Shown one piece after another: positions 1 through 64,000 of a stretch of DNA of 64,000 nucleotides. The stretch is from Phycisphaera sp. (GTDB taxonomy: Bacteria > Planctomycetota > Phycisphaerae > Phycisphaerales > Zrk34). The notes under the pieces were generated by a model that made no database searches, was not told the origin of the DNA, and worked only from the letters and a program-made list of their open reading frames with translations. Every line of letters starts with the position of its first letter. Within the stretch, counting starts at the first letter, position 1. The stretch covers positions 1 through 64,000 of the forward strand of contig WGMA01000065.1 in assembly GCA_016125285.1 (NCBI GenBank), read 5' to 3'. Both the position numbers and the translations under genes were made by a program.

Positions 1-1
1 C

Positions 2-271
2 GTGTTGGATTTTCGCTCGGATACATTCTCCCTCGGCATCGTTCTCTATCTGATGGCCACGCGCCAGCACCCGTTTGCCGCAGGCGCAACGAATTCATGG
101 GAAGTGTTGACCAATATTCAGAGAATGACCCCGGCACCGCCCAACCAACACCGAACCGACCTTCCGAATGAATTGAACGCCATCATTCTTCGGCTACTGG
201 GCAAACGCCCATCGCTTCGATATCGAACCCCGCAGATGCTGCTGGATGCCCTCCAGAGCGTTCCGATCTGA
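2..271 (+). CDS. Ser/Thr protein kinase, C-terminal fragment (cut by window edge)
   Basis: Only the last 89 codons lie in the window, so the ATP-binding loop and catalytic loop cannot be inspected. What remains matches the end of the kinase C-lobe: a D-x-F-S-L-G-I-V-L-Y stretch (subdomain IX, the aspartate before the SLG-type turn) at the left edge, a hydrophobic helix with ATRQHPF (the usual 'tG..PF' step), and the closing arginine region GKRPSLRYRT (subdomain XI). The protein stops about 20 residues after that arginine, so there is no C-terminal sensor or transmembrane domain. The stop overlaps the Shine-Dalgarno AAGGAG of the next gene, 11 bases before its ATG, so the two genes are translationally linked. 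GC is lower than in the core genes further right. Confidence 0.85.
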   Translation: MLDFRSDTFSLGIVLYLMATRQHPFAAGATNSWEVLTNIQRMTPAPPNQHRTDLPNELNAIILRLLGKRPSLRYRTPQMLLDALQSVPI

Positions 272-282
272 AGGAGCTTGCG

Positions 283-1488
283 ATGCCTCTATTGGCTCAA
301 TGTGGATATGGCCGTAGCGACAAGATCGAACAGGGGATCGCTGCCGGTAGCATAACCGGTGTCATCTTGAGTCCTCGCGACGAGCGAAGGGATCGCCTGG
401 AGTCCTTCTACGTGGACCTGCGCCGAGGCGCGTCTGATTTCGCGGTAATGTTCGATCCTCAGTTCTATGCTGCAACGTTGTCTAATGTCCGTGATGGCAA
501 CTTGGCAGCCTACCCCTACTACGCAAACAACACTGGTCTGAGCCGGAACCAATTTCGACCGCGACAGATCGAAGCCTATGTCCGCAACTGCCTTGATTAT
601 CAGATGCAGTCACTGCCGGGACTCGATTATCTGATTTCACCGTCCGTCCCTTTCGATGACTTTCGGGATTCGTGGAGCCAGATCGCGCTGAGTATGGCGG
701 AAGCCGCGATTGACGATTGCGCTCAGCGAGACGATGCGCCACCGTTACTCGTCACGATCGTTCTATCTGAAGCAGCATTGCGTGATCCGACGAAGATGAA
801 TGAGTTCTTGGATACGCTCTCGGCACTCGATGTGCCTGGGTTCTATTTCTTGGTGCAGCGGACCAGCAACACGCTTGATCCGGCAATGGACACAACGTCG
901 CTGACAAATCTGCTGTTTCTCGTCTATGTTTTGGCGACCTTGAATGAATTTGAAGTGGTAGTGGGTTACAGCGACTGGATGGGCTTTCTCTTTCAAGCCG
1001 TCGGCGCAACGCTTTCCGCGAGCGGTTGGCACAATAGCTTAAAGCAGTTCTCGCTGGCCCGATACCTTCCGCAGACGGGGGGAAGGCGGCCTCGGAAGCG
1101 TTACTCCTCCTTGCCATTGCTTTCCTGTCCTCTGGTTGTGCCGGAACTCGAGGACATCCACCGACTTGGGCTACTACCAACGGTTCTTACTGGTGGCTCT
1201 CACGACCACATTCTAAGTGGTGGCCCGGCGCGAGGTGAAACCGCGTGGACAGATGCAATCAGTTGCCTTGCTCATTGGGAGTCGCTTTCGCGATTGTATG
1301 CCACGATCGAGTCCCACCGGACGGTCCAAGCGCGACTCAATGCGGTCGACAGAGTGATCCGGTCTGCTCAGACGTCTTTCACTCGGCTCGAATCCTCCGG
1401 CGTCCAGTTTGAACGAACAACCGGCCCCGATCACCTCGATACGTGGGCGGACGCGGTTGCAGGTTTTCGGCATGAAGCGTCGATATAA
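283..1488 (+). CDS. hypothetical protein of the kinase-linked module, possible alpha/beta barrel
   Basis: A 401-aa soluble protein I do not recognise. AAGGAG at 271-276, six bases before the ATG, fixes the start. The sequence alternates short hydrophobic strands with helices: GVILSPRDE near residue 27, FAVMFDP near 56, LDYLISPS near 114, LLVTIVLSE near 155, GFYFLVQR near 186, EFEVVVGYSDW near 224 and a SASGWH turn near 246. This pattern is what a TIM-type barrel looks like and loosely recalls tRNA-guanine-transglycosylase-like folds, but I see no diagnostic catalytic motif, so this is a guess. There is no signal peptide or membrane segment. It sits between a kinase and a nuclease-like protein in one tight run, so it may be a kinase substrate or the enzyme or target-recognition part of the module (inference). 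Confidence 0.7.
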   Translation: MPLLAQCGYGRSDKIEQGIAAGSITGVILSPRDERRDRLESFYVDLRRGASDFAVMFDPQFYAATLSNVRDGNLAAYPYYANNTGLSRNQFRPRQIEAYVRNCLDYQMQSLPGLDYLISPSVPFDDFRDSWSQIALSMAEAAIDDCAQRDDAPPLLVTIVLSEAALRDPTKMNEFLDTLSALDVPGFYFLVQRTSNTLDPAMDTTSLTNLLFLVYVLATLNEFEVVVGYSDWMGFLFQAVGATLSASGWHNSLKQFSLARYLPQTGGRRPRKRYSSLPLLSCPLVVPELEDIHRLGLLPTVLTGGSHDHILSGGPARGETAWTDAISCLAHWESLSRLYATIESHRTVQARLNAVDRVIRSAQTSFTRLESSGVQFERTTGPDHLDTWADAVAGFRHEASI

Positions 1489-1504
1489 TGGAGTGCGAAG
1501 CGCG

Positions 1505-2194
1505 ATGACTCAAAAACGGTCCATGTGCAATTATACGGAAGAACAGATGGCGGATGCCTTTGAGAGCCGCCTCCTGTCGCGTCGCCCATTGACCAGCATC
1601 GGTCGTTTCTCCCAGGTCTTCCGAGAGGTTGATTGTCACAGGGGCCGCCCCGACTTCGTGGGTATCAGTTCTCGGAGAGCTGCGGACAAGCTCGGACACC
1701 ACGGGCGCCACAGTATTGCGACTGCCCGATTGCTGTCCTTGTTGCGAAAGCGATCCCCTCGTAGTCTTGAATCGCTGGTCAAATGTCTGGACATGACTCG
1801 TAGTGTCGTCCAGCGCGCACTACGCCAACTCATATCATCCGGCATGGTCGAGGAGCTTGCGAACGGACAGTTCATCCTCTCCGGTGGGTCGGCCGTCTTC
1901 GAGATCGAAAGTACGGCATTCGAGCTGAAGCTGAAAAGTCCTCGTCGTGCTGTGTTTCAAGCGCAGCAGTACACCTTGTTTGCTCAGAATGTGTGGATTG
2001 TGGTTCCACCGAAGCAGGCGGCGAGCTTTGAAGTTTATAGGCCCGTTCTGAGGAGATGGGGAATCGGCCTTGCAACTTTCAACCCATTGAACCACATCTT
2101 CACGCCGGTCATAACTGCGCGGCGACGCTCCCCTGGCTCCCGTGAGCACCAAGCGTATGCGATGCTTCGGCTAGTGGGCACGGCCGTAGCGTGA
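1505..2194 (+). CDS. PD-(D/E)XK nuclease-like protein with an inserted winged helix
   Basis: I chose the ATG at 1505 because GGAG lies ten bases upstream and because a longer frame from 1409 would overlap the preceding gene by 80 bases. The 229-aa product has the pieces of a PD-(D/E)XK nuclease in order: FREVDCHRGRPD (P49, D50), then FELKLK (E140-L-K142), then QAQQY (Q152 to Y156), which fits the QxxxY motif of RecB-type nucleases. Between the PD and ELK motifs, residues about 74-126 form a winged helix (ARLLSLLRKRSPRS..., then VVQRALRQLISSGMVEE). The DNA-binding domain is therefore apparently inserted inside the nuclease fold. A WIVVPP strand follows. Metal-dependent DNA cleavage directed by the helix is plausible but unproven; a transcription regulator with a decayed nuclease fold is the alternative. 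Confidence 0.65.
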   Translation: MTQKRSMCNYTEEQMADAFESRLLSRRPLTSIGRFSQVFREVDCHRGRPDFVGISSRRAADKLGHHGRHSIATARLLSLLRKRSPRSLESLVKCLDMTRSVVQRALRQLISSGMVEELANGQFILSGGSAVFEIESTAFELKLKSPRRAVFQAQQYTLFAQNVWIVVPPKQAASFEVYRPVLRRWGIGLATFNPLNHIFTPVITARRRSPGSREHQAYAMLRLVGTAVA

Positions 2195-2616
2195 AGTCTT
2201 GCCCGCCTTTCGTCGTGCCGCGACGGCACGACTGAGCGCGGAGGCAGAAACCATAGAGAAACGGATCAGACGCGCCGATGCGGCTGGTGTTTGTAGATCG
2301 CGGTCGACCCGCAACGACGGCGCAGGCTGCATTGTGGAAATTGACAGGTCTTGGCCGATTGAATATCATAATCACAAGATATTGGGGCACCATGCCATAA
2401 TGACACAACAGGCGGTAGTCAAAACACGATTTGGCAGATAGCAGCCTGTCCATTAGTGGTCCGATTCTGACATAACTCACTCAAGAATCATTGCTTACGG
2501 CCCATCAGGGGCGGGCTGTACTTTGGCGCGCTGATTGTGGGGCGCCCCAAGTGGTTTTTGTGCCTGATCAGCAGACCCAGATACCACGAGACGTGAATGT
2601 CTGATTGGCCAATCGA
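2195..2616. other. intergenic stretch between the kinase module and CBASS
   Basis: No convincing gene is present here. An open frame at 2199-2441 has no ribosome binding site and no recognisable composition. The stretch holds the CBASS promoter (2341-2369) and a perfect 12-bp palindrome, TGGGGCGCCCCA, at 2538-2549, between the promoter and the patatin start. The expected leader is about 240 bases, long enough for an operator or a small structured RNA, but I see no known riboswitch fold. Confidence 0.5.
2341..2369 (+). promoter_or_regulatory. sigma70-type promoter of the CBASS operon
   Basis: TTGACA at 2341-2346, a 17-base spacer, then TATCAT at 2364-2369. The -35 is perfect, the spacer optimal, and the -10 one base off consensus. 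It is the only strong promoter between the kinase module and the patatin gene, so CBASS is probably its own transcription unit. Confidence 0.65.
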
Positions 2617-3618
2617 ATGATACCCGCAACCATCAATCCGATTCCCTCATCCGATCGATTTCAGATTCTGGCACTCGATGGGGGTGGCATCAAGGGGCTT
2701 TACTCTGCCGCGGTCCTGGCGAAGTTGGAGGAGAAACTCCAAGTCCGCATCGTCGATCACTTTGATTTGATTACCGGAACTTCTACCGGTGGCTTGATTG
2801 CCGTCGGGCTCGGGTTGGGCATGCGCCCGCGAGAGATCGTCCAGTTCTACATCAGAGAGGGCCCGCGGATTTTCTCGAACACGCTTGGCTGGAGATGGTG
2901 TCTTCACTGGTTTCGACGAAAGTACCCTCAGCACAGGCTGAAATCGGCACTCACCGACAGCGGTGGATTCGGCGACAGACTGTTGGGGGATAGTTCAAAA
3001 CGACTCGTCATCCCGGCGTACAACATTAACCAGGATAAAGTGCGAATCTTCAAGACTCCTCACCATGAGCGCCTCACGACGGATTGGAGCATTCCGGCGT
3101 GGAAAGTCGCCCTGGCCACGAGCGCCGCACCCACGTATTTCGAATCGTGCTGCGATGTCGAGAGCGCCAGGCTGATAGACGGCGGAGTCTGGGCGAACAA
3201 TCCAACCGTCGTTGGCATCGCCGAAGCGGTAAGCATGCTGGGGCGCAAGCTCAACCAGATTCATGTGTTGAATATCGGCACGACAGATTCTCGAAAGCGC
3301 CGCACCCGGTCGCTCAGAAATGGCGGGATTCTTCAGTGGTTACGCGGGAGAGACGTGATCGAGGTGCTCATGCGAGGACAGAGCGTGGGGACCCATGGCC
3401 TAGCGCAACACTTGGTTGGGCCCAATCAAATATTGCGAATCGACCCCATTGTGCCCGACGGGATTTACCATCTCGACCGAGTCAATGCGGATGATCTCGT
3501 AGGCGAAGCAGAAGATTCAGCGCTTCATCATGGACCTGAGGTGAAGCGGATGTTCGTGAGCCACCAGGCACCCTCCTACACGCCACTTCATTTCAGACAG
3601 GAAGCGAGACACCCATGA
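2617..3618 (+). CDS. patatin-like phospholipase, CBASS effector (CapV type)
   Basis: A 333-aa patatin. Motifs from the ATG at 2617: the oxyanion loop DGGGIKG (21-27), the nucleophile elbow GTSTG with Ser56, and the catalytic Asp188 in IDGG. These form the Ser-Asp dyad of cPLA2/patatin lipases. Proteins of this family encoded with a CD-NTase are activated by the cyclic dinucleotide and degrade the inner membrane, causing abortive infection (established for CapV). The frame opens with TTG at 2605, but neither start has a good Shine-Dalgarno; ATG is preferred. The stop overlaps the next start as ATGA (3615-3618), so the gene is co-translated with the CD-NTase. Low GC matches the rest of the island. 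There is no signal peptide, as expected for a cytoplasmic effector. Confidence 0.9.
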   Translation: MIPATINPIPSSDRFQILALDGGGIKGLYSAAVLAKLEEKLQVRIVDHFDLITGTSTGGLIAVGLGLGMRPREIVQFYIREGPRIFSNTLGWRWCLHWFRRKYPQHRLKSALTDSGGFGDRLLGDSSKRLVIPAYNINQDKVRIFKTPHHERLTTDWSIPAWKVALATSAAPTYFESCCDVESARLIDGGVWANNPTVVGIAEAVSMLGRKLNQIHVLNIGTTDSRKRRTRSLRNGGILQWLRGRDVIEVLMRGQSVGTHGLAQHLVGPNQILRIDPIVPDGIYHLDRVNADDLVGEAEDSALHHGPEVKRMFVSHQAPSYTPLHFRQEARHP

Positions 3619-4781
3619 CCACCGCATCTACACTGGCGAACCATCGGCTTGAGGCTCTTGTTGAACTGCTTGACATTCCTCCTAGCTATTATGACCTTGC
3701 TGCAAAGCGGTATCGCTCCCTTGCAGATTGGCTTCATCGGCCCCACTCGTCCGTTCGACAGTTCGATCCTGATGTGTATCCTCAGGGTTCGTTTCGCTTG
3801 GGTACGGTGATTCGGCCCCTACTGACGTCGGAGGAATACGATCTCGACCTCGTGTCCGAACTGAAGCTGCTGACTAAAGAGCAGATGACCCAGCGCGATC
3901 TGAAACACCTCGTCGGTGAGGAGGTGCGAGACTATGTCGCTGCCAATGGCATCAACGAGCCGGTCGAGGAGAAGAAGAGGTGCTGGCGCATCGACTATGC
4001 CGACACCGTCCAGTTTCACATGGACATCCTGCCCGCCATTCCCCAAGATGACCAGTTTCGGACAGTCTTGGCGGCGCGGGCAGTGTCTGGCGATCAGGCA
4101 GAGTTGTCCATCGCAATCACCGATACGACTCATCCGAACTATCAGGTCGTGACCACCGATTGGCCGCCCAGCAATCCGAAGGGATTCGCCCTTTGGTTTG
4201 AAGGCGTGATGCGTTCGGTTGCAGCACCACAATTGAACATGCTCGTCAGAAACCGGGTGTATGCGTCCGTACAAGACATCCCCACATACGAGTGGAAGAC
4301 TCCGCTTCAACGGGTGATTCAACTCTTGAAGCGACACCGCGACGTGATGTTCAGGGACGAACCCGACCTGAAGCCCATCTCAATGATTATCACCACCTTG
4401 TCTGCCAGAGGGTACAGCAACGAGAGCAATCTCCTCGATGCGCTCGCCGCCATTGTGGCGAAAATGCCCGATCACATTCGCCCCAATGCGCCGCGGGTGC
4501 CCAATCCTGTCAACCCCGCCGAGGACTTTGCAGACAAGTGGCGATCGGATTCTCGACTGGAGAAATGCTTCCGTGAATGGCACGCGCAGGTCAAGGTCGA
4601 TCTCGCCGCGCTGACTGGCAATTTGGCTGCGGAGAAACTCATAAAGCTCTATGATCGCAGTTTCGGGCTGAAGCTGGGCATGGACAAGGCTAAGCAATTG
4701 GCAACACTCGGTGCGGTATCTGCGGCACCATCCGTCATCGTGAAATCCTCACCGCCACGCCCATGGAGGCGCAATGCCTGA
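3615..4781 (+). CDS. CD-NTase: cGAS/DncV-like nucleotidyltransferase of CBASS
   Basis: A 388-aa enzyme expected to make a cyclic oligonucleotide alarm signal when phage is sensed. The nucleotidyltransferase signature is complete: QGSFRLGT (57-64), the metal-binding pair Asp76 and Asp78 in EYDLDL, and the third aspartate Asp137 in HMDILP. A helical C-terminal half follows (about 200-388), as in DncV/cGAS-like proteins. I cannot assign the clade or the nucleotide product from sequence alone. The last residues are PWRRNA, ending in alanine. In type II CBASS the CD-NTase C-terminus is joined to targets by an E2-like enzyme, and small C-terminal residues fit that. It overlaps the patatin gene by 4 bases and the E2-like gene by 8. 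Confidence 0.92.
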   Translation: MTTASTLANHRLEALVELLDIPPSYYDLAAKRYRSLADWLHRPHSSVRQFDPDVYPQGSFRLGTVIRPLLTSEEYDLDLVSELKLLTKEQMTQRDLKHLVGEEVRDYVAANGINEPVEEKKRCWRIDYADTVQFHMDILPAIPQDDQFRTVLAARAVSGDQAELSIAITDTTHPNYQVVTTDWPPSNPKGFALWFEGVMRSVAAPQLNMLVRNRVYASVQDIPTYEWKTPLQRVIQLLKRHRDVMFRDEPDLKPISMIITTLSARGYSNESNLLDALAAIVAKMPDHIRPNAPRVPNPVNPAEDFADKWRSDSRLEKCFREWHAQVKVDLAALTGNLAAEKLIKLYDRSFGLKLGMDKAKQLATLGAVSAAPSVIVKSSPPRPWRRNA

Positions 4782-5436
4782 TCGCTCCAGTGACAGATAC
4801 GACTTGTGGGCGGTCAACGAGCTGCTGCGAAAATACGAAGGGCTACGAATCAGACCGCATGGCGGCACGAGCCTGCGGATTGAAGGAGAACTGGACTTCC
4901 GCATGGCGCCTCCGCAGCGAGAGGATATCGCCGACACCTACAGAATCGCGATTGATGTTCCGCTGCGGTTCCCCGCCGAGATTCCCACAGTGCGATCCCT
5001 TGATGATCGCGTGCCGAAGGACTTTCACACAAACCCGGATGGAACGTTCTGTCTCGGCTCGCCGCTACAGCTACATCTCATATTGCATGAGTGCTCGCGC
5101 CTGACGTCGTTTGTTGACCGATGTGTCGTTCCGTTTCTTTATGGTCGAACATATTTCAAACGGCATGCGGAAATGCCGTTTGAGGAATTGAGACATGGAC
5201 GAAAGGGAATTCTTGACGACTACGCGCGCACGCTTCGAGTGCGATCATCCGAGGCCGCGATTCAGATGGTCGCGTTGATGGCCATTAAGAAGAATCTCGC
5301 CAACAAGAAACCGTGCCCGTGTGGAAGCGGGCAACGCGTGGGAAAGTGCCACAATCGGCTACTGAACCCTCTCCGAAAGCGGCTCGGCAGGTCGTGGTTC
5401 CGTCGAGAGTACGCGAATCTGATCAAGATGGCATGA
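4774..5436 (+). CDS. E2-like conjugating enzyme with C-terminal SEC-C zinc motif (type II-short CBASS)
   Basis: A 220-aa protein. Residues about 10-130 fit a bacterial ubiquitin-conjugating (E2) fold: hydrophobic strands, then PLRFPAEIP (63-71, the E2 'P..yP..pP' step), and HTNPDGTFCLGSP with Cys93 as the likely catalytic cysteine and His85/Asn87 nearby. Residues 180-193 are CPCGSGQRVGKCH, a SEC-C zinc-binding motif (Cys181, Cys183, Cys192, His193). A CBASS with an E2 but no E1 (Cap2 is E1-E2) and no JAB protease (Cap3) is the type II-short layout. The expected role is to modify or activate the CD-NTase through its C-terminus. The SEC-C tail could dock a partner (inference). The gene overlaps the CD-NTase by 8 bases and ends the operon. 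Confidence 0.85.
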   Translation: MPDRSSDRYDLWAVNELLRKYEGLRIRPHGGTSLRIEGELDFRMAPPQREDIADTYRIAIDVPLRFPAEIPTVRSLDDRVPKDFHTNPDGTFCLGSPLQLHLILHECSRLTSFVDRCVVPFLYGRTYFKRHAEMPFEELRHGRKGILDDYARTLRVRSSEAAIQMVALMAIKKNLANKKPCPCGSGQRVGKCHNRLLNPLRKRLGRSWFRREYANLIKMA

Positions 5437-5440
5437 CGAT

Positions 5441-5506
5441 TGACCTTGCAAATACAGGCCCGTGACCATGCAAATACAGGCTCATGACTCAGCATTTCCA
5501 GGCTCA
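5441..5506. repeat. three tandem 22-bp direct repeats at the island edge
   Basis: Three back-to-back units of exactly 22 bases start at 5441, 5463 and 5485. Each begins with TGAC and ends with CAGGC plus three bases. Units 1 and 2 share the core GCAAATACAGGC; unit 3 reads GCATTTCCAGGC. The array starts four bases after the last CBASS stop codon. Short tandem units like this occur at the ends of IS21-type elements and at integration or regulatory sites, but there is no transposase here. It is not a CRISPR, because there are no spacers. Confidence 0.75.
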
Positions 5507-5586
5507 TCGTCGACCATATCCTCCGGTCAGCCAATGAGTTCCCGCCAGATTGCTTCTATACCACGTCGGCCGCCCCGACTTTGACG

Positions 5587-5617
5587 AAAAAGCCCGCCAC
5601 ACTCGGCGGGCTTTTTT
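5587..5617. terminator. bidirectional rho-independent terminator
   Basis: AAAAA, a perfect 7-bp stem GCCCGCC / GGCGGGC (5592-5598 and 5605-5611), a loop of six bases, then TTTTTT. With A and T tracts on the two sides it works both ways. It separates the rightward CBASS operon from the leftward sigma54 activator gene. Confidence 0.9.
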
Positions 5618-5679
5618 CGTGGATGGATCGCGCGTGACGGGCACGCGGGCGTGACTGTGCAGGCGGTCGGCGTTGGCGA

Positions 5680-7275
5680 TCAGTCGTCGGCGACGATCTC
5701 CATCTCCTTGACCTTCTTGTTGAGCGTGTTGCGGTTGATGCCCAGGAAGTCGGCGCTGCGTGTCTTGACGCCGCCGTTGCGCTCCAGGGCGCGCGTGATC
5801 AGCTGCTTCTCGACCTCGCCGACGACGAGCTCCCACACCTCGCCCTCACGCATCGCGTATTCCTCGACGGCCTGCTCGGACAGGCGGCGGGCGAGCGACT
5901 CGATGGTCTCGGCCTGCTGCTTGTCGCGCCCCTGCTGGGCGAACATGCGGATCTGGATCGGCAGCAGGTCTTCGGTGAACTCGTCGCTGTTCGACAGCAC
6001 GACGGCGCGCTCGATCGCGTTTTCCAGCTCGCGGACGTTGCCCGGCCAGGGGTAACGCAGCAGCGTGTTCATCATCTCGCGGCTGATCTTGTGCAGCGTG
6101 CCGGTGTTCTCGGCGTTGTACTTGTCGAGGAAGTGGTCGATGAGCTGCGGGATGTCCTCGCGGCGACCGCGCAGCGGCGGCAGGTAGATCGTCACGACGT
6201 TGAGGCGGTAGTAGAGGTCTTCGCGGAAGTTCTGCTTGCGGACCTCCTCGGCGAGGTCGAGGTTCGTCGCGGCGATGACACGCACGTCGCACTTGATCGT
6301 GCGGTGGTCGCCGACGCGTTCGAACTCGCGTTCCTGCAGCACGCGCAGCAGCTTGACCTGCAGCTGCGGGTCGAGCGTGCCGATCTCGTCGAGGAAGATC
6401 GTGCCGCCGTCGGCCGCCTCGAAGCGCCCGACCTTGTCGCGCACCGCGCCGGTGAACGAACCCTTGACGTGCCCGAACAGCTCGGACTCGAGCAGCGTCT
6501 CGGACAGCGCGCCGCAGTTGACGCGGACGAACGGCTTGTCGCGTCGCGGGCTGTTGTAGTGGATGGCCTTGGCGATCAGTTCCTTGCCGGTGCCGGTCTC
6601 GCCGAGCAGCAGCACGGTGGCGCGGCTCGCGGAGACCTGCCCGACGGTCGCCAGCACGTCCATCATCGCGGGGCTGGTGCCGATGATGTTCTCGAAGCGG
6701 TACTTCGTGCGCAGGTTCTCGCGGAGGCGCTGGGTCTCTTCGAGCCACTGGTCCTTCTCGCGTTTGACGAGCTGGTGGACGTGCTGCGCCTGGGCGATGT
6801 TGCCGGTGATGATGCGCAGGAGCCGCGCGTCGGTGGCGAGCGTGGCGTCGTCGACGAAGGGCTTCGATGCGGAGATCGCGCCGACGGGGCGGTCGGCGAT
6901 CTTGATCGGCACGCAGATGAAGCTCATCTGCCCGCTGCCCTTGCCGCCGCCCATGCCCGTGCGGTTGAGGAAGTCCGGCTCGTTGGCGATGTCCGCGACG
7001 ATCCGCGCCCGTCCGGTCTGCACGACCTGCCCGGTGACACCTTCGCCAACCTCATACTGGCCGCGCTCTTTCTCTTCGTCACTGAGACCCATCGCCGCGA
7101 CGATCCGCAGGCGACCGATGAATTCATCCTTTAGGACGAGCGCGGCGCGACTGACGCCCAGTTCGCTGGTCAACAGCGCCATCACCTGCCCGAATAGATC
7201 CTCGATCTCAAGGCTGCTGCCAAGAATCTCGCTGATCCGCTCAAGGATTGCCATTTCCTGTTCACGTCTGTCCAT
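5680..7275 (-). CDS. sigma54-dependent transcription activator (GAF, AAA+, Fis-type HTH)
   Basis: A 531-aa NtrC/NifA-type activator. From the ATG at 7275: a GAF sensor domain (about 10-165, with [20 protein letters not shown], typical of NifA/NorR-like GAFs), Walker A GETGTGKE (225-232), the sigma54-contact loop GSFTGA (272-277; serine replaces the usual alanine of GAFTGA), Walker [10 protein letters not shown] (291-299), and a Fis-type helix-turn-helix at the end ([15 protein letters not shown]). It hydrolyses ATP to open sigma54 promoters. Its signal is unknown; GAF domains bind small molecules or gases. The frame extends to a TTG at 7296, and neither start has a clear Shine-Dalgarno. The promoter at 36563 in this window is a possible target class. 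Confidence 0.93.
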
Positions 7276-7472
7276 GTCTGCATAATATCTAAGCAATGCG
7301 TTCTTGGCAATGCCTAATTAAAAATTCATTTCCAGCTGTCTGCTGGATTGCGGAGATGTAAGTCCCGTGACAGCCCGGTCTCCACGCACGTGCACGCATC
7401 GAGGCACGCTTCATCGGACCGTCGGTTGTGTGCCCCAGGTGCTGGCGCCGATGGCGTTTGGCCGGAAAACCC

Positions 7473-7500
7473 TTGCCAGATTCATGACTTGTCGTATAAT
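7473..7500 (+). promoter_or_regulatory. sigma70-type promoter of rpoZ-coaC
   Basis: TTGCCA at 7473-7478, a 16-base spacer, then a perfect TATAAT at 7495-7500. The likely transcript start is about 35 bases before the rpoZ ATG. Confidence 0.7.
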
Positions 7501-7540
7501 GCCGGGCTCGGATGAGCATCCGGCAGGAGTATACGCAGAG

Positions 7541-7771
7541 ATGATCGAACCGCTTAAAGGTGATGAAATCGTTCGCAAGGTCGGCGGCCGCTTCAAGCTG
7601 ACCGCCCTGGTGCAGCGCCGCTGGCAGGAACTGATGGACGGCTCGCGTCCGCTGGTCGACCGCAACGGCCGCAGCGACCTGGAGGTCGCCGTGCAGGAAG
7701 TGCTCGAGGAGAAGATCACGATCGACTTCGACGAGTCCGACGTGACGGCTCCCGACAAGGCGCTGCGCTGA
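7541..7771 (+). CDS. rpoZ: DNA-directed RNA polymerase omega subunit
   Basis: A 76-aa protein beginning MIEPLKGDEIVRKVGGRFKL, with TALVQRRWQELMDGSRPLV as the usual 'a..Ra..l' omega helix and an acidic tail. Omega helps fold and assemble beta-prime in RNA polymerase. The ATG at 7541 is used because AGGAG lies at 7525-7529 and the strong promoter ends at 7500; a longer frame to 7367 would start before the promoter. It is followed 31 bases later by the CoaC-type flavoprotein, the same order (rpoZ next to a coaBC-type gene) seen in many bacteria. Confidence 0.88.
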   Translation: MIEPLKGDEIVRKVGGRFKLTALVQRRWQELMDGSRPLVDRNGRSDLEVAVQEVLEEKITIDFDESDVTAPDKALR

Positions 7772-7802
7772 TCGGCGCCGCCACCCCCACCGTCGCCATC
7801 CG

Positions 7803-8393
7803 ATGACCGCACCCGCGCAACAGCCCGAGGCTCGTACGGGCAGGCGTCTGATTGTCGCCGTGACCGGCGGCATCGCAGCATTCAAGACGTGCACGCTCGT
7901 CAGCCGCCTCGTGCAGGCCGGCCACGATGTCACCGTGCTCATGACCGACGCCGCCACGCGCTTCGTCGGCCCCCTCACGTTCGAGAGCCTCTCCGGCAAG
8001 CCCGTCCACACCTCGCAGTGGCAGCAGATCACGCACCACGACTCGCAGCACGTCGCGCTCGCACGCGGCGCCGACCTGATGGTGATCGCCCCCGCCAGCG
8101 CCAACACGATCGCGCGCCTCGCCGCGGGACTCTGCGACAACATCGTCACCACCACCGCCGCCGCCCTGCCGCGCACCACGCCCGTGCTGCTCGCGCCCGC
8201 GATGAACGCCGAGATGTGGGACCACCCCATAACTCAGCGGAACCTCGCCACGCTCGTCGACACGCTGGGTTACCATACGGTCGGTCCCGGCGAGGGCTGG
8301 CAGGCGTGTCGCACGCGCGGCGCGGGCCGCATGAGTGAACCCGACGAGATCCTCCAGCGTGTCGAGCAGCTGCTCGGCGCGTCGAGCAAGTGA
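7803..8393 (+). CDS. coaC: phosphopantothenoylcysteine decarboxylase (CoaC-type flavoprotein)
   Basis: A 196-aa HFCD-family flavoprotein that decarboxylates phosphopantothenoylcysteine in coenzyme A synthesis. Visible motifs: the FMN loop VTGGIAAFKT, a histidine in DSQHVALARGAD (the family's catalytic histidine position), the PASANTIA substrate motif, PAMNAEMW (the PxMNxxMW motif), and the closing GAGRMSEP. It covers only the decarboxylase half; the CoaB synthetase half found in most bacterial CoaBC fusions is absent and no CoaB follows here, so CoaB must lie elsewhere if this is the main enzyme. It is probably transcribed with rpoZ. Confidence 0.88.
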   Translation: MTAPAQQPEARTGRRLIVAVTGGIAAFKTCTLVSRLVQAGHDVTVLMTDAATRFVGPLTFESLSGKPVHTSQWQQITHHDSQHVALARGADLMVIAPASANTIARLAAGLCDNIVTTTAAALPRTTPVLLAPAMNAEMWDHPITQRNLATLVDTLGYHTVGPGEGWQACRTRGAGRMSEPDEILQRVEQLLGASSK

Positions 8394-8399
8394 GACCCG

Positions 8400-9224
8400 A
8401 TGAACCGCACGACCTGCCTGACAACACCGTTGATGCGAATGGTGCTCGTGACCGCTGCGCTGTCGATGCTCGGCTGCCAGACGCCGCCGACGAATCCGTC
8501 GTTCGACGTGTCGGTCGACGACGCCCGCGCGGCGATCAAGCAGATGTACGGCGACCGCAAGAGGCTGCCGCGGCCGGTCGTCGTCATCGGCGGCTTCGCC
8601 GACCCCGGCTTCGCGACCGATCAGTGGCGGCTGTACATCCAGGACACGACCGTCGACACGCCGGTGATCACGGTGCCGATGGCCTTCACCGGCGACTTCA
8701 ACGACTGCCGCCGCCGCATCATGGAGCACGTCGAGCGCGAGCTGTTCTCCACCGACCCGCGTTGGTCCGCGGAGGTCGACGTCGTGGCCTACTCGATGGG
8801 CGGGCTAGCGGCCCGGTACGCGGCGACCGCCATGGACGAACCCAACGCGCCGCAGCGCCGCCTGAAGATCGTCCGGCTGTTCACCATCTCGTCGCCCCAC
8901 CGCGGTGCGCGACTCGCCGAACTGCCCGGCGTCGGCGCCCTGCGGCGCGACATGACGGCCGACTCCGACTTCCTCAAAGCACTCGACTACCGATTCGCCG
9001 GCGAGCCTTACGAGCTGTACCCCTACGTGCGGCTCGACGACGCGATCGTCGGCCCCGAGCGCGCCGCCCCACCCGGCATGACGCCGTGGTGGATCGCCCC
9101 GCAGCCCGGCAGCCTCGCGCACATCCAGGCCCACCGCGACCCGCGCATCGTCGCCGACATCCTCCGCCGCCTTCGCGGCGAGGAACCCTACACGACTTCG
9201 CCCCCCGCGCCGCTGCCAAAGTAG
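8400..9224 (+). CDS. lipase-like alpha/beta hydrolase lipoprotein
   Basis: A 274-aa protein with a lipoprotein signal peptide: a hydrophobic run, then LSMLGCQ with the lipobox cysteine near residue 26. The mature part starts like a lipase (RPVVVIGGFADPG), has the nucleophile elbow AYSMGGLAARY (G/A-x-Ser-x-G), and a SSPHRGA segment, which in class I lipases follows the nucleophile strand. The acid and histidine of the triad cannot be placed safely. It is probably an envelope-anchored esterase or lipase. The ATG is seven bases after the coaC stop, so it may belong to the same transcript. A second frame covering this region on the same strand is a high-GC shadow. Confidence 0.75.
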   Translation: MNRTTCLTTPLMRMVLVTAALSMLGCQTPPTNPSFDVSVDDARAAIKQMYGDRKRLPRPVVVIGGFADPGFATDQWRLYIQDTTVDTPVITVPMAFTGDFNDCRRRIMEHVERELFSTDPRWSAEVDVVAYSMGGLAARYAATAMDEPNAPQRRLKIVRLFTISSPHRGARLAELPGVGALRRDMTADSDFLKALDYRFAGEPYELYPYVRLDDAIVGPERAAPPGMTPWWIAPQPGSLAHIQAHRDPRIVADILRRLRGEEPYTTSPPAPLPK

Positions 9225-9271
9225 GGTCCGCGATCTCGGGCACCATTCAGATTGACTTGAACCTATCGGCT

Positions 9272-9284
9272 ATTCAGTCTGAAT
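9272..9284. promoter_or_regulatory. 13-bp palindrome upstream of the ankyrin gene
   Basis: ATTCAG-T-CTGAAT is a perfect palindrome with a single central base, 72 bases before the ankyrin ATG. An extra half site ATTCAG lies at 9245-9250. The spacing and symmetry suggest a dimeric repressor site, but no regulator is identified. Confidence 0.4.
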
Positions 9285-9355
9285 TGCGTCGGTCAACTTG
9301 CCCGAACGGCTGTACATGTCGAGAATACGACGTCAATTCAAACGGGGTTAAGTCG

Positions 9356-10825
9356 ATGGCGAAGAAGAAGGCAACAAAGGTTGGCGATCAGGTCGCGCCG
9401 ATGTTCGACGCGGTAACGCGCGGCGATGTCGAAGTGGTGCGCATACTGCTCGCCGCTGACCCAGAATTGAAAGGCGTCAAGAATGATGACGGGATGACTC
9501 CCCTGCATGTCGCTGCCACCGCCGGTCACGTCAACATCGTAGAGTCACTGCTTGACGCCAAGGCTCGGGTCGACACACGTGACAAGGACGGCTGGACTGC
9601 GATGGTACGCGCGGCACTACATGGCCACGCCGACGTCGCAAGGTTCCTGGTCGATCGCGGCGCCGACCCGCTCGTGATGAAGACCAAGAACAGGTGGACG
9701 CCTCTGCATGAGGCGATCATGAACAGCTACAGCCGAGGATGGCCGATCACGAAGGCTGTCCCGATCCTGTTGAACTTGGGCGCGAATCCGAACGTCCAGA
9801 CGGACCAGTACAAGAGCAAATCCACGCCGCTGCACTACATTCTGTTCCACTACGGCTCACCGAGCGCGTCAAAACAGAGAGCGATTGTCGTGGAGTCGTT
9901 GCTTGAACACGGCGCGGATCCAAATCTCCGTGAGGCCAAGTACGGCAGGACGCCGCTCCACTGCGCCGCCATAGCAGGGCAAGTCCACGAGATCGACCTG
10001 ATGCTCAGGCACAGCGCTGACATCGAAGCGGCTGACGAGAATGGGATGACACCACTCATGCACGCGGTGTCTCACGGCCACCTCGCGGCCACACGCTGTC
10101 TGGTCGAACACGGCGCACGCCACAATGATCCCGTACCGGAGAAGACCCGTGTCATCGGCGGCATGACACCACTGGCCATCGCACAGACGTTTCGTTACAC
10201 CTATATCGCGCGTTACCTCAAGCTCAAACGCGCCAAAGGCGGTGACCCGAAGTATCACGAGGCGGCAAATGCGAAGAACGGCGCCGAGTTGAACAACGCG
10301 TGCCAGCGCGGCCACCTCGATGATGTCGCCATGATGCTCGAGGATGATCCACTACTCGCTGGCATGCCGCACGGTTTGGGCGTTGGGCAAGGCTACCCAA
10401 TTCATCAGGCAGTCGCATGCAACCAACCGGAAGTACTACGATTGCTTTTGAAACATAGCGTTGATCCAAACATCGGCGCCCCACCGTTCGGCGAGACGGC
10501 ATTGCACGACGCAGCAAAATCCGGCCACGTCGAGATGGCCCGGATGCTGATCGGCGCCGGTGCAGACGTCAATCGCGCGTATAAGTTTGGTACGCCGCTG
10601 CACGCCGCTGTCGACTACGGTCAACCGGATAGTGTGAAGCTACTGCTCGATGCAGGTGCGGACGTTACCGTAAAGGATCACCGCGACCGCACGCCGCTGT
10701 TTATCTCCAAGCACAAGCCGGCGCATCATGCAAAGATGATGACGGGCGTTCCGTCGCGTGCCGACGACGCCGAGAGGCAAAGGTTAATTACCGAAATGCT
10801 CGCGGCGCACGGTGCACAGGCATAG
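9356..10825 (+). CDS. ankyrin-repeat protein
   Basis: A 489-aa protein made almost wholly of ankyrin repeats. About ten 33-residue units are visible, for example GMTPLHVAATAGHVNIVESL near residue 45, GWTAMVRAALHGHADVARFL near 80, RTPLHCAAIAGQVHEIDLML near 195, GMTPLMHAVSHGHLAATRCL near 230 and ETALHDAAKSGHVEMARMLI near 380. The start is MAKKKATKVGD, a lysine-rich cytoplasmic N-terminus with no signal peptide. Ankyrin stacks bind other proteins; the partner is unknown. GC in its 3' half (about 57% in one sampled line) is lower than in its neighbours, which may mean transfer. The gene converges with btaB, 29 bases away. The same reading frame is open far upstream, but that part overlaps the lipase and is not coding. 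Confidence 0.88.
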   Translation: MAKKKATKVGDQVAPMFDAVTRGDVEVVRILLAADPELKGVKNDDGMTPLHVAATAGHVNIVESLLDAKARVDTRDKDGWTAMVRAALHGHADVARFLVDRGADPLVMKTKNRWTPLHEAIMNSYSRGWPITKAVPILLNLGANPNVQTDQYKSKSTPLHYILFHYGSPSASKQRAIVVESLLEHGADPNLREAKYGRTPLHCAAIAGQVHEIDLMLRHSADIEAADENGMTPLMHAVSHGHLAATRCLVEHGARHNDPVPEKTRVIGGMTPLAIAQTFRYTYIARYLKLKRAKGGDPKYHEAANAKNGAELNNACQRGHLDDVAMMLEDDPLLAGMPHGLGVGQGYPIHQAVACNQPEVLRLLLKHSVDPNIGAPPFGETALHDAAKSGHVEMARMLIGAGADVNRAYKFGTPLHAAVDYGQPDSVKLLLDAGADVTVKDHRDRTPLFISKHKPAHHAKMMTGVPSRADDAERQRLITEMLAAHGAQA

Positions 10826-10854
10826 GACGCCAGCACCGATGCAATCGAGACTCG

Positions 10855-11568
10855 CTATGCGCGGTGCTCGATGCGCGCGATGAAGGCGTAGCGTTTGAGG
10901 ATCGGGTCGATGGTGACGTCGACGTCGCCCGTGTCGCGCATGCGTTCGAGGCGGGCGAGCAGTTCGGGGCGGTGGTGGACCTGGAACACCGCGAGCCACC
11001 GGCGGAGGGTCGCCGCGAACCAGCCCGGCAGGTCGGCCTGATCGCAGAAGTCGACGACGTAGATGCGTCCGCCCGGCGCGAGGTTCGCGATCGCCACGTC
11101 GATCGCCTGCGACCACGTCGGCATCATCGAGAGGCTGTAGCTGAAGAAGATGACGTCGAACGGCTCGTCGAGGCCGAACGTTTCGCGGTGGTCGAGCTGC
11201 TCGGCGAGGCACCTGCGGAGGGTGACACGGTCGGCGAGGCCGGTGCGGTCGAGCGAGGCGGCAGCGGTGTCGAGCATGGACTGCGCGGCGTCGAGGCCGT
11301 AGAGCGCGTGGTCGGGGTGCATGCGGGCGAGCTTGCGCAGGTTGCGCGCCGTGCCGCAGCCCATCTCCAGCACGCGGTCGCCGGGCTTGATGACCATCTG
11401 CCGCAGCAGTCGGTCGCGGCCGAGCAGGTAGTACTTGCGCGACAGGTCGTAGACGTGCCGCGTGAAGCGGTACATGCGGTGCATGTGATCGGCGTGGGCG
11501 TCGTGCCCGCCGTGCGCCGCGTCGTCGCCCGAGGCGACCTCCGGGTTGTCGAGCATTTCGGTCGTCAT
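10855..11568 (-). CDS. btaB: betaine-lipid N-methyltransferase (BtaB-like)
   Basis: A 237-aa class I SAM methyltransferase: RHVYDLSRKYYLLGRDRLL, then motif I VLEMGCGTARN, motif II LYGLDAAQSML, and FDVIFFSYSLSMMPTW at the active-site loop. Together with the upstream BtaA-like gene it fits BtaB, which methylates diacylglyceryl-homoserine three times to give DGTS, a phosphorus-free betaine membrane lipid. The ATG at 11568 lies one base from the btaA stop (11570), and the first 35 residues of the open frame upstream belong to btaA. A histidine-rich stretch near residues 20-30 (HGGHDAHADHMHR) is unusual. The UbiE/MenG family is the alternative, but the pairing argues against it. Confidence 0.85.
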   Translation of the reverse strand: MTTEMLDNPEVASGDDAAHGGHDAHADHMHRMYRFTRHVYDLSRKYYLLGRDRLLRQMVIKPGDRVLEMGCGTARNLRKLARMHPDHALYGLDAAQSMLDTAAASLDRTGLADRVTLRRCLAEQLDHRETFGLDEPFDVIFFSYSLSMMPTWSQAIDVAIANLAPGGRIYVVDFCDQADLPGWFAATLRRWLAVFQVHHRPELLARLERMRDTGDVDVTIDPILKRYAFIARIEHRA

Positions 11569-11569
11569 G

Positions 11570-12823
11570 TCACTCGGGCATCGAATAGACGTGGAACATG
11601 CCGTAGATCGCCGAGCGGTCCTTCTCGTGCAGCTCGGCGGACAGCTCACGCTCGTAGACGAACTTCGCACGCAGGTCGGCGGGCAGGGCCGTCTCGATGG
11701 GCGACTCGAACCCGGCGGTGCGGAAGATGACGCGGCTGCCGGGCTCGCCGACGCGCGCGATCTCCGTCCACAGCGCCGCGATCACCTCCGGCGGCATCCA
11801 GTCTTGCGCGTCGAGCAGCACGAAGCGATTCAGCGTGCTGTCCGGCTGCTCGCGGAGGTAGCCGTCGAACGAGGTGACGTGCGTCTCGACACGATCGATC
11901 GCCGCGCGGAGCCCCTCGTAGTTCTCCTCGCGCAGATAGTCCGGCAGCGCCTGGCGGTTTTCCAGGTCGTAGCGACGCCCGTACGCCTGCCACGCGAAGT
12001 AGTTCTCCTGGATCGGGAACTGACACGTGAGCTTGCGCACGCGGTCGCGGTAGATGTCAACCATCGGCTTGTCGGCCTCGCGTTTCATCACCTCGGCCTG
12101 CGACGGCGGGATGCCGAGGCTGAAGCCCGTCAGCGGCGATCGGCCCATCCACTTCACGAGGCGGTTGTCGAAGAACGGCTCGACGACCTCGTCGAAGAAC
12201 TTCTGCTGATCCTCGATCGTCTCGGCGTCGAGCAGCTCCTGCGGGTTCTTGCCGAGGATGCGGGCGACGCGGTGCGTGAACCGCAGCAGCAGGCCGAGCT
12301 TCGAGTAGTCGTAGATGCCCTTGACGTAATACTTGATGCGCTTGCCGCCGGGGCGGCGCTTCTCCCAGAACGCCAGCGCGTCGGGGTCGAGGTGCTCGCG
12401 GATGTAGCGCTCGTAGCGTTCGAGGTTCTGCTCGTCGCGGCCGTGCGCGAAGAACGCGAAGAACGCTTCGTAGCTCGGCAGGTGGCGCAGGCCCGCGAGC
12501 TTCAGGCGCGTCAGCGACATGTGGCAGCGGTTGAGGTCGACGGCGACGACGCGGTCGGGCTGATGGACGAGGTAGTTGAGCACGTTGCACCCGCCGGACG
12601 AGATCGTGAGGATGCGTGCGTCTTCGTCGAGCCGCATCGCCTCGGCGTCGACGCGCGGGTCCTCCCAGATCTGGTTGTAGACGAAGCCGCCGAACCAGAA
12701 CGTGAAGAACCGCTCCATCAGGCCGCGCTTCGACAACGCGCGGTGTTGATGCACGGCCTGCTTGAGCAGCTTCTTCGACTTGGGCTTGCCTTGGACGGGG
12801 GGCTGAGCGGTGGCGGTAGACAT
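11570..12823 (-). CDS. btaA: SAM:diacylglycerol 3-amino-3-carboxypropyltransferase (BtaA-like, DUF3419)
   Basis: A 417-aa protein of the BtaA/DUF3419 family. Typical stretches: FVYNQIWEDPRVD near residue 50, ILTISSGGCNVLNYL near 71 (SAM-binding strand and turn), and VVAVDLNRCHMSL near 93. BtaA moves the aminocarboxypropyl group of SAM to diacylglycerol to give diacylglyceryl-homoserine, the first step to betaine lipid DGTS; BtaB, one base downstream, finishes it. AAGGAA lies before the ATG at 12823. These lipids replace phospholipids when phosphate is scarce in several bacteria and algae. The leader carries a stable hairpin (12861-12883). No Pho box is evident. Confidence 0.9.
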   Translation of the reverse strand: MSTATAQPPVQGKPKSKKLLKQAVHQHRALSKRGLMERFFTFWFGGFVYNQIWEDPRVDAEAMRLDEDARILTISSGGCNVLNYLVHQPDRVVAVDLNRCHMSLTRLKLAGLRHLPSYEAFFAFFAHGRDEQNLERYERYIREHLDPDALAFWEKRRPGGKRIKYYVKGIYDYSKLGLLLRFTHRVARILGKNPQELLDAETIEDQQKFFDEVVEPFFDNRLVKWMGRSPLTGFSLGIPPSQAEVMKREADKPMVDIYRDRVRKLTCQFPIQENYFAWQAYGRRYDLENRQALPDYLREENYEGLRAAIDRVETHVTSFDGYLREQPDSTLNRFVLLDAQDWMPPEVIAALWTEIARVGEPGSRVIFRTAGFESPIETALPADLRAKFVYERELSAELHEKDRSAIYGMFHVYSMPE

Positions 12824-12860
12824 GCGCGGTTTCCTTCCCTGACGGGCGACAATCCGAACA

Positions 12861-12883
12861 GCGGAACCGATCCGTCGGTTCGC
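12861..12883 (-). promoter_or_regulatory. hairpin in the btaA leader
   Basis: On the plus strand GAACCGA (12864-12870), loop TCCG, TCGGTTC (12875-12881), a perfect 7-bp stem. With one bulged base it extends by a further GC pair or two on each side. It lies about 40 bases before the btaA ATG. A second short inverted repeat, CGGAT-TGTG-ATCCG, is at 12890-12903. It could be an operator or an RNA hairpin. Confidence 0.35.
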
Positions 12884-13039
12884 TTACGACGGATTGTGAT
12901 CCGCAATATATCGGTGGAACGGGAACGGGCGTGGCTTCTTGCGAAAAACTCACACGGCTCGCATCCGTGTTCCCCCGCTGCTCACACCCACATCATGATA
13001 CGTCGAGGCGGCGCGGCGGTTCGCCCTCCGCGTGATTTT

Positions 13040-13495
13040 TCACCGCGGGGGCCATTTGGATTCGAGGCGGAAGCCGAAGTGCACGGAGTTGTCGATCGTC
13101 CGAAACCACGTGGGCGACACGCGGTAGAAGCGTTCGGCGCGGGCGCGTTCTTCGAGCTGGGGCGCGTAAGAGAACTTGCCGCAGTACAGCGCCCAGATGC
13201 GGTCGAAGTCGGCCGGATCGGTCGCCTCGCACACGCCGCGGAACTGCACGCCGAGGATCTGCGACGGCTTGTCGAACGGCGCGTAGACGGTGCCGGCGAC
13301 ATCGGGTCGCGCGGCGATATGCACGCTGTGGGCCGAGTCGGGGTGCGAGATGAAGTAGAGGTTGCACGCGTCGTCGGCGACGTAGTTGACGTTGCAGGCG
13401 TGCGGGCCGCCGTGGTCATCGACGGTGGCGAGGCTCATCGTGGACACGCGTGAGAACAGGCCGCGAAGGATGGGGAGGAGTTTTTCGCTGGACAC
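13040..13495 (-). CDS. pyridoxamine 5'-phosphate oxidase-like (split-barrel FMN) protein
   Basis: A 151-aa protein. GTG at 13495 is chosen because a strong GGAGGT lies seven bases upstream; the longer frame runs through low-complexity repeats and is not credible. The split-barrel pattern is clear: MSLATVDDHGGPHACNVNYVADD, then LYFISHPDSAHSVHIAARP, VAGTVYAP, and ILGVQFRGVCEATDP. This family binds FMN, F420 or haem and is used for diverse redox steps; the substrate cannot be told. It sits between btaA and alaS on the same strand with gaps of about 216 and 165 bases, so it is probably its own unit. Confidence 0.8.
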   Translation of the reverse strand: MSSEKLLPILRGLFSRVSTMSLATVDDHGGPHACNVNYVADDACNLYFISHPDSAHSVHIAARPDVAGTVYAPFDKPSQILGVQFRGVCEATDPADFDRIWALYCGKFSYAPQLEERARAERFYRVSPTWFRTIDNSVHFGFRLESKWPPR

Positions 13496-13526
13496 GGGCA
13501 ACCTCCGATGGGCGCTTGAAGCAGGC

Positions 13527-13560
13527 TGGATGGTGGATGGTGGATGGTGGATGGTGGATG
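13527..13560. repeat. short tandem repeat, unit TGGATGG
   Basis: Four full copies and one partial copy of the 7-base unit TGGATGG run from 13527 to 13560. Just beyond them, to about 13655, are imperfect copies of a unit containing CATC(G/C)(G/C)GAGCG(C/T)AGCG. The block fills the gap between the PNPOx-like gene and the alaS 3' end. Confidence 0.85.
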
Positions 13561-13660
13561 CGTTCAGCTTACCCGTCGCCCCTATCCGGCATCGGGAGCG
13601 CAGCGACCTATCCAGCAACCGGCATCGCGAGCGTAGCGAGCCATCCAGCATCGGGCGGCG

Positions 13661-16480
13661 TCAGCCGATCTTTTCGGCGGCGAACGCGCGGGCGGTGTCG
13701 AGGGCGTCGTTGAGCTTCTCGGGGTTCTTGCCGCCTGCCTGCGCCATGTCGGGCCGACCACCGCCGCCGCCGCCGGTCACCTTCGCGACCTCGCGCACCC
13801 AGTCGCCGGCCTTGAGTCCCCTGGCGATCAGCGGCTCGGGCACCGCGGCGAGGAAGGCGACCTTGTCGTCGACCGACGCCGCGAGCATCATCGCCGCGTC
13901 GGGCTTCTTCGAGCGGATCACGTCCATCGCCTTGCGCAGCGAGTTGGCGTCGGCGCCGTCGATCGCCGCGACGATCACGTCGCCGGTCGCCGCGTCGGCG
14001 ATCTGACGCGCCGCGTCGGCCACGCCGCCCTCGGCTTCCTTCGCCTTGGCCTTCTGGTGTTCCTTGACGATCTTCTGCAGCTCCGTGAGCTTCGCACGCA
14101 GCGCGGCTCGCTCGAGCACGGGCAGCAGGTTGGTGTTGATCGCGTCGGCCAGCGCGGCGATGTCCTGTTCGAGCGACTCGGGCTTGTCGCGCCGGATCGC
14201 CTCGAGGCGTTCGTCGAGCACCTCCGCGTCGGCCACCGCCTGCGCCGCGGCCTCGCCGGCGATGCCGGTGATGCGCCGCACGCCCTTGCTGCTGGCCTCC
14301 TCGGAGACGATCACGAAGCGCTGCGCTTCGCTGGTCGACTTGAGGTGGGTGCCGCCGCAGAACTCGATGGAGTAGCCGCGCCAGTCCTCGTTGTCGGGGT
14401 CCTTGAGCAGGTCCTTGACGGGCGCGCCGATCGACACGACGCGCACCTTCGGCGGGTACTTCTCGCCGAACACCGCGCGGAGGCTGTTGATCTTCAGCGC
14501 GTCCTCCTGCGGCACGACCGACGTGTACACCTTGCGGCCGGCGTCGATCTGCTCGTTGACCAACTGCTGGATGCGGGCGATCTCCTCGTCGGTCACGGCC
14601 TTGTTGTGCGAGAAGTCGAAGCGGGTCTTCTCGTCGTCGACCAGCGAGCCGCGCTGCTGGATGTGATCGCCGAGCACCTCGCGCAGCGCCCAGTTGAGCA
14701 GGTGCGTGGAGGTGTGGTGCTGCATGATGACCTCGCGGCGCGGCACGTCGATCTCCAGCAGCAGCGGGTCGGACTCGCGGAACGCCGGCTCGTTGCGGTG
14801 GACGTTGCCGGACTCCAGCTCGCCGAGATGGAAGTACACGTCGCCGATCTTCTGCGTGTCGTCGACACGGAAGACCGCGCCGTTGGTGGAGTGGATGCGG
14901 CCGATGTCGCCGACCTGGCCGCCGGCCTCGGCGTAGAACGGCGTGCTCTCCACGACGATCGCGGCGGGCCGGCCGACTTCGATCGTCGGCGCCGGCACGT
15001 AGCGGCCGCCTTCCAGCGAGACCAGCGCCGCGGTGCGCGAGTCGTCGGCGATGTTCGAGTCGTAACCGACAAACTTCGTCGCCGGCAGGTCGCCCTTCTG
15101 CACGAGCTCGACGAGCGACTGGCGTACGTCGGCCTCGCCCTCGCCGCGCGAGCCTTCGATGTGCTCCGCCATCCGCTCCTTGTAGCGCGTGACGTCGACC
15201 TCCATGTCGCGTTCCTCAGCCATGAGCTGCGTGAGGTCGAGCGGGAAGCCGTACGTCGTGTAGAGCTCGAACGCCTCATCGCCATCGATCGACTTCGACC
15301 CGGCTTCGCGCGCCTTCGTCGCGGCCCGCTCGAACAGCTCGATGCCGCGGTCGATCGTGCGGACGAACGACTCTTCCTCCTCACGGATCAGCGCCGCGAC
15401 GGCATCGGGGTTTTTGCGCAGCTCGGGGAACGCGTCGCCCATGTGGTCGGCGATGACGGGCACGAGGTGATGCAGGAACGGCTCGCCGGTGTTGAAGTCG
15501 AGTCGGCCGTACTTCACGGCGCGGCGGAGGATGCGCCGCAGCACGTAGCCGCGGCCCTCGTTGCTGGGCACGGCGCCGTCGGTCAGCGCGAAGGTCAGGC
15601 ACCGGGCGTGGTCGGCGATGACGCGGTACGCCACGTCGACCTTCGAGTGCAGCTCACCGCTGTACTTCGGCGCGCCGGTGATGGCGTGGATCGCGTCGAA
15701 CAGCGGCGTGAACACGTCGGTGTCGTAGTTGCTGGTCTTGCCCTGCAGCACCGAGGTGACGCGCTCGAAGCCCATGCCGGTGTCGACGTGCTTGTTGGGC
15801 AGCGGCGTGAGGGTGCCGTCGGTGTTGCGGTTGAACTGGATGAACACGAGGTTCCAGATCTCGATGACGCGTGCGTCGTCGGCGTTGACGAGCTTGCCGC
15901 CGGAGCGGTCGGGCGTCAGGTCGATATGGATCTCGGAGCACGGGCCGCACGGGCCGGTGTCGCCCATCTCCCAGAAGTTGTCCTTCTTGCCGCAGAAGTG
16001 GATGTGCGACGGCTCGATGTCGGTGACCGTCTTCCACAGCAGCGCGGCCTCCTCGTCGGCGGCCAGCCCGTCGGCCTCGTCGCCGACAAACACCGTGGCG
16101 TGCAGGCGGCTCTTGTCCAGCCCCCACACCTCGGTCAGCAGCTCCCACGCCCAGCGGATCGCCTCTTCCTTGAAGTAGTCGCCGAACGACCAGTTGCCGA
16201 GCATCTCGAAGAACGTGTGGTGGTAGGTGTCTTTGCCGACGTCGTCGAGGTCGTTGTGCTTGCCGCCGGCGCGGATGCACTTCTGCGTGTTCGCGGCACG
16301 GGGGTACGGCGCGTCCTCGGTGCCGAGGAAGTAGGGCTTGAACTGGTTCATGCCCGCGTTGGTGAACAGCAGCGTCGGATCGTCGTGCGGGACGACCGGC
16401 GAGGACGGCACGTGCGTGTGCCCGTGCTTCTTGACGAAGAAGTCGATGAACTGCTGACGGATTTCCTGGCTGGTGCGCAT
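13661..16480 (-). CDS. alaS: alanyl-tRNA synthetase
   Basis: A 939-aa class IIc synthetase of full length that charges tRNA-Ala. The N-terminus MRTSQEIRQQFIDFF and the class II motif 1 region LLFTNAGMNQFKPYFLG are standard, as is RAANTQKCIRAGGKHNDL. The editing domain has HHTSTHLLNWAL and CGGTHLKST, the zinc-binding HxxxH and CxxxH sets that clear mischarged Ser or Gly. The C-terminal DHHA1 part ends in a glycine-rich GGGGGGRPDMAQAGG. AAGGA lies before the ATG, and a good promoter (16517-16545) drives it away from tpiA. Confidence 0.98.
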   Translation of the reverse strand: MRTSQEIRQQFIDFFVKKHGHTHVPSSPVVPHDDPTLLFTNAGMNQFKPYFLGTEDAPYPRAANTQKCIRAGGKHNDLDDVGKDTYHHTFFEMLGNWSFGDYFKEEAIRWAWELLTEVWGLDKSRLHATVFVGDEADGLAADEEAALLWKTVTDIEPSHIHFCGKKDNFWEMGDTGPCGPCSEIHIDLTPDRSGGKLVNADDARVIEIWNLVFIQFNRNTDGTLTPLPNKHVDTGMGFERVTSVLQGKTSNYDTDVFTPLFDAIHAITGAPKYSGELHSKVDVAYRVIADHARCLTFALTDGAVPSNEGRGYVLRRILRRAVKYGRLDFNTGEPFLHHLVPVIADHMGDAFPELRKNPDAVAALIREEEESFVRTIDRGIELFERAATKAREAGSKSIDGDEAFELYTTYGFPLDLTQLMAEERDMEVDVTRYKERMAEHIEGSRGEGEADVRQSLVELVQKGDLPATKFVGYDSNIADDSRTAALVSLEGGRYVPAPTIEVGRPAAIVVESTPFYAEAGGQVGDIGRIHSTNGAVFRVDDTQKIGDVYFHLGELESGNVHRNEPAFRESDPLLLEIDVPRREVIMQHHTSTHLLNWALREVLGDHIQQRGSLVDDEKTRFDFSHNKAVTDEEIARIQQLVNEQIDAGRKVYTSVVPQEDALKINSLRAVFGEKYPPKVRVVSIGAPVKDLLKDPDNEDWRGYSIEFCGGTHLKSTSEAQRFVIVSEEASSKGVRRITGIAGEAAAQAVADAEVLDERLEAIRRDKPESLEQDIAALADAINTNLLPVLERAALRAKLTELQKIVKEHQKAKAKEAEGGVADAARQIADAATGDVIVAAIDGADANSLRKAMDVIRSKKPDAAMMLAASVDDKVAFLAAVPEPLIARGLKAGDWVREVAKVTGGGGGGRPDMAQAGGKNPEKLNDALDTARAFAAEKIG

Positions 16481-16516
16481 ACGGAGCGTGTTCCTTCGGG
16501 TCGTTTGAAGCCGCGT

Positions 16517-16545
16517 ATTGTAGGGATTGGGGTGGGGATGGTAAA
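16517..16545 (-). promoter_or_regulatory. sigma70-type promoter of alaS
   Basis: Reading the minus strand: TTTACC (16545-16540), a 17-base spacer, TACAAT (16522-16517). The -10 is one base off consensus. The transcript would start about 30 bases before the alaS ATG. Confidence 0.6.
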
Positions 16546-16571
16546 TGCGTGCGGGCGCGGCGCGTAGGGGT

Positions 16572-16593
16572 CCCGGGGCAGGCCGGCCCCGGG
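16572..16593. other. GC-rich hairpin between divergent promoters
   Basis: CCCGGGGC (16572-16579) and GCCCCGGG (16586-16593) form a perfect 8-bp stem with a 6-base loop. It lies between the alaS promoter and the tpiA promoter, so it terminates neither gene. It may be a protein-binding palindrome or a structural insulator. Confidence 0.45.
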
Positions 16594-16624
16594 CTTTAGG
16601 GTCTGCGTGAGGTGATGTTACGGG

Positions 16625-16652
16625 TTGTCGGGTCGCGTTAATCTGCTATCAT
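16625..16652 (+). promoter_or_regulatory. sigma70-type promoter of tpiA-secG
   Basis: TTGTCG at 16625-16630, a 16-base spacer, TATCAT at 16647-16652. It lies 50 bases before the tpiA ATG. Confidence 0.5.
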
Positions 16653-16702
16653 TCGCCGTTTCCGTCCCTGACGACTGAACTGCTACAGGAGTATGTGACG
16701 CT

Positions 16703-17482
16703 ATGTCGACGCGCAAGCCCATTGTTGGTGGCAACTGGAAGATGAACCTGCACGCGTCCGAGGGTGCGAAGCTGGTGGACGAACTGGCCAGCGCGGGCCT
16801 CGACGGCTCGGCGGAGGTCGTGATCTGTCCGGCGTTTCCGTACCTGCAGGCGATCGGCAAGCAGCTGTGCGACGCCGGGAGCAACATCCTGCTCGGCGCC
16901 CAGGACGTGTATCACGAGGGCAACGGCGCGTTCACCGGCGAGGTGAGCTGCTCGATGCTCAAGGACATCGGCGTCCAGTGGGTGCTGACGGGTCACAGCG
17001 AACGTCGGCACGTGATCGGCGAGTCCGACGTGCTGATCAACGCCAAGACGCGTGCGGCGCTGGCCGCGGGCCTGGGCGTGATCCTCTGCGTCGGCGAGAA
17101 GCTCGAGCAGCGTGAGGCGGGTCAGACGGACATGATCAACGCCGGTCAGATCGCTTACGGTCTGGCGGGCGTCAGCGCGGACGAGTTGAGCCGCGTGGTG
17201 ATCGCCTACGAGCCGGTCTGGGCGATCGGCACGGGCAAGACGGCGACGCCGGAGGACGCGCAGAACGCCCACGCGTACATCCGCGGCGTGATCACGAACC
17301 TGTACGGCAAGGCGGCCGGCGAAGCGATGCGGATCCAGTACGGCGGGTCGGTCAAGCCGTCGAACGCCGCGGAGCTGTTCGGCCAGCCGGACATCGACGG
17401 CGGCCTGATCGGCGGCGCGTCGCTGAAATCCGCCGACTTCACCGCTATCATTGAAGCCGCGAAGGCAACGCAGCCGGCGTAA
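16703..17482 (+). CDS. tpiA: triosephosphate isomerase
   Basis: A 259-aa glycolytic enzyme interconverting dihydroxyacetone phosphate and glyceraldehyde 3-phosphate. The active-site residues are all present: GGNWKMN (Asn11, Lys13), the electrophilic His in LTGHSERR, the base Glu in VIAYEPVWAIGTGKTA, and the phosphate loop YGGSVKPSNA. Length is normal. It is followed after 30 bases by secG, an arrangement common in many phyla, so the two are probably co-transcribed from the promoter at 16625. Confidence 0.98.
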   Translation: MSTRKPIVGGNWKMNLHASEGAKLVDELASAGLDGSAEVVICPAFPYLQAIGKQLCDAGSNILLGAQDVYHEGNGAFTGEVSCSMLKDIGVQWVLTGHSERRHVIGESDVLINAKTRAALAAGLGVILCVGEKLEQREAGQTDMINAGQIAYGLAGVSADELSRVVIAYEPVWAIGTGKTATPEDAQNAHAYIRGVITNLYGKAAGEAMRIQYGGSVKPSNAAELFGQPDIDGGLIGGASLKSADFTAIIEAAKATQPA

Positions 17483-17512
17483 ACCGGCCGCGACGATTGA
17501 GGACACCAAGCT

Positions 17513-17923
17513 ATGACGACTTTCCTGGCAATCCTGTTCCTGCTGCTGTGCATCGTGATGATCGGGACGATCCTGATCCAGCGTCCCAAGGGCGGCGGCA
17601 TCGGCGGCGCGTTCGGCGGCGGTGGTGGCGGCGGCAGCCAGAACGCGCTCATGGGCGCCAAGGTCGGCGACTTCCTGACCTGGCTGACCGTGATCATGTT
17701 TGTCTGCTTCCTCGGGCTGGGCATGGGCCTGGTCTGGTCTACCCGCGCGGCGCATAACGCGACGGTGGACACGAAGAAGACCGAGGCGACCAGCACCGAC
17801 GCCGGCGACGGCACGAAGACCCCGGCCGACGGCGGCGCGACCCCCGCGAACCCCGCGGCGCCCGCCGGCGACAGCAAGCCCGCGTCGACGCCCGGTGACA
17901 GCACGCCCAGCAGCTCCAACTGA
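17513..17923 (+). CDS. secG: SecG subunit of the protein translocase
   Basis: A 136-aa inner-membrane protein. The first membrane helix is MTTFLAILFLLLCIVMIGTI. Next comes ILIQRPKGGGIGGAFGGGGG, the conserved SecG 'iQ..kGgGl...fGg' loop, and then a second helix (about 53-73, TVIMFVCFLGLGMGLVWS). The tail from about 80 is longer than in E. coli and rich in Thr, Asp, Ala and Pro, typical of this phylum. SecG aids SecA-driven export through SecYEG. It lies directly behind tpiA. Confidence 0.93.
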   Translation: MTTFLAILFLLLCIVMIGTILIQRPKGGGIGGAFGGGGGGGSQNALMGAKVGDFLTWLTVIMFVCFLGLGMGLVWSTRAAHNATVDTKKTEATSTDAGDGTKTPADGGATPANPAAPAGDSKPASTPGDSTPSSSN

Positions 17924-17978
17924 TCCACCGCGATTCCGCACACCGCCTCGACACGCGTCGAGGGCAGCGAGGTACGGG

Positions 17979-18872
17979 TTGATCCGATCGATGACAGGCT
18001 TCGGCGACGCGGCCGCCCAACACGAGGGCGTGAACTATGCCGTGGAGCTGCGCAGCCTCAACAACCGTTACTTCAAGGCGTCGATCCGGCTGCCGGACGA
18101 CCTGAGCGGCCTCGAGCCCGAGCTCGAAACGCTGCTGCGCAAGCGCGTGTCGCGCGGATCGCTGACGCTGACGGTCACCTACAAGGACACCGCCGCCGTC
18201 TCGTCGCACCGCATCAACGAGGATTCGCTCGCCCAGTACCTCAGGCAGTTCGAGACCGTGCAGCAGGCGACGAGCGGCAAGGCGCCGATCACCATCGACC
18301 TCGGCACGCTGCTGTCGCTGCCGGGCGTGACACAGCAGCCGGACCGCGCGTCGGTGCTCGAGAAGGCGCGACCGATCGTCCGCGACCTGGCCGACAAGGC
18401 CTGCGCGAAGATGCTGACGATGCGTGAGACGGAGGGCCGCGGCGTCGCCGACGATCTGATCGCGCACTGCGGCTTCATCCGCGAGCGGCTCGACATCGTG
18501 CTCGATCGCGCGCCGCGCGTCGTCGAGGAGTACCACCAGCGCCTGCACACCCGCATCGACGAGCTGCTCAAGCGGGCGCAGCTGGAGGTCGAGCGGCCGG
18601 ACCTCATACGCGAGGTCGCGATCTACGCCGAGCGCAGCGATATCTCCGAGGAGGCCCAGCGGCTGGGGGCGCACCTGGTGCACTTCGGTCAGATCATCGA
18701 CGACGCCGGCGACGATGCGGCGGGTCGGCGGCTCGACTTCCTGACGCAGGAGCTGCTCCGCGAGGCCAACACGATCGCCAGCAAATCGAACGACGCGGAG
18801 ATCAGCCGGACCGTTGTCGAGATCAAGGGCGCGATCGACCGGATCAAAGAGCAGGTTCAGAACGTCGAGTAA
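17979..18872 (+). CDS. yicC: YicC/YloC-family endoribonuclease
   Basis: A 297-aa protein. I choose TTG at 17979, giving M-I-R-S-MTGFG, because YicC proteins start MIRSMT and GAGGT lies six bases upstream; ATG 17991 is the alternative. The family N-terminal part (VELRSLNNRYFKASIRLPDD) and the C-terminal DUF1732 part (REANTIASKSNDAEISRTVVEIKGAIDRIKEQVQNVE, in two conserved blocks) are both complete. E. coli YicC is reported to be an RNA endonuclease acting on small RNAs; here the target is unknown. It follows secG by 55 bases. Confidence 0.9.
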   Translation: MIRSMTGFGDAAAQHEGVNYAVELRSLNNRYFKASIRLPDDLSGLEPELETLLRKRVSRGSLTLTVTYKDTAAVSSHRINEDSLAQYLRQFETVQQATSGKAPITIDLGTLLSLPGVTQQPDRASVLEKARPIVRDLADKACAKMLTMRETEGRGVADDLIAHCGFIRERLDIVLDRAPRVVEEYHQRLHTRIDELLKRAQLEVERPDLIREVAIYAERSDISEEAQRLGAHLVHFGQIIDDAGDDAAGRRLDFLTQELLREANTIASKSNDAEISRTVVEIKGAIDRIKEQVQNVE

Positions 18873-18879
18873 ATCGTAA

Positions 18880-18910
18880 TTGACAGCGAGGTGTGGGGTT
18901 GTGGTATCAT
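18880..18910 (+). promoter_or_regulatory. possible promoter of the APH-like kinase gene
   Basis: A perfect TTGACA at 18880-18885, a 19-base spacer (long), TATCAT at 18905-18910. The gene start is about 130 bases further on. Confidence 0.4.
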
Positions 18911-19041
18911 ATTGACACACGTCTCGTTACACTGTGCCGGGTAAAAAGGCGTCGATCGAACGGTTCTGGGTCATGGCGCCGCACTCGGCGCGTACCGATG
19001 CGTCTGGTGGGGGAAACCGGCATCGGACAGGTAAGGCGGTC

Positions 19042-20184
19042 ATGAGCACGGCCGACAAAGCAAAGACCACCTCGCACACGACCACGTCGTTCAAGACGAC
19101 CGGGTCGCTGACATCGTCGGGCGCGTCGAGCGCTGCGGCGAAGAAGGACCGCGACCGCTTCGGCACCGAAGAGCTCGTGATCATCCTCAGCCACTTCGAC
19201 CTGGGCATCATCCAGTCCGTCAAGGAATTCCCGAAGGGCTCGCGCCGGGCGCCGAAGCTGTTGATCAAGTCCGACCGCGGACCGTTCCTGCTCAAGCGTC
19301 GCGCCGGCGGCAAGGACGACCCGTTCAAGGTCGCCTTCACGCACCAGCTCCAGTTGCACCTGGCCAGCCGCCAGTTCCCCCTGCCGCACCTGATCGGCAC
19401 GCGCGCCGACAACAACTCGATGCTGCAGTACAAGGACGGCATCTACGAGGTGTTCGAGTACATCAGCGGCACGGGCTACGACGCGGGGCTCGAGTCGACG
19501 CAGGACTCGGGGCGCATCCTCGGCCTGTTCCACAAGCTCGGCCTCGACTTCGAGAGCGAGTACCAGCCGCCCTACGGCACGTACCACTCCGCGAAGAACG
19601 TGCCGGGCGCCATCGAGATGATGCCCAAGAAGATGGCCGAGGTGCACCCGAACTGGAAGGACCACGCGGCCCGCGTCACGCAGATCACGCAGTTCTTCTA
19701 CAACAGCTACGCCGAGGCATCCAAGAACGCCGACGACATCGGCGTCAAGCGCTGGCCGATGCAGATCATCCACGCCGACTGGCACCCCGGCAACACGCTG
19801 TTCCAGAAGAAGCAGGTCGTCGCGGTCATCGACTACGACGCGTGCCGACTCGCCCAGCGCGTGATCGACGTGGCGAACGGCGCGTTCCAGTTCTCCCGGC
19901 TCGCCGGCGGCGACGACCCGCGCAAATGGCCCGAGTACCTCGACGAATCACGCTACAAGCGGTTCCTCTCCGGCTACGACGCGGTCAACATGCTGTCCAA
20001 GAGCGAGCTGAAGGCGATCCCGTGGCTCATGCTCGAAGCGCTGATCACCGAGACCGTCATCCCGATCGCCGCCGCGGGCAATTTCGCGCGGCTCAACGGC
20101 TTCGAGTACCTCGAGATGGCCGACCGAAAGGTCCGATGGATGCAGGACAGCATCGACAAGCTCGCGTCCATCCTCGACGCCTGA
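19042..20184 (+). CDS. APH/CotS-like small-molecule kinase
   Basis: A 380-aa protein with an aminoglycoside-phosphotransferase-type kinase fold. The catalytic loop IIHADWHPGNTLF (H-x-D-x5-N) and the following metal-binding VIDYDACRLA (in place of DFG) are clear. The N-lobe has PFLLKRRAGGKDDP with the expected lysine. The first 35 residues are Thr/Ser-rich and look disordered. The start is ATG 19042, with AAGG eight bases upstream; the frame extends to 18934. Relatives act on homoserine, choline, methylthioribose or antibiotics, or on spore-coat glycans (CotS). I cannot name the substrate, and antibiotic resistance is not implied. Confidence 0.82.
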   Translation: MSTADKAKTTSHTTTSFKTTGSLTSSGASSAAAKKDRDRFGTEELVIILSHFDLGIIQSVKEFPKGSRRAPKLLIKSDRGPFLLKRRAGGKDDPFKVAFTHQLQLHLASRQFPLPHLIGTRADNNSMLQYKDGIYEVFEYISGTGYDAGLESTQDSGRILGLFHKLGLDFESEYQPPYGTYHSAKNVPGAIEMMPKKMAEVHPNWKDHAARVTQITQFFYNSYAEASKNADDIGVKRWPMQIIHADWHPGNTLFQKKQVVAVIDYDACRLAQRVIDVANGAFQFSRLAGGDDPRKWPEYLDESRYKRFLSGYDAVNMLSKSELKAIPWLMLEALITETVIPIAAAGNFARLNGFEYLEMADRKVRWMQDSIDKLASILDA

Positions 20185-20234
20185 TCCGTGACACGCGGGC
20201 CCACGACGTATCGGCCTGCTATCCTTTGAACGTC

Positions 20235-21035
20235 ATGCAACTTCGTTCCGTCCAGCTCATCGCCGTCACGCTCGCGCTCGTCGCGACCGCGGTCGCGTGC
20301 CCGCACGCCGTGGCCGACGACGACGCCAAACCCGCCACGCCAGCCACACCGCCGACGATCGACCAGCTCGTCAAGCAGCTCGGCGCCGAGAGCTTCGCCG
20401 ACCGCGAAGACGCGATGACCGCGCTGATGCAGCGGGACGACCTCGACGACGACAAGCTCGGCGCCGCACTCCGCGCCGCAAGGGACCCCGAGCGCCGCCA
20501 CCGCCTGCTCCGCGTCGCCCTGCACCGCTTCTACTACAGCTTCAACCCCAACGACGTGCCCCGCAATCAGGGCCCCGGCGCGTTGGGCATCGTCAGCATC
20601 TCCAACGCCAACGTCGTCCGCCCCGCGCAGGACCCGCGCCTCAAACGCCCCGCCATGATCGTCAGCCAGACCCGCCCCGGCTTCCCCGCGTACGTCTACC
20701 TCCGCCCCGGCGACCTGATCATCGGACTCGGCGGCCAGCTCTTCGACGACAGCCTCGACCAGACCGACTTCTCCAACACCATCCAGCGTTACCGCGCCGG
20801 CGAGCAGCTCCGCATCGCCCTGCTCCGCGGCGGCAAGCGCGTCGACGTGACACTCACGCTCGACAGCCTCCAGCGCCTCCAGGACGTCCACCAATACCTC
20901 GTGCAGTACGCCCAGGTGCAGATGGACCCGCGCTGGCGGTCGCACTACGCCCGCCTCGTCGGCGACACGCCCCCCGTGCCGACCATCGTGCTCGACACCC
21001 CCGCGGAAGACACCACGCCCCCGGCGGCGCGATGA
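20235..21035 (+). CDS. secreted PDZ-domain protein
   Basis: A 266-aa protein with a signal peptide (MQLRSVQLIAVTLALVATAV, cleavage near AVADDD). A helical HEAT-like part (residues about 45-100, LVKQLGAESFADREDAMTAL) is followed by a PDZ domain (about 150-220) with the ligand loop PGFPAYVYLRPGDLIIGLGG and RYRAGEQLRIALLRGGKRVDV. No protease domain is attached. It is probably a periplasmic scaffold or adaptor. It sits 50 bases after the APH-like gene and 46 bases before the next gene, so all may share a transcript. Confidence 0.78.
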   Translation: MQLRSVQLIAVTLALVATAVACPHAVADDDAKPATPATPPTIDQLVKQLGAESFADREDAMTALMQRDDLDDDKLGAALRAARDPERRHRLLRVALHRFYYSFNPNDVPRNQGPGALGIVSISNANVVRPAQDPRLKRPAMIVSQTRPGFPAYVYLRPGDLIIGLGGQLFDDSLDQTDFSNTIQRYRAGEQLRIALLRGGKRVDVTLTLDSLQRLQDVHQYLVQYAQVQMDPRWRSHYARLVGDTPPVPTIVLDTPAEDTTPPAAR

Positions 21036-21081
21036 CCACGCGACAGGGCCACCCCACCGCCACACAACCACGAGCCACGCC

Positions 21082-22002
21082 GTGACGCTTACCCCCCCGC
21101 CATTCCAACCGCCCAGCGCCGAGCAGGTCCGCGTCCACCTGCGCGCCTGCGAGCCGCGACCGTCGATCAACATCAACACCGTGATGATGTTCGTCTCGCT
21201 CGGCGCGCTGCTGATCATCTGGGAGACCGTCGAGCCCGGCTGGGTGTCGCTGTCCGTCACGTGGATGGTGATCGCCGGCTACCTCGCGTGGCGCGCCTAC
21301 GCGACGAGCCAGGCGCGATCCATCCAGGCGGGCGTGGTCAACGTCTACGAGCTGACGCTGCTGCGACGCTCGCGCGAGGCGCTGCTCGGCGCGTGGGACC
21401 TGCTGCCCCGCCTCTACCGTCAGCCCGCCGAGCACGCGCAGGTCGTGTCCATCATGACCAACTGCCTCATGCGCCTCCGCGCCTACGACCCGGCCGTCGA
21501 GACCTGCGAGTACCTGCTCGCGCACGTCCCGCCGCAGCACCCCGCCGGCTACCTCATCCGACTCCAGCGTCTGCTCGGACACCTGCACCTCGACCGCCTC
21601 GCCGACGCCGACGACGAGATCCGCTCGCTGCGCAACGCGTCGCTCGGCCCGTACGAGGCCGCCGTGCTGACCACCGCGCACCTCTACCAGCAGATCAAGA
21701 CCAACCACCACGACGACGCCGCGGACCTCGCCGACGAAGCCATCGACCGCCTGCACCCGCTCGGCATCGAGGCCGGCTACGGCTACGGCCTGATCGCCAC
21801 CGCGTTTCACTTCCGCGGCGACGCCGACGCGGCCGGCCGCTGGTGGCGCCGCGCCACGATGCTCATCCCCGGTCACGCCATCGCCTACGACCTGCCCGAG
21901 ACCGTCGCCATGCTCGGCGCCCCCGAAGGCGTGCACCCGCCGTTCGCGCGTCCGTCGTGCCCGCCGCCGCCTCGGCCCCCGCGGAGGTGCGACCATGGCT
22001 GA
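21082..22002 (+). CDS. membrane protein with a TPR-like helical domain (first of a pair)
   Basis: A 306-aa protein, GTG start, not a named family. Two hydrophobic helices near the N-terminus (about 34-54 and 58-76) anchor it, with a cytoplasmic helical repeat region after it (LRRSREALLGAWDLLPRLYR onward) that reads like TPRs. The C-terminus is proline-rich. It overlaps the next gene by 8 bases, and the two proteins share the same layout (a membrane hairpin, then about 200 residues of helical repeats), so they look like divergent duplicates. The function is unknown. Confidence 0.7.
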   Translation: MTLTPPPFQPPSAEQVRVHLRACEPRPSININTVMMFVSLGALLIIWETVEPGWVSLSVTWMVIAGYLAWRAYATSQARSIQAGVVNVYELTLLRRSREALLGAWDLLPRLYRQPAEHAQVVSIMTNCLMRLRAYDPAVETCEYLLAHVPPQHPAGYLIRLQRLLGHLHLDRLADADDEIRSLRNASLGPYEAAVLTTAHLYQQIKTNHHDDAADLADEAIDRLHPLGIEAGYGYGLIATAFHFRGDADAAGRWWRRATMLIPGHAIAYDLPETVAMLGAPEGVHPPFARPSCPPPPRPPRRCDHG

Positions 22003-22870
22003 CCGCCCCGACCCGCTCACGTTCAACCCCACCCGCTTCGCGATGCGCATCGAGCAGACGCAGCTCGTCCGCCACGTGATCGGCTGGCTGTTCTTCGGCG
22101 GGTGGCTGGCGCTCGTCGTGTTCGACGACAAGCTCGGCACATGGCCGGTCAACCTCGTGTTCCTCGCGGGCCTCGGCTGGGTCGTGGCGATGTTCCACTC
22201 GGCGCGCAGCGCGCGCCTCGTGCAGCAGGCCGCGTCGCTCGTCGCCTCCAACGCGCCCGGCGACGTCGCCGAGAGCGCGCTCCGCGCCGCCGGCGACCGC
22301 TTCACCGTCCACCGCGCCGTCCGCGTGCTCTACTACCACCACCTCGCGATCCTCCGCCACCGCCAGCGCCGCTTCGCCGAGTCCGCCGCGATCGCCGCCG
22401 CCCTGCTCGCGCACCCCGACATCCGCCTGTCCGCCACGCAGCGCCACCACCTGCTGCTCATGCTCACCGAGTCGCTGCTGCAGTTCAACGATCTCAACGG
22501 CGCCCACGCCTGCCTCATGCAGCTGCACGCCGAGCCCCTGCCGCTCTCCGAGCGTGTCCAGCGCCTCGGCATGCAGCTCATCTACGAATCGCGCTGCGGC
22601 CTCGATCGGCACGCGCTGTCCAGCCTCGACGGCAAGCTCGACATGCTCGACCTCATGGCGCCCACCGCCGCGGCCGTGTGTCACCAGCACCTCGGCTGGT
22701 CGGCGCAGCGCACCGGACACGCCGACCTCGCCGCGTGGCTGCACGAACGCGCCCGCCTGCTCGCCCCCGACCTCAACGCCGCCGCGCCCGTCGCCGTCAC
22801 CGCCCCGTTCGACCGCGCCGTCCGACCCCTCGAAGACCCCACCCCCGCGCTCGACCTCGACGAGGACTGA
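21995..22870 (+). CDS. membrane protein with a TPR-like helical domain (second of a pair)
   Basis: A 291-aa protein with the same plan as its upstream neighbour: a membrane hairpin (about 28-46 and 53-69, VIGWLFFGGWLALVVF and NLVFLAGLGWVVAMF), then helical repeats (RHRQRRFAESAAIAAALLAH; HHLLLMLTESLLQFNDLNGA) and an acidic tail. The 8-base overlap points to coupled translation and a possible hetero-complex (inference). No catalytic motif is seen. Confidence 0.7.
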   Translation: MADRPDPLTFNPTRFAMRIEQTQLVRHVIGWLFFGGWLALVVFDDKLGTWPVNLVFLAGLGWVVAMFHSARSARLVQQAASLVASNAPGDVAESALRAAGDRFTVHRAVRVLYYHHLAILRHRQRRFAESAAIAAALLAHPDIRLSATQRHHLLLMLTESLLQFNDLNGAHACLMQLHAEPLPLSERVQRLGMQLIYESRCGLDRHALSSLDGKLDMLDLMAPTAAAVCHQHLGWSAQRTGHADLAAWLHERARLLAPDLNAAAPVAVTAPFDRAVRPLEDPTPALDLDED

Positions 22871-22876
22871 ACCCGC

Positions 22877-23446
22877 ATGACCCGCGCACGCCGCTTCACG
22901 CTCGACACGCCCGCCGGACCGCGGCACGCCGAGATGCGCGTCACCGACATCGCCGGCATCATCGCCCTCCGCCACGCCATCCTCCGCGCCCCCCTGCCCC
23001 GCGACACCGCCCACTTCGACGGCGACGACGCCCCCACCACGCGACACATCGGCGTGTTCCTGCTCGACGCCGATACCGACAACATCGACAACATCGACAA
23101 CATCGACAACGCCAACGACGCCGACCCCGCGCCCGGCGACAACGTCGGCTGCGCCACCTTCATGCTCAACAACTGGCGGGACGCGCCCGCGTGGCAGCTG
23201 CGCGGCATGGCCACACGCGCCGACTTGCGCGGCTGCGGCGTCGGCTCCGCCATGCTCCACTTCGCACGCGCCGTCCTGACCGACGTCGCCCCCCACGTCA
23301 CCCAGCTCTGGTGCAACGCCCGCGTACCCGCCGCGCCCTTCTACGAAAAGCTCGGCTGGACCATCGCCTCCGACGAGTTCGTCATCCCCACCGCCGGCCC
23401 GCACTTCCGCATGACGGCGGTGCTCGCAAGCGAGAATGACGAATGA
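22877..23446 (+). CDS. GNAT-family N-acetyltransferase
   Basis: A 189-aa protein. The acetyl-CoA binding part is clear: MATRADLRGCGVGSAMLHFA (the R-x-x-G-x-G/A loop) near residue 112, and the C-terminal strand NARVPAAPFYEKLGWTIAS, the usual 'n..a..fYeklGF'. The substrate is unknown. Two oddities: residues about 68-78 are a DNI repeat encoded by a 9-base tandem repeat (23078-23110), and the last codons (SENDE) and the stop lie inside a dispersed intergenic repeat (23435-23460), so the natural C-terminus has been replaced by repeat sequence. Confidence 0.88.
   Translation: MTRARRFTLDTPAGPRHAEMRVTDIAGIIALRHAILRAPLPRDTAHFDGDDAPTTRHIGVFLLDADTDNIDNIDNIDNANDADPAPGDNVGCATFMLNNWRDAPAWQLRGMATRADLRGCGVGSAMLHFARAVLTDVAPHVTQLWCNARVPAAPFYEKLGWTIASDEFVIPTAGPHFRMTAVLASENDE
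23078..23110. repeat. 9-bp in-frame tandem repeat (GACAACATC)
   Basis: Three full copies of GACAACATC plus GACAAC inside the acetyltransferase gene encode a D-N-I repeat. It lies in a loop region between the first strands, so it is likely tolerated. Confidence 0.9.
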
Positions 23447-23460
23447 CGAAATTCGTCATT
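23435..23460. repeat. intergenic repeat module, AATGACGAATGACGAA type
   Basis: AATGACG, AATGACGAA and then the inverse TTCGTCATT. The last 19 bases (23442-23460) form a palindrome around one central A. It is the same module as at 24702-24735 and 24818-24851, and it overlaps the acetyltransferase stop codon. Confidence 0.85.
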
Positions 23461-23641
23461 TCCTACATCAGGCTGTTTTTCAGGCCTCATTCGGCATTCC
23501 CCTAGTTCAAGCCGACCACGATCTATCGCACAATTGAGCAAAGACGTGGGGACTGCATTTCGATGCGATGCCGCCGAGGAGTGAAGGCGAGCCAACCCGG
23601 TGGGGATTGCAACCGGTCAACAACGTGAGGGAGAAAGAGCC

Positions 23642-24679
23642 ATGGGTTTTTGCGCCGAGCGTGTAGAGACGTTGAAGTGTCCGCTGTGCCACCAGCGGAT
23701 CGATCTTCGCGGCCGCCGTCCGCTGACGGAATTCGCCTGTGACCAGTGCGGCGCCCACATGCGCGTGCCGCTGTGCGCCGGGGAGTGGATCATCGTCAAG
23801 CACCTCGGGTGCGGACGGTACAGCACGGTCTACGAGGCCTTCCACCGCGTGCTGCTGCGCCCCGTGGCGCTGAAGATCCCGATGCCCGGCAAGTCGATCC
23901 ACGCGTTCATCAAGGAGGCCAACGCGATGGCGAGGATCGACCACCCCAACGTCGTGCGCATCCACCAGGTCGCGTCGTTCCACGGCTACCCGTTCTGCGT
24001 GATGGAATACGTCGACGGCCAGACGCTCGAAGAAAAGATGAAGCCGACGGGCAAGATCGGCGAGTTCGAGACGCTGTGCATCGCCGAGGGGGTGGCGTGC
24101 GGGCTGGCCGCGGCGTGGAAGCGCGGCATCATCCACCGCGACATCAAGCCGCCCAACATCCTCGTCACGCGCGACGGCGTGGTGAAGGTCGCGGACTTCG
24201 GCCTCTCGGCGTCGTCCGACGCGCCCGACAAGGCCGTCGTCGGCACGCCCTGGTACATCGCGCCCGAGGTCGTCCTCGGCGAGCCGATCGACTTCCGCGC
24301 CGACATGTACAGCCTCGGCTGCACCATGTACCACATGCTCACCGGCAAGCTGCCGTTCACCGACAAGTCGATCACCGAGCTGTGCACCGCGCGCCTCAAG
24401 GTGTCGCCGCCGTGGCTCCGCGAGGTCGACCCGCGATTCACCACCGCCACCGAAGACCTGCTGCTGCGCATGATGCGACGCCAGCCCGAAGACCGCTTCG
24501 GCTCCTACGAAGAACTGCTCGCCGCGATCAACCGCGCCAAGGGCATCCTCCAGAACACCGGCGGCTCCAGGTTCCGACTCGAAGACCTCGAAGACCTCGC
24601 CGTCGAAGAACACCCGCCGATCCGCCCCGAACAGACCTACATCCCCGCGCTCAACACGCGGTCGCTGTCGCATAGCTGA
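23642..24679 (+). CDS. Ser/Thr protein kinase with an N-terminal zinc ribbon
   Basis: A 345-aa soluble kinase. Residues 13-36 are a zinc ribbon (CPLC ... CDQC). The kinase domain follows at about 48-310: glycine loop LGCGRYSTVYEA, VALKIPMP with the ATP lysine, catalytic loop IIHRDIKPPNIL, DFGLSAS, and APE in WYIAPEVVLGEP. All catalytic residues are present. The tail after 310 (RFRLEDLEDL...) is short, with no transmembrane or sensor domain, unlike many bacterial PknB kinases. ATG 23642 follows GGGAGA; the frame is open 14 codons further. Planctomycetes carry many such kinases; the target is unknown. It converges with the SDR gene across a large inverted repeat. Confidence 0.93.
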   Translation: MGFCAERVETLKCPLCHQRIDLRGRRPLTEFACDQCGAHMRVPLCAGEWIIVKHLGCGRYSTVYEAFHRVLLRPVALKIPMPGKSIHAFIKEANAMARIDHPNVVRIHQVASFHGYPFCVMEYVDGQTLEEKMKPTGKIGEFETLCIAEGVACGLAAAWKRGIIHRDIKPPNILVTRDGVVKVADFGLSASSDAPDKAVVGTPWYIAPEVVLGEPIDFRADMYSLGCTMYHMLTGKLPFTDKSITELCTARLKVSPPWLREVDPRFTTATEDLLLRMMRRQPEDRFGSYEELLAAINRAKGILQNTGGSRFRLEDLEDLAVEEHPPIRPEQTYIPALNTRSLSHS

Positions 24680-24701
24680 AAGGGGGAGAGTGAGAATGAC
24701 G

Positions 24702-24851
24702 AATGACGAATGACGAAATTCGAATGACGAATCAATACCCAATGACTCAATGCTTCAATGTTCAAACGAGCCGTGCGCGGCGTTTGGTTTGATCATTGGG
24801 GCATTGAACATTGAAGGTTGATTCGTCATTCGAATTTCGTCATTCGTCATT
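24702..24851. repeat. large intergenic inverted repeat (34-bp perfect arms)
   Basis: The left arm 24702-24735 and the right arm 24818-24851 are perfect reverse complements over 34 bases. They are built from AATGACG units with AATTCG in the middle. Inside lies a second inverted pair, TTCAATGTTCAA (24754-24765) and TTGAACATTGAA (24804-24815). The whole lies between two convergent genes and would fold into a long hairpin in either transcript. A further GAATGAC unit precedes the left arm. The module recurs at 23435-23460. It may double as a terminator, but there is no T tract. Confidence 0.88.
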
Positions 24852-24885
24852 TCCGCAAAGCGGACGTTGTTCCCGCGAAGCGGGC

Positions 24886-25614
24886 TCAGCCGAACGGCGT
24901 CGAGTTGCGTCGGCGCAGGTGGATCTCGTCGATCACCGCGTTGCCGCGATGACTCACGAGGAACAGCACGGCGTCGGCGATCTCCTCGGGCGTCATGAGC
25001 ACCGACGTATCCAGGTCCGGCCGGGCCGCGGCGACCATCTCCGTGTGCACGCCGCCGGGACAGATCGCATGCACGCGCACGCCGTCGTCCTGCAACTCGC
25101 GGGCGAGCACCTTCGTCAGCCCCATCACCGCGTGCTTCGACGCCGTGTACGCCGCCTGATTCGCGTAGCCCTTCACGCCGACGACCGACGCGATGTTGAT
25201 CACCCACGACACGTCGCGCGCCTTGAGATGTGGGATCGACTCGCGACACACGAGAAACGTCCCGCGTGCGTTGACCGCCATGATGCGGTCGAAGTCGTCG
25301 ACCGTCGTGTCGACAAACGGCGCGAACACGCCGAGCCCCGCGTTGTTGATCACGATGTCTAACTGACCCCACCGTTCGACGGTCTTCGCCACGAGCGCCG
25401 CGACCTGCGCCTCGTCCGTCAGGTCCGTCGCGACGATGAACCCCTCGCCCGGCATCTCCTCCATCATCTCCGCGACAACGTGCAACTCCTTCTCCGACCG
25501 CGCCGCCAGCGCAACCCGGCAGCCCTCCTGCGCGAGCGACAACGCGATGGCCTTCCCAATGCCGCGCCCGGCGCCGGTGACGATTGCGACATGATCTTGA
25601 AGTGCTTCAGACAT
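24886..25614 (-). CDS. short-chain dehydrogenase/reductase (FabG-like)
   Basis: A 242-aa classical SDR. Motifs: VTGAGRGIGKA (TGxxxGxG nucleotide loop), NNAG near residue 87, the catalytic Ser in INIASVVG, and YTASKHA (Y-x-x-x-K), then PGGVHTEM. The arginine after the first strand (AARSEKEL) suggests NADP preference. The substrate cannot be told; FabG-type ketoacyl reductases and 3-hydroxy dehydrogenases look alike. It is the only SDR here and is not near fatty-acid genes. The 3' end abuts the large inverted repeat; the esterase is 99 bases upstream on the same strand. Confidence 0.9.
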   Translation of the reverse strand: MSEALQDHVAIVTGAGRGIGKAIALSLAQEGCRVALAARSEKELHVVAEMMEEMPGEGFIVATDLTDEAQVAALVAKTVERWGQLDIVINNAGLGVFAPFVDTTVDDFDRIMAVNARGTFLVCRESIPHLKARDVSWVINIASVVGVKGYANQAAYTASKHAVMGLTKVLARELQDDGVRVHAICPGGVHTEMVAAARPDLDTSVLMTPEEIADAVLFLVSHRGNAVIDEIHLRRRNSTPFG

Positions 25615-25644
25615 GATGGTCCGGATTATTGGTTTTTGAAGTTC

Positions 25645-25694
25645 GATTTCTGATTGAGTTCCGCAGTGGTGTGCGGGGCTTTAAATCAGAAATC
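25645..25694. repeat. 11-bp inverted repeat in the SDR-esterase gap
   Basis: GATTTCTGATT (25645-25655) and AATCAGAAATC (25684-25694) pair perfectly across a 28-base loop. The gap is AT-rich and unlike the genes around it. It resembles the modular low-GC intergenic repeats at 23435 and 24702 in style but not in sequence. Confidence 0.7.
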
Positions 25695-25713
25695 AAAAAT
25701 CCAAATTCAAAAA

Positions 25714-26628
25714 TCACTTGCTCCCCCACAGCCACCGCATCGTGTCGGGGAAGATCGTGCCGCCGTGGCGGCCGTTGTGGGTGCCTTCGCCGAAGACAAA
25801 CTGGTAGTCGTAGCCCTTGAACTTCAGCGCCGCGGCCATCTGCTGGTTGGACAGCGGCCAGTTGCCGTGCTCGTTGTCGAGGTCGTTGGCGCCGTCCTGG
25901 AGGAAGACGCGGATGGGCTTCTTTTCGGTCTTGCGGATCATGGCGGGGTAGACGTGTCCGCCGCGGATGTTGGTGAACGAGCCGATGTGGCTGACGACGC
26001 AGCCGAACTTGTCGGGCCGGTTCCACGCGACGGTAAACGCGCAGATCCCGCCGGAGGACATGCCACAGATGGCCCACTTGGCGGGATCATCGGCGAGCTT
26101 GTAGTCCTTCTGCACGGCCGGGATGATCTCTTCGAGCAGGAAGCGGGCGTACTGGTCGGTCATCGAGTCGTACTCGAAGCTGCGGTTGGTGTTCTTCCAC
26201 GGGCTGGCGGGCTTGGGCTTGTCGGCGTTGTGGCCGGGATTGATGAACACGCCGATGGTCGGCGGGATCTCGCCCTTGGCGATCAGGTTGTCGAAGACGA
26301 CGGGCACGCGGACGAGTCCGGTATCGCCGCGGTAGGCGTGTCCGTCCTGGAAGACCATGAGGTTGGCGGGCTTGGCCGGGTCGTACTGGGCCGGGACGTA
26401 GAGGTACCAGACCCGCTGGGTGCCCGGGAAGACCTTGCTGTCGTTCCATTCGAGCCTTGTGACGGTCCCTTGTGGTACGCCGTCGTGCCGTTCGGAGTCC
26501 GGTCCGTACTGGTACTGGTCGTCCTGTGGCGCGGCCTGGATGTGCAACGTCAGTGCTCCGTTGAGGGTAAGAATGATGGCGAGGATGAGTCGGCGAACGG
26601 TGGTGTTGGTGATGCCCATGGCAGGCAT
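25714..26628 (-). CDS. secreted esterase (Fes/esterase D-type alpha/beta hydrolase)
   Basis: A 304-aa protein with a signal peptide ([19 protein letters not shown], cleavage near IQAAP). The fold is that of enterochelin-esterase/esterase D proteins: [22 protein letters not shown], nucleophile elbow GMSSGG, an Asp in DGANDLDN and the His in GTHNGRHGG. It probably cleaves ester bonds of sugars, phenolic acids or siderophores in the periplasm. Starts at 26628 and 26619 are equally likely; neither has a good Shine-Dalgarno. Planctomycetes often carry such esterases with glycan-degrading genes, but none is adjacent. Confidence 0.85.
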
Positions 26629-26780
26629 TATCGGCGCTGGACGCCGCGGGGCAAATGGGCGGCGTTTACGCGGGGAAGATTTCTGCATGCAGTGTTGTCA
26701 GCAGTGGATAACGCAGAGCTTTATGCGTTGAATGATATGTGGCAGAGGGTGAAACTTCGGGCGTCTAGTAGTCAATAGAA

Positions 26781-26803
26781 TGTCAGAGACCTACTATCTG
26801 ACA
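26781..26803. promoter_or_regulatory. 7-bp inverted repeat upstream of the first DUF1592 gene
   Basis: TGTCAGA (26781-26787), nine bases, TCTGACA (26797-26803). It lies about 60 bases before the ATG. It could be an operator or a leader hairpin. Confidence 0.35.
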
Positions 26804-26860
26804 GCCCGCCCCGCTGGCACGGAGGCCGACACGGGCTGCAAGTGAGGAGTTCAACTGGGC

Positions 26861-29806
26861 ATGGACGGCGTTTTTTACCGTCATCGCGACAGTTCAGGGG
26901 CACGAGGGCCGGTCAGCCGTGAGCAGCTCAAGGCATTGGTGCTTTCGGGCAAGCTCAAGGCTTACGACTTCGTGTGGGACGCCCCTCGCGAACGCTGGCT
27001 GCATGTGGCCCAGATCGGCGGCCTGCGTGACTTCCTGCCCGGTCGTCCCGGCGCGGCGCCCGCCAACGAAGTACTCCCCCCTCCCCCCACGCAAGATCAA
27101 CCCGCGCAGGCTCCGGCGAAGGCGGCCGCCCCCGCGACCCCCAAACAACCGGCTCAGCCGACCGCGCAGGCCCCTGCGCAGCCCCCAACGTCACCCGCCA
27201 AGCCCCCTCGCGCCCCCGCAGCGCCCGCCGGCGCACCGTCGCCCGCGGTGATGGGTCCGCGTGAGCGCGCACGGGCGAAGGCGCGTGCGGTGGTGGACGC
27301 ACGCGGACTGACCTCGCCGAGCGTCGCGCCTGCCCAGAGCACGCCGAACACCTCGGGCGACGAGACCGGCGCCGCGCCGACACGCCGTCGGCCGCGCGTG
27401 CTGCGTCGCCTGCTGATCGCCAACGCCGCGGTGTTGGTCCTGCTGCTGGGCGGGTCGTGGGTGTGGTCGCACATGGCCGGCGAAGGCGGCGGGCCGATGG
27501 CCTGGCTTCGCAGCGCGACGAACATCGTGCCGGTCGCTAAGGCCCCGCCGACCGCCGACGAGATCTACCAGTCCGACGTCAAGCCGCTGCTGGAGCAGTA
27601 CTGCTACAGGTGCCACGGCCCCGAGAAGCACAAGGCGAAGCTCAACCTCGCGGAGTTCGGCGACGTCAAGTCGATCCAGGCGAAGCGCAAGCTGTGGCAC
27701 AACCTGTTCAACATGCTGCACACGCGTGAGATGCCGCCCGAGGAAAAGCCGCAGCCGACGGCCGAGGAGCGTGACCGCATCACCGCCTGGCTCGAGGGCG
27801 TGCTGAACAGCTACGACCTCAATGGCCCGATCGATCCCGGTCGCGTGACCATCCGTCGCCTGAACCGCAACGAGTACAACAACACGATCCGCGATCTGCT
27901 GGCGGTCGACTTCCGCCCGGCGGACGACTTCCCGTCCGACGACGTGGGCTACGGCTTCGACAACATCGGCGACGTGCTGTCGCTGCCGCCGCTGCTGATG
28001 GAGAAGTACCTCGACGCCGCGGAGCAGGCCCTGAGCAAGGCGATCGTGGAGAAGCCGAACCCCGAGTCGCCCACGCGGCGCTATTCGCCGGGGCAGATGC
28101 GGGCGGAGGGCGGCGCCAGCGCCGACGGCAGCAGCGCCACGATGTACTCGACGAGCGAGGTGTTCACCAATCACAACTTCCCTGCGAGCGGCAAGTACAC
28201 GATCCGCATCACGGCGTGGGCGAATCAGGCGGGCGACGAGCCGGCGAAGGCGGAGATCCGCATCGACGGCAAGGGCGTGAAGGTCCACGAGGTCAAGGCG
28301 ACGCAGAAGAAGCCCGGCAATTACGAGACGACGGTGCATGTCGACAAGGGCAACCGCCGCCTCGCGGTCGCCTTCATCAACGACTACTACGACCCGCAGA
28401 ACCCCGACCCGAACCGGCGTGACCGCAACCTGTACCTGCACAGCGTGGAGGTGACCGGGCCGATCGACGCCGCGCCGCCGACGCTGCCCGAGTCACACAC
28501 GCGGATCTTCATCGCGTACCCGTCGCAGGAGTTGCCCAAGCGTGACGCCGCCCGGCGTGTGATCGGCCGGTTCGCCACGCGTGCGTTCCGCCGCCCGGTC
28601 GGCGACGACGAGATCAAGGATTTCATGACGCTGTACGACCTGGCCGAGCAGCACGGCGAGACCTACGAGGCGTCGGTGAAGCTGGCGCTGGAGGGCGTGC
28701 TGACGAGCCCGAACTTCCTGTTCCGCGCCGAGCCCGACCGCCCCACCGACGACCCCGACGGCGTGTACCCGCTGAACGATTACGAGGTCGCCAGCCGGCT
28801 GTCGTACTTCATCTGGTCGTCGATGCCCGACGAGGAGCTGTTCAGCCTCGCGTCGCAGGGCAAGCTGCGCGACCCGGCGGTGATCGAGCAGCAGGTGCTG
28901 CGGATGCTGAAGGACAAGAAGGCGATGGCGCTGGTCGACAACTTCGCCGGGCAGTGGCTGCAGCTGCGTCGCTTGCCGGAGATGGCGCCGGACGACAAGG
29001 CGTTCCCGCAGTACGACGACAAGCTGGCGCAGGCGATGGAGAAGGAAGCGAAGATGTTCTTCGCGTCGGTGATGCTGGAGGATCGTCCGATCACGCAGCT
29101 GCTGGACGCGGACTACACATACCTCAACGAGCCGCTGGCGAAGCTGTACGGCGTCCCGGGCGTGACGGGCGACGAGATGCGGCGTGTGGAGCTGCCGGAC
29201 CGCCGGCGCGGCGGCGTGCTGACGATGGGCGCGGTGCTGACCGTCACGTCCAACCCGACGCGCACGAGCCCGGTGCTCCGCGGCAAATACGTCCTGGAAA
29301 ACATCCTCGGCACACCGCCGCCGCCGCCCCCGCCGGACGTGGGCAACCTCAAAGAGATCAAGGACCCGACGCTCTCGCTGCGCGAGCGGATGGAGATGCA
29401 CCGCCAGGACCCCAACTGCGCGTCGTGCCACCGCCGCATGGACCCGATCGGGTTCGGCCTCGAGAACTACAACGGCATCGGGCAGTGGCGTGAGAAGGAC
29501 GGCCAGGCGACGATCGACCCGTCGGGCACGCTGCCGGACGGCGCGACGTTCGCCGGCCCGGCCGATCTCAAGCGGCTGCTGGCCTCACGCGAGCAGGAGG
29601 TCGCCCGCTGCTTCGCCGAGAAAATGCTGACTTACGCCCTCGGGCGTGGTGTGGAAGACTATGATATGCATGCGGTGAGGGATATCACGCTGGGCATGAA
29701 ACGCGACGATTACCGCTTCTCGCGGCTGATGATCGAGATCGCACAGAGCAAACCGTTCCTTTACCAACGCAACCTCAACGCAGACGAGGTGAACGATGAG
29801 CAGTGA
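26861..29806 (+). CDS. planctomycete cytochrome c protein (DUF1587/1595/1592/1588/1585) with a GYF_2 domain
   Basis: A 981-aa protein of the planctomycete multi-domain 'cytochrome c' type. Domains in order: a GYF_2-like domain at 1-60 (GVFYRHRD..ARGPVSREQL), a Pro/Ala linker to about 170, a membrane helix at about 187-207 (RLLIANAAVLVLLLGGSWVW), then outside the membrane the PSCyt1 haem site Cys248-Y-R-Cys251-His252, DUF1587 (RLNRNEYNNTIRDLL), a carbohydrate-binding-like beta domain (about 420-540), DUF1595, DUF1592, DUF1588 with a second site Cys853-A-S-Cys856-His857, and DUF1585. The function of the family is unknown; redox or polysaccharide roles are suspected. The GYF part would be cytoplasmic. 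It overlaps the DUF1552 gene by 11 bases. Confidence 0.93.
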   Translation: MDGVFYRHRDSSGARGPVSREQLKALVLSGKLKAYDFVWDAPRERWLHVAQIGGLRDFLPGRPGAAPANEVLPPPPTQDQPAQAPAKAAAPATPKQPAQPTAQAPAQPPTSPAKPPRAPAAPAGAPSPAVMGPRERARAKARAVVDARGLTSPSVAPAQSTPNTSGDETGAAPTRRRPRVLRRLLIANAAVLVLLLGGSWVWSHMAGEGGGPMAWLRSATNIVPVAKAPPTADEIYQSDVKPLLEQYCYRCHGPEKHKAKLNLAEFGDVKSIQAKRKLWHNLFNMLHTREMPPEEKPQPTAEERDRITAWLEGVLNSYDLNGPIDPGRVTIRRLNRNEYNNTIRDLLAVDFRPADDFPSDDVGYGFDNIGDVLSLPPLLMEKYLDAAEQALSKAIVEKPNPESPTRRYSPGQMRAEGGASADGSSATMYSTSEVFTNHNFPASGKYTIRITAWANQAGDEPAKAEIRIDGKGVKVHEVKATQKKPGNYETTVHVDKGNRRLAVAFINDYYDPQNPDPNRRDRNLYLHSVEVTGPIDAAPPTLPESHTRIFIAYPSQELPKRDAARRVIGRFATRAFRRPVGDDEIKDFMTLYDLAEQHGETYEASVKLALEGVLTSPNFLFRAEPDRPTDDPDGVYPLNDYEVASRLSYFIWSSMPDEELFSLASQGKLRDPAVIEQQVLRMLKDKKAMALVDNFAGQWLQLRRLPEMAPDDKAFPQYDDKLAQAMEKEAKMFFASVMLEDRPITQLLDADYTYLNEPLAKLYGVPGVTGDEMRRVELPDRRRGGVLTMGAVLTVTSNPTRTSPVLRGKYVLENILGTPPPPPPPDVGNLKEIKDPTLSLRERMEMHRQDPNCASCHRRMDPIGFGLENYNGIGQWREKDGQATIDPSGTLPDGATFAGPADLKRLLASREQEVARCFAEKMLTYALGRGVEDYDMHAVRDITLGMKRDDYRFSRLMIEIAQSKPFLYQRNLNADEVNDEQ

Positions 29807-31151
29807 ACGCTGGCGGATTTCACGACGAACACTCCTCCGCGGCATCGGGGCGACGATGGCCCTGCCGATGCTGGACGTGATGGGCGGTAAGGCGATGGCC
29901 GCCGAGGCCGCCAAGGCGCCGCTGCGCACCGCGTTCATGTACATCCCCAACGGCGTGATCGGGCCGGACTGGATGCCCGACATCAGCAAGGTCGGTGCGG
30001 ACTACACGCTGCCCAAGTCGCTCAAGGCGCTCGAGCCTGTGCGTAAGAAGATGCTGGTGATGACGGGCCTGTGTCACGACAAGGCGAAGGCCAACGGCGA
30101 CGGCGCCGGCGACCACGCCCGGTGCGCCGGCACGTTCCTGACCGGCGTGCAGGTCCGCAAGACGGACGGCAAGGACATCCACGCCGGGACGTCCGTTGAC
30201 CAGGTCATGGCTCAGAAGATCGGCATGAAGACGCCGCTGTCGTCGCTGGAGCTGGGCGCCGAAGGCGGCCGCCAGGCGGGCAACTGCGACTCGGGCTACA
30301 GCTGCGCCTATTCGTCGAACATCTCGTGGCGGTCTCCCACGACGCCGAACGCCAAGGAAATCAACCCGCGTGCGGTGTTCGAGCGTCTGTTCGGCGACTC
30401 GAAGGCCGTGGAGTCGAAGCGCGAGGCGGCCAAGCGTGAGCTGTATCGCCGCAGCGTGCTGGACGTCGTGCTGAGCGACGCGAAGGACCTGCGCGGCAAG
30501 GTCAGCAATCACGACCAGCGCAAGCTCGACGAGTACCTCGACTCGGTGCGTGAGATCGAGAAGCGGATCCAGGCGGAGGAAGGCAACGCGCGGGCGAAGC
30601 TGCCGCCGGACCTCGATGTGCCCGAGGGCGTGCCGACCGAGTACGCCGAGCACCTGCACCTGATGATGGACCTGATGGTCGTGGCGTTCCAGACGGACAT
30701 GACGCGCGTGACCACGTTCATGTACTCCAACGCGGGCTCGAACCGTTCGTACCCGTTCATCGGCGTGCGTGAGGGGCACCACTCGCTGTCGCACCACCGC
30801 GGCGACGCCGAGAAGATGGCCCAGCTGCAGAAGATCGACGAGTTCCACATCGAGCAGTTCGCGTACATGCTGCAGAAGATGGACTCGATCAAGGAAGGCG
30901 ACGGCACGCTGCTGGATCACTCGATGATCATGTACGGCAGCGCAATCGGCGACGGCAACCGTCACAACCACGACGACCTGCCCGCGATCCTCGCCGGCGG
31001 CGGCAACGGCACGCTGACCCCCGGCCGCCACGTCCACTACGAGGCGGAAACGCCGATGGCCAACCTGTTCCTGTCGATGCTCGATCGCATGGACGCGTCG
31101 GTGGACCAGTTCGGCGATTCGACCGGCCGCCTCGACCAGCTCAAGGTGTGA
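29796..31151 (+). CDS. DUF1552 protein, Tat-exported partner of the DUF1592 protein
   Basis: A 451-aa protein. The N-terminus has a twin-arginine signal (ISRRTLLRGIGATMALPML), so it is exported folded, perhaps with a cofactor. The body matches DUF1552: MYIPNGVIGPDWMP, VMTGLCHDKA, CAGTFLTGV, then HHSLSHHRGD and the SMIMYGSAIGDGNRHNHDD stretch near the end, which resembles sulfatase/DUF1501-type alkaline phosphatase folds. DUF1552 genes nearly always follow DUF1592 genes in planctomycetes, so the two probably act together. The start overlaps the upstream gene by 11 bases. No metal site can be proved by eye. Confidence 0.92.
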   Translation: MSSERWRISRRTLLRGIGATMALPMLDVMGGKAMAAEAAKAPLRTAFMYIPNGVIGPDWMPDISKVGADYTLPKSLKALEPVRKKMLVMTGLCHDKAKANGDGAGDHARCAGTFLTGVQVRKTDGKDIHAGTSVDQVMAQKIGMKTPLSSLELGAEGGRQAGNCDSGYSCAYSSNISWRSPTTPNAKEINPRAVFERLFGDSKAVESKREAAKRELYRRSVLDVVLSDAKDLRGKVSNHDQRKLDEYLDSVREIEKRIQAEEGNARAKLPPDLDVPEGVPTEYAEHLHLMMDLMVVAFQTDMTRVTTFMYSNAGSNRSYPFIGVREGHHSLSHHRGDAEKMAQLQKIDEFHIEQFAYMLQKMDSIKEGDGTLLDHSMIMYGSAIGDGNRHNHDDLPAILAGGGNGTLTPGRHVHYEAETPMANLFLSMLDRMDASVDQFGDSTGRLDQLKV

Positions 31152-31279
31152 CTCGGCCAGCCACCCCGACCGCGACGACCGCGGTACGGGCTCAGAGGTG
31201 ATCCGCGTTCGTGAACGGGGCATTTGGCCCCCAACCGCCGCTGCCGCCGATCGGGGATGAAAGACCCGACGGTATTCCT

Positions 31280-31285
31280 TATAAT
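31280..31285 (+). promoter_or_regulatory. -10 element upstream of the channel operon
   Basis: A perfect TATAAT at 31280-31285. No good -35 is seen at 16-18 bases upstream (GATGAA). The transcript would start about 80 bases before the channel gene. Confidence 0.4.
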
Positions 31286-31372
31286 GTCGTGCTGGGCTCG
31301 GTTCTTTCAGGGCACGAAACGAACTGATCAGAGTCTGTGTGATGTAACGGTCAGTGCAGCGGAGACCGCTGG

Positions 31373-33046
31373 ATGTACTTCAAGTTCGACTGCCCCCATT
31401 GCGGCAAGAGCCTCAAGGTCAAGGAGGAGAACGCCGGTCAGCGTGCGCGCTGCCCGTACTGCCGCAACTCGATGACGGTTCCCGAGCCGCCCGCGTCGGA
31501 GGACGACCTCGACGCCCTGTCGAGCGCCGCGGTCAACACCGACGACATCCCGATCGCGCGCCCGCGTCGCAAGGCCGCCGGCGGGGAGATCGACGAGCCG
31601 CACGACGGCGAGGAGTCCGACGCCGCCTCGCGCCGACGTCCGCAGCCGGCAGCCGATTCTTCCTCCGAACAGACCGACGGCACCAACGTCTCGCTGCTGC
31701 GCAGCGGCGTGCTCGGCTTCATCCTGCTGGTGGCGTTCTACGGCGTGCTGGTGCTGCCGACCAAGGGCACCGCGTTCGCCGACAAGTTCCTCAAGAGCGG
31801 CATGATCGCGCCGTTCCTCGTGTTCCTGCTCGGCTGGTCGGTCGCCCTGCTCTGGCTCAAGCAGCGTAAGCTCCGCCGCCAGAAGGAGTCGATGCTGTTC
31901 GACGTGCTGCCCAACGAGATCTCCGAGCAGATCACGCCGGACAAGGTCGACGAGTTCACCAGCCACATCCGCTCGCTGCCCGTCAAGCCCGGCGAGAGCT
32001 TCCTGATCAACCGGGTGCTGCGCGGCCTGGAGCACTTCCGCATCCTGCGCAGCAACTCCGAGGTCGCCAGCCGCCTGGCCGTGCAGTCCGACATCGACGC
32101 CGCCGCGGTCGAGTCCAGCTACACGATCGTCAAGGTGTTCATCTGGGCGATCCCGATCCTCGGCTTCATCGGCACGGTCATGGGCATCAGCGAAGCCGTC
32201 TCCGCGTTCTCCGGCAAGCTGTCGACCGCGACCGGCGATCAGGGCACGGCCGCGATCACCGACTCGCTGAACCAGGTCGTGTCCGGACTGGCCTTCGCGT
32301 TCGACACGACGTTCGTCGCGCTGGTGATGTCGATCATCGTGATGTTCCCCACGAGCCTGCTGCAGAAGTCCGAAGAGGACCTGATCAACTGGGTCGACGA
32401 GTACACCAACGAGAACCTGCTCAAGCGGCTCAAGGACAGCGACCTGCCCGACGGCCCCGACAACCACGACGCGGCGATCGACCGCGCCGTCGAGAAGGCG
32501 ATGGTCAAACACCACGCCGAGCTGCAGGCGTGGACGGCGAAGCTCGAAACGATCGGCCGCACCGTCACCGATCAGGTCGTCAAGGGCTGGGACCAGATCA
32601 ACGAGAAGGCCATCACCTCGATGGCGACCAAGCACCAGTCGCTGCTGACGCAGATCGACACGCTCATGCAGCAGATGGCCAAGATGCAGGACGAGCAGGT
32701 CAGCAAGATGCAGGCGGTGTCGGACGCGGTGGAGTCGACGGCCAAGGTCAACGACCGCCGGACGTCGGACTACCAGAAGATCTTCGAGCAGGACATGGAC
32801 CAGCTGGCCGAGAAGCTCGAGCAGGTCATCGAGCGCGTGGCGACGCAGACGACCGACACCGAGCAGCAGATGTCCGAACAGCTCCGCCAGACGTCGGAGT
32901 CGGTGCGGACGCACGTCGAGGGGCTCGAGGCGGGCATCAGCTCGCTGAACCGCGTGCTCGAGCAGCTCGGTGAGAAGCAGGTGGTGATCCGCGTAGAGCA
33001 GCCTGAGCGCAAGCGGTGGTTCTTCGGTCGACGCAACGGGGCCTGA
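31373..33046 (+). CDS. MotA/TolQ/ExbB-type channel protein with zinc ribbon and long coiled-coil tail
   Basis: A 557-aa protein. Residues 7-30 form a zinc ribbon (CPHC ... CPYC). Four membrane helices follow at about 108-127, 144-162, 253-275 and 306-330. The last two carry the family signature: IPILGFIGTVMGISEAV (compare TolQ 'LGLFGTVWGI') and GLAFAFDTTFVALVMSII. From about 340 to 535 a cytoplasmic coiled coil (MQQMAKMQDEQVSKMQ and on) extends far beyond the usual MotA or TolQ. The end is basic (RKRWFFGRRNGA). Such proteins form a pentamer that lets ions drive a dimeric B subunit. Two B-type genes follow at once. The first gap is 4 bases. Confidence 0.88.
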   Translation: MYFKFDCPHCGKSLKVKEENAGQRARCPYCRNSMTVPEPPASEDDLDALSSAAVNTDDIPIARPRRKAAGGEIDEPHDGEESDAASRRRPQPAADSSSEQTDGTNVSLLRSGVLGFILLVAFYGVLVLPTKGTAFADKFLKSGMIAPFLVFLLGWSVALLWLKQRKLRRQKESMLFDVLPNEISEQITPDKVDEFTSHIRSLPVKPGESFLINRVLRGLEHFRILRSNSEVASRLAVQSDIDAAAVESSYTIVKVFIWAIPILGFIGTVMGISEAVSAFSGKLSTATGDQGTAAITDSLNQVVSGLAFAFDTTFVALVMSIIVMFPTSLLQKSEEDLINWVDEYTNENLLKRLKDSDLPDGPDNHDAAIDRAVEKAMVKHHAELQAWTAKLETIGRTVTDQVVKGWDQINEKAITSMATKHQSLLTQIDTLMQQMAKMQDEQVSKMQAVSDAVESTAKVNDRRTSDYQKIFEQDMDQLAEKLEQVIERVATQTTDTEQQMSEQLRQTSESVRTHVEGLEAGISSLNRVLEQLGEKQVVIRVEQPERKRWFFGRRNGA

Positions 33047-33050
33047 ACCC

Positions 33051-33875
33051 ATGGGCAGACGACGCAACAAGTCCGCGCCTTCGATCTCGCTGTTTCCGTT
33101 CCTCAGCATCCTCGCCTGCGTGATCGGCGTGCTGACGCTGCTGATCTCGGCGCTGGCGCTGGGTCAGATCGATCCGTCCGCGGTCGAAGAGGCCGAGCAG
33201 CGATTCGTCGAACAGGAGCAGCGTGCGGCGCAGCACGAGGCGTTGTCGCAGGGCATCATCACCGCGAATGACCGCATCACCGAGCTCAAGCGGATGATCA
33301 CCGAGGCGGAGACGGCGCAGAAGCAGGTGGCGGCGGCGCGGGCGGAGCTGGAGCAGCTCGAGGCCGAGCGTCAGAAGATGCTGGCCAAGGCGAACGACAA
33401 GACCAGCGCCAACCTGCTGGCCGAAGCGAACCGCCTGCGTGTGCGGGTCGCGGAGCTCGAGCCCGAGCTGAAGGAAACGAAGGAAAAGATCGCCGAGCTG
33501 AAGGCGGAGCTGGCCGACCGTCGCAAGCCGCCGGAGCCCGCGAAGGTGATGATCCGGCCGGGCGGGTCGGGCGTCGGGCTGGACCCGTCGTTCGTGGAGT
33601 GCGCCTACAGCAGCGTGGTGATCTACGAGGGCGACAAGCCGCAGCGCGTGCGCCGGGCGGACCTGGCGACCAGCGACGTGTTCATCGACCTGCTGAAGCG
33701 CGTCGCCGAGCGGCCCGACGGCACGATCATCTTTCTCGTGCGCACCGACGGCCTGGGCACCTACTACACCGCACGCTCTATCGCCCGCGCGAACTACGTC
33801 CGCAACGGCAAGCTGCCGGTTGTCGGCGACGGCGAGATCGACCTGACACTGTTCAACGCGATCAAGAAGCACTGA
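33051..33875 (+). CDS. MotB/ExbD-like B subunit lacking the membrane aspartate
   Basis: A 274-aa single-pass protein. A basic start (MGRRRNKSAP) leads to one membrane helix (about 13-37, SLFPFLSILACVIGVLTLLI). In ExbD, TolR and MotB the helix begins with an aspartate that carries the proton (P-F-I/L-D-V-M); here Ser19 is at that place. A coiled coil follows (about 45-160, EEAEQRFVEQEQRAAQHEAL), then a small C-terminal domain (about 175-274, CAYSSVVIYEGDKPQ ... YYTARSIARANYV) that I do not recognise. It is 4 bases from the channel gene and 9 from the next one, so all three are co-transcribed. No OmpA-type peptidoglycan domain is evident. Confidence 0.8.
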   Translation: MGRRRNKSAPSISLFPFLSILACVIGVLTLLISALALGQIDPSAVEEAEQRFVEQEQRAAQHEALSQGIITANDRITELKRMITEAETAQKQVAAARAELEQLEAERQKMLAKANDKTSANLLAEANRLRVRVAELEPELKETKEKIAELKAELADRRKPPEPAKVMIRPGGSGVGLDPSFVECAYSSVVIYEGDKPQRVRRADLATSDVFIDLLKRVAERPDGTIIFLVRTDGLGTYYTARSIARANYVRNGKLPVVGDGEIDLTLFNAIKKH

Positions 33876-33884
33876 GCTCACACG

Positions 33885-35018
33885 ATGGCACGACGCAAGA
33901 AGAAAAGCCAGGAAGACATCGGCAGCCTCGACTCGCTGCTCGACACGATGACCAACGTCGTGGGCATCCTCGTCATCCTGCTGGCGGTGACGCAGATCGG
34001 CGTGGGCGACGCGATCAAGCGCATCAAGGGCTTTGAGGATTTCGGCGCGAACATCAGCCCCGAGGAGATCGAGTCCAAGCAGGCGGAGGTCGACGAGTTG
34101 CAGAAGCTCGTCGCGAAGCTCAGCGAGCAGTGGGCGGGCCTCGACGGCCAGACGCGCCCCGACCTGGCGGCGCAGGTCGAGATCAAGAAGCTCATCGAGG
34201 ACCTCAAGAAGCAGCTCAAGGAGAAGCCCGACAAGACGGTGGACACCGCGGCGATCCAGAAGCAGATCGACGAGCGGAAGAAGCAGGCCGAGGCGATGGA
34301 GAAGCAGATCCTCGCGGCGCAGAACGAGGTGGCCAAGCTCAAGGCGGCGCTCGACTCGACGCCCGAACGCGAGTCGCCCGCGCCGCAGGTCGTGACGCTG
34401 CCGAACCCGCGACCGGCGCCCGAGGGCGCCAAGCCGCTGAACTACATCTGCCGCGAGGGCCGCATCATCCCCGTCGATGTCGACCGGTTCCAGGAGATCG
34501 CCGAGCAGAACATGCGTCGCATCAACCCGGAGGTGAACGACAAGGGCGAGATCGACTGCGACGCCGTGGTCAGCTTCTTCCAGCAGCACACGCTGGGCGA
34601 CCGCAACTTCGCGCTGCGGATCAAGATCCACAATCACCGTCCGTACATCGTCTTCGAGCGGAAGGTCAACGTGAAGGGCGAGGTGATGGCGGGCGAGACG
34701 ACCGAGCAGATGCTCAACCGCAACAGCGAGTACCAGCGGACGATCCGCCGCGCGAACCCCAACAAGCAGTACGTGCGGTTCCTGGTCTGGCCCGACAGCT
34801 TTGACACGTACCTCGCGGCGCGCGAGATCGCCTCGGAGAACGACCTGCTGGCGGGCTGGGAGCCGCAGGGATCGAGCAACGAGTGGGCCGAGCGGATGAA
34901 CGGCAACCTCGTGTGCATCGGCATGCCGCCCCCGCCGCCGCCGAAGCCGAATCAGGCCGCGACCGCCCAGCCCGACACGCCGCCGAAGCCGCCGCTGCCG
35001 TACGACACGGTGGACTGA
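33885..35018 (+). CDS. MotB/ExbD-like B subunit with the membrane aspartate
   Basis: A 377-aa protein with the same plan as the previous one. The helix (about 16-38, SLLDTMTNVVGILVILLAV) keeps an aspartate, Asp20, at the place of the proton-carrying residue of ExbD and MotB. A coiled coil (about 60-165, AQVEIKKLIEDLKKQLKEKP) and a C-terminal domain (about 185-355, NYICREGRIIPVDVDRFQEI) follow, then a proline-rich tail. It forms an apparent hetero-pair with the upstream gene: two B-type subunits, only one of which can carry protons (inference from alignment by eye). No flagellar or Tol-Pal genes are near. The beta-helix gene starts 32 bases later. Confidence 0.82.
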   Translation: MARRKKKSQEDIGSLDSLLDTMTNVVGILVILLAVTQIGVGDAIKRIKGFEDFGANISPEEIESKQAEVDELQKLVAKLSEQWAGLDGQTRPDLAAQVEIKKLIEDLKKQLKEKPDKTVDTAAIQKQIDERKKQAEAMEKQILAAQNEVAKLKAALDSTPERESPAPQVVTLPNPRPAPEGAKPLNYICREGRIIPVDVDRFQEIAEQNMRRINPEVNDKGEIDCDAVVSFFQQHTLGDRNFALRIKIHNHRPYIVFERKVNVKGEVMAGETTEQMLNRNSEYQRTIRRANPNKQYVRFLVWPDSFDTYLAAREIASENDLLAGWEPQGSSNEWAERMNGNLVCIGMPPPPPPKPNQAATAQPDTPPKPPLPYDTVD

Positions 35019-35050
35019 CGCGCGGCGTGCTTCACGCACGAGCACACGCC

Positions 35051-36424
35051 ATGCCGACACGTCTGACCATCCCCGTCGCGTTGTTCGTCGTCGCGCTGTC
35101 GACCGTCGTCGCGGTCGCCGACGAGCCGCCGCGCGCCAACGTCGTCGACGTGCCGGCGTCGATCCCGGCGGACGAGTCGCGCGACGTGACCGACGATCTC
35201 AACGCCTTCCTGTCGCGCGTGCCCGCCGACGCCCGCGTGGTGTTCCCCGCCAACGCCCGCTATCGCATCGACGGCACCGTGCTCATCGCCGACAAGCACC
35301 ACCTGACGATCGACGGCAACGGCGCGGTGTTCCGCGCGATCGACCGCGGCGCGGACCACGCCAAGTCGGAGAACTACGCCGGTTGGCGGGCGACGCGCAC
35401 GCGGGCGCACCTCCGCATCAAGGACGGAGCCGACATCGTCGTGCGCAACGTCGAGGTTCACGGCGCGCACCCCGACGCCGGGCGCGCCGGCACGTACGAC
35501 GCCAACCGCGAGGCGCAGCACGGGTTCGATCTCAGCGGCGTCGAGGACTGCGTCATCGAGCGCGTGAACGTGCATGACGTGTACGGGGACTGCGTCTACC
35601 TCGCGAAGGTGCGCGGCGTGGCGATCCGCCAGTCGACGCTGAAGCGCTGCGGCCGACAGGGCGTGGCGGTGGCGACCGGGCGTGACGTGCTGATCGAGGA
35701 CAACACGATCGACGACTCCCGCCGCGGCATTATCGACATCGAGCCGTACGGCAAGGAGTGGGCCACGACGAACATCAGCATCATCAACAATCGCCTCGGC
35801 GGGTCGCGTCTGCTGCTGCTGCCGATGGGCGGCGGCGGTGTGATCGGCACGATCTTTCTCGCCGACAACATCAACACGGCGCCGAACGGTGTGCCCTCGA
35901 TCTACAACGTCGGCAAGGCGGACCAGCACCGCGGGCCGTTCGTCGCGGTCAACAACCGCATCACCGTCGGCGGGAGCACCGCGGCGGGTCTCCGCGTGAC
36001 CGGCAACGACGGCGTGCTTTTTGCCGGGAACATGCTGAGCTACCCCGCGAACCGCAAGATGACGGCGTTGGACCTGACCGGGTCAACGGGCGTCATCGTC
36101 GGCAACGCGTTCGAGGGCGCCGACCACGTGCTCGCCGATGGCGCAACGGTCACCGCTCTGGCGAACACCACAGCGCCCGACGCCAAACCGGCGACCGCGC
36201 CGACCGAGTGGAAGCGCATCGAAGGCGGCTACGCCGTCCGCGTCACCCTGCCCGACAGTCAGGTCATCGCCGTCCTCCGCGGCGGGCTGAGCCCCACGCC
36301 GAAGCCCCAGCCGATCACCGGCTATGGCCTGACCACCGCCGGCGACTTCGCCTGGGCCCGCGTCGCCAAGGGCAAGATCGTCGACGGCGCGGTGCGGGGT
36401 GGCGACTCCTACAAGCTCGAGTAG
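35051..36424 (+). CDS. secreted right-handed beta-helix protein (pectate-lyase-like fold)
   Basis: A 457-aa protein with a signal peptide (RLTIPVALFVVALSTVVAVA, cut near ADEP). The body is a parallel beta-helix: HHLTIDGNGAVFRAID, GADIVVRNVEVHGAHPD, VIERVNVHDVYGDCVYLA, VAIRQSTLKRCGRQGVAVA, VLIEDNTIDDSRRGIIDI, ISIINNRLGG. The turns are the NxTI type of polysaccharide lyases and glycoside hydrolase 28-like enzymes. The catalytic residues cannot be placed, so whether it is an enzyme or a carbohydrate-binding protein is open. It is 32 bases after the B subunit gene and may be read through. Confidence 0.82.
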   Translation: MPTRLTIPVALFVVALSTVVAVADEPPRANVVDVPASIPADESRDVTDDLNAFLSRVPADARVVFPANARYRIDGTVLIADKHHLTIDGNGAVFRAIDRGADHAKSENYAGWRATRTRAHLRIKDGADIVVRNVEVHGAHPDAGRAGTYDANREAQHGFDLSGVEDCVIERVNVHDVYGDCVYLAKVRGVAIRQSTLKRCGRQGVAVATGRDVLIEDNTIDDSRRGIIDIEPYGKEWATTNISIINNRLGGSRLLLLPMGGGGVIGTIFLADNINTAPNGVPSIYNVGKADQHRGPFVAVNNRITVGGSTAAGLRVTGNDGVLFAGNMLSYPANRKMTALDLTGSTGVIVGNAFEGADHVLADGATVTALANTTAPDAKPATAPTEWKRIEGGYAVRVTLPDSQVIAVLRGGLSPTPKPQPITGYGLTTAGDFAWARVAKGKIVDGAVRGGDSYKLE

Positions 36425-36562
36425 CTCGTCCCGCCCGCGCCCGGCAACCGCCGGACACCACGTGGACATCCAACGGACGCCGAGCGTGGCCCGCACCCCG
36501 CTGGTAGGTCGCGCCGAACGGGCCTGGCGGGCGTATGGAACGAATGCAGCCCATCGTCACGA

Positions 36563-36580
36563 TTGGCACGACGATTGCCT
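36563..36580 (+). promoter_or_regulatory. sigma54 (-24/-12) promoter of the TPR gene
   Basis: TTGGCACG-ACGA-TTGCCT fits the consensus TTGGCACG-N4-TTGC(A/T). GG (36565-36566) and GC (36577-36578) are separated by exactly ten bases, the strict sigma54 spacing. Transcription would start near 36590, about 130 bases before the TPR gene ATG. A sigma54 activator with a GAF domain is encoded at 5680-7275. The activator binding sites upstream (36425-36560) are not recognisable by eye. The 296-base gap 36425-36720 holds no gene. Confidence 0.75.
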
Positions 36581-36720
36581 ATACCCCTCATATGACGTTG
36601 TCCGGGGTTGCGGCGACCACGCGTATGTCGGTCTCCGTACGGCACAAAAGCGGCGTCACGCCGCGCCGCCCATTGGTATGATGGCGTCGGCAAGTCGTAC
36701 TGACGAATCGGAGCAACAGC

Positions 36721-39700
36721 ATGTGGGGTAGAACGGCAATCGTCGCGATCGGTGTGGTCGGTGTATGCGCGATCGGCTCGGCCCAGGCGCAACCCACGGG
36801 ACAACCGACGCAACAGGTTTCGCAGCGAAGCGGCGGCGGCAGTCAGCAACTGCTCGAAGGGCTCAATGCGTTGGAAACCGGCCAATGGGACGCCGCGGCC
36901 AAATCGCTGACACAGGCGATCGACGCCGACGACGAGAACCCCGACTACTGGACGGCCCGCGGCGTGGCGTACCTGTTTGCCGAACAGGGCAACAAGGCTT
37001 ACGCCGACCTCAAGCGTTCGCTGCGGCTTCGCCCCAACGACCGGCACACGCAGTCGTGGCTCGCGGCGGTCATGCGGATGTCCGGCGATTACGGCCACGC
37101 CTCGCTCGCGTTCGCCGGCGCGTCCACCGATCAGTACGAGCAGGCGGTGATCGACACGACGCGGATGTACGGCACGCTGGCGTGGCAGATCAAGTCGAAG
37201 AAGCGTGAGCGCGTGCAGAACGAGTTAATGAATGACTGGGACTTCCTGCCCAAGGCGACGCACAAGGACGTGCCGCCGGAGCCGGGGTTTGAAGAGGGAT
37301 TCAACAACGAAACGTACCTCCCGGCCGAGAAGGAACGCGAGCAGGCGCGGGCGTCGTTCGTGAAGCTTGCCGCGGCGTTCAGCCACCGGATGAAGGGTGG
37401 CGAGAATCAGGGCAGGCTCGGCCCGGCGCTGTTCGACGCGATGAAGAAGAAGTACGACGCGGGCGACTACCGCGGCGCGATGGCGGACCTGGTCAACCTG
37501 CGGCAGGCGTCCCCGAACGATCCGAACGTGACGTACTACTACGCGGGCGCTTCGCTGGCGCTCGGCGACGCGGCGCAGGCCCGCGACGGCTACACGCGGT
37601 CGATGACGGCGTGGACGGCGCACGCGTACAGCTACCTCGGCCGGGCGTCGGCGAAGGCGGCGCTGGGCGACTTCGACGGCGCCGAACGTGACGTGAAGTT
37701 GGCCGCGTCGTACGACGCGAAGTCGGCGCAGGCGTACGCGAAGGAGGTCGACGCGCGGATCGCGAAGGTCAGGCCGACGATGCCCGCGTCGGAGCAGGCG
37801 GCGCTCGATGCGTTTACCGCGGCGGCCCGTCGCGGCGCCGACGACGCGGAGTTGTCAAAGCTAGCCTTCGCCCTGGCGCGCGCGGTGAACCTGCGGCGGG
37901 TCTGGTTCGATGAGGTCTACCAGGACCGGCTGCGCGAACTTGAAGACGCGACCCGCGCCGCCCCGAAGGACCTCGACCGGACAGCCGCGCTCGCCCGCTA
38001 CCTGTTCGAGCAGTCGGACAAGGCGTACGGCGAGTCGGTCTCGCCGCGCGGCGAGACGACGTATTACCGTCACATCGACGAGGCTGCGGAGATCGAGCGG
38101 GCTCGTCAGCTCGTCGCGTCGGTGCTGCAGCAGTCGCCGAAGCATCACGGTGCGCTGCTGGTCAAGGCGAACATGCTGATGCGTGATTCGCAGTACGGCG
38201 ACGCCGAGACGATCGTGCGCGACCTGATGCGGATGGGCGCGACGGACCCGACGATCCCCGAGCTGTTCGGCAGCATCCTCAACGTCGCGGCGGCGCAGAA
38301 GCGCGGGGAGGCCAACCGCCTTCGGAACCCGCCCTCGGAGATCCAAGGCGATGTGATCATCACCTACAGACCGACGCCCGCGGCGATCGCGCGGGCCGAG
38401 CAGTTGGAGCGCGAAGCGGCGGCGTGCGAGCAGCAGGCGCTCAAGACGCTGGCGGACGCGGTGACGCGTTTCGCCGGCACGCCGTGGGAGCACTATTACC
38501 GTGGCACGCTGGCGTGGACGACGGGCAAGCTGGACGAGGCGCGTGCGGCGTTCGAGCGGCTGACGAAGGCGACGCCGAACGACCCCGTGGCGTGGTCGCG
38601 TCTGGCTGGGGTGTACAAGGCGATGGGCGACACCGACGCGCTGTGGCAGACGCGTGCGACGGCGACGAACCTGATCCACACGTCGGCGAGCGACATGCTG
38701 TGGCTGGCCTGGCCGAAGATCCGCGGCGCCAAGCTCCGCGGCGCGACCGACGCGCTCGATCGCGGCCTGAAGCTGGACCCGGCGTCGCCGCGCGTCTGGG
38801 CGTTCTACGCGCTGATCGCGGCGGACAAGGGCAAGCCGGACGAAGCGGTGGCGATGCTCCGCGCGGCGCTGGCGTTGGAGGAAGCCGCGGCGCAGCAGAG
38901 CGGGACGTCGCTTTCGGCCGGGGCGACCGGGCCCCTGCCGATCGACCGTATCGCGGAGGTCGCGCAGCTGCGTCTGATCCTCGCGGGCCAATACGTGAAG
39001 CTCGGCAAGCTCGACGCGGTGCAGGCGGTGTGCGAGGCTAACGTGGCGATGGAGCCGCGCGCCGCCGCCACGGCGTGGATGAGCCGCGTGCCGTCGGCGG
39101 ACTTCCCGCTGCCGACCGACGATCCGATCTCCGTGCCCGAGTCGCCGACCGGCTACCAGCTGCTGGCGCAATCGCGGATCGGGCTGGTGCGTGTGTTCGG
39201 CATGGCCGGTCGCGCCGACGAGGTCAACAAGCAGCTCAACGCGATCGTCGCCTACGAGGACAACTGGTCGTCGACCGTCGACGGGCGGCAGACCCTTTAC
39301 ACGTACATGGCCCAGGCGCGGGTGATCGCGACGCGGCTGTTGTTCGACGCCGGCAAGCTCGAAGACGCACGCATGATGATCATGCAGGTCGGACGGCCGC
39401 GCGACCTGCCGGCGGACCTCGAGGTCGAACGCCGCACGCTCGACGAGCAGATCAACCAGCGGTGGCGCGCCCAGCAGGAGAAGGACCTGCGTGATCAGCA
39501 GGCGTTCCTCCAGACGCCGGCCGGGCTCTACCACGCGATGCTGTCGCGCCGGCGGGAGTGGATCGAAACGTGGCGGCTTCAGCGCAGCACGTCGCTGCCG
39601 AACCTGACCGAATCGCAGAAGGCGGCGTACACGCAGTACAACGCGGCGATCGGCGAGCTGATGACCTACATCGACGCGCGGCTCACGCAGCTCAAGAGCG

Positions 39701-40194
39701 GCGCCGCCACCACGAACATCCCGCCGGTGTCGCCGGCCGTCATCGACGCCGGCGGCAAGCTGACCGGCGAGGCTGCTACGCAGTACCGCGACGCGCTGGT
39801 CGAGTCCCGCCGCGAGCTCGTCAGCCAGCTCCAGCGCGATGACGGCCGGGCAGAGAACCCCAACGACCCGATCGCCACGCAGAACCGCACGGACACGAAC
39901 GCGATGGTCGCCCGCCTCGACGCGTTGCTCAAACCGCTCGGCGGCGCGCCGGCGGACGACGCGACGACCGGCGTCGGGCGCACCGACCCGCGGCGCGATC
40001 CGCGGACCAATCCCACGCGCGAGTTATCCAACGACCCACGCATTCAGCAGTACGTCCAGCGGCTGGAACAGCAGCTGCGGGAAGCCGAGCAGAAGGTTCA
40101 GGACCCCAACCTCGACGACCGCACGCGCCGCTTCTACGAACAGCAGGTCCAAGTCCTCAAGACGCAGATCGACCGCACGAAACGCACGCGGTGA
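36721..40194 (+). CDS. large secreted TPR-repeat protein
   Basis: A 1157-aa protein with a signal peptide (AIVAIGVVGVCAIGSAQA, cleavage about residue 24) and then helical repeats almost to the end. TPR units are clear at residues about 40-110 (GLNALETGQWDAAAKSLTQA, DYWTARGVAYLFAEQGNKAY), 240-320 and 590-720. The last 300 residues are rich in Gln, Arg and Asp and look like coiled coil (RRFYEQQVQVLKTQIDRTKR). It is probably a periplasmic or envelope scaffold for a complex. GGAG lies nine bases before the ATG. A sigma54 promoter lies upstream, so expression is likely conditional. There are no catalytic motifs and no close known family. Confidence 0.82.
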   Translation: MWGRTAIVAIGVVGVCAIGSAQAQPTGQPTQQVSQRSGGGSQQLLEGLNALETGQWDAAAKSLTQAIDADDENPDYWTARGVAYLFAEQGNKAYADLKRSLRLRPNDRHTQSWLAAVMRMSGDYGHASLAFAGASTDQYEQAVIDTTRMYGTLAWQIKSKKRERVQNELMNDWDFLPKATHKDVPPEPGFEEGFNNETYLPAEKEREQARASFVKLAAAFSHRMKGGENQGRLGPALFDAMKKKYDAGDYRGAMADLVNLRQASPNDPNVTYYYAGASLALGDAAQARDGYTRSMTAWTAHAYSYLGRASAKAALGDFDGAERDVKLAASYDAKSAQAYAKEVDARIAKVRPTMPASEQAALDAFTAAARRGADDAELSKLAFALARAVNLRRVWFDEVYQDRLRELEDATRAAPKDLDRTAALARYLFEQSDKAYGESVSPRGETTYYRHIDEAAEIERARQLVASVLQQSPKHHGALLVKANMLMRDSQYGDAETIVRDLMRMGATDPTIPELFGSILNVAAAQKRGEANRLRNPPSEIQGDVIITYRPTPAAIARAEQLEREAAACEQQALKTLADAVTRFAGTPWEHYYRGTLAWTTGKLDEARAAFERLTKATPNDPVAWSRLAGVYKAMGDTDALWQTRATATNLIHTSASDMLWLAWPKIRGAKLRGATDALDRGLKLDPASPRVWAFYALIAADKGKPDEAVAMLRAALALEEAAAQQSGTSLSAGATGPLPIDRIAEVAQLRLILAGQYVKLGKLDAVQAVCEANVAMEPRAAATAWMSRVPSADFPLPTDDPISVPESPTGYQLLAQSRIGLVRVFGMAGRADEVNKQLNAIVAYEDNWSSTVDGRQTLYTYMAQARVIATRLLFDAGKLEDARMMIMQVGRPRDLPADLEVERRTLDEQINQRWRAQQEKDLRDQQAFLQTPAGLYHAMLSRRREWIETWRLQRSTSLPNLTESQKAAYTQYNAAIGELMTYIDARLTQLKSGAATTNIPPVSPAVIDAGGKLTGEAATQYRDALVESRRELVSQLQRDDGRAENPNDPIATQNRTDTNAMVARLDALLKPLGGAPADDATTGVGRTDPRRDPRTNPTRELSNDPRIQQYVQRLEQQLREAEQKVQDPNLDDRTRRFYEQQVQVLKTQIDRTKRTR

Positions 40195-40551
40195 TCAGGT
40201 CGTCAACGCGGCATAGCCGAGCTTCTTCAGCAGCGCCATCGTGCCCGCGTAGCACGCGAACATGATGAGCGTCGAAACGATCAAACTCGGCACAAAGGCC
40301 AGCTTTTTCATCAGCAGCGGCAGCGCCACGAAAAGGCTCAGCGAGGGGATCACGAGCCAGAGGATGCTCCACGACAGCGCCGCGACCTTCGCCTTGTCGT
40401 GTGTGTCGATGTACAGCCAGATGAACGCGAGATAGGAGATCAGCGGCAGCGACGCGAGCAGACCGCCGATGGTCGCGTAGCGTTTGGACACCTCGGAGAC
40501 GACCACGATCAGGGCGGCGGAGATGACGAGTTTCAGCAGGTAGTACCACAT
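40195..40551 (-). CDS. DUF3147-family small membrane protein
   Basis: A 118-aa protein with four predicted membrane helices (about 2-20, 25-45, 58-78 and 84-108). The order matches DUF3147: MWYYLLKLVISAALIVVVSE, then SKRYATIGGLLASLPLISYLA and FIWLYIDTHD. AGGAG lies before the ATG at 40551; the longer frame to 40692 is unlikely. The function is unknown. It is convergent with the TPR gene, sharing the same stop region at 40192-40197, and divergent from the sigma factor gene. Confidence 0.85.
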   Translation of the reverse strand: MWYYLLKLVISAALIVVVSEVSKRYATIGGLLASLPLISYLAFIWLYIDTHDKAKVAALSWSILWLVIPSLSLFVALPLLMKKLAFVPSLIVSTLIMFACYAGTMALLKKLGYAALTT

Positions 40552-40759
40552 GCGCTTGCTCCTGGGGTGAGTTAACCACATCGTAGCGCACCGACGTGCA
40601 GGGCGCTGGGGACGGATCGGCAAGGGATTGATGCCGCGGGCGTTCGTTTCCCTGCCGCCCTGACAAACCCCGCCTAGAATAAAAAGTTGCACATCGATTC
40701 AACGCCCGGGCAGTTGAGGGCGTACGGGGTATATGGAATCACCTGGTTAAGGGGCCGGG

Positions 40760-41335
40760 ATGCCTGGTATCACGCGGGCAGATGAACACTTGATGCAGGA
40801 CGTGGTCCGGGGGCAGCACGACTGCCTCGAGCCGCTGATGAGGCGGTACGCCAGCCCCCTGCTGACGTTCATCAAGAGGATGGTGGGTGACCATCAGAAA
40901 AGTGAAGACCTGTTCCAGGAGGTGTTCCTCGCCGTGTGGGACAAGCGCCGCCAGTACGAGTACCCGCGACCGTTCAAGCCGTGGCTGTACAAGATCGCGT
41001 TGAACAAGTGCCGGGCGAGTTTCCGCCGCAAGTACCGGCCGATCGCGATGGAACCCGAGCTGTTCGACACGGTGGGCGGATCGAACCTCGGGGGTGGACG
41101 AGGCGAGGCGATGCCGCTGGACACGGCGGTCGCGGAGGAAGTGGCGACGTACGTCCAGGATGCGGTGATGGCGTTGCCCGACAAACAGAGGACGGTGGTG
41201 GTGTTGCGTGTGTGGAACGGCCTGAGCTACGCCGAGATCGCCGAGATCATGGGGTCCCGCGAGGCGACGGTCCGCTCCAACATGCACCACGCGCTGAGGA
41301 CGATGCGGGGCGCATTGGCGTCGCGTGTCGACTGA
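40760..41335 (+). CDS. ECF-type sigma factor
   Basis: A 191-aa sigma70-family factor. Region 2 (about 25-95): LTFIKRMVGDHQKSEDLFQEVFLAVWDKR and PFKPWLYKIALNKCR, the -10 recognition helices. Region 4 (about 130-185): MALPDKQRTVVVLRVWNGLSYAEIAEIMG, then SREATVRSNMHHALRTMR, a -35 helix-turn-helix. AAGGGG lies before the ATG. The next gene, 48 bases on, has an anti-sigma-like N-terminus and one membrane helix after it, so this factor is probably held at the membrane and released by an extracellular cue (inference). Confidence 0.93.
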   Translation: MPGITRADEHLMQDVVRGQHDCLEPLMRRYASPLLTFIKRMVGDHQKSEDLFQEVFLAVWDKRRQYEYPRPFKPWLYKIALNKCRASFRRKYRPIAMEPELFDTVGGSNLGGGRGEAMPLDTAVAEEVATYVQDAVMALPDKQRTVVVLRVWNGLSYAEIAEIMGSREATVRSNMHHALRTMRGALASRVD

Positions 41336-41383
41336 GCCCTAGCCGGTGTCGCTACAGATCGCGGCCCGGCGTGGAGCAAGACA

Positions 41384-44300
41384 ATGAGTGATCCAAAGAC
41401 CGACGTGCAGTCGATGGCTGAAGACTTGGTGCACGGCCTGCTGTCGGAGCAGGACGAGCGACGCGTCAGAGAGCTGGCGCGTGAAGAGGACGCGTGGCGT
41501 GACGCGGTCGGCGCGGCCGAACGTCGCCACGACGCGATGCAGCAGCTACCGGCCGCCGAACCCTCCGAACTGCTTCTCCAGCGCACCATGAACGCGGTGC
41601 GCGGCCGCGCCGCCCACCAGGATCGCTTCAAGCGACGCCTGTCGATGACGCTCACCTTCGCGACCGCGGCGTGCGCGTTGCTGATCGCCTCGCTGAACGT
41701 CTACTTCGCGAAGCTGACGCCCTCGCCGTACGACCTGGTCGTGCTCGGGCAGCAGGAGATGCTGTCGGGGTCCGACGCGTCGCTGCGCGTTCGGCTGGTG
41801 AACCGCGCCACGGGCGAGCCGGTCGTCGGCGCGCCGGTCGGCGTGTGGATCGAACGCCCCACCGGCCGCCGCGCTCAGCTGGCGCACTTCACGACCGACA
41901 GCCACGGCACCGGCGAGCCGCGCTTTGAACTGCCCGACGCCGGCAACTACCAGCTGCGCGTCACCGCGAACATCGGCGTGCACGAGACCGAAACCGTGCG
42001 TCACAGCATCACGCTCCGCGAGCGGTCGAAGATCATGCTCAGCACCGACAAGCCCGTGTACCAGCCGGGCCAGACGCTGCACATGCGCGCCTTGGCGCTG
42101 CGGGAGCCGGACCTCAAGCCATCGGCGGGTCGCGACGCGGTGTTCACGGTGACCGACCCGCGCGGCAACGTCATCTTCAAGCAGCGCGACGTGACCAGCC
42201 GCTTCGGGATCGTCGCGGCGGACTGCCCCACCGCCACCGAGATCACGCACGGCGACTACACGCTCGCGTGCACGGTCGGCGACAGCGAATCGAAACAGAC
42301 CGTGCGGATCGAGCCGTACACGCTGCCGAAGTACCGCGTGGGGCTGACGCTCGACCAGCCGTGGTACGAGCCGGGCCAGACGGTGCGCGGCGTGATCGAC
42401 GCGGCGTACTTCTTCGGCAAGCCCGTCGCCGGCGGCGTCGCCCTCGTGGAGATGCGCCCGCTGTCACCGCTCGCCGACGGCGGCACGATCCAGTTGCCCG
42501 AGATGCCGCTCGACGTCGACGGCCGCGCGACGTTCGGCCTGCGCCTGCCGGACTCGCTCATCGGCAACGGCGGTGACAACGCCGAGGCGCCGATCGCGCT
42601 GACCGTCACCGTGACGGACACCGCCGGGCAGGTCGAGCGGCGCACCGTCCGGCGCGACGTCACGACGACGCCGCTGCGGATGGAGGTCATCACCGAGTCG
42701 GGCAACCTCGTCGCCGACGTGGCAAACAAGGTGTACGTGTTCGTGAGCTACCCGGACGGCCGCCCGGTCGACGGCGCGACGATCGCCGTGTCGGGCGTCG
42801 ACCACGAGCTGACGACCAGCCCCGTCGGGCTCGCGTCGTTCACGATGACGCCGACCGAGGGCGCGACCACCGTGACGATCAAGGCGACGGACGGCGACGG
42901 GCGTGTGAGTCGTCGGAACGTGACCCTGCGAACCGGCGACGCGCTGCGCGACTTTCTGCTGCGCACCGACAAGGCGATCTACTCCGGCGGCGATACGCTG
43001 GAGCTGATGGCGCTGGGCGGCGGCGGCGAGCCGGTGTTCGTCGACATCATCAAGGACGGCCAGACGGTGGTGACGGAAACCATCGATCTCGCCCACGGCC
43101 GCGGCTCGTACGAGATGGCCCTGCCGCCCGAGCTGTTCGGCACCGTGCGCATCGTCGGCTACAGGTTCGACGAGGCCGGCGCGCCGATCCGCAAGTCGCG
43201 CAGCGTGTACGTCCGCCGAGCGTCGGGGTTGAACATCACGACCGAGACGGACCGCGATGTATACCGCCCCGGCGACCGCGCGACGGTGCGCCTGACGCTG
43301 ACGGACAAGAACGGGCGGCCCACGCCCGGCGCGATCAGCCTCGCGGCCGTCGACGAGGCGGTGTTCAGCGTGCTGCCGCAACGGACGCGACCGGGCATGG
43401 AGCAGGCTTTCTTCACGCTCGACAAGGAACTGCTCGCGCCGATCAACGCGATATACGAACGCTGGCCGCGCGGCGGCGCCGGAGGCATCGCCGGCAGCGC
43501 CGCGGGCGTCCCGGCCGACGCGAGCGACGCGTTGACCGACGAGCAGCGCGACGCGTTTGAGCAGGCCGTGTTCGCCCGCACCGCGGCGCTGGACACCGGC
43601 CACGCCGACCTGCCGCCCGATGCCGCCGCGGCGCACACGCTCGCCGCCAGCACGTTTCCGGCCAAGGCCGAACAGGTCAATCGACAGCGCCGTGTCGCCA
43701 TGCAGACCGTGCACGTGGCCTGGCTCGTGATGACCACCGCGCTGGTGATCGGGGCGATCGGCTTCGCGACGTATCTGGTCTTCAAGTCCGCCGCCGAGGC
43801 GATGATCGTCACGACCATCCTGCTGGTGCTGCTCGGCATCGGCATGACGGTCGGCACCTCCATCGTCTCCGAGCGGGCGCCGGGAATGGGCGCCACAGCG
43901 AGCGCGCCCGAGCCCGGCGATCTGTCACTCCAGTCAACCACGTCCCAACAGCCGCCCCTCCGCCAGCACTTCCCCGAAACCCTGCTGTGGCGGCCGCAGA
44001 TCGTCACCGACGACACCGGCCACGCGACCATCGATATCGACCTCGCCGACTCGATCACGACGTGGCGGCTCAGCGGCGGCGCGATCGGCGCGGGCGGCGA
44101 GCTCGGTGCGACGCAGCAGTCCATCCGCGTGTTTCAGCCGTTCTTCGTCGACATGGACCTGCCCGTGTCGATGACACGCGGCGATGAGGTCAGCGTGCCC
44201 ATCGTCGTGTACAGCTACCTGGATCGCCCGCAGACCGTGACGCTCGACGTGGCGAACGACGGGTGGTTCGAGCTGCTGGAGCCGGCGACGCGCACGCTCA

Positions 44301-56100: not shown

Positions 56101-57390
56101 CGTCCCGCCGTCCATCCGCAGGCCGTTGGTGCCATTGTCGCTGACCGTCACGCCGCCGATCACCGGGTTCGAGCTCAGGTCCGTGCTGACCGCCGCGTAG
56201 TAGTTGTGCACGAATGTCACATTCGTCAGCGTCGGATCGGAATTGACGATCCGCACGCCGTCGCCGCTCGACTCGCTGATCGTGCTGTTCGTGATCGTCG
56301 TCGCCCCGCCGCCGGAGATCGTCAACGCGTCGTCCAGTCCGTATCGCACCGCCACGTAGTCGAGCGTGTGACCCGTGCCCTGCAGGTACACGTGGCCCCA
56401 GTAGCCCCGACCCGGGCTCGACGCGTCGGCGTCATTGTTCGTGTCACCGCCCACCTCGTCGTCAAGGTAAGACGTGAAGTAGATCGGCGCCATCGACGTG
56501 CCCTGAGCATCCAACACACCGTTGACGATCAGGTCCGCGGCGGTCTGGGTAATCTTGATGACCTGCCCGGCCCCGACCGTCAGCGTCGTGCCCAGCGGCA
56601 CGATCACGTCGGAGCCGATCTGGTAGGTGATGTCCGGGTTGGTCCACGCGCTGTCGACGCCCAGCGTGCCGCCGTCGACCTCCAGCGCATTGAACGCGTT
56701 GTTCGACAACGTGACTCCCGTCACCGTCGGGTTCGAATCGAGGTCCATGCTGATCGCGGCGCTGAGATTGTCGCGGTAGGTGTTGTCGGTCAGCGTCGGG
56801 TTGGCGTTGTCGATGCGCACGCCGTCGCCGGACGAAGCCTCGATGATGGAGTTGCTGATGGACAGCGTACCGCTGTCGACGTGCACCATGTTGTTCAGCC
56901 CGTAGCGGAACTGACCGTAGTCAAAGCTGGCGGACCCGCCCGGCAGCACCACGATCGTGCCCCAATAGCCCGCGCCCGGACTGCTCGCCCCGCCGTCGCC
57001 GTTCGTGTCGCCGCCCGCGGTGTCGTCCTCGTCGGCGGTGAACACGATGTTCTGCCCGGACGTGCCGATGGCGTTGACCGTGCCCTCGATCAGCAGGTCG
57101 ATGCTCGTGCCGTTGAACTTGACCACGGCCCCGGGCTGGATCGTCAGCGTGTTGCCGGCGGCGACCGTGACATCACCCGTGACGCGATAGACGTTTCCCG
57201 CGCTCCACACCGTGCCGTTCGGCAGCGTGCCGCTGACGTTCACCGTACTCATCAGCCATCGCGGCTCGAGGTGCTCGAGCACCGCCAGTTCCCGCGCCCG
57301 CCGCCGACCGTTCCGCCTCGCCTCATCACGCCGCCGCAACCGCATCCGACGCGTCTTCCGCCAGGCCCGGATCTGCCTCGTGATCTTCAT
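47143..57390 (-). CDS. giant multi-domain surface protein (LEPR motif, beta-helix, carboxypeptidase-like repeats, dockerin-like end)
   Basis: A 3415-aa protein from ATG 57390; a GTG 11 codons earlier lacks a Shine-Dalgarno. Residues 30-52 are arginine-rich and end in LEHLEPRWLMS, the planctomycete export motif. Regions in order: parallel beta-helix with five copies of a 188-residue unit (about 250-1010) plus more; CARDB-like domain (about 1300-1400); PPC- and IPT-like domains (about 1430-1630); some ten carboxypeptidase-regulatory-like beta repeats (about 1810-2560); a wholly helical segment (about 2590-2860, AKEVALTFAPFAKALDASVT); a fibronectin-like domain; two calcium-binding dockerin-like repeats (DPDGDG and DVDANG, each with PLTDG); and a C-terminal LLRRIRDGLIDGV. 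The role is probably adhesion or cell-surface assembly; no enzyme motif is seen. It is downstream of the LRR gene. Confidence 0.9.
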   Translation of the reverse strand: MKITRQIRAWRKTRRMRLRRRDEARRNGRRRARELAVLEHLEPRWLMSTVNVSGTLPNGTVWSAGNVYRVTGDVTVAAGNTLTIQPGAVVKFNGTSIDLLIEGTVNAIGTSGQNIVFTADEDDTAGGDTNGDGGASSPGAGYWGTIVVLPGGSASFDYGQFRYGLNNMVHVDSGTLSISNSIIEASSGDGVRIDNANPTLTDNTYRDNLSAAISMDLDSNPTVTGVTLSNNAFNALEVDGGTLGVDSAWTNPDITYQIGSDVIVPLGTTLTVGAGQVIKITQTAADLIVNGVLDAQGTSMAPIYFTSYLDDEVGGDTNNDADASSPGRGYWGHVYLQGTGHTLDYVAVRYGLDDALTISGGGATTITNSTISESSGDGVRIVNSDPTLTNVTFVHNYYAAVSTDLSSNPVIGGVTVSDNGTNGLRMDGGTSTRDLNWTNPDITYQIESNVTIDAAHTLTVAAGQVIKFVGTSNNLIVNGVLDAQGASMAPIYFTHRSDDAVGGDTNNDGSTTTPNRGSWGHVYLQGTGHTLDYVAVRYGLDDALTISGGGATTITNSTISEASGDGVRIVNSDPTLTNVTFVHNYYAAVSTDLSSNPVINGVTVSNNGTNGLRLDGGTSTRDLNWTNPDITYLITSDVAIDAAHTLTVAPGQVIKIDGTSIDLIVNGALDAQGTGAAPIYFTDDTDDAVGGDTNNDGSTTTPNRGSWGHLYLYGDGNTLDFVTVRYGLDNEFTISGATNTTITNSAFSESGGDGLRIENADPTLTDVTFVHNYYAAVSTDLSSNPVISGVTVSNNGTNGLRLDGGTSTRDLDWTNPDITYLIVADVTIDAAHTLTVAPGQVIKIDGTSTDLFVNGALDAQGTSMASIYFTDDADDTIGGDTNNDGSASTPGQGYWGHVFLQGTSHTLDHVTLRHGLDNELTVSGAGVTTISNSTIAESGGDGLRLEGSSPTLTNLTFIHNYYSAVSTDLSSDPVISGVTMINNGTNGMYLDGGTLPGSATLDNADIVHVIGSGDLAVAMGDTLTIGPGVVFKFVGTSSDLHVSGTLIVNGGADAPVYFTSLRDDAIGGDTNNDGAASLPYKGIWGRINLNAVGGANVIDHAHVSYGLDASINVFGDLTLTNSVVRESGYDGVEVNGGAAMLAGNLIVNNYNSGVTAYGGAVLTAINNTVDGNTYGVNTDTAGLVTLANNSITFNSYRGVRIVNGASDLTFNDVYNPAAVNYEGPVDPTDANGNTSVDPRYFSRANLNFQLRSGSSLIDSADGDAAPMLDFFGNARFDDPNVINFGIGADPFVDRGAFERQAISTSDIDLATVAVDGPQTGTEGDLVSISWTVQNVGIASALGSWHDAIYLSVDGVWTPDDVKIGELEHVGDLGPGETYDAMLNVTLPGALPGDYNIIVRTNDRYEVFEALELLNNPLAAGELLTLDLPQLPFGAPVMGQLAAGDTKLYRVPAPQGADLTIDLDGPTGVFNELYISFEEVPTRQNFDARGVRPGESDQTVSIAGTREGEYIVMVRTAKGTGTPSYTITATLAGFGITSVGPVSGSNTGEVTITIEGSQFDVNSTPRLIDDTGATITATDVYFVDSGRIAATFDLTGAALGPADVEVVNTGNVVTSLPDGFSVIDGDPGALSTRLVVPGRVRLGRSFTGYIEYSNIGDTDLTAPILQISAVNGFSSLGTTDAASSGSTLLIIGASDAAPAGVLPPGATVRVPIYGRADGIGDETVDLDIGQLTDTAVPWAAMEPTLRPDGMTMEEFAPLYAEIQARAGATYAEYADAIADAVTQLTPDGSTATSLDQVFQFIVSQAIADLSNSVDGRLFLNSDADPLSGAALTLYDADTDTAVIATSLADGTFTFADVPDGTYDLSVTGFAIPSTHVTVAGGDMSLGDVIATHEAQITGGVLLGSFGVPLVNTMVMAVSDTGDVFTSDTADGGRYVLDGLPAGTYRLIAGGAPFTTQIVDGLVVAAGQQVRNRNFVLEQDATISGTLTGLIGPLSAGGAVSIVDDNGEVLAGDEPDVNGDYLISGLSAGTYDLRVDVAGYARQVMQVTVTTNQSLANVDVALVESGQITGTLTDTDMTPLEGQLVEVLSGDDVVSVQITGAAGCFTIDHIVPGDYSVRVSIEDRAPQSVDVTVMAGQSVVADLMLGAAGTIVGNVEDAGAQPVGGALVTAIASDGTRTSVTTDDNGDYRINDLGFDAFDVVLGDPDAGGLAVQSVTLNGGAPDATADFVLPVAATISGAVFEADGTTPVPDVTVELFQNDRHVMQAQTDAAGNYVFRLLITGTFGLAAIDDVGDRIFETSTATVSGGAPAADVDFVAGAEAIYGTVNDAVMGGTLEGATVSLLQEVADGDFNLVAQTETDASGNYAFLNVAPGDYRVFAEFDGRAFAETMVTVTDSGGPPPDVMDVTLDLGASTSIGGRITDTTTGDPMPGVSVRVARDGESGFVAFGETDGNGDYMVSGLPAGSYKATFAMDGRRRKTTGVLSTSASSTTVANASIAESNSSVEGQVLAGGRPVANATIVAIDSFGQVAETTFSGADGGYVFDELDPGTFTIDVTSSGSQPLVGDTVDVFDSQTTNADLLLNNAASDDANSTFNRIARTVDWLREQPVNAIEWVVDAYNDIFNPVEKLADHPSGVPAPSEGCEAHVSRATNALAGADEQFKLWQDAQRNYLPKFAAIEGVGNFLIFAKEVALTFAPFAKALDASVTALRLGKKAIKSKEYIEAVNSALKILDNAGIGNDVVNIVNASSDAFDAFRGGMITEDAIVGHALNIFGAATNLAGKIAEISVELGKLTLKNGNKIGEIATVLGVAGGILSSFMQAISSYEDTVATLKDLAQAKKTYENRLAEYTAAVGRANTLIAAVVACNKFIDDGHVGPPPPPPTFTPGNSNPQTIRTSFDPNDKTSGGFGDDGFTRTGAIPYLIQFENDPDLGATLPAQEVFVTDPLDANLDLTTVEFTGFGFDNMEFEIPAGLSFYQDIIDLRPQGVELLVFVTFDVDPDTRVLSATFSSIDPLTGQLPDDIDAGFLPVNDEMIHNGEGFFTYTVKPIEGLPVGTVITNQAEIVFDVNDPILTPIATNKIDDETPTSAVDALPGATSSTEFMVSWTGDDGAGAGIAAYNVYYTDDGGPLTMLAEQTTDTSMMFTGVEGHTYTFYSTARDNVGLVEPPPLAPDASTIIQLINLDPDGDGLIQPLTDGILVIRFLAGFTGSVLTDGATGAGATRTDPAEIFAFLETGLNTMLDVDANGGAQPLTDGILIIRYLAGFTGSVLTAGAIGAGATRDDPTVIDSFLDGYNPPPPQAPLIAEPPALEPLVAEPSTPPADTDSTRPESTKVQRLVDLIGQHAGSGGLGDAAGLFGGPAADSLFDAPGGLGDAGFDAVFEAWRRNDGPASLGMLRNRRFGVVDLLRRIRDGLIDGV
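54373..56634. repeat. 564-bp in-frame tandem repeat array
   Basis: The GATGTC-type segment encoding NPDITY lies at 54373, 54937, 55501, 56065 and 56629, exactly 564 bases apart each time. A second marker, CGAGCTCAG, lies at 54478, 55042, 55606 and 56170, also 564 apart. The unit is 188 codons with no indel at either marker. The middle units are nearly identical in DNA, so the array expanded recently; the outer ones have drifted. Confidence 0.95.
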
Positions 57391-57624
57391 GATCGCACTT
57401 GGCTCCCGCTCGTAAAGTTCCACACCCCAACGCGACCACGAGACAACACCGCGTCATGACACGCCGTTGCCGGACTGAGTGTGTTTAGCGTCTCCCTGAG
57501 GCTGTCCCGTGGGTCCCCAATACCACCAATATGGCCTAATCTCGACCAGAAAGCCACAGCCCACGAGATTTTAAAACAGGCTCCGCCGGGCGCCCATCGA
57601 TCGACCGCGCCAGGCCGCAACGGA

Positions 57625-58488
57625 TCACTGGCCGTTCGACTTGCGCGGCAACTGCGGCGGCCCCTCGGCGCCCTCGTTCGCGACCGCGACCGCGACGTCC
57701 GGCCGCGCCCCGCGGAACGCCGCAACCGCCTCCGCGGACACCGATTTGCGACGGGCGTCGATCAGCAACCCCTTCAGCGTCTTGATGCCCGCGATCGCCT
57801 TGAAGTGCTCCGCCGTGAACGTGCTCGCGTTCTCCAGGCTCAGCGTCGTCAGCGGCAGCTTCTGCAGCACGGCCAGGCCGGCCGGCGTGATCGTGGTCTC
57901 CGTGCCGCGCGGCGCGCTGAAGTCGAGCCGCAGCGTTTCGAGCTTCGGGAACTGCGACGCGATGTGCGCCAGGTGCGTGTCGTCCGGCTCCAGCGGCGAG
58001 TGATACCAGTTGCCGTACGTCAGGTTCGGCAGGTCGTGCAGCGACAGGATCGCGTCGCGCTGCTTGGCGACGTCGTCGCGGTTCTTGTCACGCAGCCCCA
58101 TGCAGCCGCCGATCGTCAGCGACTCCACCGGCAGCCCCGAGAAGTGCTCCAGCGTCGCGAACCCGTGGCCGTGCCAGATCGACAGCCGCTTGAGGTTCGG
58201 CAGCTTCTTGAGGAAGCCCCACTGCGTCTCGGTCAGCGGCGCGGCGTTGAGGCCCATCTGCTCCACGTGCGTCAGCAGGCCGATCAGCTGGTACTCGTCA
58301 ACGGTCAACTCCGGCTTGCCGCGCGACATTACGCGCACCGCGTGCCCGTCCTTGTCGAGGCTGATCTCGACCTCCTTCGCCTTCAGGTACGCGATCGCCC
58401 CCGCCTCGTCCGTCGGCAGGTCCCCGGCGCGCAGCACGCCGGCGCACATCGCCACGATCAACACCGCCGCGGTCACTCGCGCCATCAT
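57625..58488 (-). CDS. secreted leucine-rich-repeat protein
   Basis: A 287-aa protein with a signal peptide (ARVTAAVLIVAMCAGVLRAG). Leucine-rich units: LPNLKRLSIWHGHGFATLEH, LPVESLTIGGCMGL, LPNLTYGNWYH, FPKLETLRLDFSAPRG and LPLTTLSLENASTF. The last third before the tail may pack as the LRR cap. The ATG at 58488 overlaps the DUF1552 stop in an ATGA. It is the last gene of the DUF1592-DUF1552-LRR operon. LRR proteins are common in planctomycetes; the partner is unknown. Confidence 0.85.
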   Translation of the reverse strand: MMARVTAAVLIVAMCAGVLRAGDLPTDEAGAIAYLKAKEVEISLDKDGHAVRVMSRGKPELTVDEYQLIGLLTHVEQMGLNAAPLTETQWGFLKKLPNLKRLSIWHGHGFATLEHFSGLPVESLTIGGCMGLRDKNRDDVAKQRDAILSLHDLPNLTYGNWYHSPLEPDDTHLAHIASQFPKLETLRLDFSAPRGTETTITPAGLAVLQKLPLTTLSLENASTFTAEHFKAIAGIKTLKGLLIDARRKSVSAEAVAAFRGARPDVAVAVANEGAEGPPQLPRKSNGQ

Positions 58489-59729
58489 CCGATCTCCAGT
58501 CCCTTCAGCGGCCCCGTCGACGTTGCAAACGCCTTGTCCGCCATGCCCAGTTGATTCAGCACGCTCACGTAAAGATTGCACAGCGGTACGGTGCTCGGCT
58601 CGAACACGAGGTGCTGGCCGTGGTTGTACCGCCCGCCGAGCAGCAGCGCCGGCAGGTCCTTGTTCGAGTGGTTCGACGCGTTGCCGAGGTTCGACGTGAC
58701 GATGATCGACGTGCGATCCAGCAGCGTCGCGCCGCCCTCCTTCGTGTCGCGCAGCTTCGTCAGCAGGCGGGCGAGCTCGATGAAGAACTGCTTCTCGATG
58801 AGCTTGAGCTGTGCGATGTTGCCGGGGTCCTTGCCGTGGTGACTCAGGCCGTGGTACGGATTGGTCACGCCGGGGATGTTCACGCGGTTCTGCTCGAAGT
58901 AACCGAACGTGATGACGCGCGTCGAGTCCGTCTTGAACGCCAGGTGCGTCATATCGCACACGTTCTGCATCTGCGTAATGATCTCGGCGCTGTCGGTCGG
59001 GTCCTTCGGCGCGGGAGCGTCGACCTGCGGCTTGGGTGTGTGCACCCACTTCTCAGCCTTCGCCAGGCGACGCTCCGTCTCGTGCAGCGACTCGTAATAC
59101 TCCTGCAGCTTCTGACGGTCCGTGGTCGACAGCTTCGGCTCGAGTTCCTTCGCCTGCTGATCAACCAGCGACACGATGCTCTTGCCCTTGCGGATCTCCC
59201 GCACGGCGCGGTCGGCGTTGGCCTTGTCGTCGCCGACGAACAGCTTCGCGTAGACCCGCGCCATCTTCGACTCCGCGGGCACCATCGTCCCGCTGTCGGT
59301 CCAGCTGAACGAGTTCGCCCCGGCCGACAGCGGCAGCGCGTCGAACCGTGTCTCGGCGCCGATATGCGCCGCGACGTACTGGTCCAGCGACCGCGTGTTC
59401 TTTTTCGTCGACGGCACGCCGGTGAACACACGCGACTCGGCCGAGTGCCCGCCGTTGACGCCAGGGTGATCGAGGCCGGAGATCACGGTGTACTGCTTGC
59501 GAAACCCGTCGATGACAGACAGGTACTCCGACGCCTCGTAGTCGGGCCCCGCAGCGGTCGGCGTCAGCGCGTCGTGGTACAGGCTCAGCGGCAGGCAGAT
59601 CATCAGCAGCCGCTGCGGGCCGCCCTCCGCCGTGCCCGCCGCGTGCGCGAACCCGCCGAGCGACTCGAGCCACGGCACCGCCATCGCCGCGCCCGTCGCC
59701 TTCATCATGCTTCGTCTGGAAATGCCCAT
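58485..59729 (-). CDS. DUF1552 protein, second copy
   Basis: A 414-aa paralogue of the gene at 29796. The N-terminus MGISRRSMMKATGAAMAVPWL is a twin-arginine signal. Family stretches match: LMICLPLSLYHDALTPT, VISGLDHPGVNGGHSAES, FTGVPST, then PYHGLSHHGKDPGNIAQL and the SIIVTSNLGNASNHSNKDLP segment. The frame is open far upstream (to 60626), but that part lies inside the DUF1592 gene and is not used. It starts 30 bases after that gene. Confidence 0.92.
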   Translation of the reverse strand: MGISRRSMMKATGAAMAVPWLESLGGFAHAAGTAEGGPQRLLMICLPLSLYHDALTPTAAGPDYEASEYLSVIDGFRKQYTVISGLDHPGVNGGHSAESRVFTGVPSTKKNTRSLDQYVAAHIGAETRFDALPLSAGANSFSWTDSGTMVPAESKMARVYAKLFVGDDKANADRAVREIRKGKSIVSLVDQQAKELEPKLSTTDRQKLQEYYESLHETERRLAKAEKWVHTPKPQVDAPAPKDPTDSAEIITQMQNVCDMTHLAFKTDSTRVITFGYFEQNRVNIPGVTNPYHGLSHHGKDPGNIAQLKLIEKQFFIELARLLTKLRDTKEGGATLLDRTSIIVTSNLGNASNHSNKDLPALLLGGRYNHGQHLVFEPSTVPLCNLYVSVLNQLGMADKAFATSTGPLKGLEIG

Positions 59730-59758
59730 CTGCGTGTCCTCTCCGGTCGGTGTCTCGG

Positions 59759-62206
59759 TCACGGTTTGCGGAACAGCTCGCTGGTCACCAGCGCGTGGAT
59801 CATCGTCTTGAGGCCCGCATGTCTGGCCTGTGTCTCGGCGGCGATATCGCGGACGTACTGCTCGTCGACGAATCCCATCGCGCGGCCCAACGCGTACGTC
59901 GACAGCGTCCGAGCCACGTTCTCGCACACCAGGTCCTGCCGCTTGAGCAGCAGCGCGCGGAAGCCGCGGAAGTCGTCGTACGCGCCGAGCTTCGGCAGCG
60001 TGTCGCTCGCCACGACGGTCTGCCCGTCGACGAGCTTCGGGCGATCCGGGTCGCGTGTCGGCTCCAGGGCGCGGTACTTGTCGCGCCACTGGCCGATCAC
60101 GTCGAAGTTTTCCAGCGCCATGCCGTACGGATCGATCTTGCTGTGACACGCGGCGCACTGCTCGATGTTGCGGTGCGCGGCGAGCTGCTGCTGGATGGTG
60201 CTCGCGCCGCGGATGTCGGGCTCGATCGCCGGCACGTCGGGCGGCGGCGGCGAGGGCGGCGTGCCGAGCAGACGTCGCAGCAGCCAAACGCCGCGGACGA
60301 CCGGCGACGTGACCGTGCCGTTCGACGTGACGTTGAGGACGCTCGCCTGCGTCAGCAGCCCGCCACGCACCGTCTGCTGCTTGTCCAGCGCGACGCGGCG
60401 GAACTGGTTGCCTTTCACGTCGGGGATGCCGTAGTGCCTGGCAAGCCGGTCGTTGAGCATCGCCCAGTCGGAGTCGATGAGGTTCGACAGCGGCAGGTCC
60501 TTGTCGAGCATCTCGCGGAAGAACGCACGCGTCTCGTCGACCATCGCGCGCTCGAGCTCCTCGTCGTACTCGGGGTACAGCTTGGCGTCCGGCTGCATGT
60601 CGCCCACGCGATCGACGTCGAGCCACTGTCCAACGAAGTCGCGCAGGAAGCGATCAGACCTACCGTCGGCAAGCATGCGATCGACCTGGGCGTGCAGCAC
60701 GCCGGGCTCCATCAGCTTGCCCGACGCCGCGAGCCGGTACAGCGTGTCGTCCGGCGCCGAACGCCACAGAAAGTACGACAGCCGGTTGGCGATCGCGTAC
60801 GCGTCGGGGTTCGCGCCGACCTCGACGTGGTACAGGAAATGCGGCGACACCATCATCGCCTTGACGGTGTACCGGAACGCGTCGAGCGGCTGCATGTCGC
60901 TCCGCGCGGCCTTGTAGAAATCGACGTACTGACCGACCACCGCCTCACTCACCGGCCGACGGAACAGCCGCGGCGCTAGCTCCGCGAACACCCGCGGCAT
61001 GTCGTCGTCCGTCAGCGCCTTCGCGTCACGCTCGCCCAGCAGCGTGCGGTGACCACGCGGCGGCCACTGCTCGATCAGCGGGCCCTCCATCTCCATCGCG
61101 TGGATCGCGACCACCGCCTCCTTGTTGTCCGCGATGTGCGAGCCCCACATCCAGTTCGGCCCGTCCTGCATCGACAGGCGGATCTGCTGGTTCGGCTGGA
61201 GGTACACCCGGTACTCGGCCTCGACCGGCGTCTCGTCGGTGTACTGCACCACACCCGCGACCTGCGGGATGTCCGCCTGACCGAACGAGCCGTACTCGAT
61301 CTGCAGACGGAACGTGTGGTGGTCCGGGTTCCGCGCCGCGTAGCCGACCACCTTGAAGCGGTACCACCCGGCCTCGCGCACCGGGAACAGGTGCCGCGTC
61401 TCGGGCTTCATGTACTTCATCGGGATCAGCTCGTCCTCGCCGTACTTCGGGTAGTAGCCGTGCCCGTAGTTGCCCTTGGCGCGCTCGGCTTCCTGTTTCT
61501 TGCGCTCGAACTCCGACGGCGGGTGCTTCTTGCGGTACTCCTCCTGCCGCTTCTCGTTCTCCTCGATCTGCACGTTGTGGTCGGCCAGCGAGAACGCGAG
61601 CATCTTCGTCTCGGGGCGGGGCTTGGTGACGATCGCGCGGTCCAGCACGTAGTCCGCCGCGGCCATGTACTGATCGACCTGCTCGGCGGACAGGGCCAGC
61701 GACGCGCCGATGTTGTCGAACCCCTCGGACTTCGCGTCGGCGGGGAACGCCTCGGCGAAATCGCCGCGCACGTCGAACAGGTCCTCGATCGTGTACTGGT
61801 ACTCCGTGCGGTTGAGGCGACGCAGCACGACCTCGTCGGCGTGACCGCCCAGCATCCGCCGCGCGCGACGCAGCTCGCCCTCGATCCACTCCGTCACCGG
61901 CTCGACCTCCGCGGCCTTGGGCTGCTTCGCCTTCTCCGGCGGCATGTCGCCGAGGCTGAGGTTGTCGCGGACGAGCTGCCAGTACTCCGCGTCCTCGCGC
62001 GTCGTCGACACCTTCAGCATCGTGTCGACACGGAAGTCGCCCTTGTGCTTTTTCGGGCCGTGGCAGTCGATGCAGTAGGCGTTGAAGAATCGATTCGCCA
62101 CGTCGGGGATCTTCGTCGGCGGCTCCGCGGCGTGGACCGACGCCGCGCACGTCAGGCTCAGCACCGCCACGAACGTCAAGCGATTCAGGAAAGCTGAAGA
62201 ATTCAT
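59759..62206 (-). CDS. planctomycete cytochrome c protein (DUF1587/1595/1592/1588/1585), second copy
   Basis: An 815-aa paralogue of the gene at 26861, but with a plain signal peptide (FVAVLSLTCAASVHA, cut near residue 27) and no GYF_2 domain or membrane helix. The haem site is Cys45-I-D-Cys48-His49 (PSCyt1), then DUF1587 (LRRLNRTEYQYTIEDLF), a beta carbohydrate-binding-like insert with a Lys/Glu-rich loop (EENEKRQEEYRKKHPPSE), DUF1595, DUF1592, DUF1588 with a second CAACH and PYGMALENFDVIGQWR, and DUF1585. It is the first gene of an operon with DUF1552 and LRR genes. A longer frame to 62467 runs through the tRNA gene and is not coding. Confidence 0.93.
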   Translation of the reverse strand: MNSSAFLNRLTFVAVLSLTCAASVHAAEPPTKIPDVANRFFNAYCIDCHGPKKHKGDFRVDTMLKVSTTREDAEYWQLVRDNLSLGDMPPEKAKQPKAAEVEPVTEWIEGELRRARRMLGGHADEVVLRRLNRTEYQYTIEDLFDVRGDFAEAFPADAKSEGFDNIGASLALSAEQVDQYMAAADYVLDRAIVTKPRPETKMLAFSLADHNVQIEENEKRQEEYRKKHPPSEFERKKQEAERAKGNYGHGYYPKYGEDELIPMKYMKPETRHLFPVREAGWYRFKVVGYAARNPDHHTFRLQIEYGSFGQADIPQVAGVVQYTDETPVEAEYRVYLQPNQQIRLSMQDGPNWMWGSHIADNKEAVVAIHAMEMEGPLIEQWPPRGHRTLLGERDAKALTDDDMPRVFAELAPRLFRRPVSEAVVGQYVDFYKAARSDMQPLDAFRYTVKAMMVSPHFLYHVEVGANPDAYAIANRLSYFLWRSAPDDTLYRLAASGKLMEPGVLHAQVDRMLADGRSDRFLRDFVGQWLDVDRVGDMQPDAKLYPEYDEELERAMVDETRAFFREMLDKDLPLSNLIDSDWAMLNDRLARHYGIPDVKGNQFRRVALDKQQTVRGGLLTQASVLNVTSNGTVTSPVVRGVWLLRRLLGTPPSPPPPDVPAIEPDIRGASTIQQQLAAHRNIEQCAACHSKIDPYGMALENFDVIGQWRDKYRALEPTRDPDRPKLVDGQTVVASDTLPKLGAYDDFRGFRALLLKRQDLVCENVARTLSTYALGRAMGFVDEQYVRDIAAETQARHAGLKTMIHALVTSELFRKP

Positions 62207-62366
62207 CGTGTGCCCAGTGTGCTCGTCGACCCGCCCCGGGCTACGTATCCGAGGCGTACCGCACGCGTCTATCCACCATCTGCACGCACCGGCCGCATCC
62301 GCCGGTCGCCGCACGTAATTATTTGCACATCCGCGACCAGGCGTTACAGGCGAAATGCGACACACG

Positions 62367-62402
62367 AAAAAACGCCCGCTGTCACGGGCTGACAACGGGC
62401 GT
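62367..62402 (-). terminator. rho-independent terminator after tRNA-Gly
   Basis: On the minus strand ACGCCCG ... CGGGCGT (a 7-bp stem, 62402-62396 and 62378-62372), followed by T6 (62372-62367). It lies eight bases after the tRNA 3' end. Confidence 0.85.
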
Positions 62403-62410
62403 CGTTCAAA

Positions 62411-62482
62411 GCGGGCGACCGGGATCGAACCGGCAACATTCAGCTTGGAAGGCTGACGCTCTACCAATTGAGCTACGCCCGC
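62411..62482 (-). tRNA. tRNA-Gly (anticodon TCC)
   Basis: A complete 72-base cloverleaf on the minus strand. The acceptor stem GCGGGCG / CGCCCGC, D arm GCTC...GAGC, anticodon loop CTTCCAA with anticodon TCC, and T arm GCCGG TTCGATC CCGGT all pair. CCA is not encoded. It reads GGA and probably GGG codons. Confidence 0.97.
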
Positions 62483-62637
62483 AAGTGCGTCACATACTAG
62501 CGGCTGTTCGCCCGTCGTGGCAACGTCGGCGACGCAACATCCCGCGCCGCCTCACCCTTCGACGAATACCCGCGCGGATCACGTTGCGTGCACGCGATGT
62601 TTCGCGACGCGAGCTCGGCAAAATCCGGGGCCGAATC

Positions 62638-62689
62638 TTGACTTGGACGCACCCGAACGATACCCTAACTTTTGTCGAACTTACGTACC
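62638..62689 (+). promoter_or_regulatory. promoter and candidate LexA-type operator of imuA-imuB
   Basis: TTGACT (62638-62643), a 17-base spacer, TACCCT (62661-62666), then CGAAC-TTAC-GTACC (62676-62689). The last is close to the CGAAC-N4-GTTCG SOS box of Gram-positive-type LexA: the left half is perfect and the right half has two mismatches. It lies between the -10 and the imuA ATG (62708), where a repressor would block transcription. The genus-specific LexA site is not known here. Confidence 0.35.
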
Positions 62690-62707
62690 GCTTTCCGCGG
62701 AGTTGAG

Positions 62708-63556
62708 ATGCCCAGTCGGTCGGACATGCAGGCGTTGGTCGAGCAGATGCGACGGCTGACGGACGGGGCGAGCGGAGGGAGATCAAGCGGACGCGAAGCG
62801 GTGATCGCGACGGGCTGGGACGCGGTCGACGAGGCGTTGGGCGACGCGACAGGCGCGGGCGACACACCCGGCGCGACAGGCGGGCTGCGATGCGGCGCGG
62901 TGCACGAGTGGTTCGGCGCCGACGAGCCGCCGCTGTGTGTGCTGGAGCACCTGGCGCGACGCGTGGCGACGCGTGACGCGCGGCGCGTGGTGGTGTGGAT
63001 CGGACGCGCGTGCTGGCCCTACCCGTGGGCGCTGGCGCACGGAAGCGTCGATGTGCTGGGCGAGGCGTTGTGGGTCGACCCGCCCGACGCCGGGGCGCGG
63101 CTGTGGGCGATCGATCAGGCGGCGCGCTGCGCGGGCGTCGCGGCGGTGATCGCCGACGGCAGCGCGTTGACGATGGCCGCGACACGTCGCCTGCAACTCG
63201 CCGCACGAGCCGCGGGCACGCTGGTGCTGCTGAGCCGGCCCGGCCGCGAACGCGACCGGCTCTCCGCGGCGACCACGCGCTGGCTCGTCCGCCCGGCGCG
63301 TTCCCCCACCGGTCGGCCGCGATGGAAGGTCACACTGATCCGATGTAAATCCGCATCGCTCGGCACGGGCTCAGGCTCCGGCGTCACCACACGCGCGGGC
63401 CCGCCGCCGACGTGGCGTCTGGAGTGGGACGATGCAACGGCTGCTATCCATCTGGCTGGCGACGTGGGCGACCGATCGGGTGACGCGACGACGAGCGCGA
63501 CCGAACGGCACGACTCGCGCGACCCAAGCGAACGGCACGAACGCCGATCGGCGTAG
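62708..63556 (+). CDS. imuA: ImuA-like RecA-fold protein of the mutasome
   Basis: A 282-aa protein. ATG 62708 has GGAG five bases upstream; the frame is open 12 codons further. It has the ImuA plan: an N-terminal helix, then a RecA-like core with strands RRVVVWIGRACWPYPWALA, LWVDPPDAGARLWAIDQAAR, VAAVIADGSALTMAATRRLQLAA and GTLVLLSRPGRE, but without a good Walker A (as is typical of ImuA), and a long Arg/Ser-rich tail. ImuA, ImuB and DnaE2 carry out translesion synthesis after DNA damage. Its last 125 bases overlap the start of imuB in another frame. Confidence 0.75.
   Translation: MPSRSDMQALVEQMRRLTDGASGGRSSGREAVIATGWDAVDEALGDATGAGDTPGATGGLRCGAVHEWFGADEPPLCVLEHLARRVATRDARRVVVWIGRACWPYPWALAHGSVDVLGEALWVDPPDAGARLWAIDQAARCAGVAAVIADGSALTMAATRRLQLAARAAGTLVLLSRPGRERDRLSAATTRWLVRPARSPTGRPRWKVTLIRCKSASLGTGSGSGVTTRAGPPPTWRLEWDDATAAIHLAGDVGDRSGDATTSATERHDSRDPSERHERRSA

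Positions 63557-64000: not shown

Follow-up and report, generated by a model that had tools for sequence, protein, structure and literature searches.

A Ser/Thr kinase, a 401-residue protein here called P2 and a PD-(D/E)xK nuclease-like protein are encoded together in a three-gene module that recurs in bacteria, archaea and prophages. Recurrence of the trio as a unit beside other anti-virus genes makes an immune module, so far undescribed, the very probable reading.

Recurrence of the trio beside defence genes

The window, the whole 64,000-nucleotide stretch of DNA that was analysed, comprises bases 1-64000 of contig C51. Its first three genes all lie on the plus strand, separated by gaps of 11 and 16 bases (Table 1), and the three closely spaced genes that the first-pass annotation had placed upstream of CBASS are confirmed, the first of them as a kinase fragment. 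The low-GC island that it reported is also real: GC content is 54-59% in the first 6 kb and mostly 62-73% over the rest of the window. A translational link between the kinase and P2 had been claimed as well. The Shine-Dalgarno-like AGGAG is indeed found right after the kinase TGA, and its spacing suggests coupling of the two genes. The CBASS genes that adjoin the trio (2605-5436) encode a patatin effector, a DncV-like CD-NTase and an E2-like protein that is stand-alone and has a weak SEC-C motif. The trio as part of the CBASS operon was rejected, given the gap of about 400 bp to the patatin gene here and the other trio loci without CBASS.

Table 1. Features of the trio and of the adjoining CBASS genes, in window coordinates
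Feature	Position	Strand	Evidence
Ser/Thr protein kinase, C-terminal 89 residues only	2-271	+	Pfam Pkinase, E 8.9e-7
AGGAG, Shine-Dalgarno-like, abutting the kinase TGA and preceding ATG 283	272-276	+	Sequence reading
P2, 401 aa, TGT/DpdA-fold (beta/alpha)8 barrel, probable pseudo-transglycosylase	283-1488	+	Predicted model m469063eef511, Foldseek, VIA
P2 motif D58-P-Q-F-Y62	454-468	+	D58, Q60 and Y62 identical in 15/15 P2
P2 Ala246 codon, aligned to the TGT nucleophile Asp280	1018-1020	+	Alignment; family without Asp there
PD-(D/E)xK nuclease-like protein, 229 aa, inserted wHTH	1505-2194	+	Model mcfb2779f6f1a, conserved residues, PaqCI match
Nuclease, catalytic Asp50 codon	1652-1654	+	Alignment of relatives
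wHTH insert, residues ~68-130, between Asp strand and ExK strand	1706-1894	+	Model, HTH matches
Nuclease E140-L-K142, ExK motif	1922-1930	+	Alignment of relatives
CBASS patatin	2605-3618		
CBASS CD-NTase, DncV-like	3615-4781		
CBASS E2	4774-5436		

How firmly are the three genes linked? Profile searches with each protein placed a kinase and a PD-(D/E)xK nuclease next to P2 at 21 of the 22 P2 loci, a count in which two loci (L031 and L032) are near-identical. Three gene orders occur: nuclease-kinase-P2, kinase-P2-nuclease, and kinase-P2 facing the nuclease. Across the loci the genes overlap or are separated by a few bases, and the linkage persists despite the rearranged order. P2 is present in 13 of 392 evenly sampled genomes of the phylum, each time with a nuclease match within about 1 kb (13/13). 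Relatives were also found in an Auribacterota MAG, on the haloarchaeal Natribaculum plasmid CP095393 and on the Polaromonas plasmid pPNAP03, and others lie on viral contigs. Two of the 72,556 records in a plasmid collection contain P2; it is absent from the 50,697 records of a phage collection. The 6-Mb genome of the window has about 45 kinase matches, so that a single kinase neighbour could be luck; its repetition across phyla and domains at about 20-30% identity could not.

Several loci are irregular. At L023 (5574-8300), P2 and the nuclease occur without a kinase, and the frame upstream resembles an aminotransferase of the glutamate-1-semialdehyde type; its junction with P2 is possibly an assembly join. 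P2 at L025 (6649-7928) is in two overlapping frames, with an in-frame TGA from the genome search, and is apparently either decaying or affected by a sequencing error. A kinase-P2 fusion at L074 (2051-3496) was rejected: the kinase is only a C-lobe beside a helicase-like frame, perhaps through rearrangement or misassembly. The P2-like protein in frame with this C-lobe carries a CxCxxC motif. On pPNAP03 (L004:6697-7206), a short nuclease ORF overlaps the kinase gene and is missing from the PLSDB gene table.

The neighbours of the trio argue strongly for a function in defence. At L018 (1256-12490), PADLOC places it within a type-3 BREX system, on one strand, in the order PglXI, nuclease, kinase, P2, BrxHI/II, PglZ and BrxA. 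Judged by the similarity of its neighbours, L084 (1-10976) apparently has the same insertion, with P2 split into two ORFs. The trio as a core BREX component was rejected, since it lies within BREX at L018 and apparently L084, and at most loci outside any BREX context. Other loci have HsdS, a PDC-S02 candidate and an OLD-like ATPase as neighbours (L022), HsdM on one side (L025), a C5 methylase following the trio (L002) or near it (L005), or a type IIG RM enzyme nearby (L003). At L007 the trio sits between the terminase large subunit and portal genes, the position of prophage cargo. Inspection of L020, L021 and L024 revealed no recognisable defence neighbour. The trio thus recurs in unrelated genomes near defence genes when the 401-residue protein is used as the anchor of a neighbourhood search, and this co-occurrence, together with absence from curated libraries, gives good support to the undescribed defence module that the first-pass annotation had suggested.

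Might the trio instead be cargo with no part in defence, a regulatory or selfish element of the toxin-antitoxin-like addiction type that rides defence islands and prophages? Its rarity and patchiness, at the genome and plasmid frequencies given above, would suit such an element, as would its place as a prophage moron. Insertion between BREX's own genes and repeated pairing with RM systems speak against this, and no antitoxin-like gene recurs constantly with the trio. We regard it as very unlikely.

Predicted fold and putative active site of P2

P2 had been called unrecognised, and so it proved: neither alone nor with 14 relatives did it match a family in Pfam, NCBIfam, PHROGs or PADLOC, the sole exception being an isolated Pfam match (E 0.005). 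The AlphaFold2 prediction, made from eight sequences, is a beta/alpha barrel of eight strands. Confidence in the model is moderate (pLDDT 69.7, higher in the core) and poor for residues 248-326, which cover much of the region past strand 8. The best Foldseek match in the PDB is DpdA, the DNA preQ0 insertase (7ui4, E 2.7e-4); tRNA-guanine transglycosylases (TGTs) come next, and certain TIM barrels of no known relation score almost as well by E-value. Realignment by VIA against a TGT gave Z 17.7 and rmsd 4.0 over 288 aligned residues, spanning residues 1-369. All of the top 50 VIA rows for the P2 model are TGTs, a list that is partly redundant because the PDB holds many TGT entries. A phage queuine tRNA-ribosyltransferase ranks second among the matches in a library of viral structures (BFVD). 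At moderate model confidence, then, P2 is a (beta/alpha)8 barrel with TGT topology.

P2 and TGT share about 10% identity. A sequence-only search of the PDB with P2 gave no match, and hhalign comparison of P2 with TGT and DpdA gave no support (probability 0.1-0.4%). The relationship to TGT therefore rests on the fold, on motif spacing and on the zinc motif of a sister group described below.

The nucleophile of Zymomonas TGT is Asp280; Asp102 assists, and Tyr106 stacks on the base (PMC6165067). The P2 motif D58xxxY62 has the spacing of Asp102xxxTyr106, and both residues are found in 15 of 15 P2 sequences; D58 is also invariant (16/16) in a two-group alignment of P2 with the sister proteins. The position aligned to Asp280 is A, S, C or G across the 15 P2 sequences; in the two-group alignment, which has 16 members, it is A, S, T, G, M or L. 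Asp occurs there in neither set. Since the Asp102 equivalent is kept and the nucleophilic Asp is absent by alignment, P2 is probably a pseudo-transglycosylase, a degenerate member of the TGT superfamily, to which the DNA base-exchange enzyme DpdA also belongs. It would most likely bind a base without exchanging it. The nucleophile position is read from the alignment, with no superposed pocket, because residues 248-326 are poorly modelled. A natural non-catalytic paralogue of TGT exists in QTRT2 (PMC6165067). The possibility that P2 is the housekeeping TGT was rejected: the same genome encodes an ordinary TGT on contig C56. A housekeeping identity for the 401-residue protein, which the first-pass annotation had considered fatal to its idea, is therefore not what was found.

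An active P2 would imply a different system. It could mark host DNA by base exchange, as in Dpd, with the nuclease cutting unmarked DNA and the kinase regulating the process. P2 matches DpdA in fold, has a nuclease partner and keeps the Asp102-equivalent D58 in every sequence, and Dpd itself is an RM-like system (PMC6884629). Nevertheless the nucleophile-aligned position is occupied by A, S, T, C, G, M or L and never by Asp, no Dpd model matches P2, and queC, queD, queE, folE and the other Dpd genes were unrecognised among the listed neighbours. We consider base exchange by P2 unlikely and prefer the pseudo-transglycosylase.

Nuclease, kinase and a kinase-less sister group

Pfam and similar libraries match the nuclease protein only to generic winged-helix families, in its middle; an arsR/MarR-like wHTH lies at residues ~75-120. 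When the window protein is aligned with 15 relatives, E12, D50, E140 and K142 are invariant (16/16), a pattern that is the sequence signature of a PD-(D/E)xK nuclease with an inserted wHTH. The first-pass reading of a nuclease-like protein of this kind thus holds, with the D...ExK site (D50, E140, K142) intact by alignment. In the predicted model the strands follow the expected PD-(D/E)xK order (Asp strand, wHTH, ExK strand). The type IIS enzyme PaqCI matches residues 9-211 with Z 11, and most other structural matches cover the wHTH alone. The nucleases of L004 and L020 lack the insert, so the wHTH is an accessory DNA-binding part. Two nuclease homologues with a wHTH (L077:5379-6107 and L078:5063-5758) occur with no detectable P2 or kinase, the second among phage-like genes.

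The window begins at a contig end, and the assembly edge truncates the kinase: the N-lobe and catalytic loop are missing and only the last 89 residues are present. No obvious partner for the missing half was recognised on the other contigs, among the numerous kinase matches of this genome. The fragment is matched by the family kinase profile (G000:C51:5-262, E 4.7e-27) and by the PADLOC PD-T4-6 kinase model (E 3e-16), a model of Ser/Thr kinases in general. In 14 of 14 full-length relatives, VAIK-K, alphaC-E, HRD, DxG and APE are intact, and with them the catalytic K, HRD and DFG of a Ser/Thr kinase, a region that the window copy lacks. With its residues kept in 14/14 relatives and those of the nuclease in 16/16, both enzymes are likely to be active. 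The relatives are ~280-315 aa long, with little outside the kinase domain. They lend indirect support to the first-pass claim of a kinase without sensor domains, which the window copy, cut by the contig end, cannot itself settle.

Which of the three proteins senses infection? The answer may come from a sister group that the nuclease profile uncovered (L075, L076, L079-L081 and L087, with L074). Its proteins are homologous to P2 (hhalign probability 99.4%, E 4.6e-22). All seven carry CxCxxC near the place of the TGT zinc motif, which none of the 15 kinase-linked P2 proteins has. Against TGT, the unforced hhalign alignment of these proteins scores poorly (E 0.014, probability 3%), yet it is collinear and puts the group's invariant Asp on the TGT motif DSGG[FY]. 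The sister P2-nuclease pair lacks a kinase, and P2 is for that reason the better candidate for the sensor. The first-pass annotation had cast the kinase as sensor, a role not indicated by relatives that are nearly bare kinase domains or by this kinase-less lineage. Its other assignment, the nuclease as effector, is plausible, as all active-site residues are conserved.

In place of the kinase, the sister loci have a small protein of ~190-215 aa with a TRLxK[LM]-type motif (L076, L079, L080, L081, L086, L087), of the form ITRLQKLLFLL, which is probably a wHTH. A predicted membrane protein is also encoded at L079, L080 and L086. The nuclease of the kinase-less module is a short PD-(D/E)xK protein without a wHTH. 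The P2-like protein of L086 is truncated at a contig end. At L081 (3832-9302) the module lies amid Abi-like, SIR2-like and HsdS-like genes, named by eye. The profile of the P2-like proteins matches 9 of the 392 genomes of the phylum, including one mixed case (G137).

The sister group bears on two further explanations. In the first, infection would be aborted by the kinase, its phosphorylation of host targets being the toxic output, while P2 and the nuclease would do the sensing or the licensing. Phosphorylation of host targets has been proposed for PD-T4-6-like and HipA kinases; here the catalytic residues of the kinase are fully conserved and the fragment scores well on PD-T4-6 models. Those models, however, describe Ser/Thr kinases in general, and full conservation extends to the site of the nuclease. 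A P2-nuclease lineage without a kinase also means that the output common to all loci must be something other than the kinase. We hold kinase-led abortive infection to be unlikely as well. The second explanation is directed at RNA: P2 would keep from its TGT ancestry the ability to bind tRNA and bring the nuclease to RNA, or would monitor a queuosine-type state of tRNA. The TGT fold agrees with this, and the sister group retains the zinc site that helps TGT to bind tRNA (PMC6165067). The cysteines are lost in the P2 proteins of the kinase group (0/15), and the wHTH of most nucleases suggests DNA as the target. An RNA-directed effector seems to us quite improbable.

Proposed mechanism and relation to known systems

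We propose a mobile three-gene immune module in which P2 acts as sensor, the kinase as the switch of the complex and the nuclease as the enzyme that cuts DNA, and we give this scheme an even chance of being right. P2 would recognise a cue of infection, for instance a phage DNA base that is modified or exposed, an altered RNA or a free base. The Ser/Thr kinase would then activate the complex by phosphorylating P2, the nuclease or both, or itself, whereupon the wHTH-PD-(D/E)xK protein would cleave DNA. The constant pair is P2 and the nuclease, and the switch would be the kinase or, in the sister group, the wHTH and membrane proteins. The gene linkage, the intact active sites of the nuclease and (in relatives) of the kinase, the fold match of P2 and the defence neighbourhoods are observed. 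The order and direction of signalling are put forward as a proposal; the defence function, the loss of base-exchange chemistry and the nature of the cue are what we infer.

A bolder claim would make P2 the first immune sensor of the pseudo-transglycosylase kind, one that reads nucleobases, for example those of the 7-deazaguanine type with which phages counter restriction, signalling to a DNase by phosphorylation and, in the sister lineage, through the small wHTH-like and membrane proteins. We offer it tentatively, as doubtful. Phages shield their DNA with 7-deazaguanine bases inserted by DpdA (PMC6884629). A protein of the DpdA fold that read such bases would, hypothetically, be a fitting counter to this protection. 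If confirmed, the module would be a new one across bacteria and archaea that joins phospho-signalling, a nuclease and a base-swapping fold. It would show the TGT fold turned sensor and provide a candidate for the way in which cells detect phage DNA with modified bases. P2 would also be a new protein family, one that PADLOC-DB 2.0.0 misses entirely.

We found no description of the kinase-P2-nuclease trio or of the P2 family in the open full-text literature or in four protein libraries. The trio was also compared with two NCBIfam families, sce7725 and sce7726, which are named as a numbered pair and are of unknown function. The nuclease of the kinase-less variant matches sce7726 with an E-value of 2.8e-8, a score short of the curated threshold, and the window nuclease matches it at E 0.006 only. 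Neither P2 nor a P2-like protein matched the sce7725 model in NCBIfam scans, and a search of the phylum for that family found nothing, a result of little weight since the control genomes were equally empty. The pair could be a distant relation of the module.

TGT proteins are known in defence from the Dpd and BRC systems. Like Dpd, the trio combines a TGT-superfamily barrel, with 7ui4 as its top PDB match, and a partner nuclease. Unlike DpdA, P2 has no aligned nucleophilic Asp; the trio adds a Ser/Thr kinase, no preQ0 or other Dpd genes are recognised near it, and the PADLOC models for Dpd miss P2. TGT itself resembles P2 in fold and in the likeness of D58xxxY62 to Asp102xxxTyr106, and shares the CxCxxC zinc motif with the sister group; QTRT2 shows that a TGT can become non-catalytic. 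The differences are the low identity, the missing zinc cysteines of kinase-linked P2 and the separate, normal TGT of the genome.

Single kinases in defence are exemplified by PD-T4-6 and Stk2. These and KKP (PMC11341870), a kinase-kinase-phosphatase system, share with the trio a Ser/Thr kinase in a defence or prophage context; none of them is known to have P2 or the trio nuclease. A nuclease of the PD-(D/E)xK clan is combined with an S/T/Y kinase and a wHTH in PglW of type 2 BREX and in a subset of DndF (PMC12839542). In both, the domains belong to a single large protein that also has ATPase and sensor parts, unlike the three small genes of the trio with their TGT-fold protein. The pairing of nuclease and kinase, TGT proteins and lone kinases are thus all familiar in defence. 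What appears to be new is their combination and the P2 family, which is possibly a categorically new sensor.
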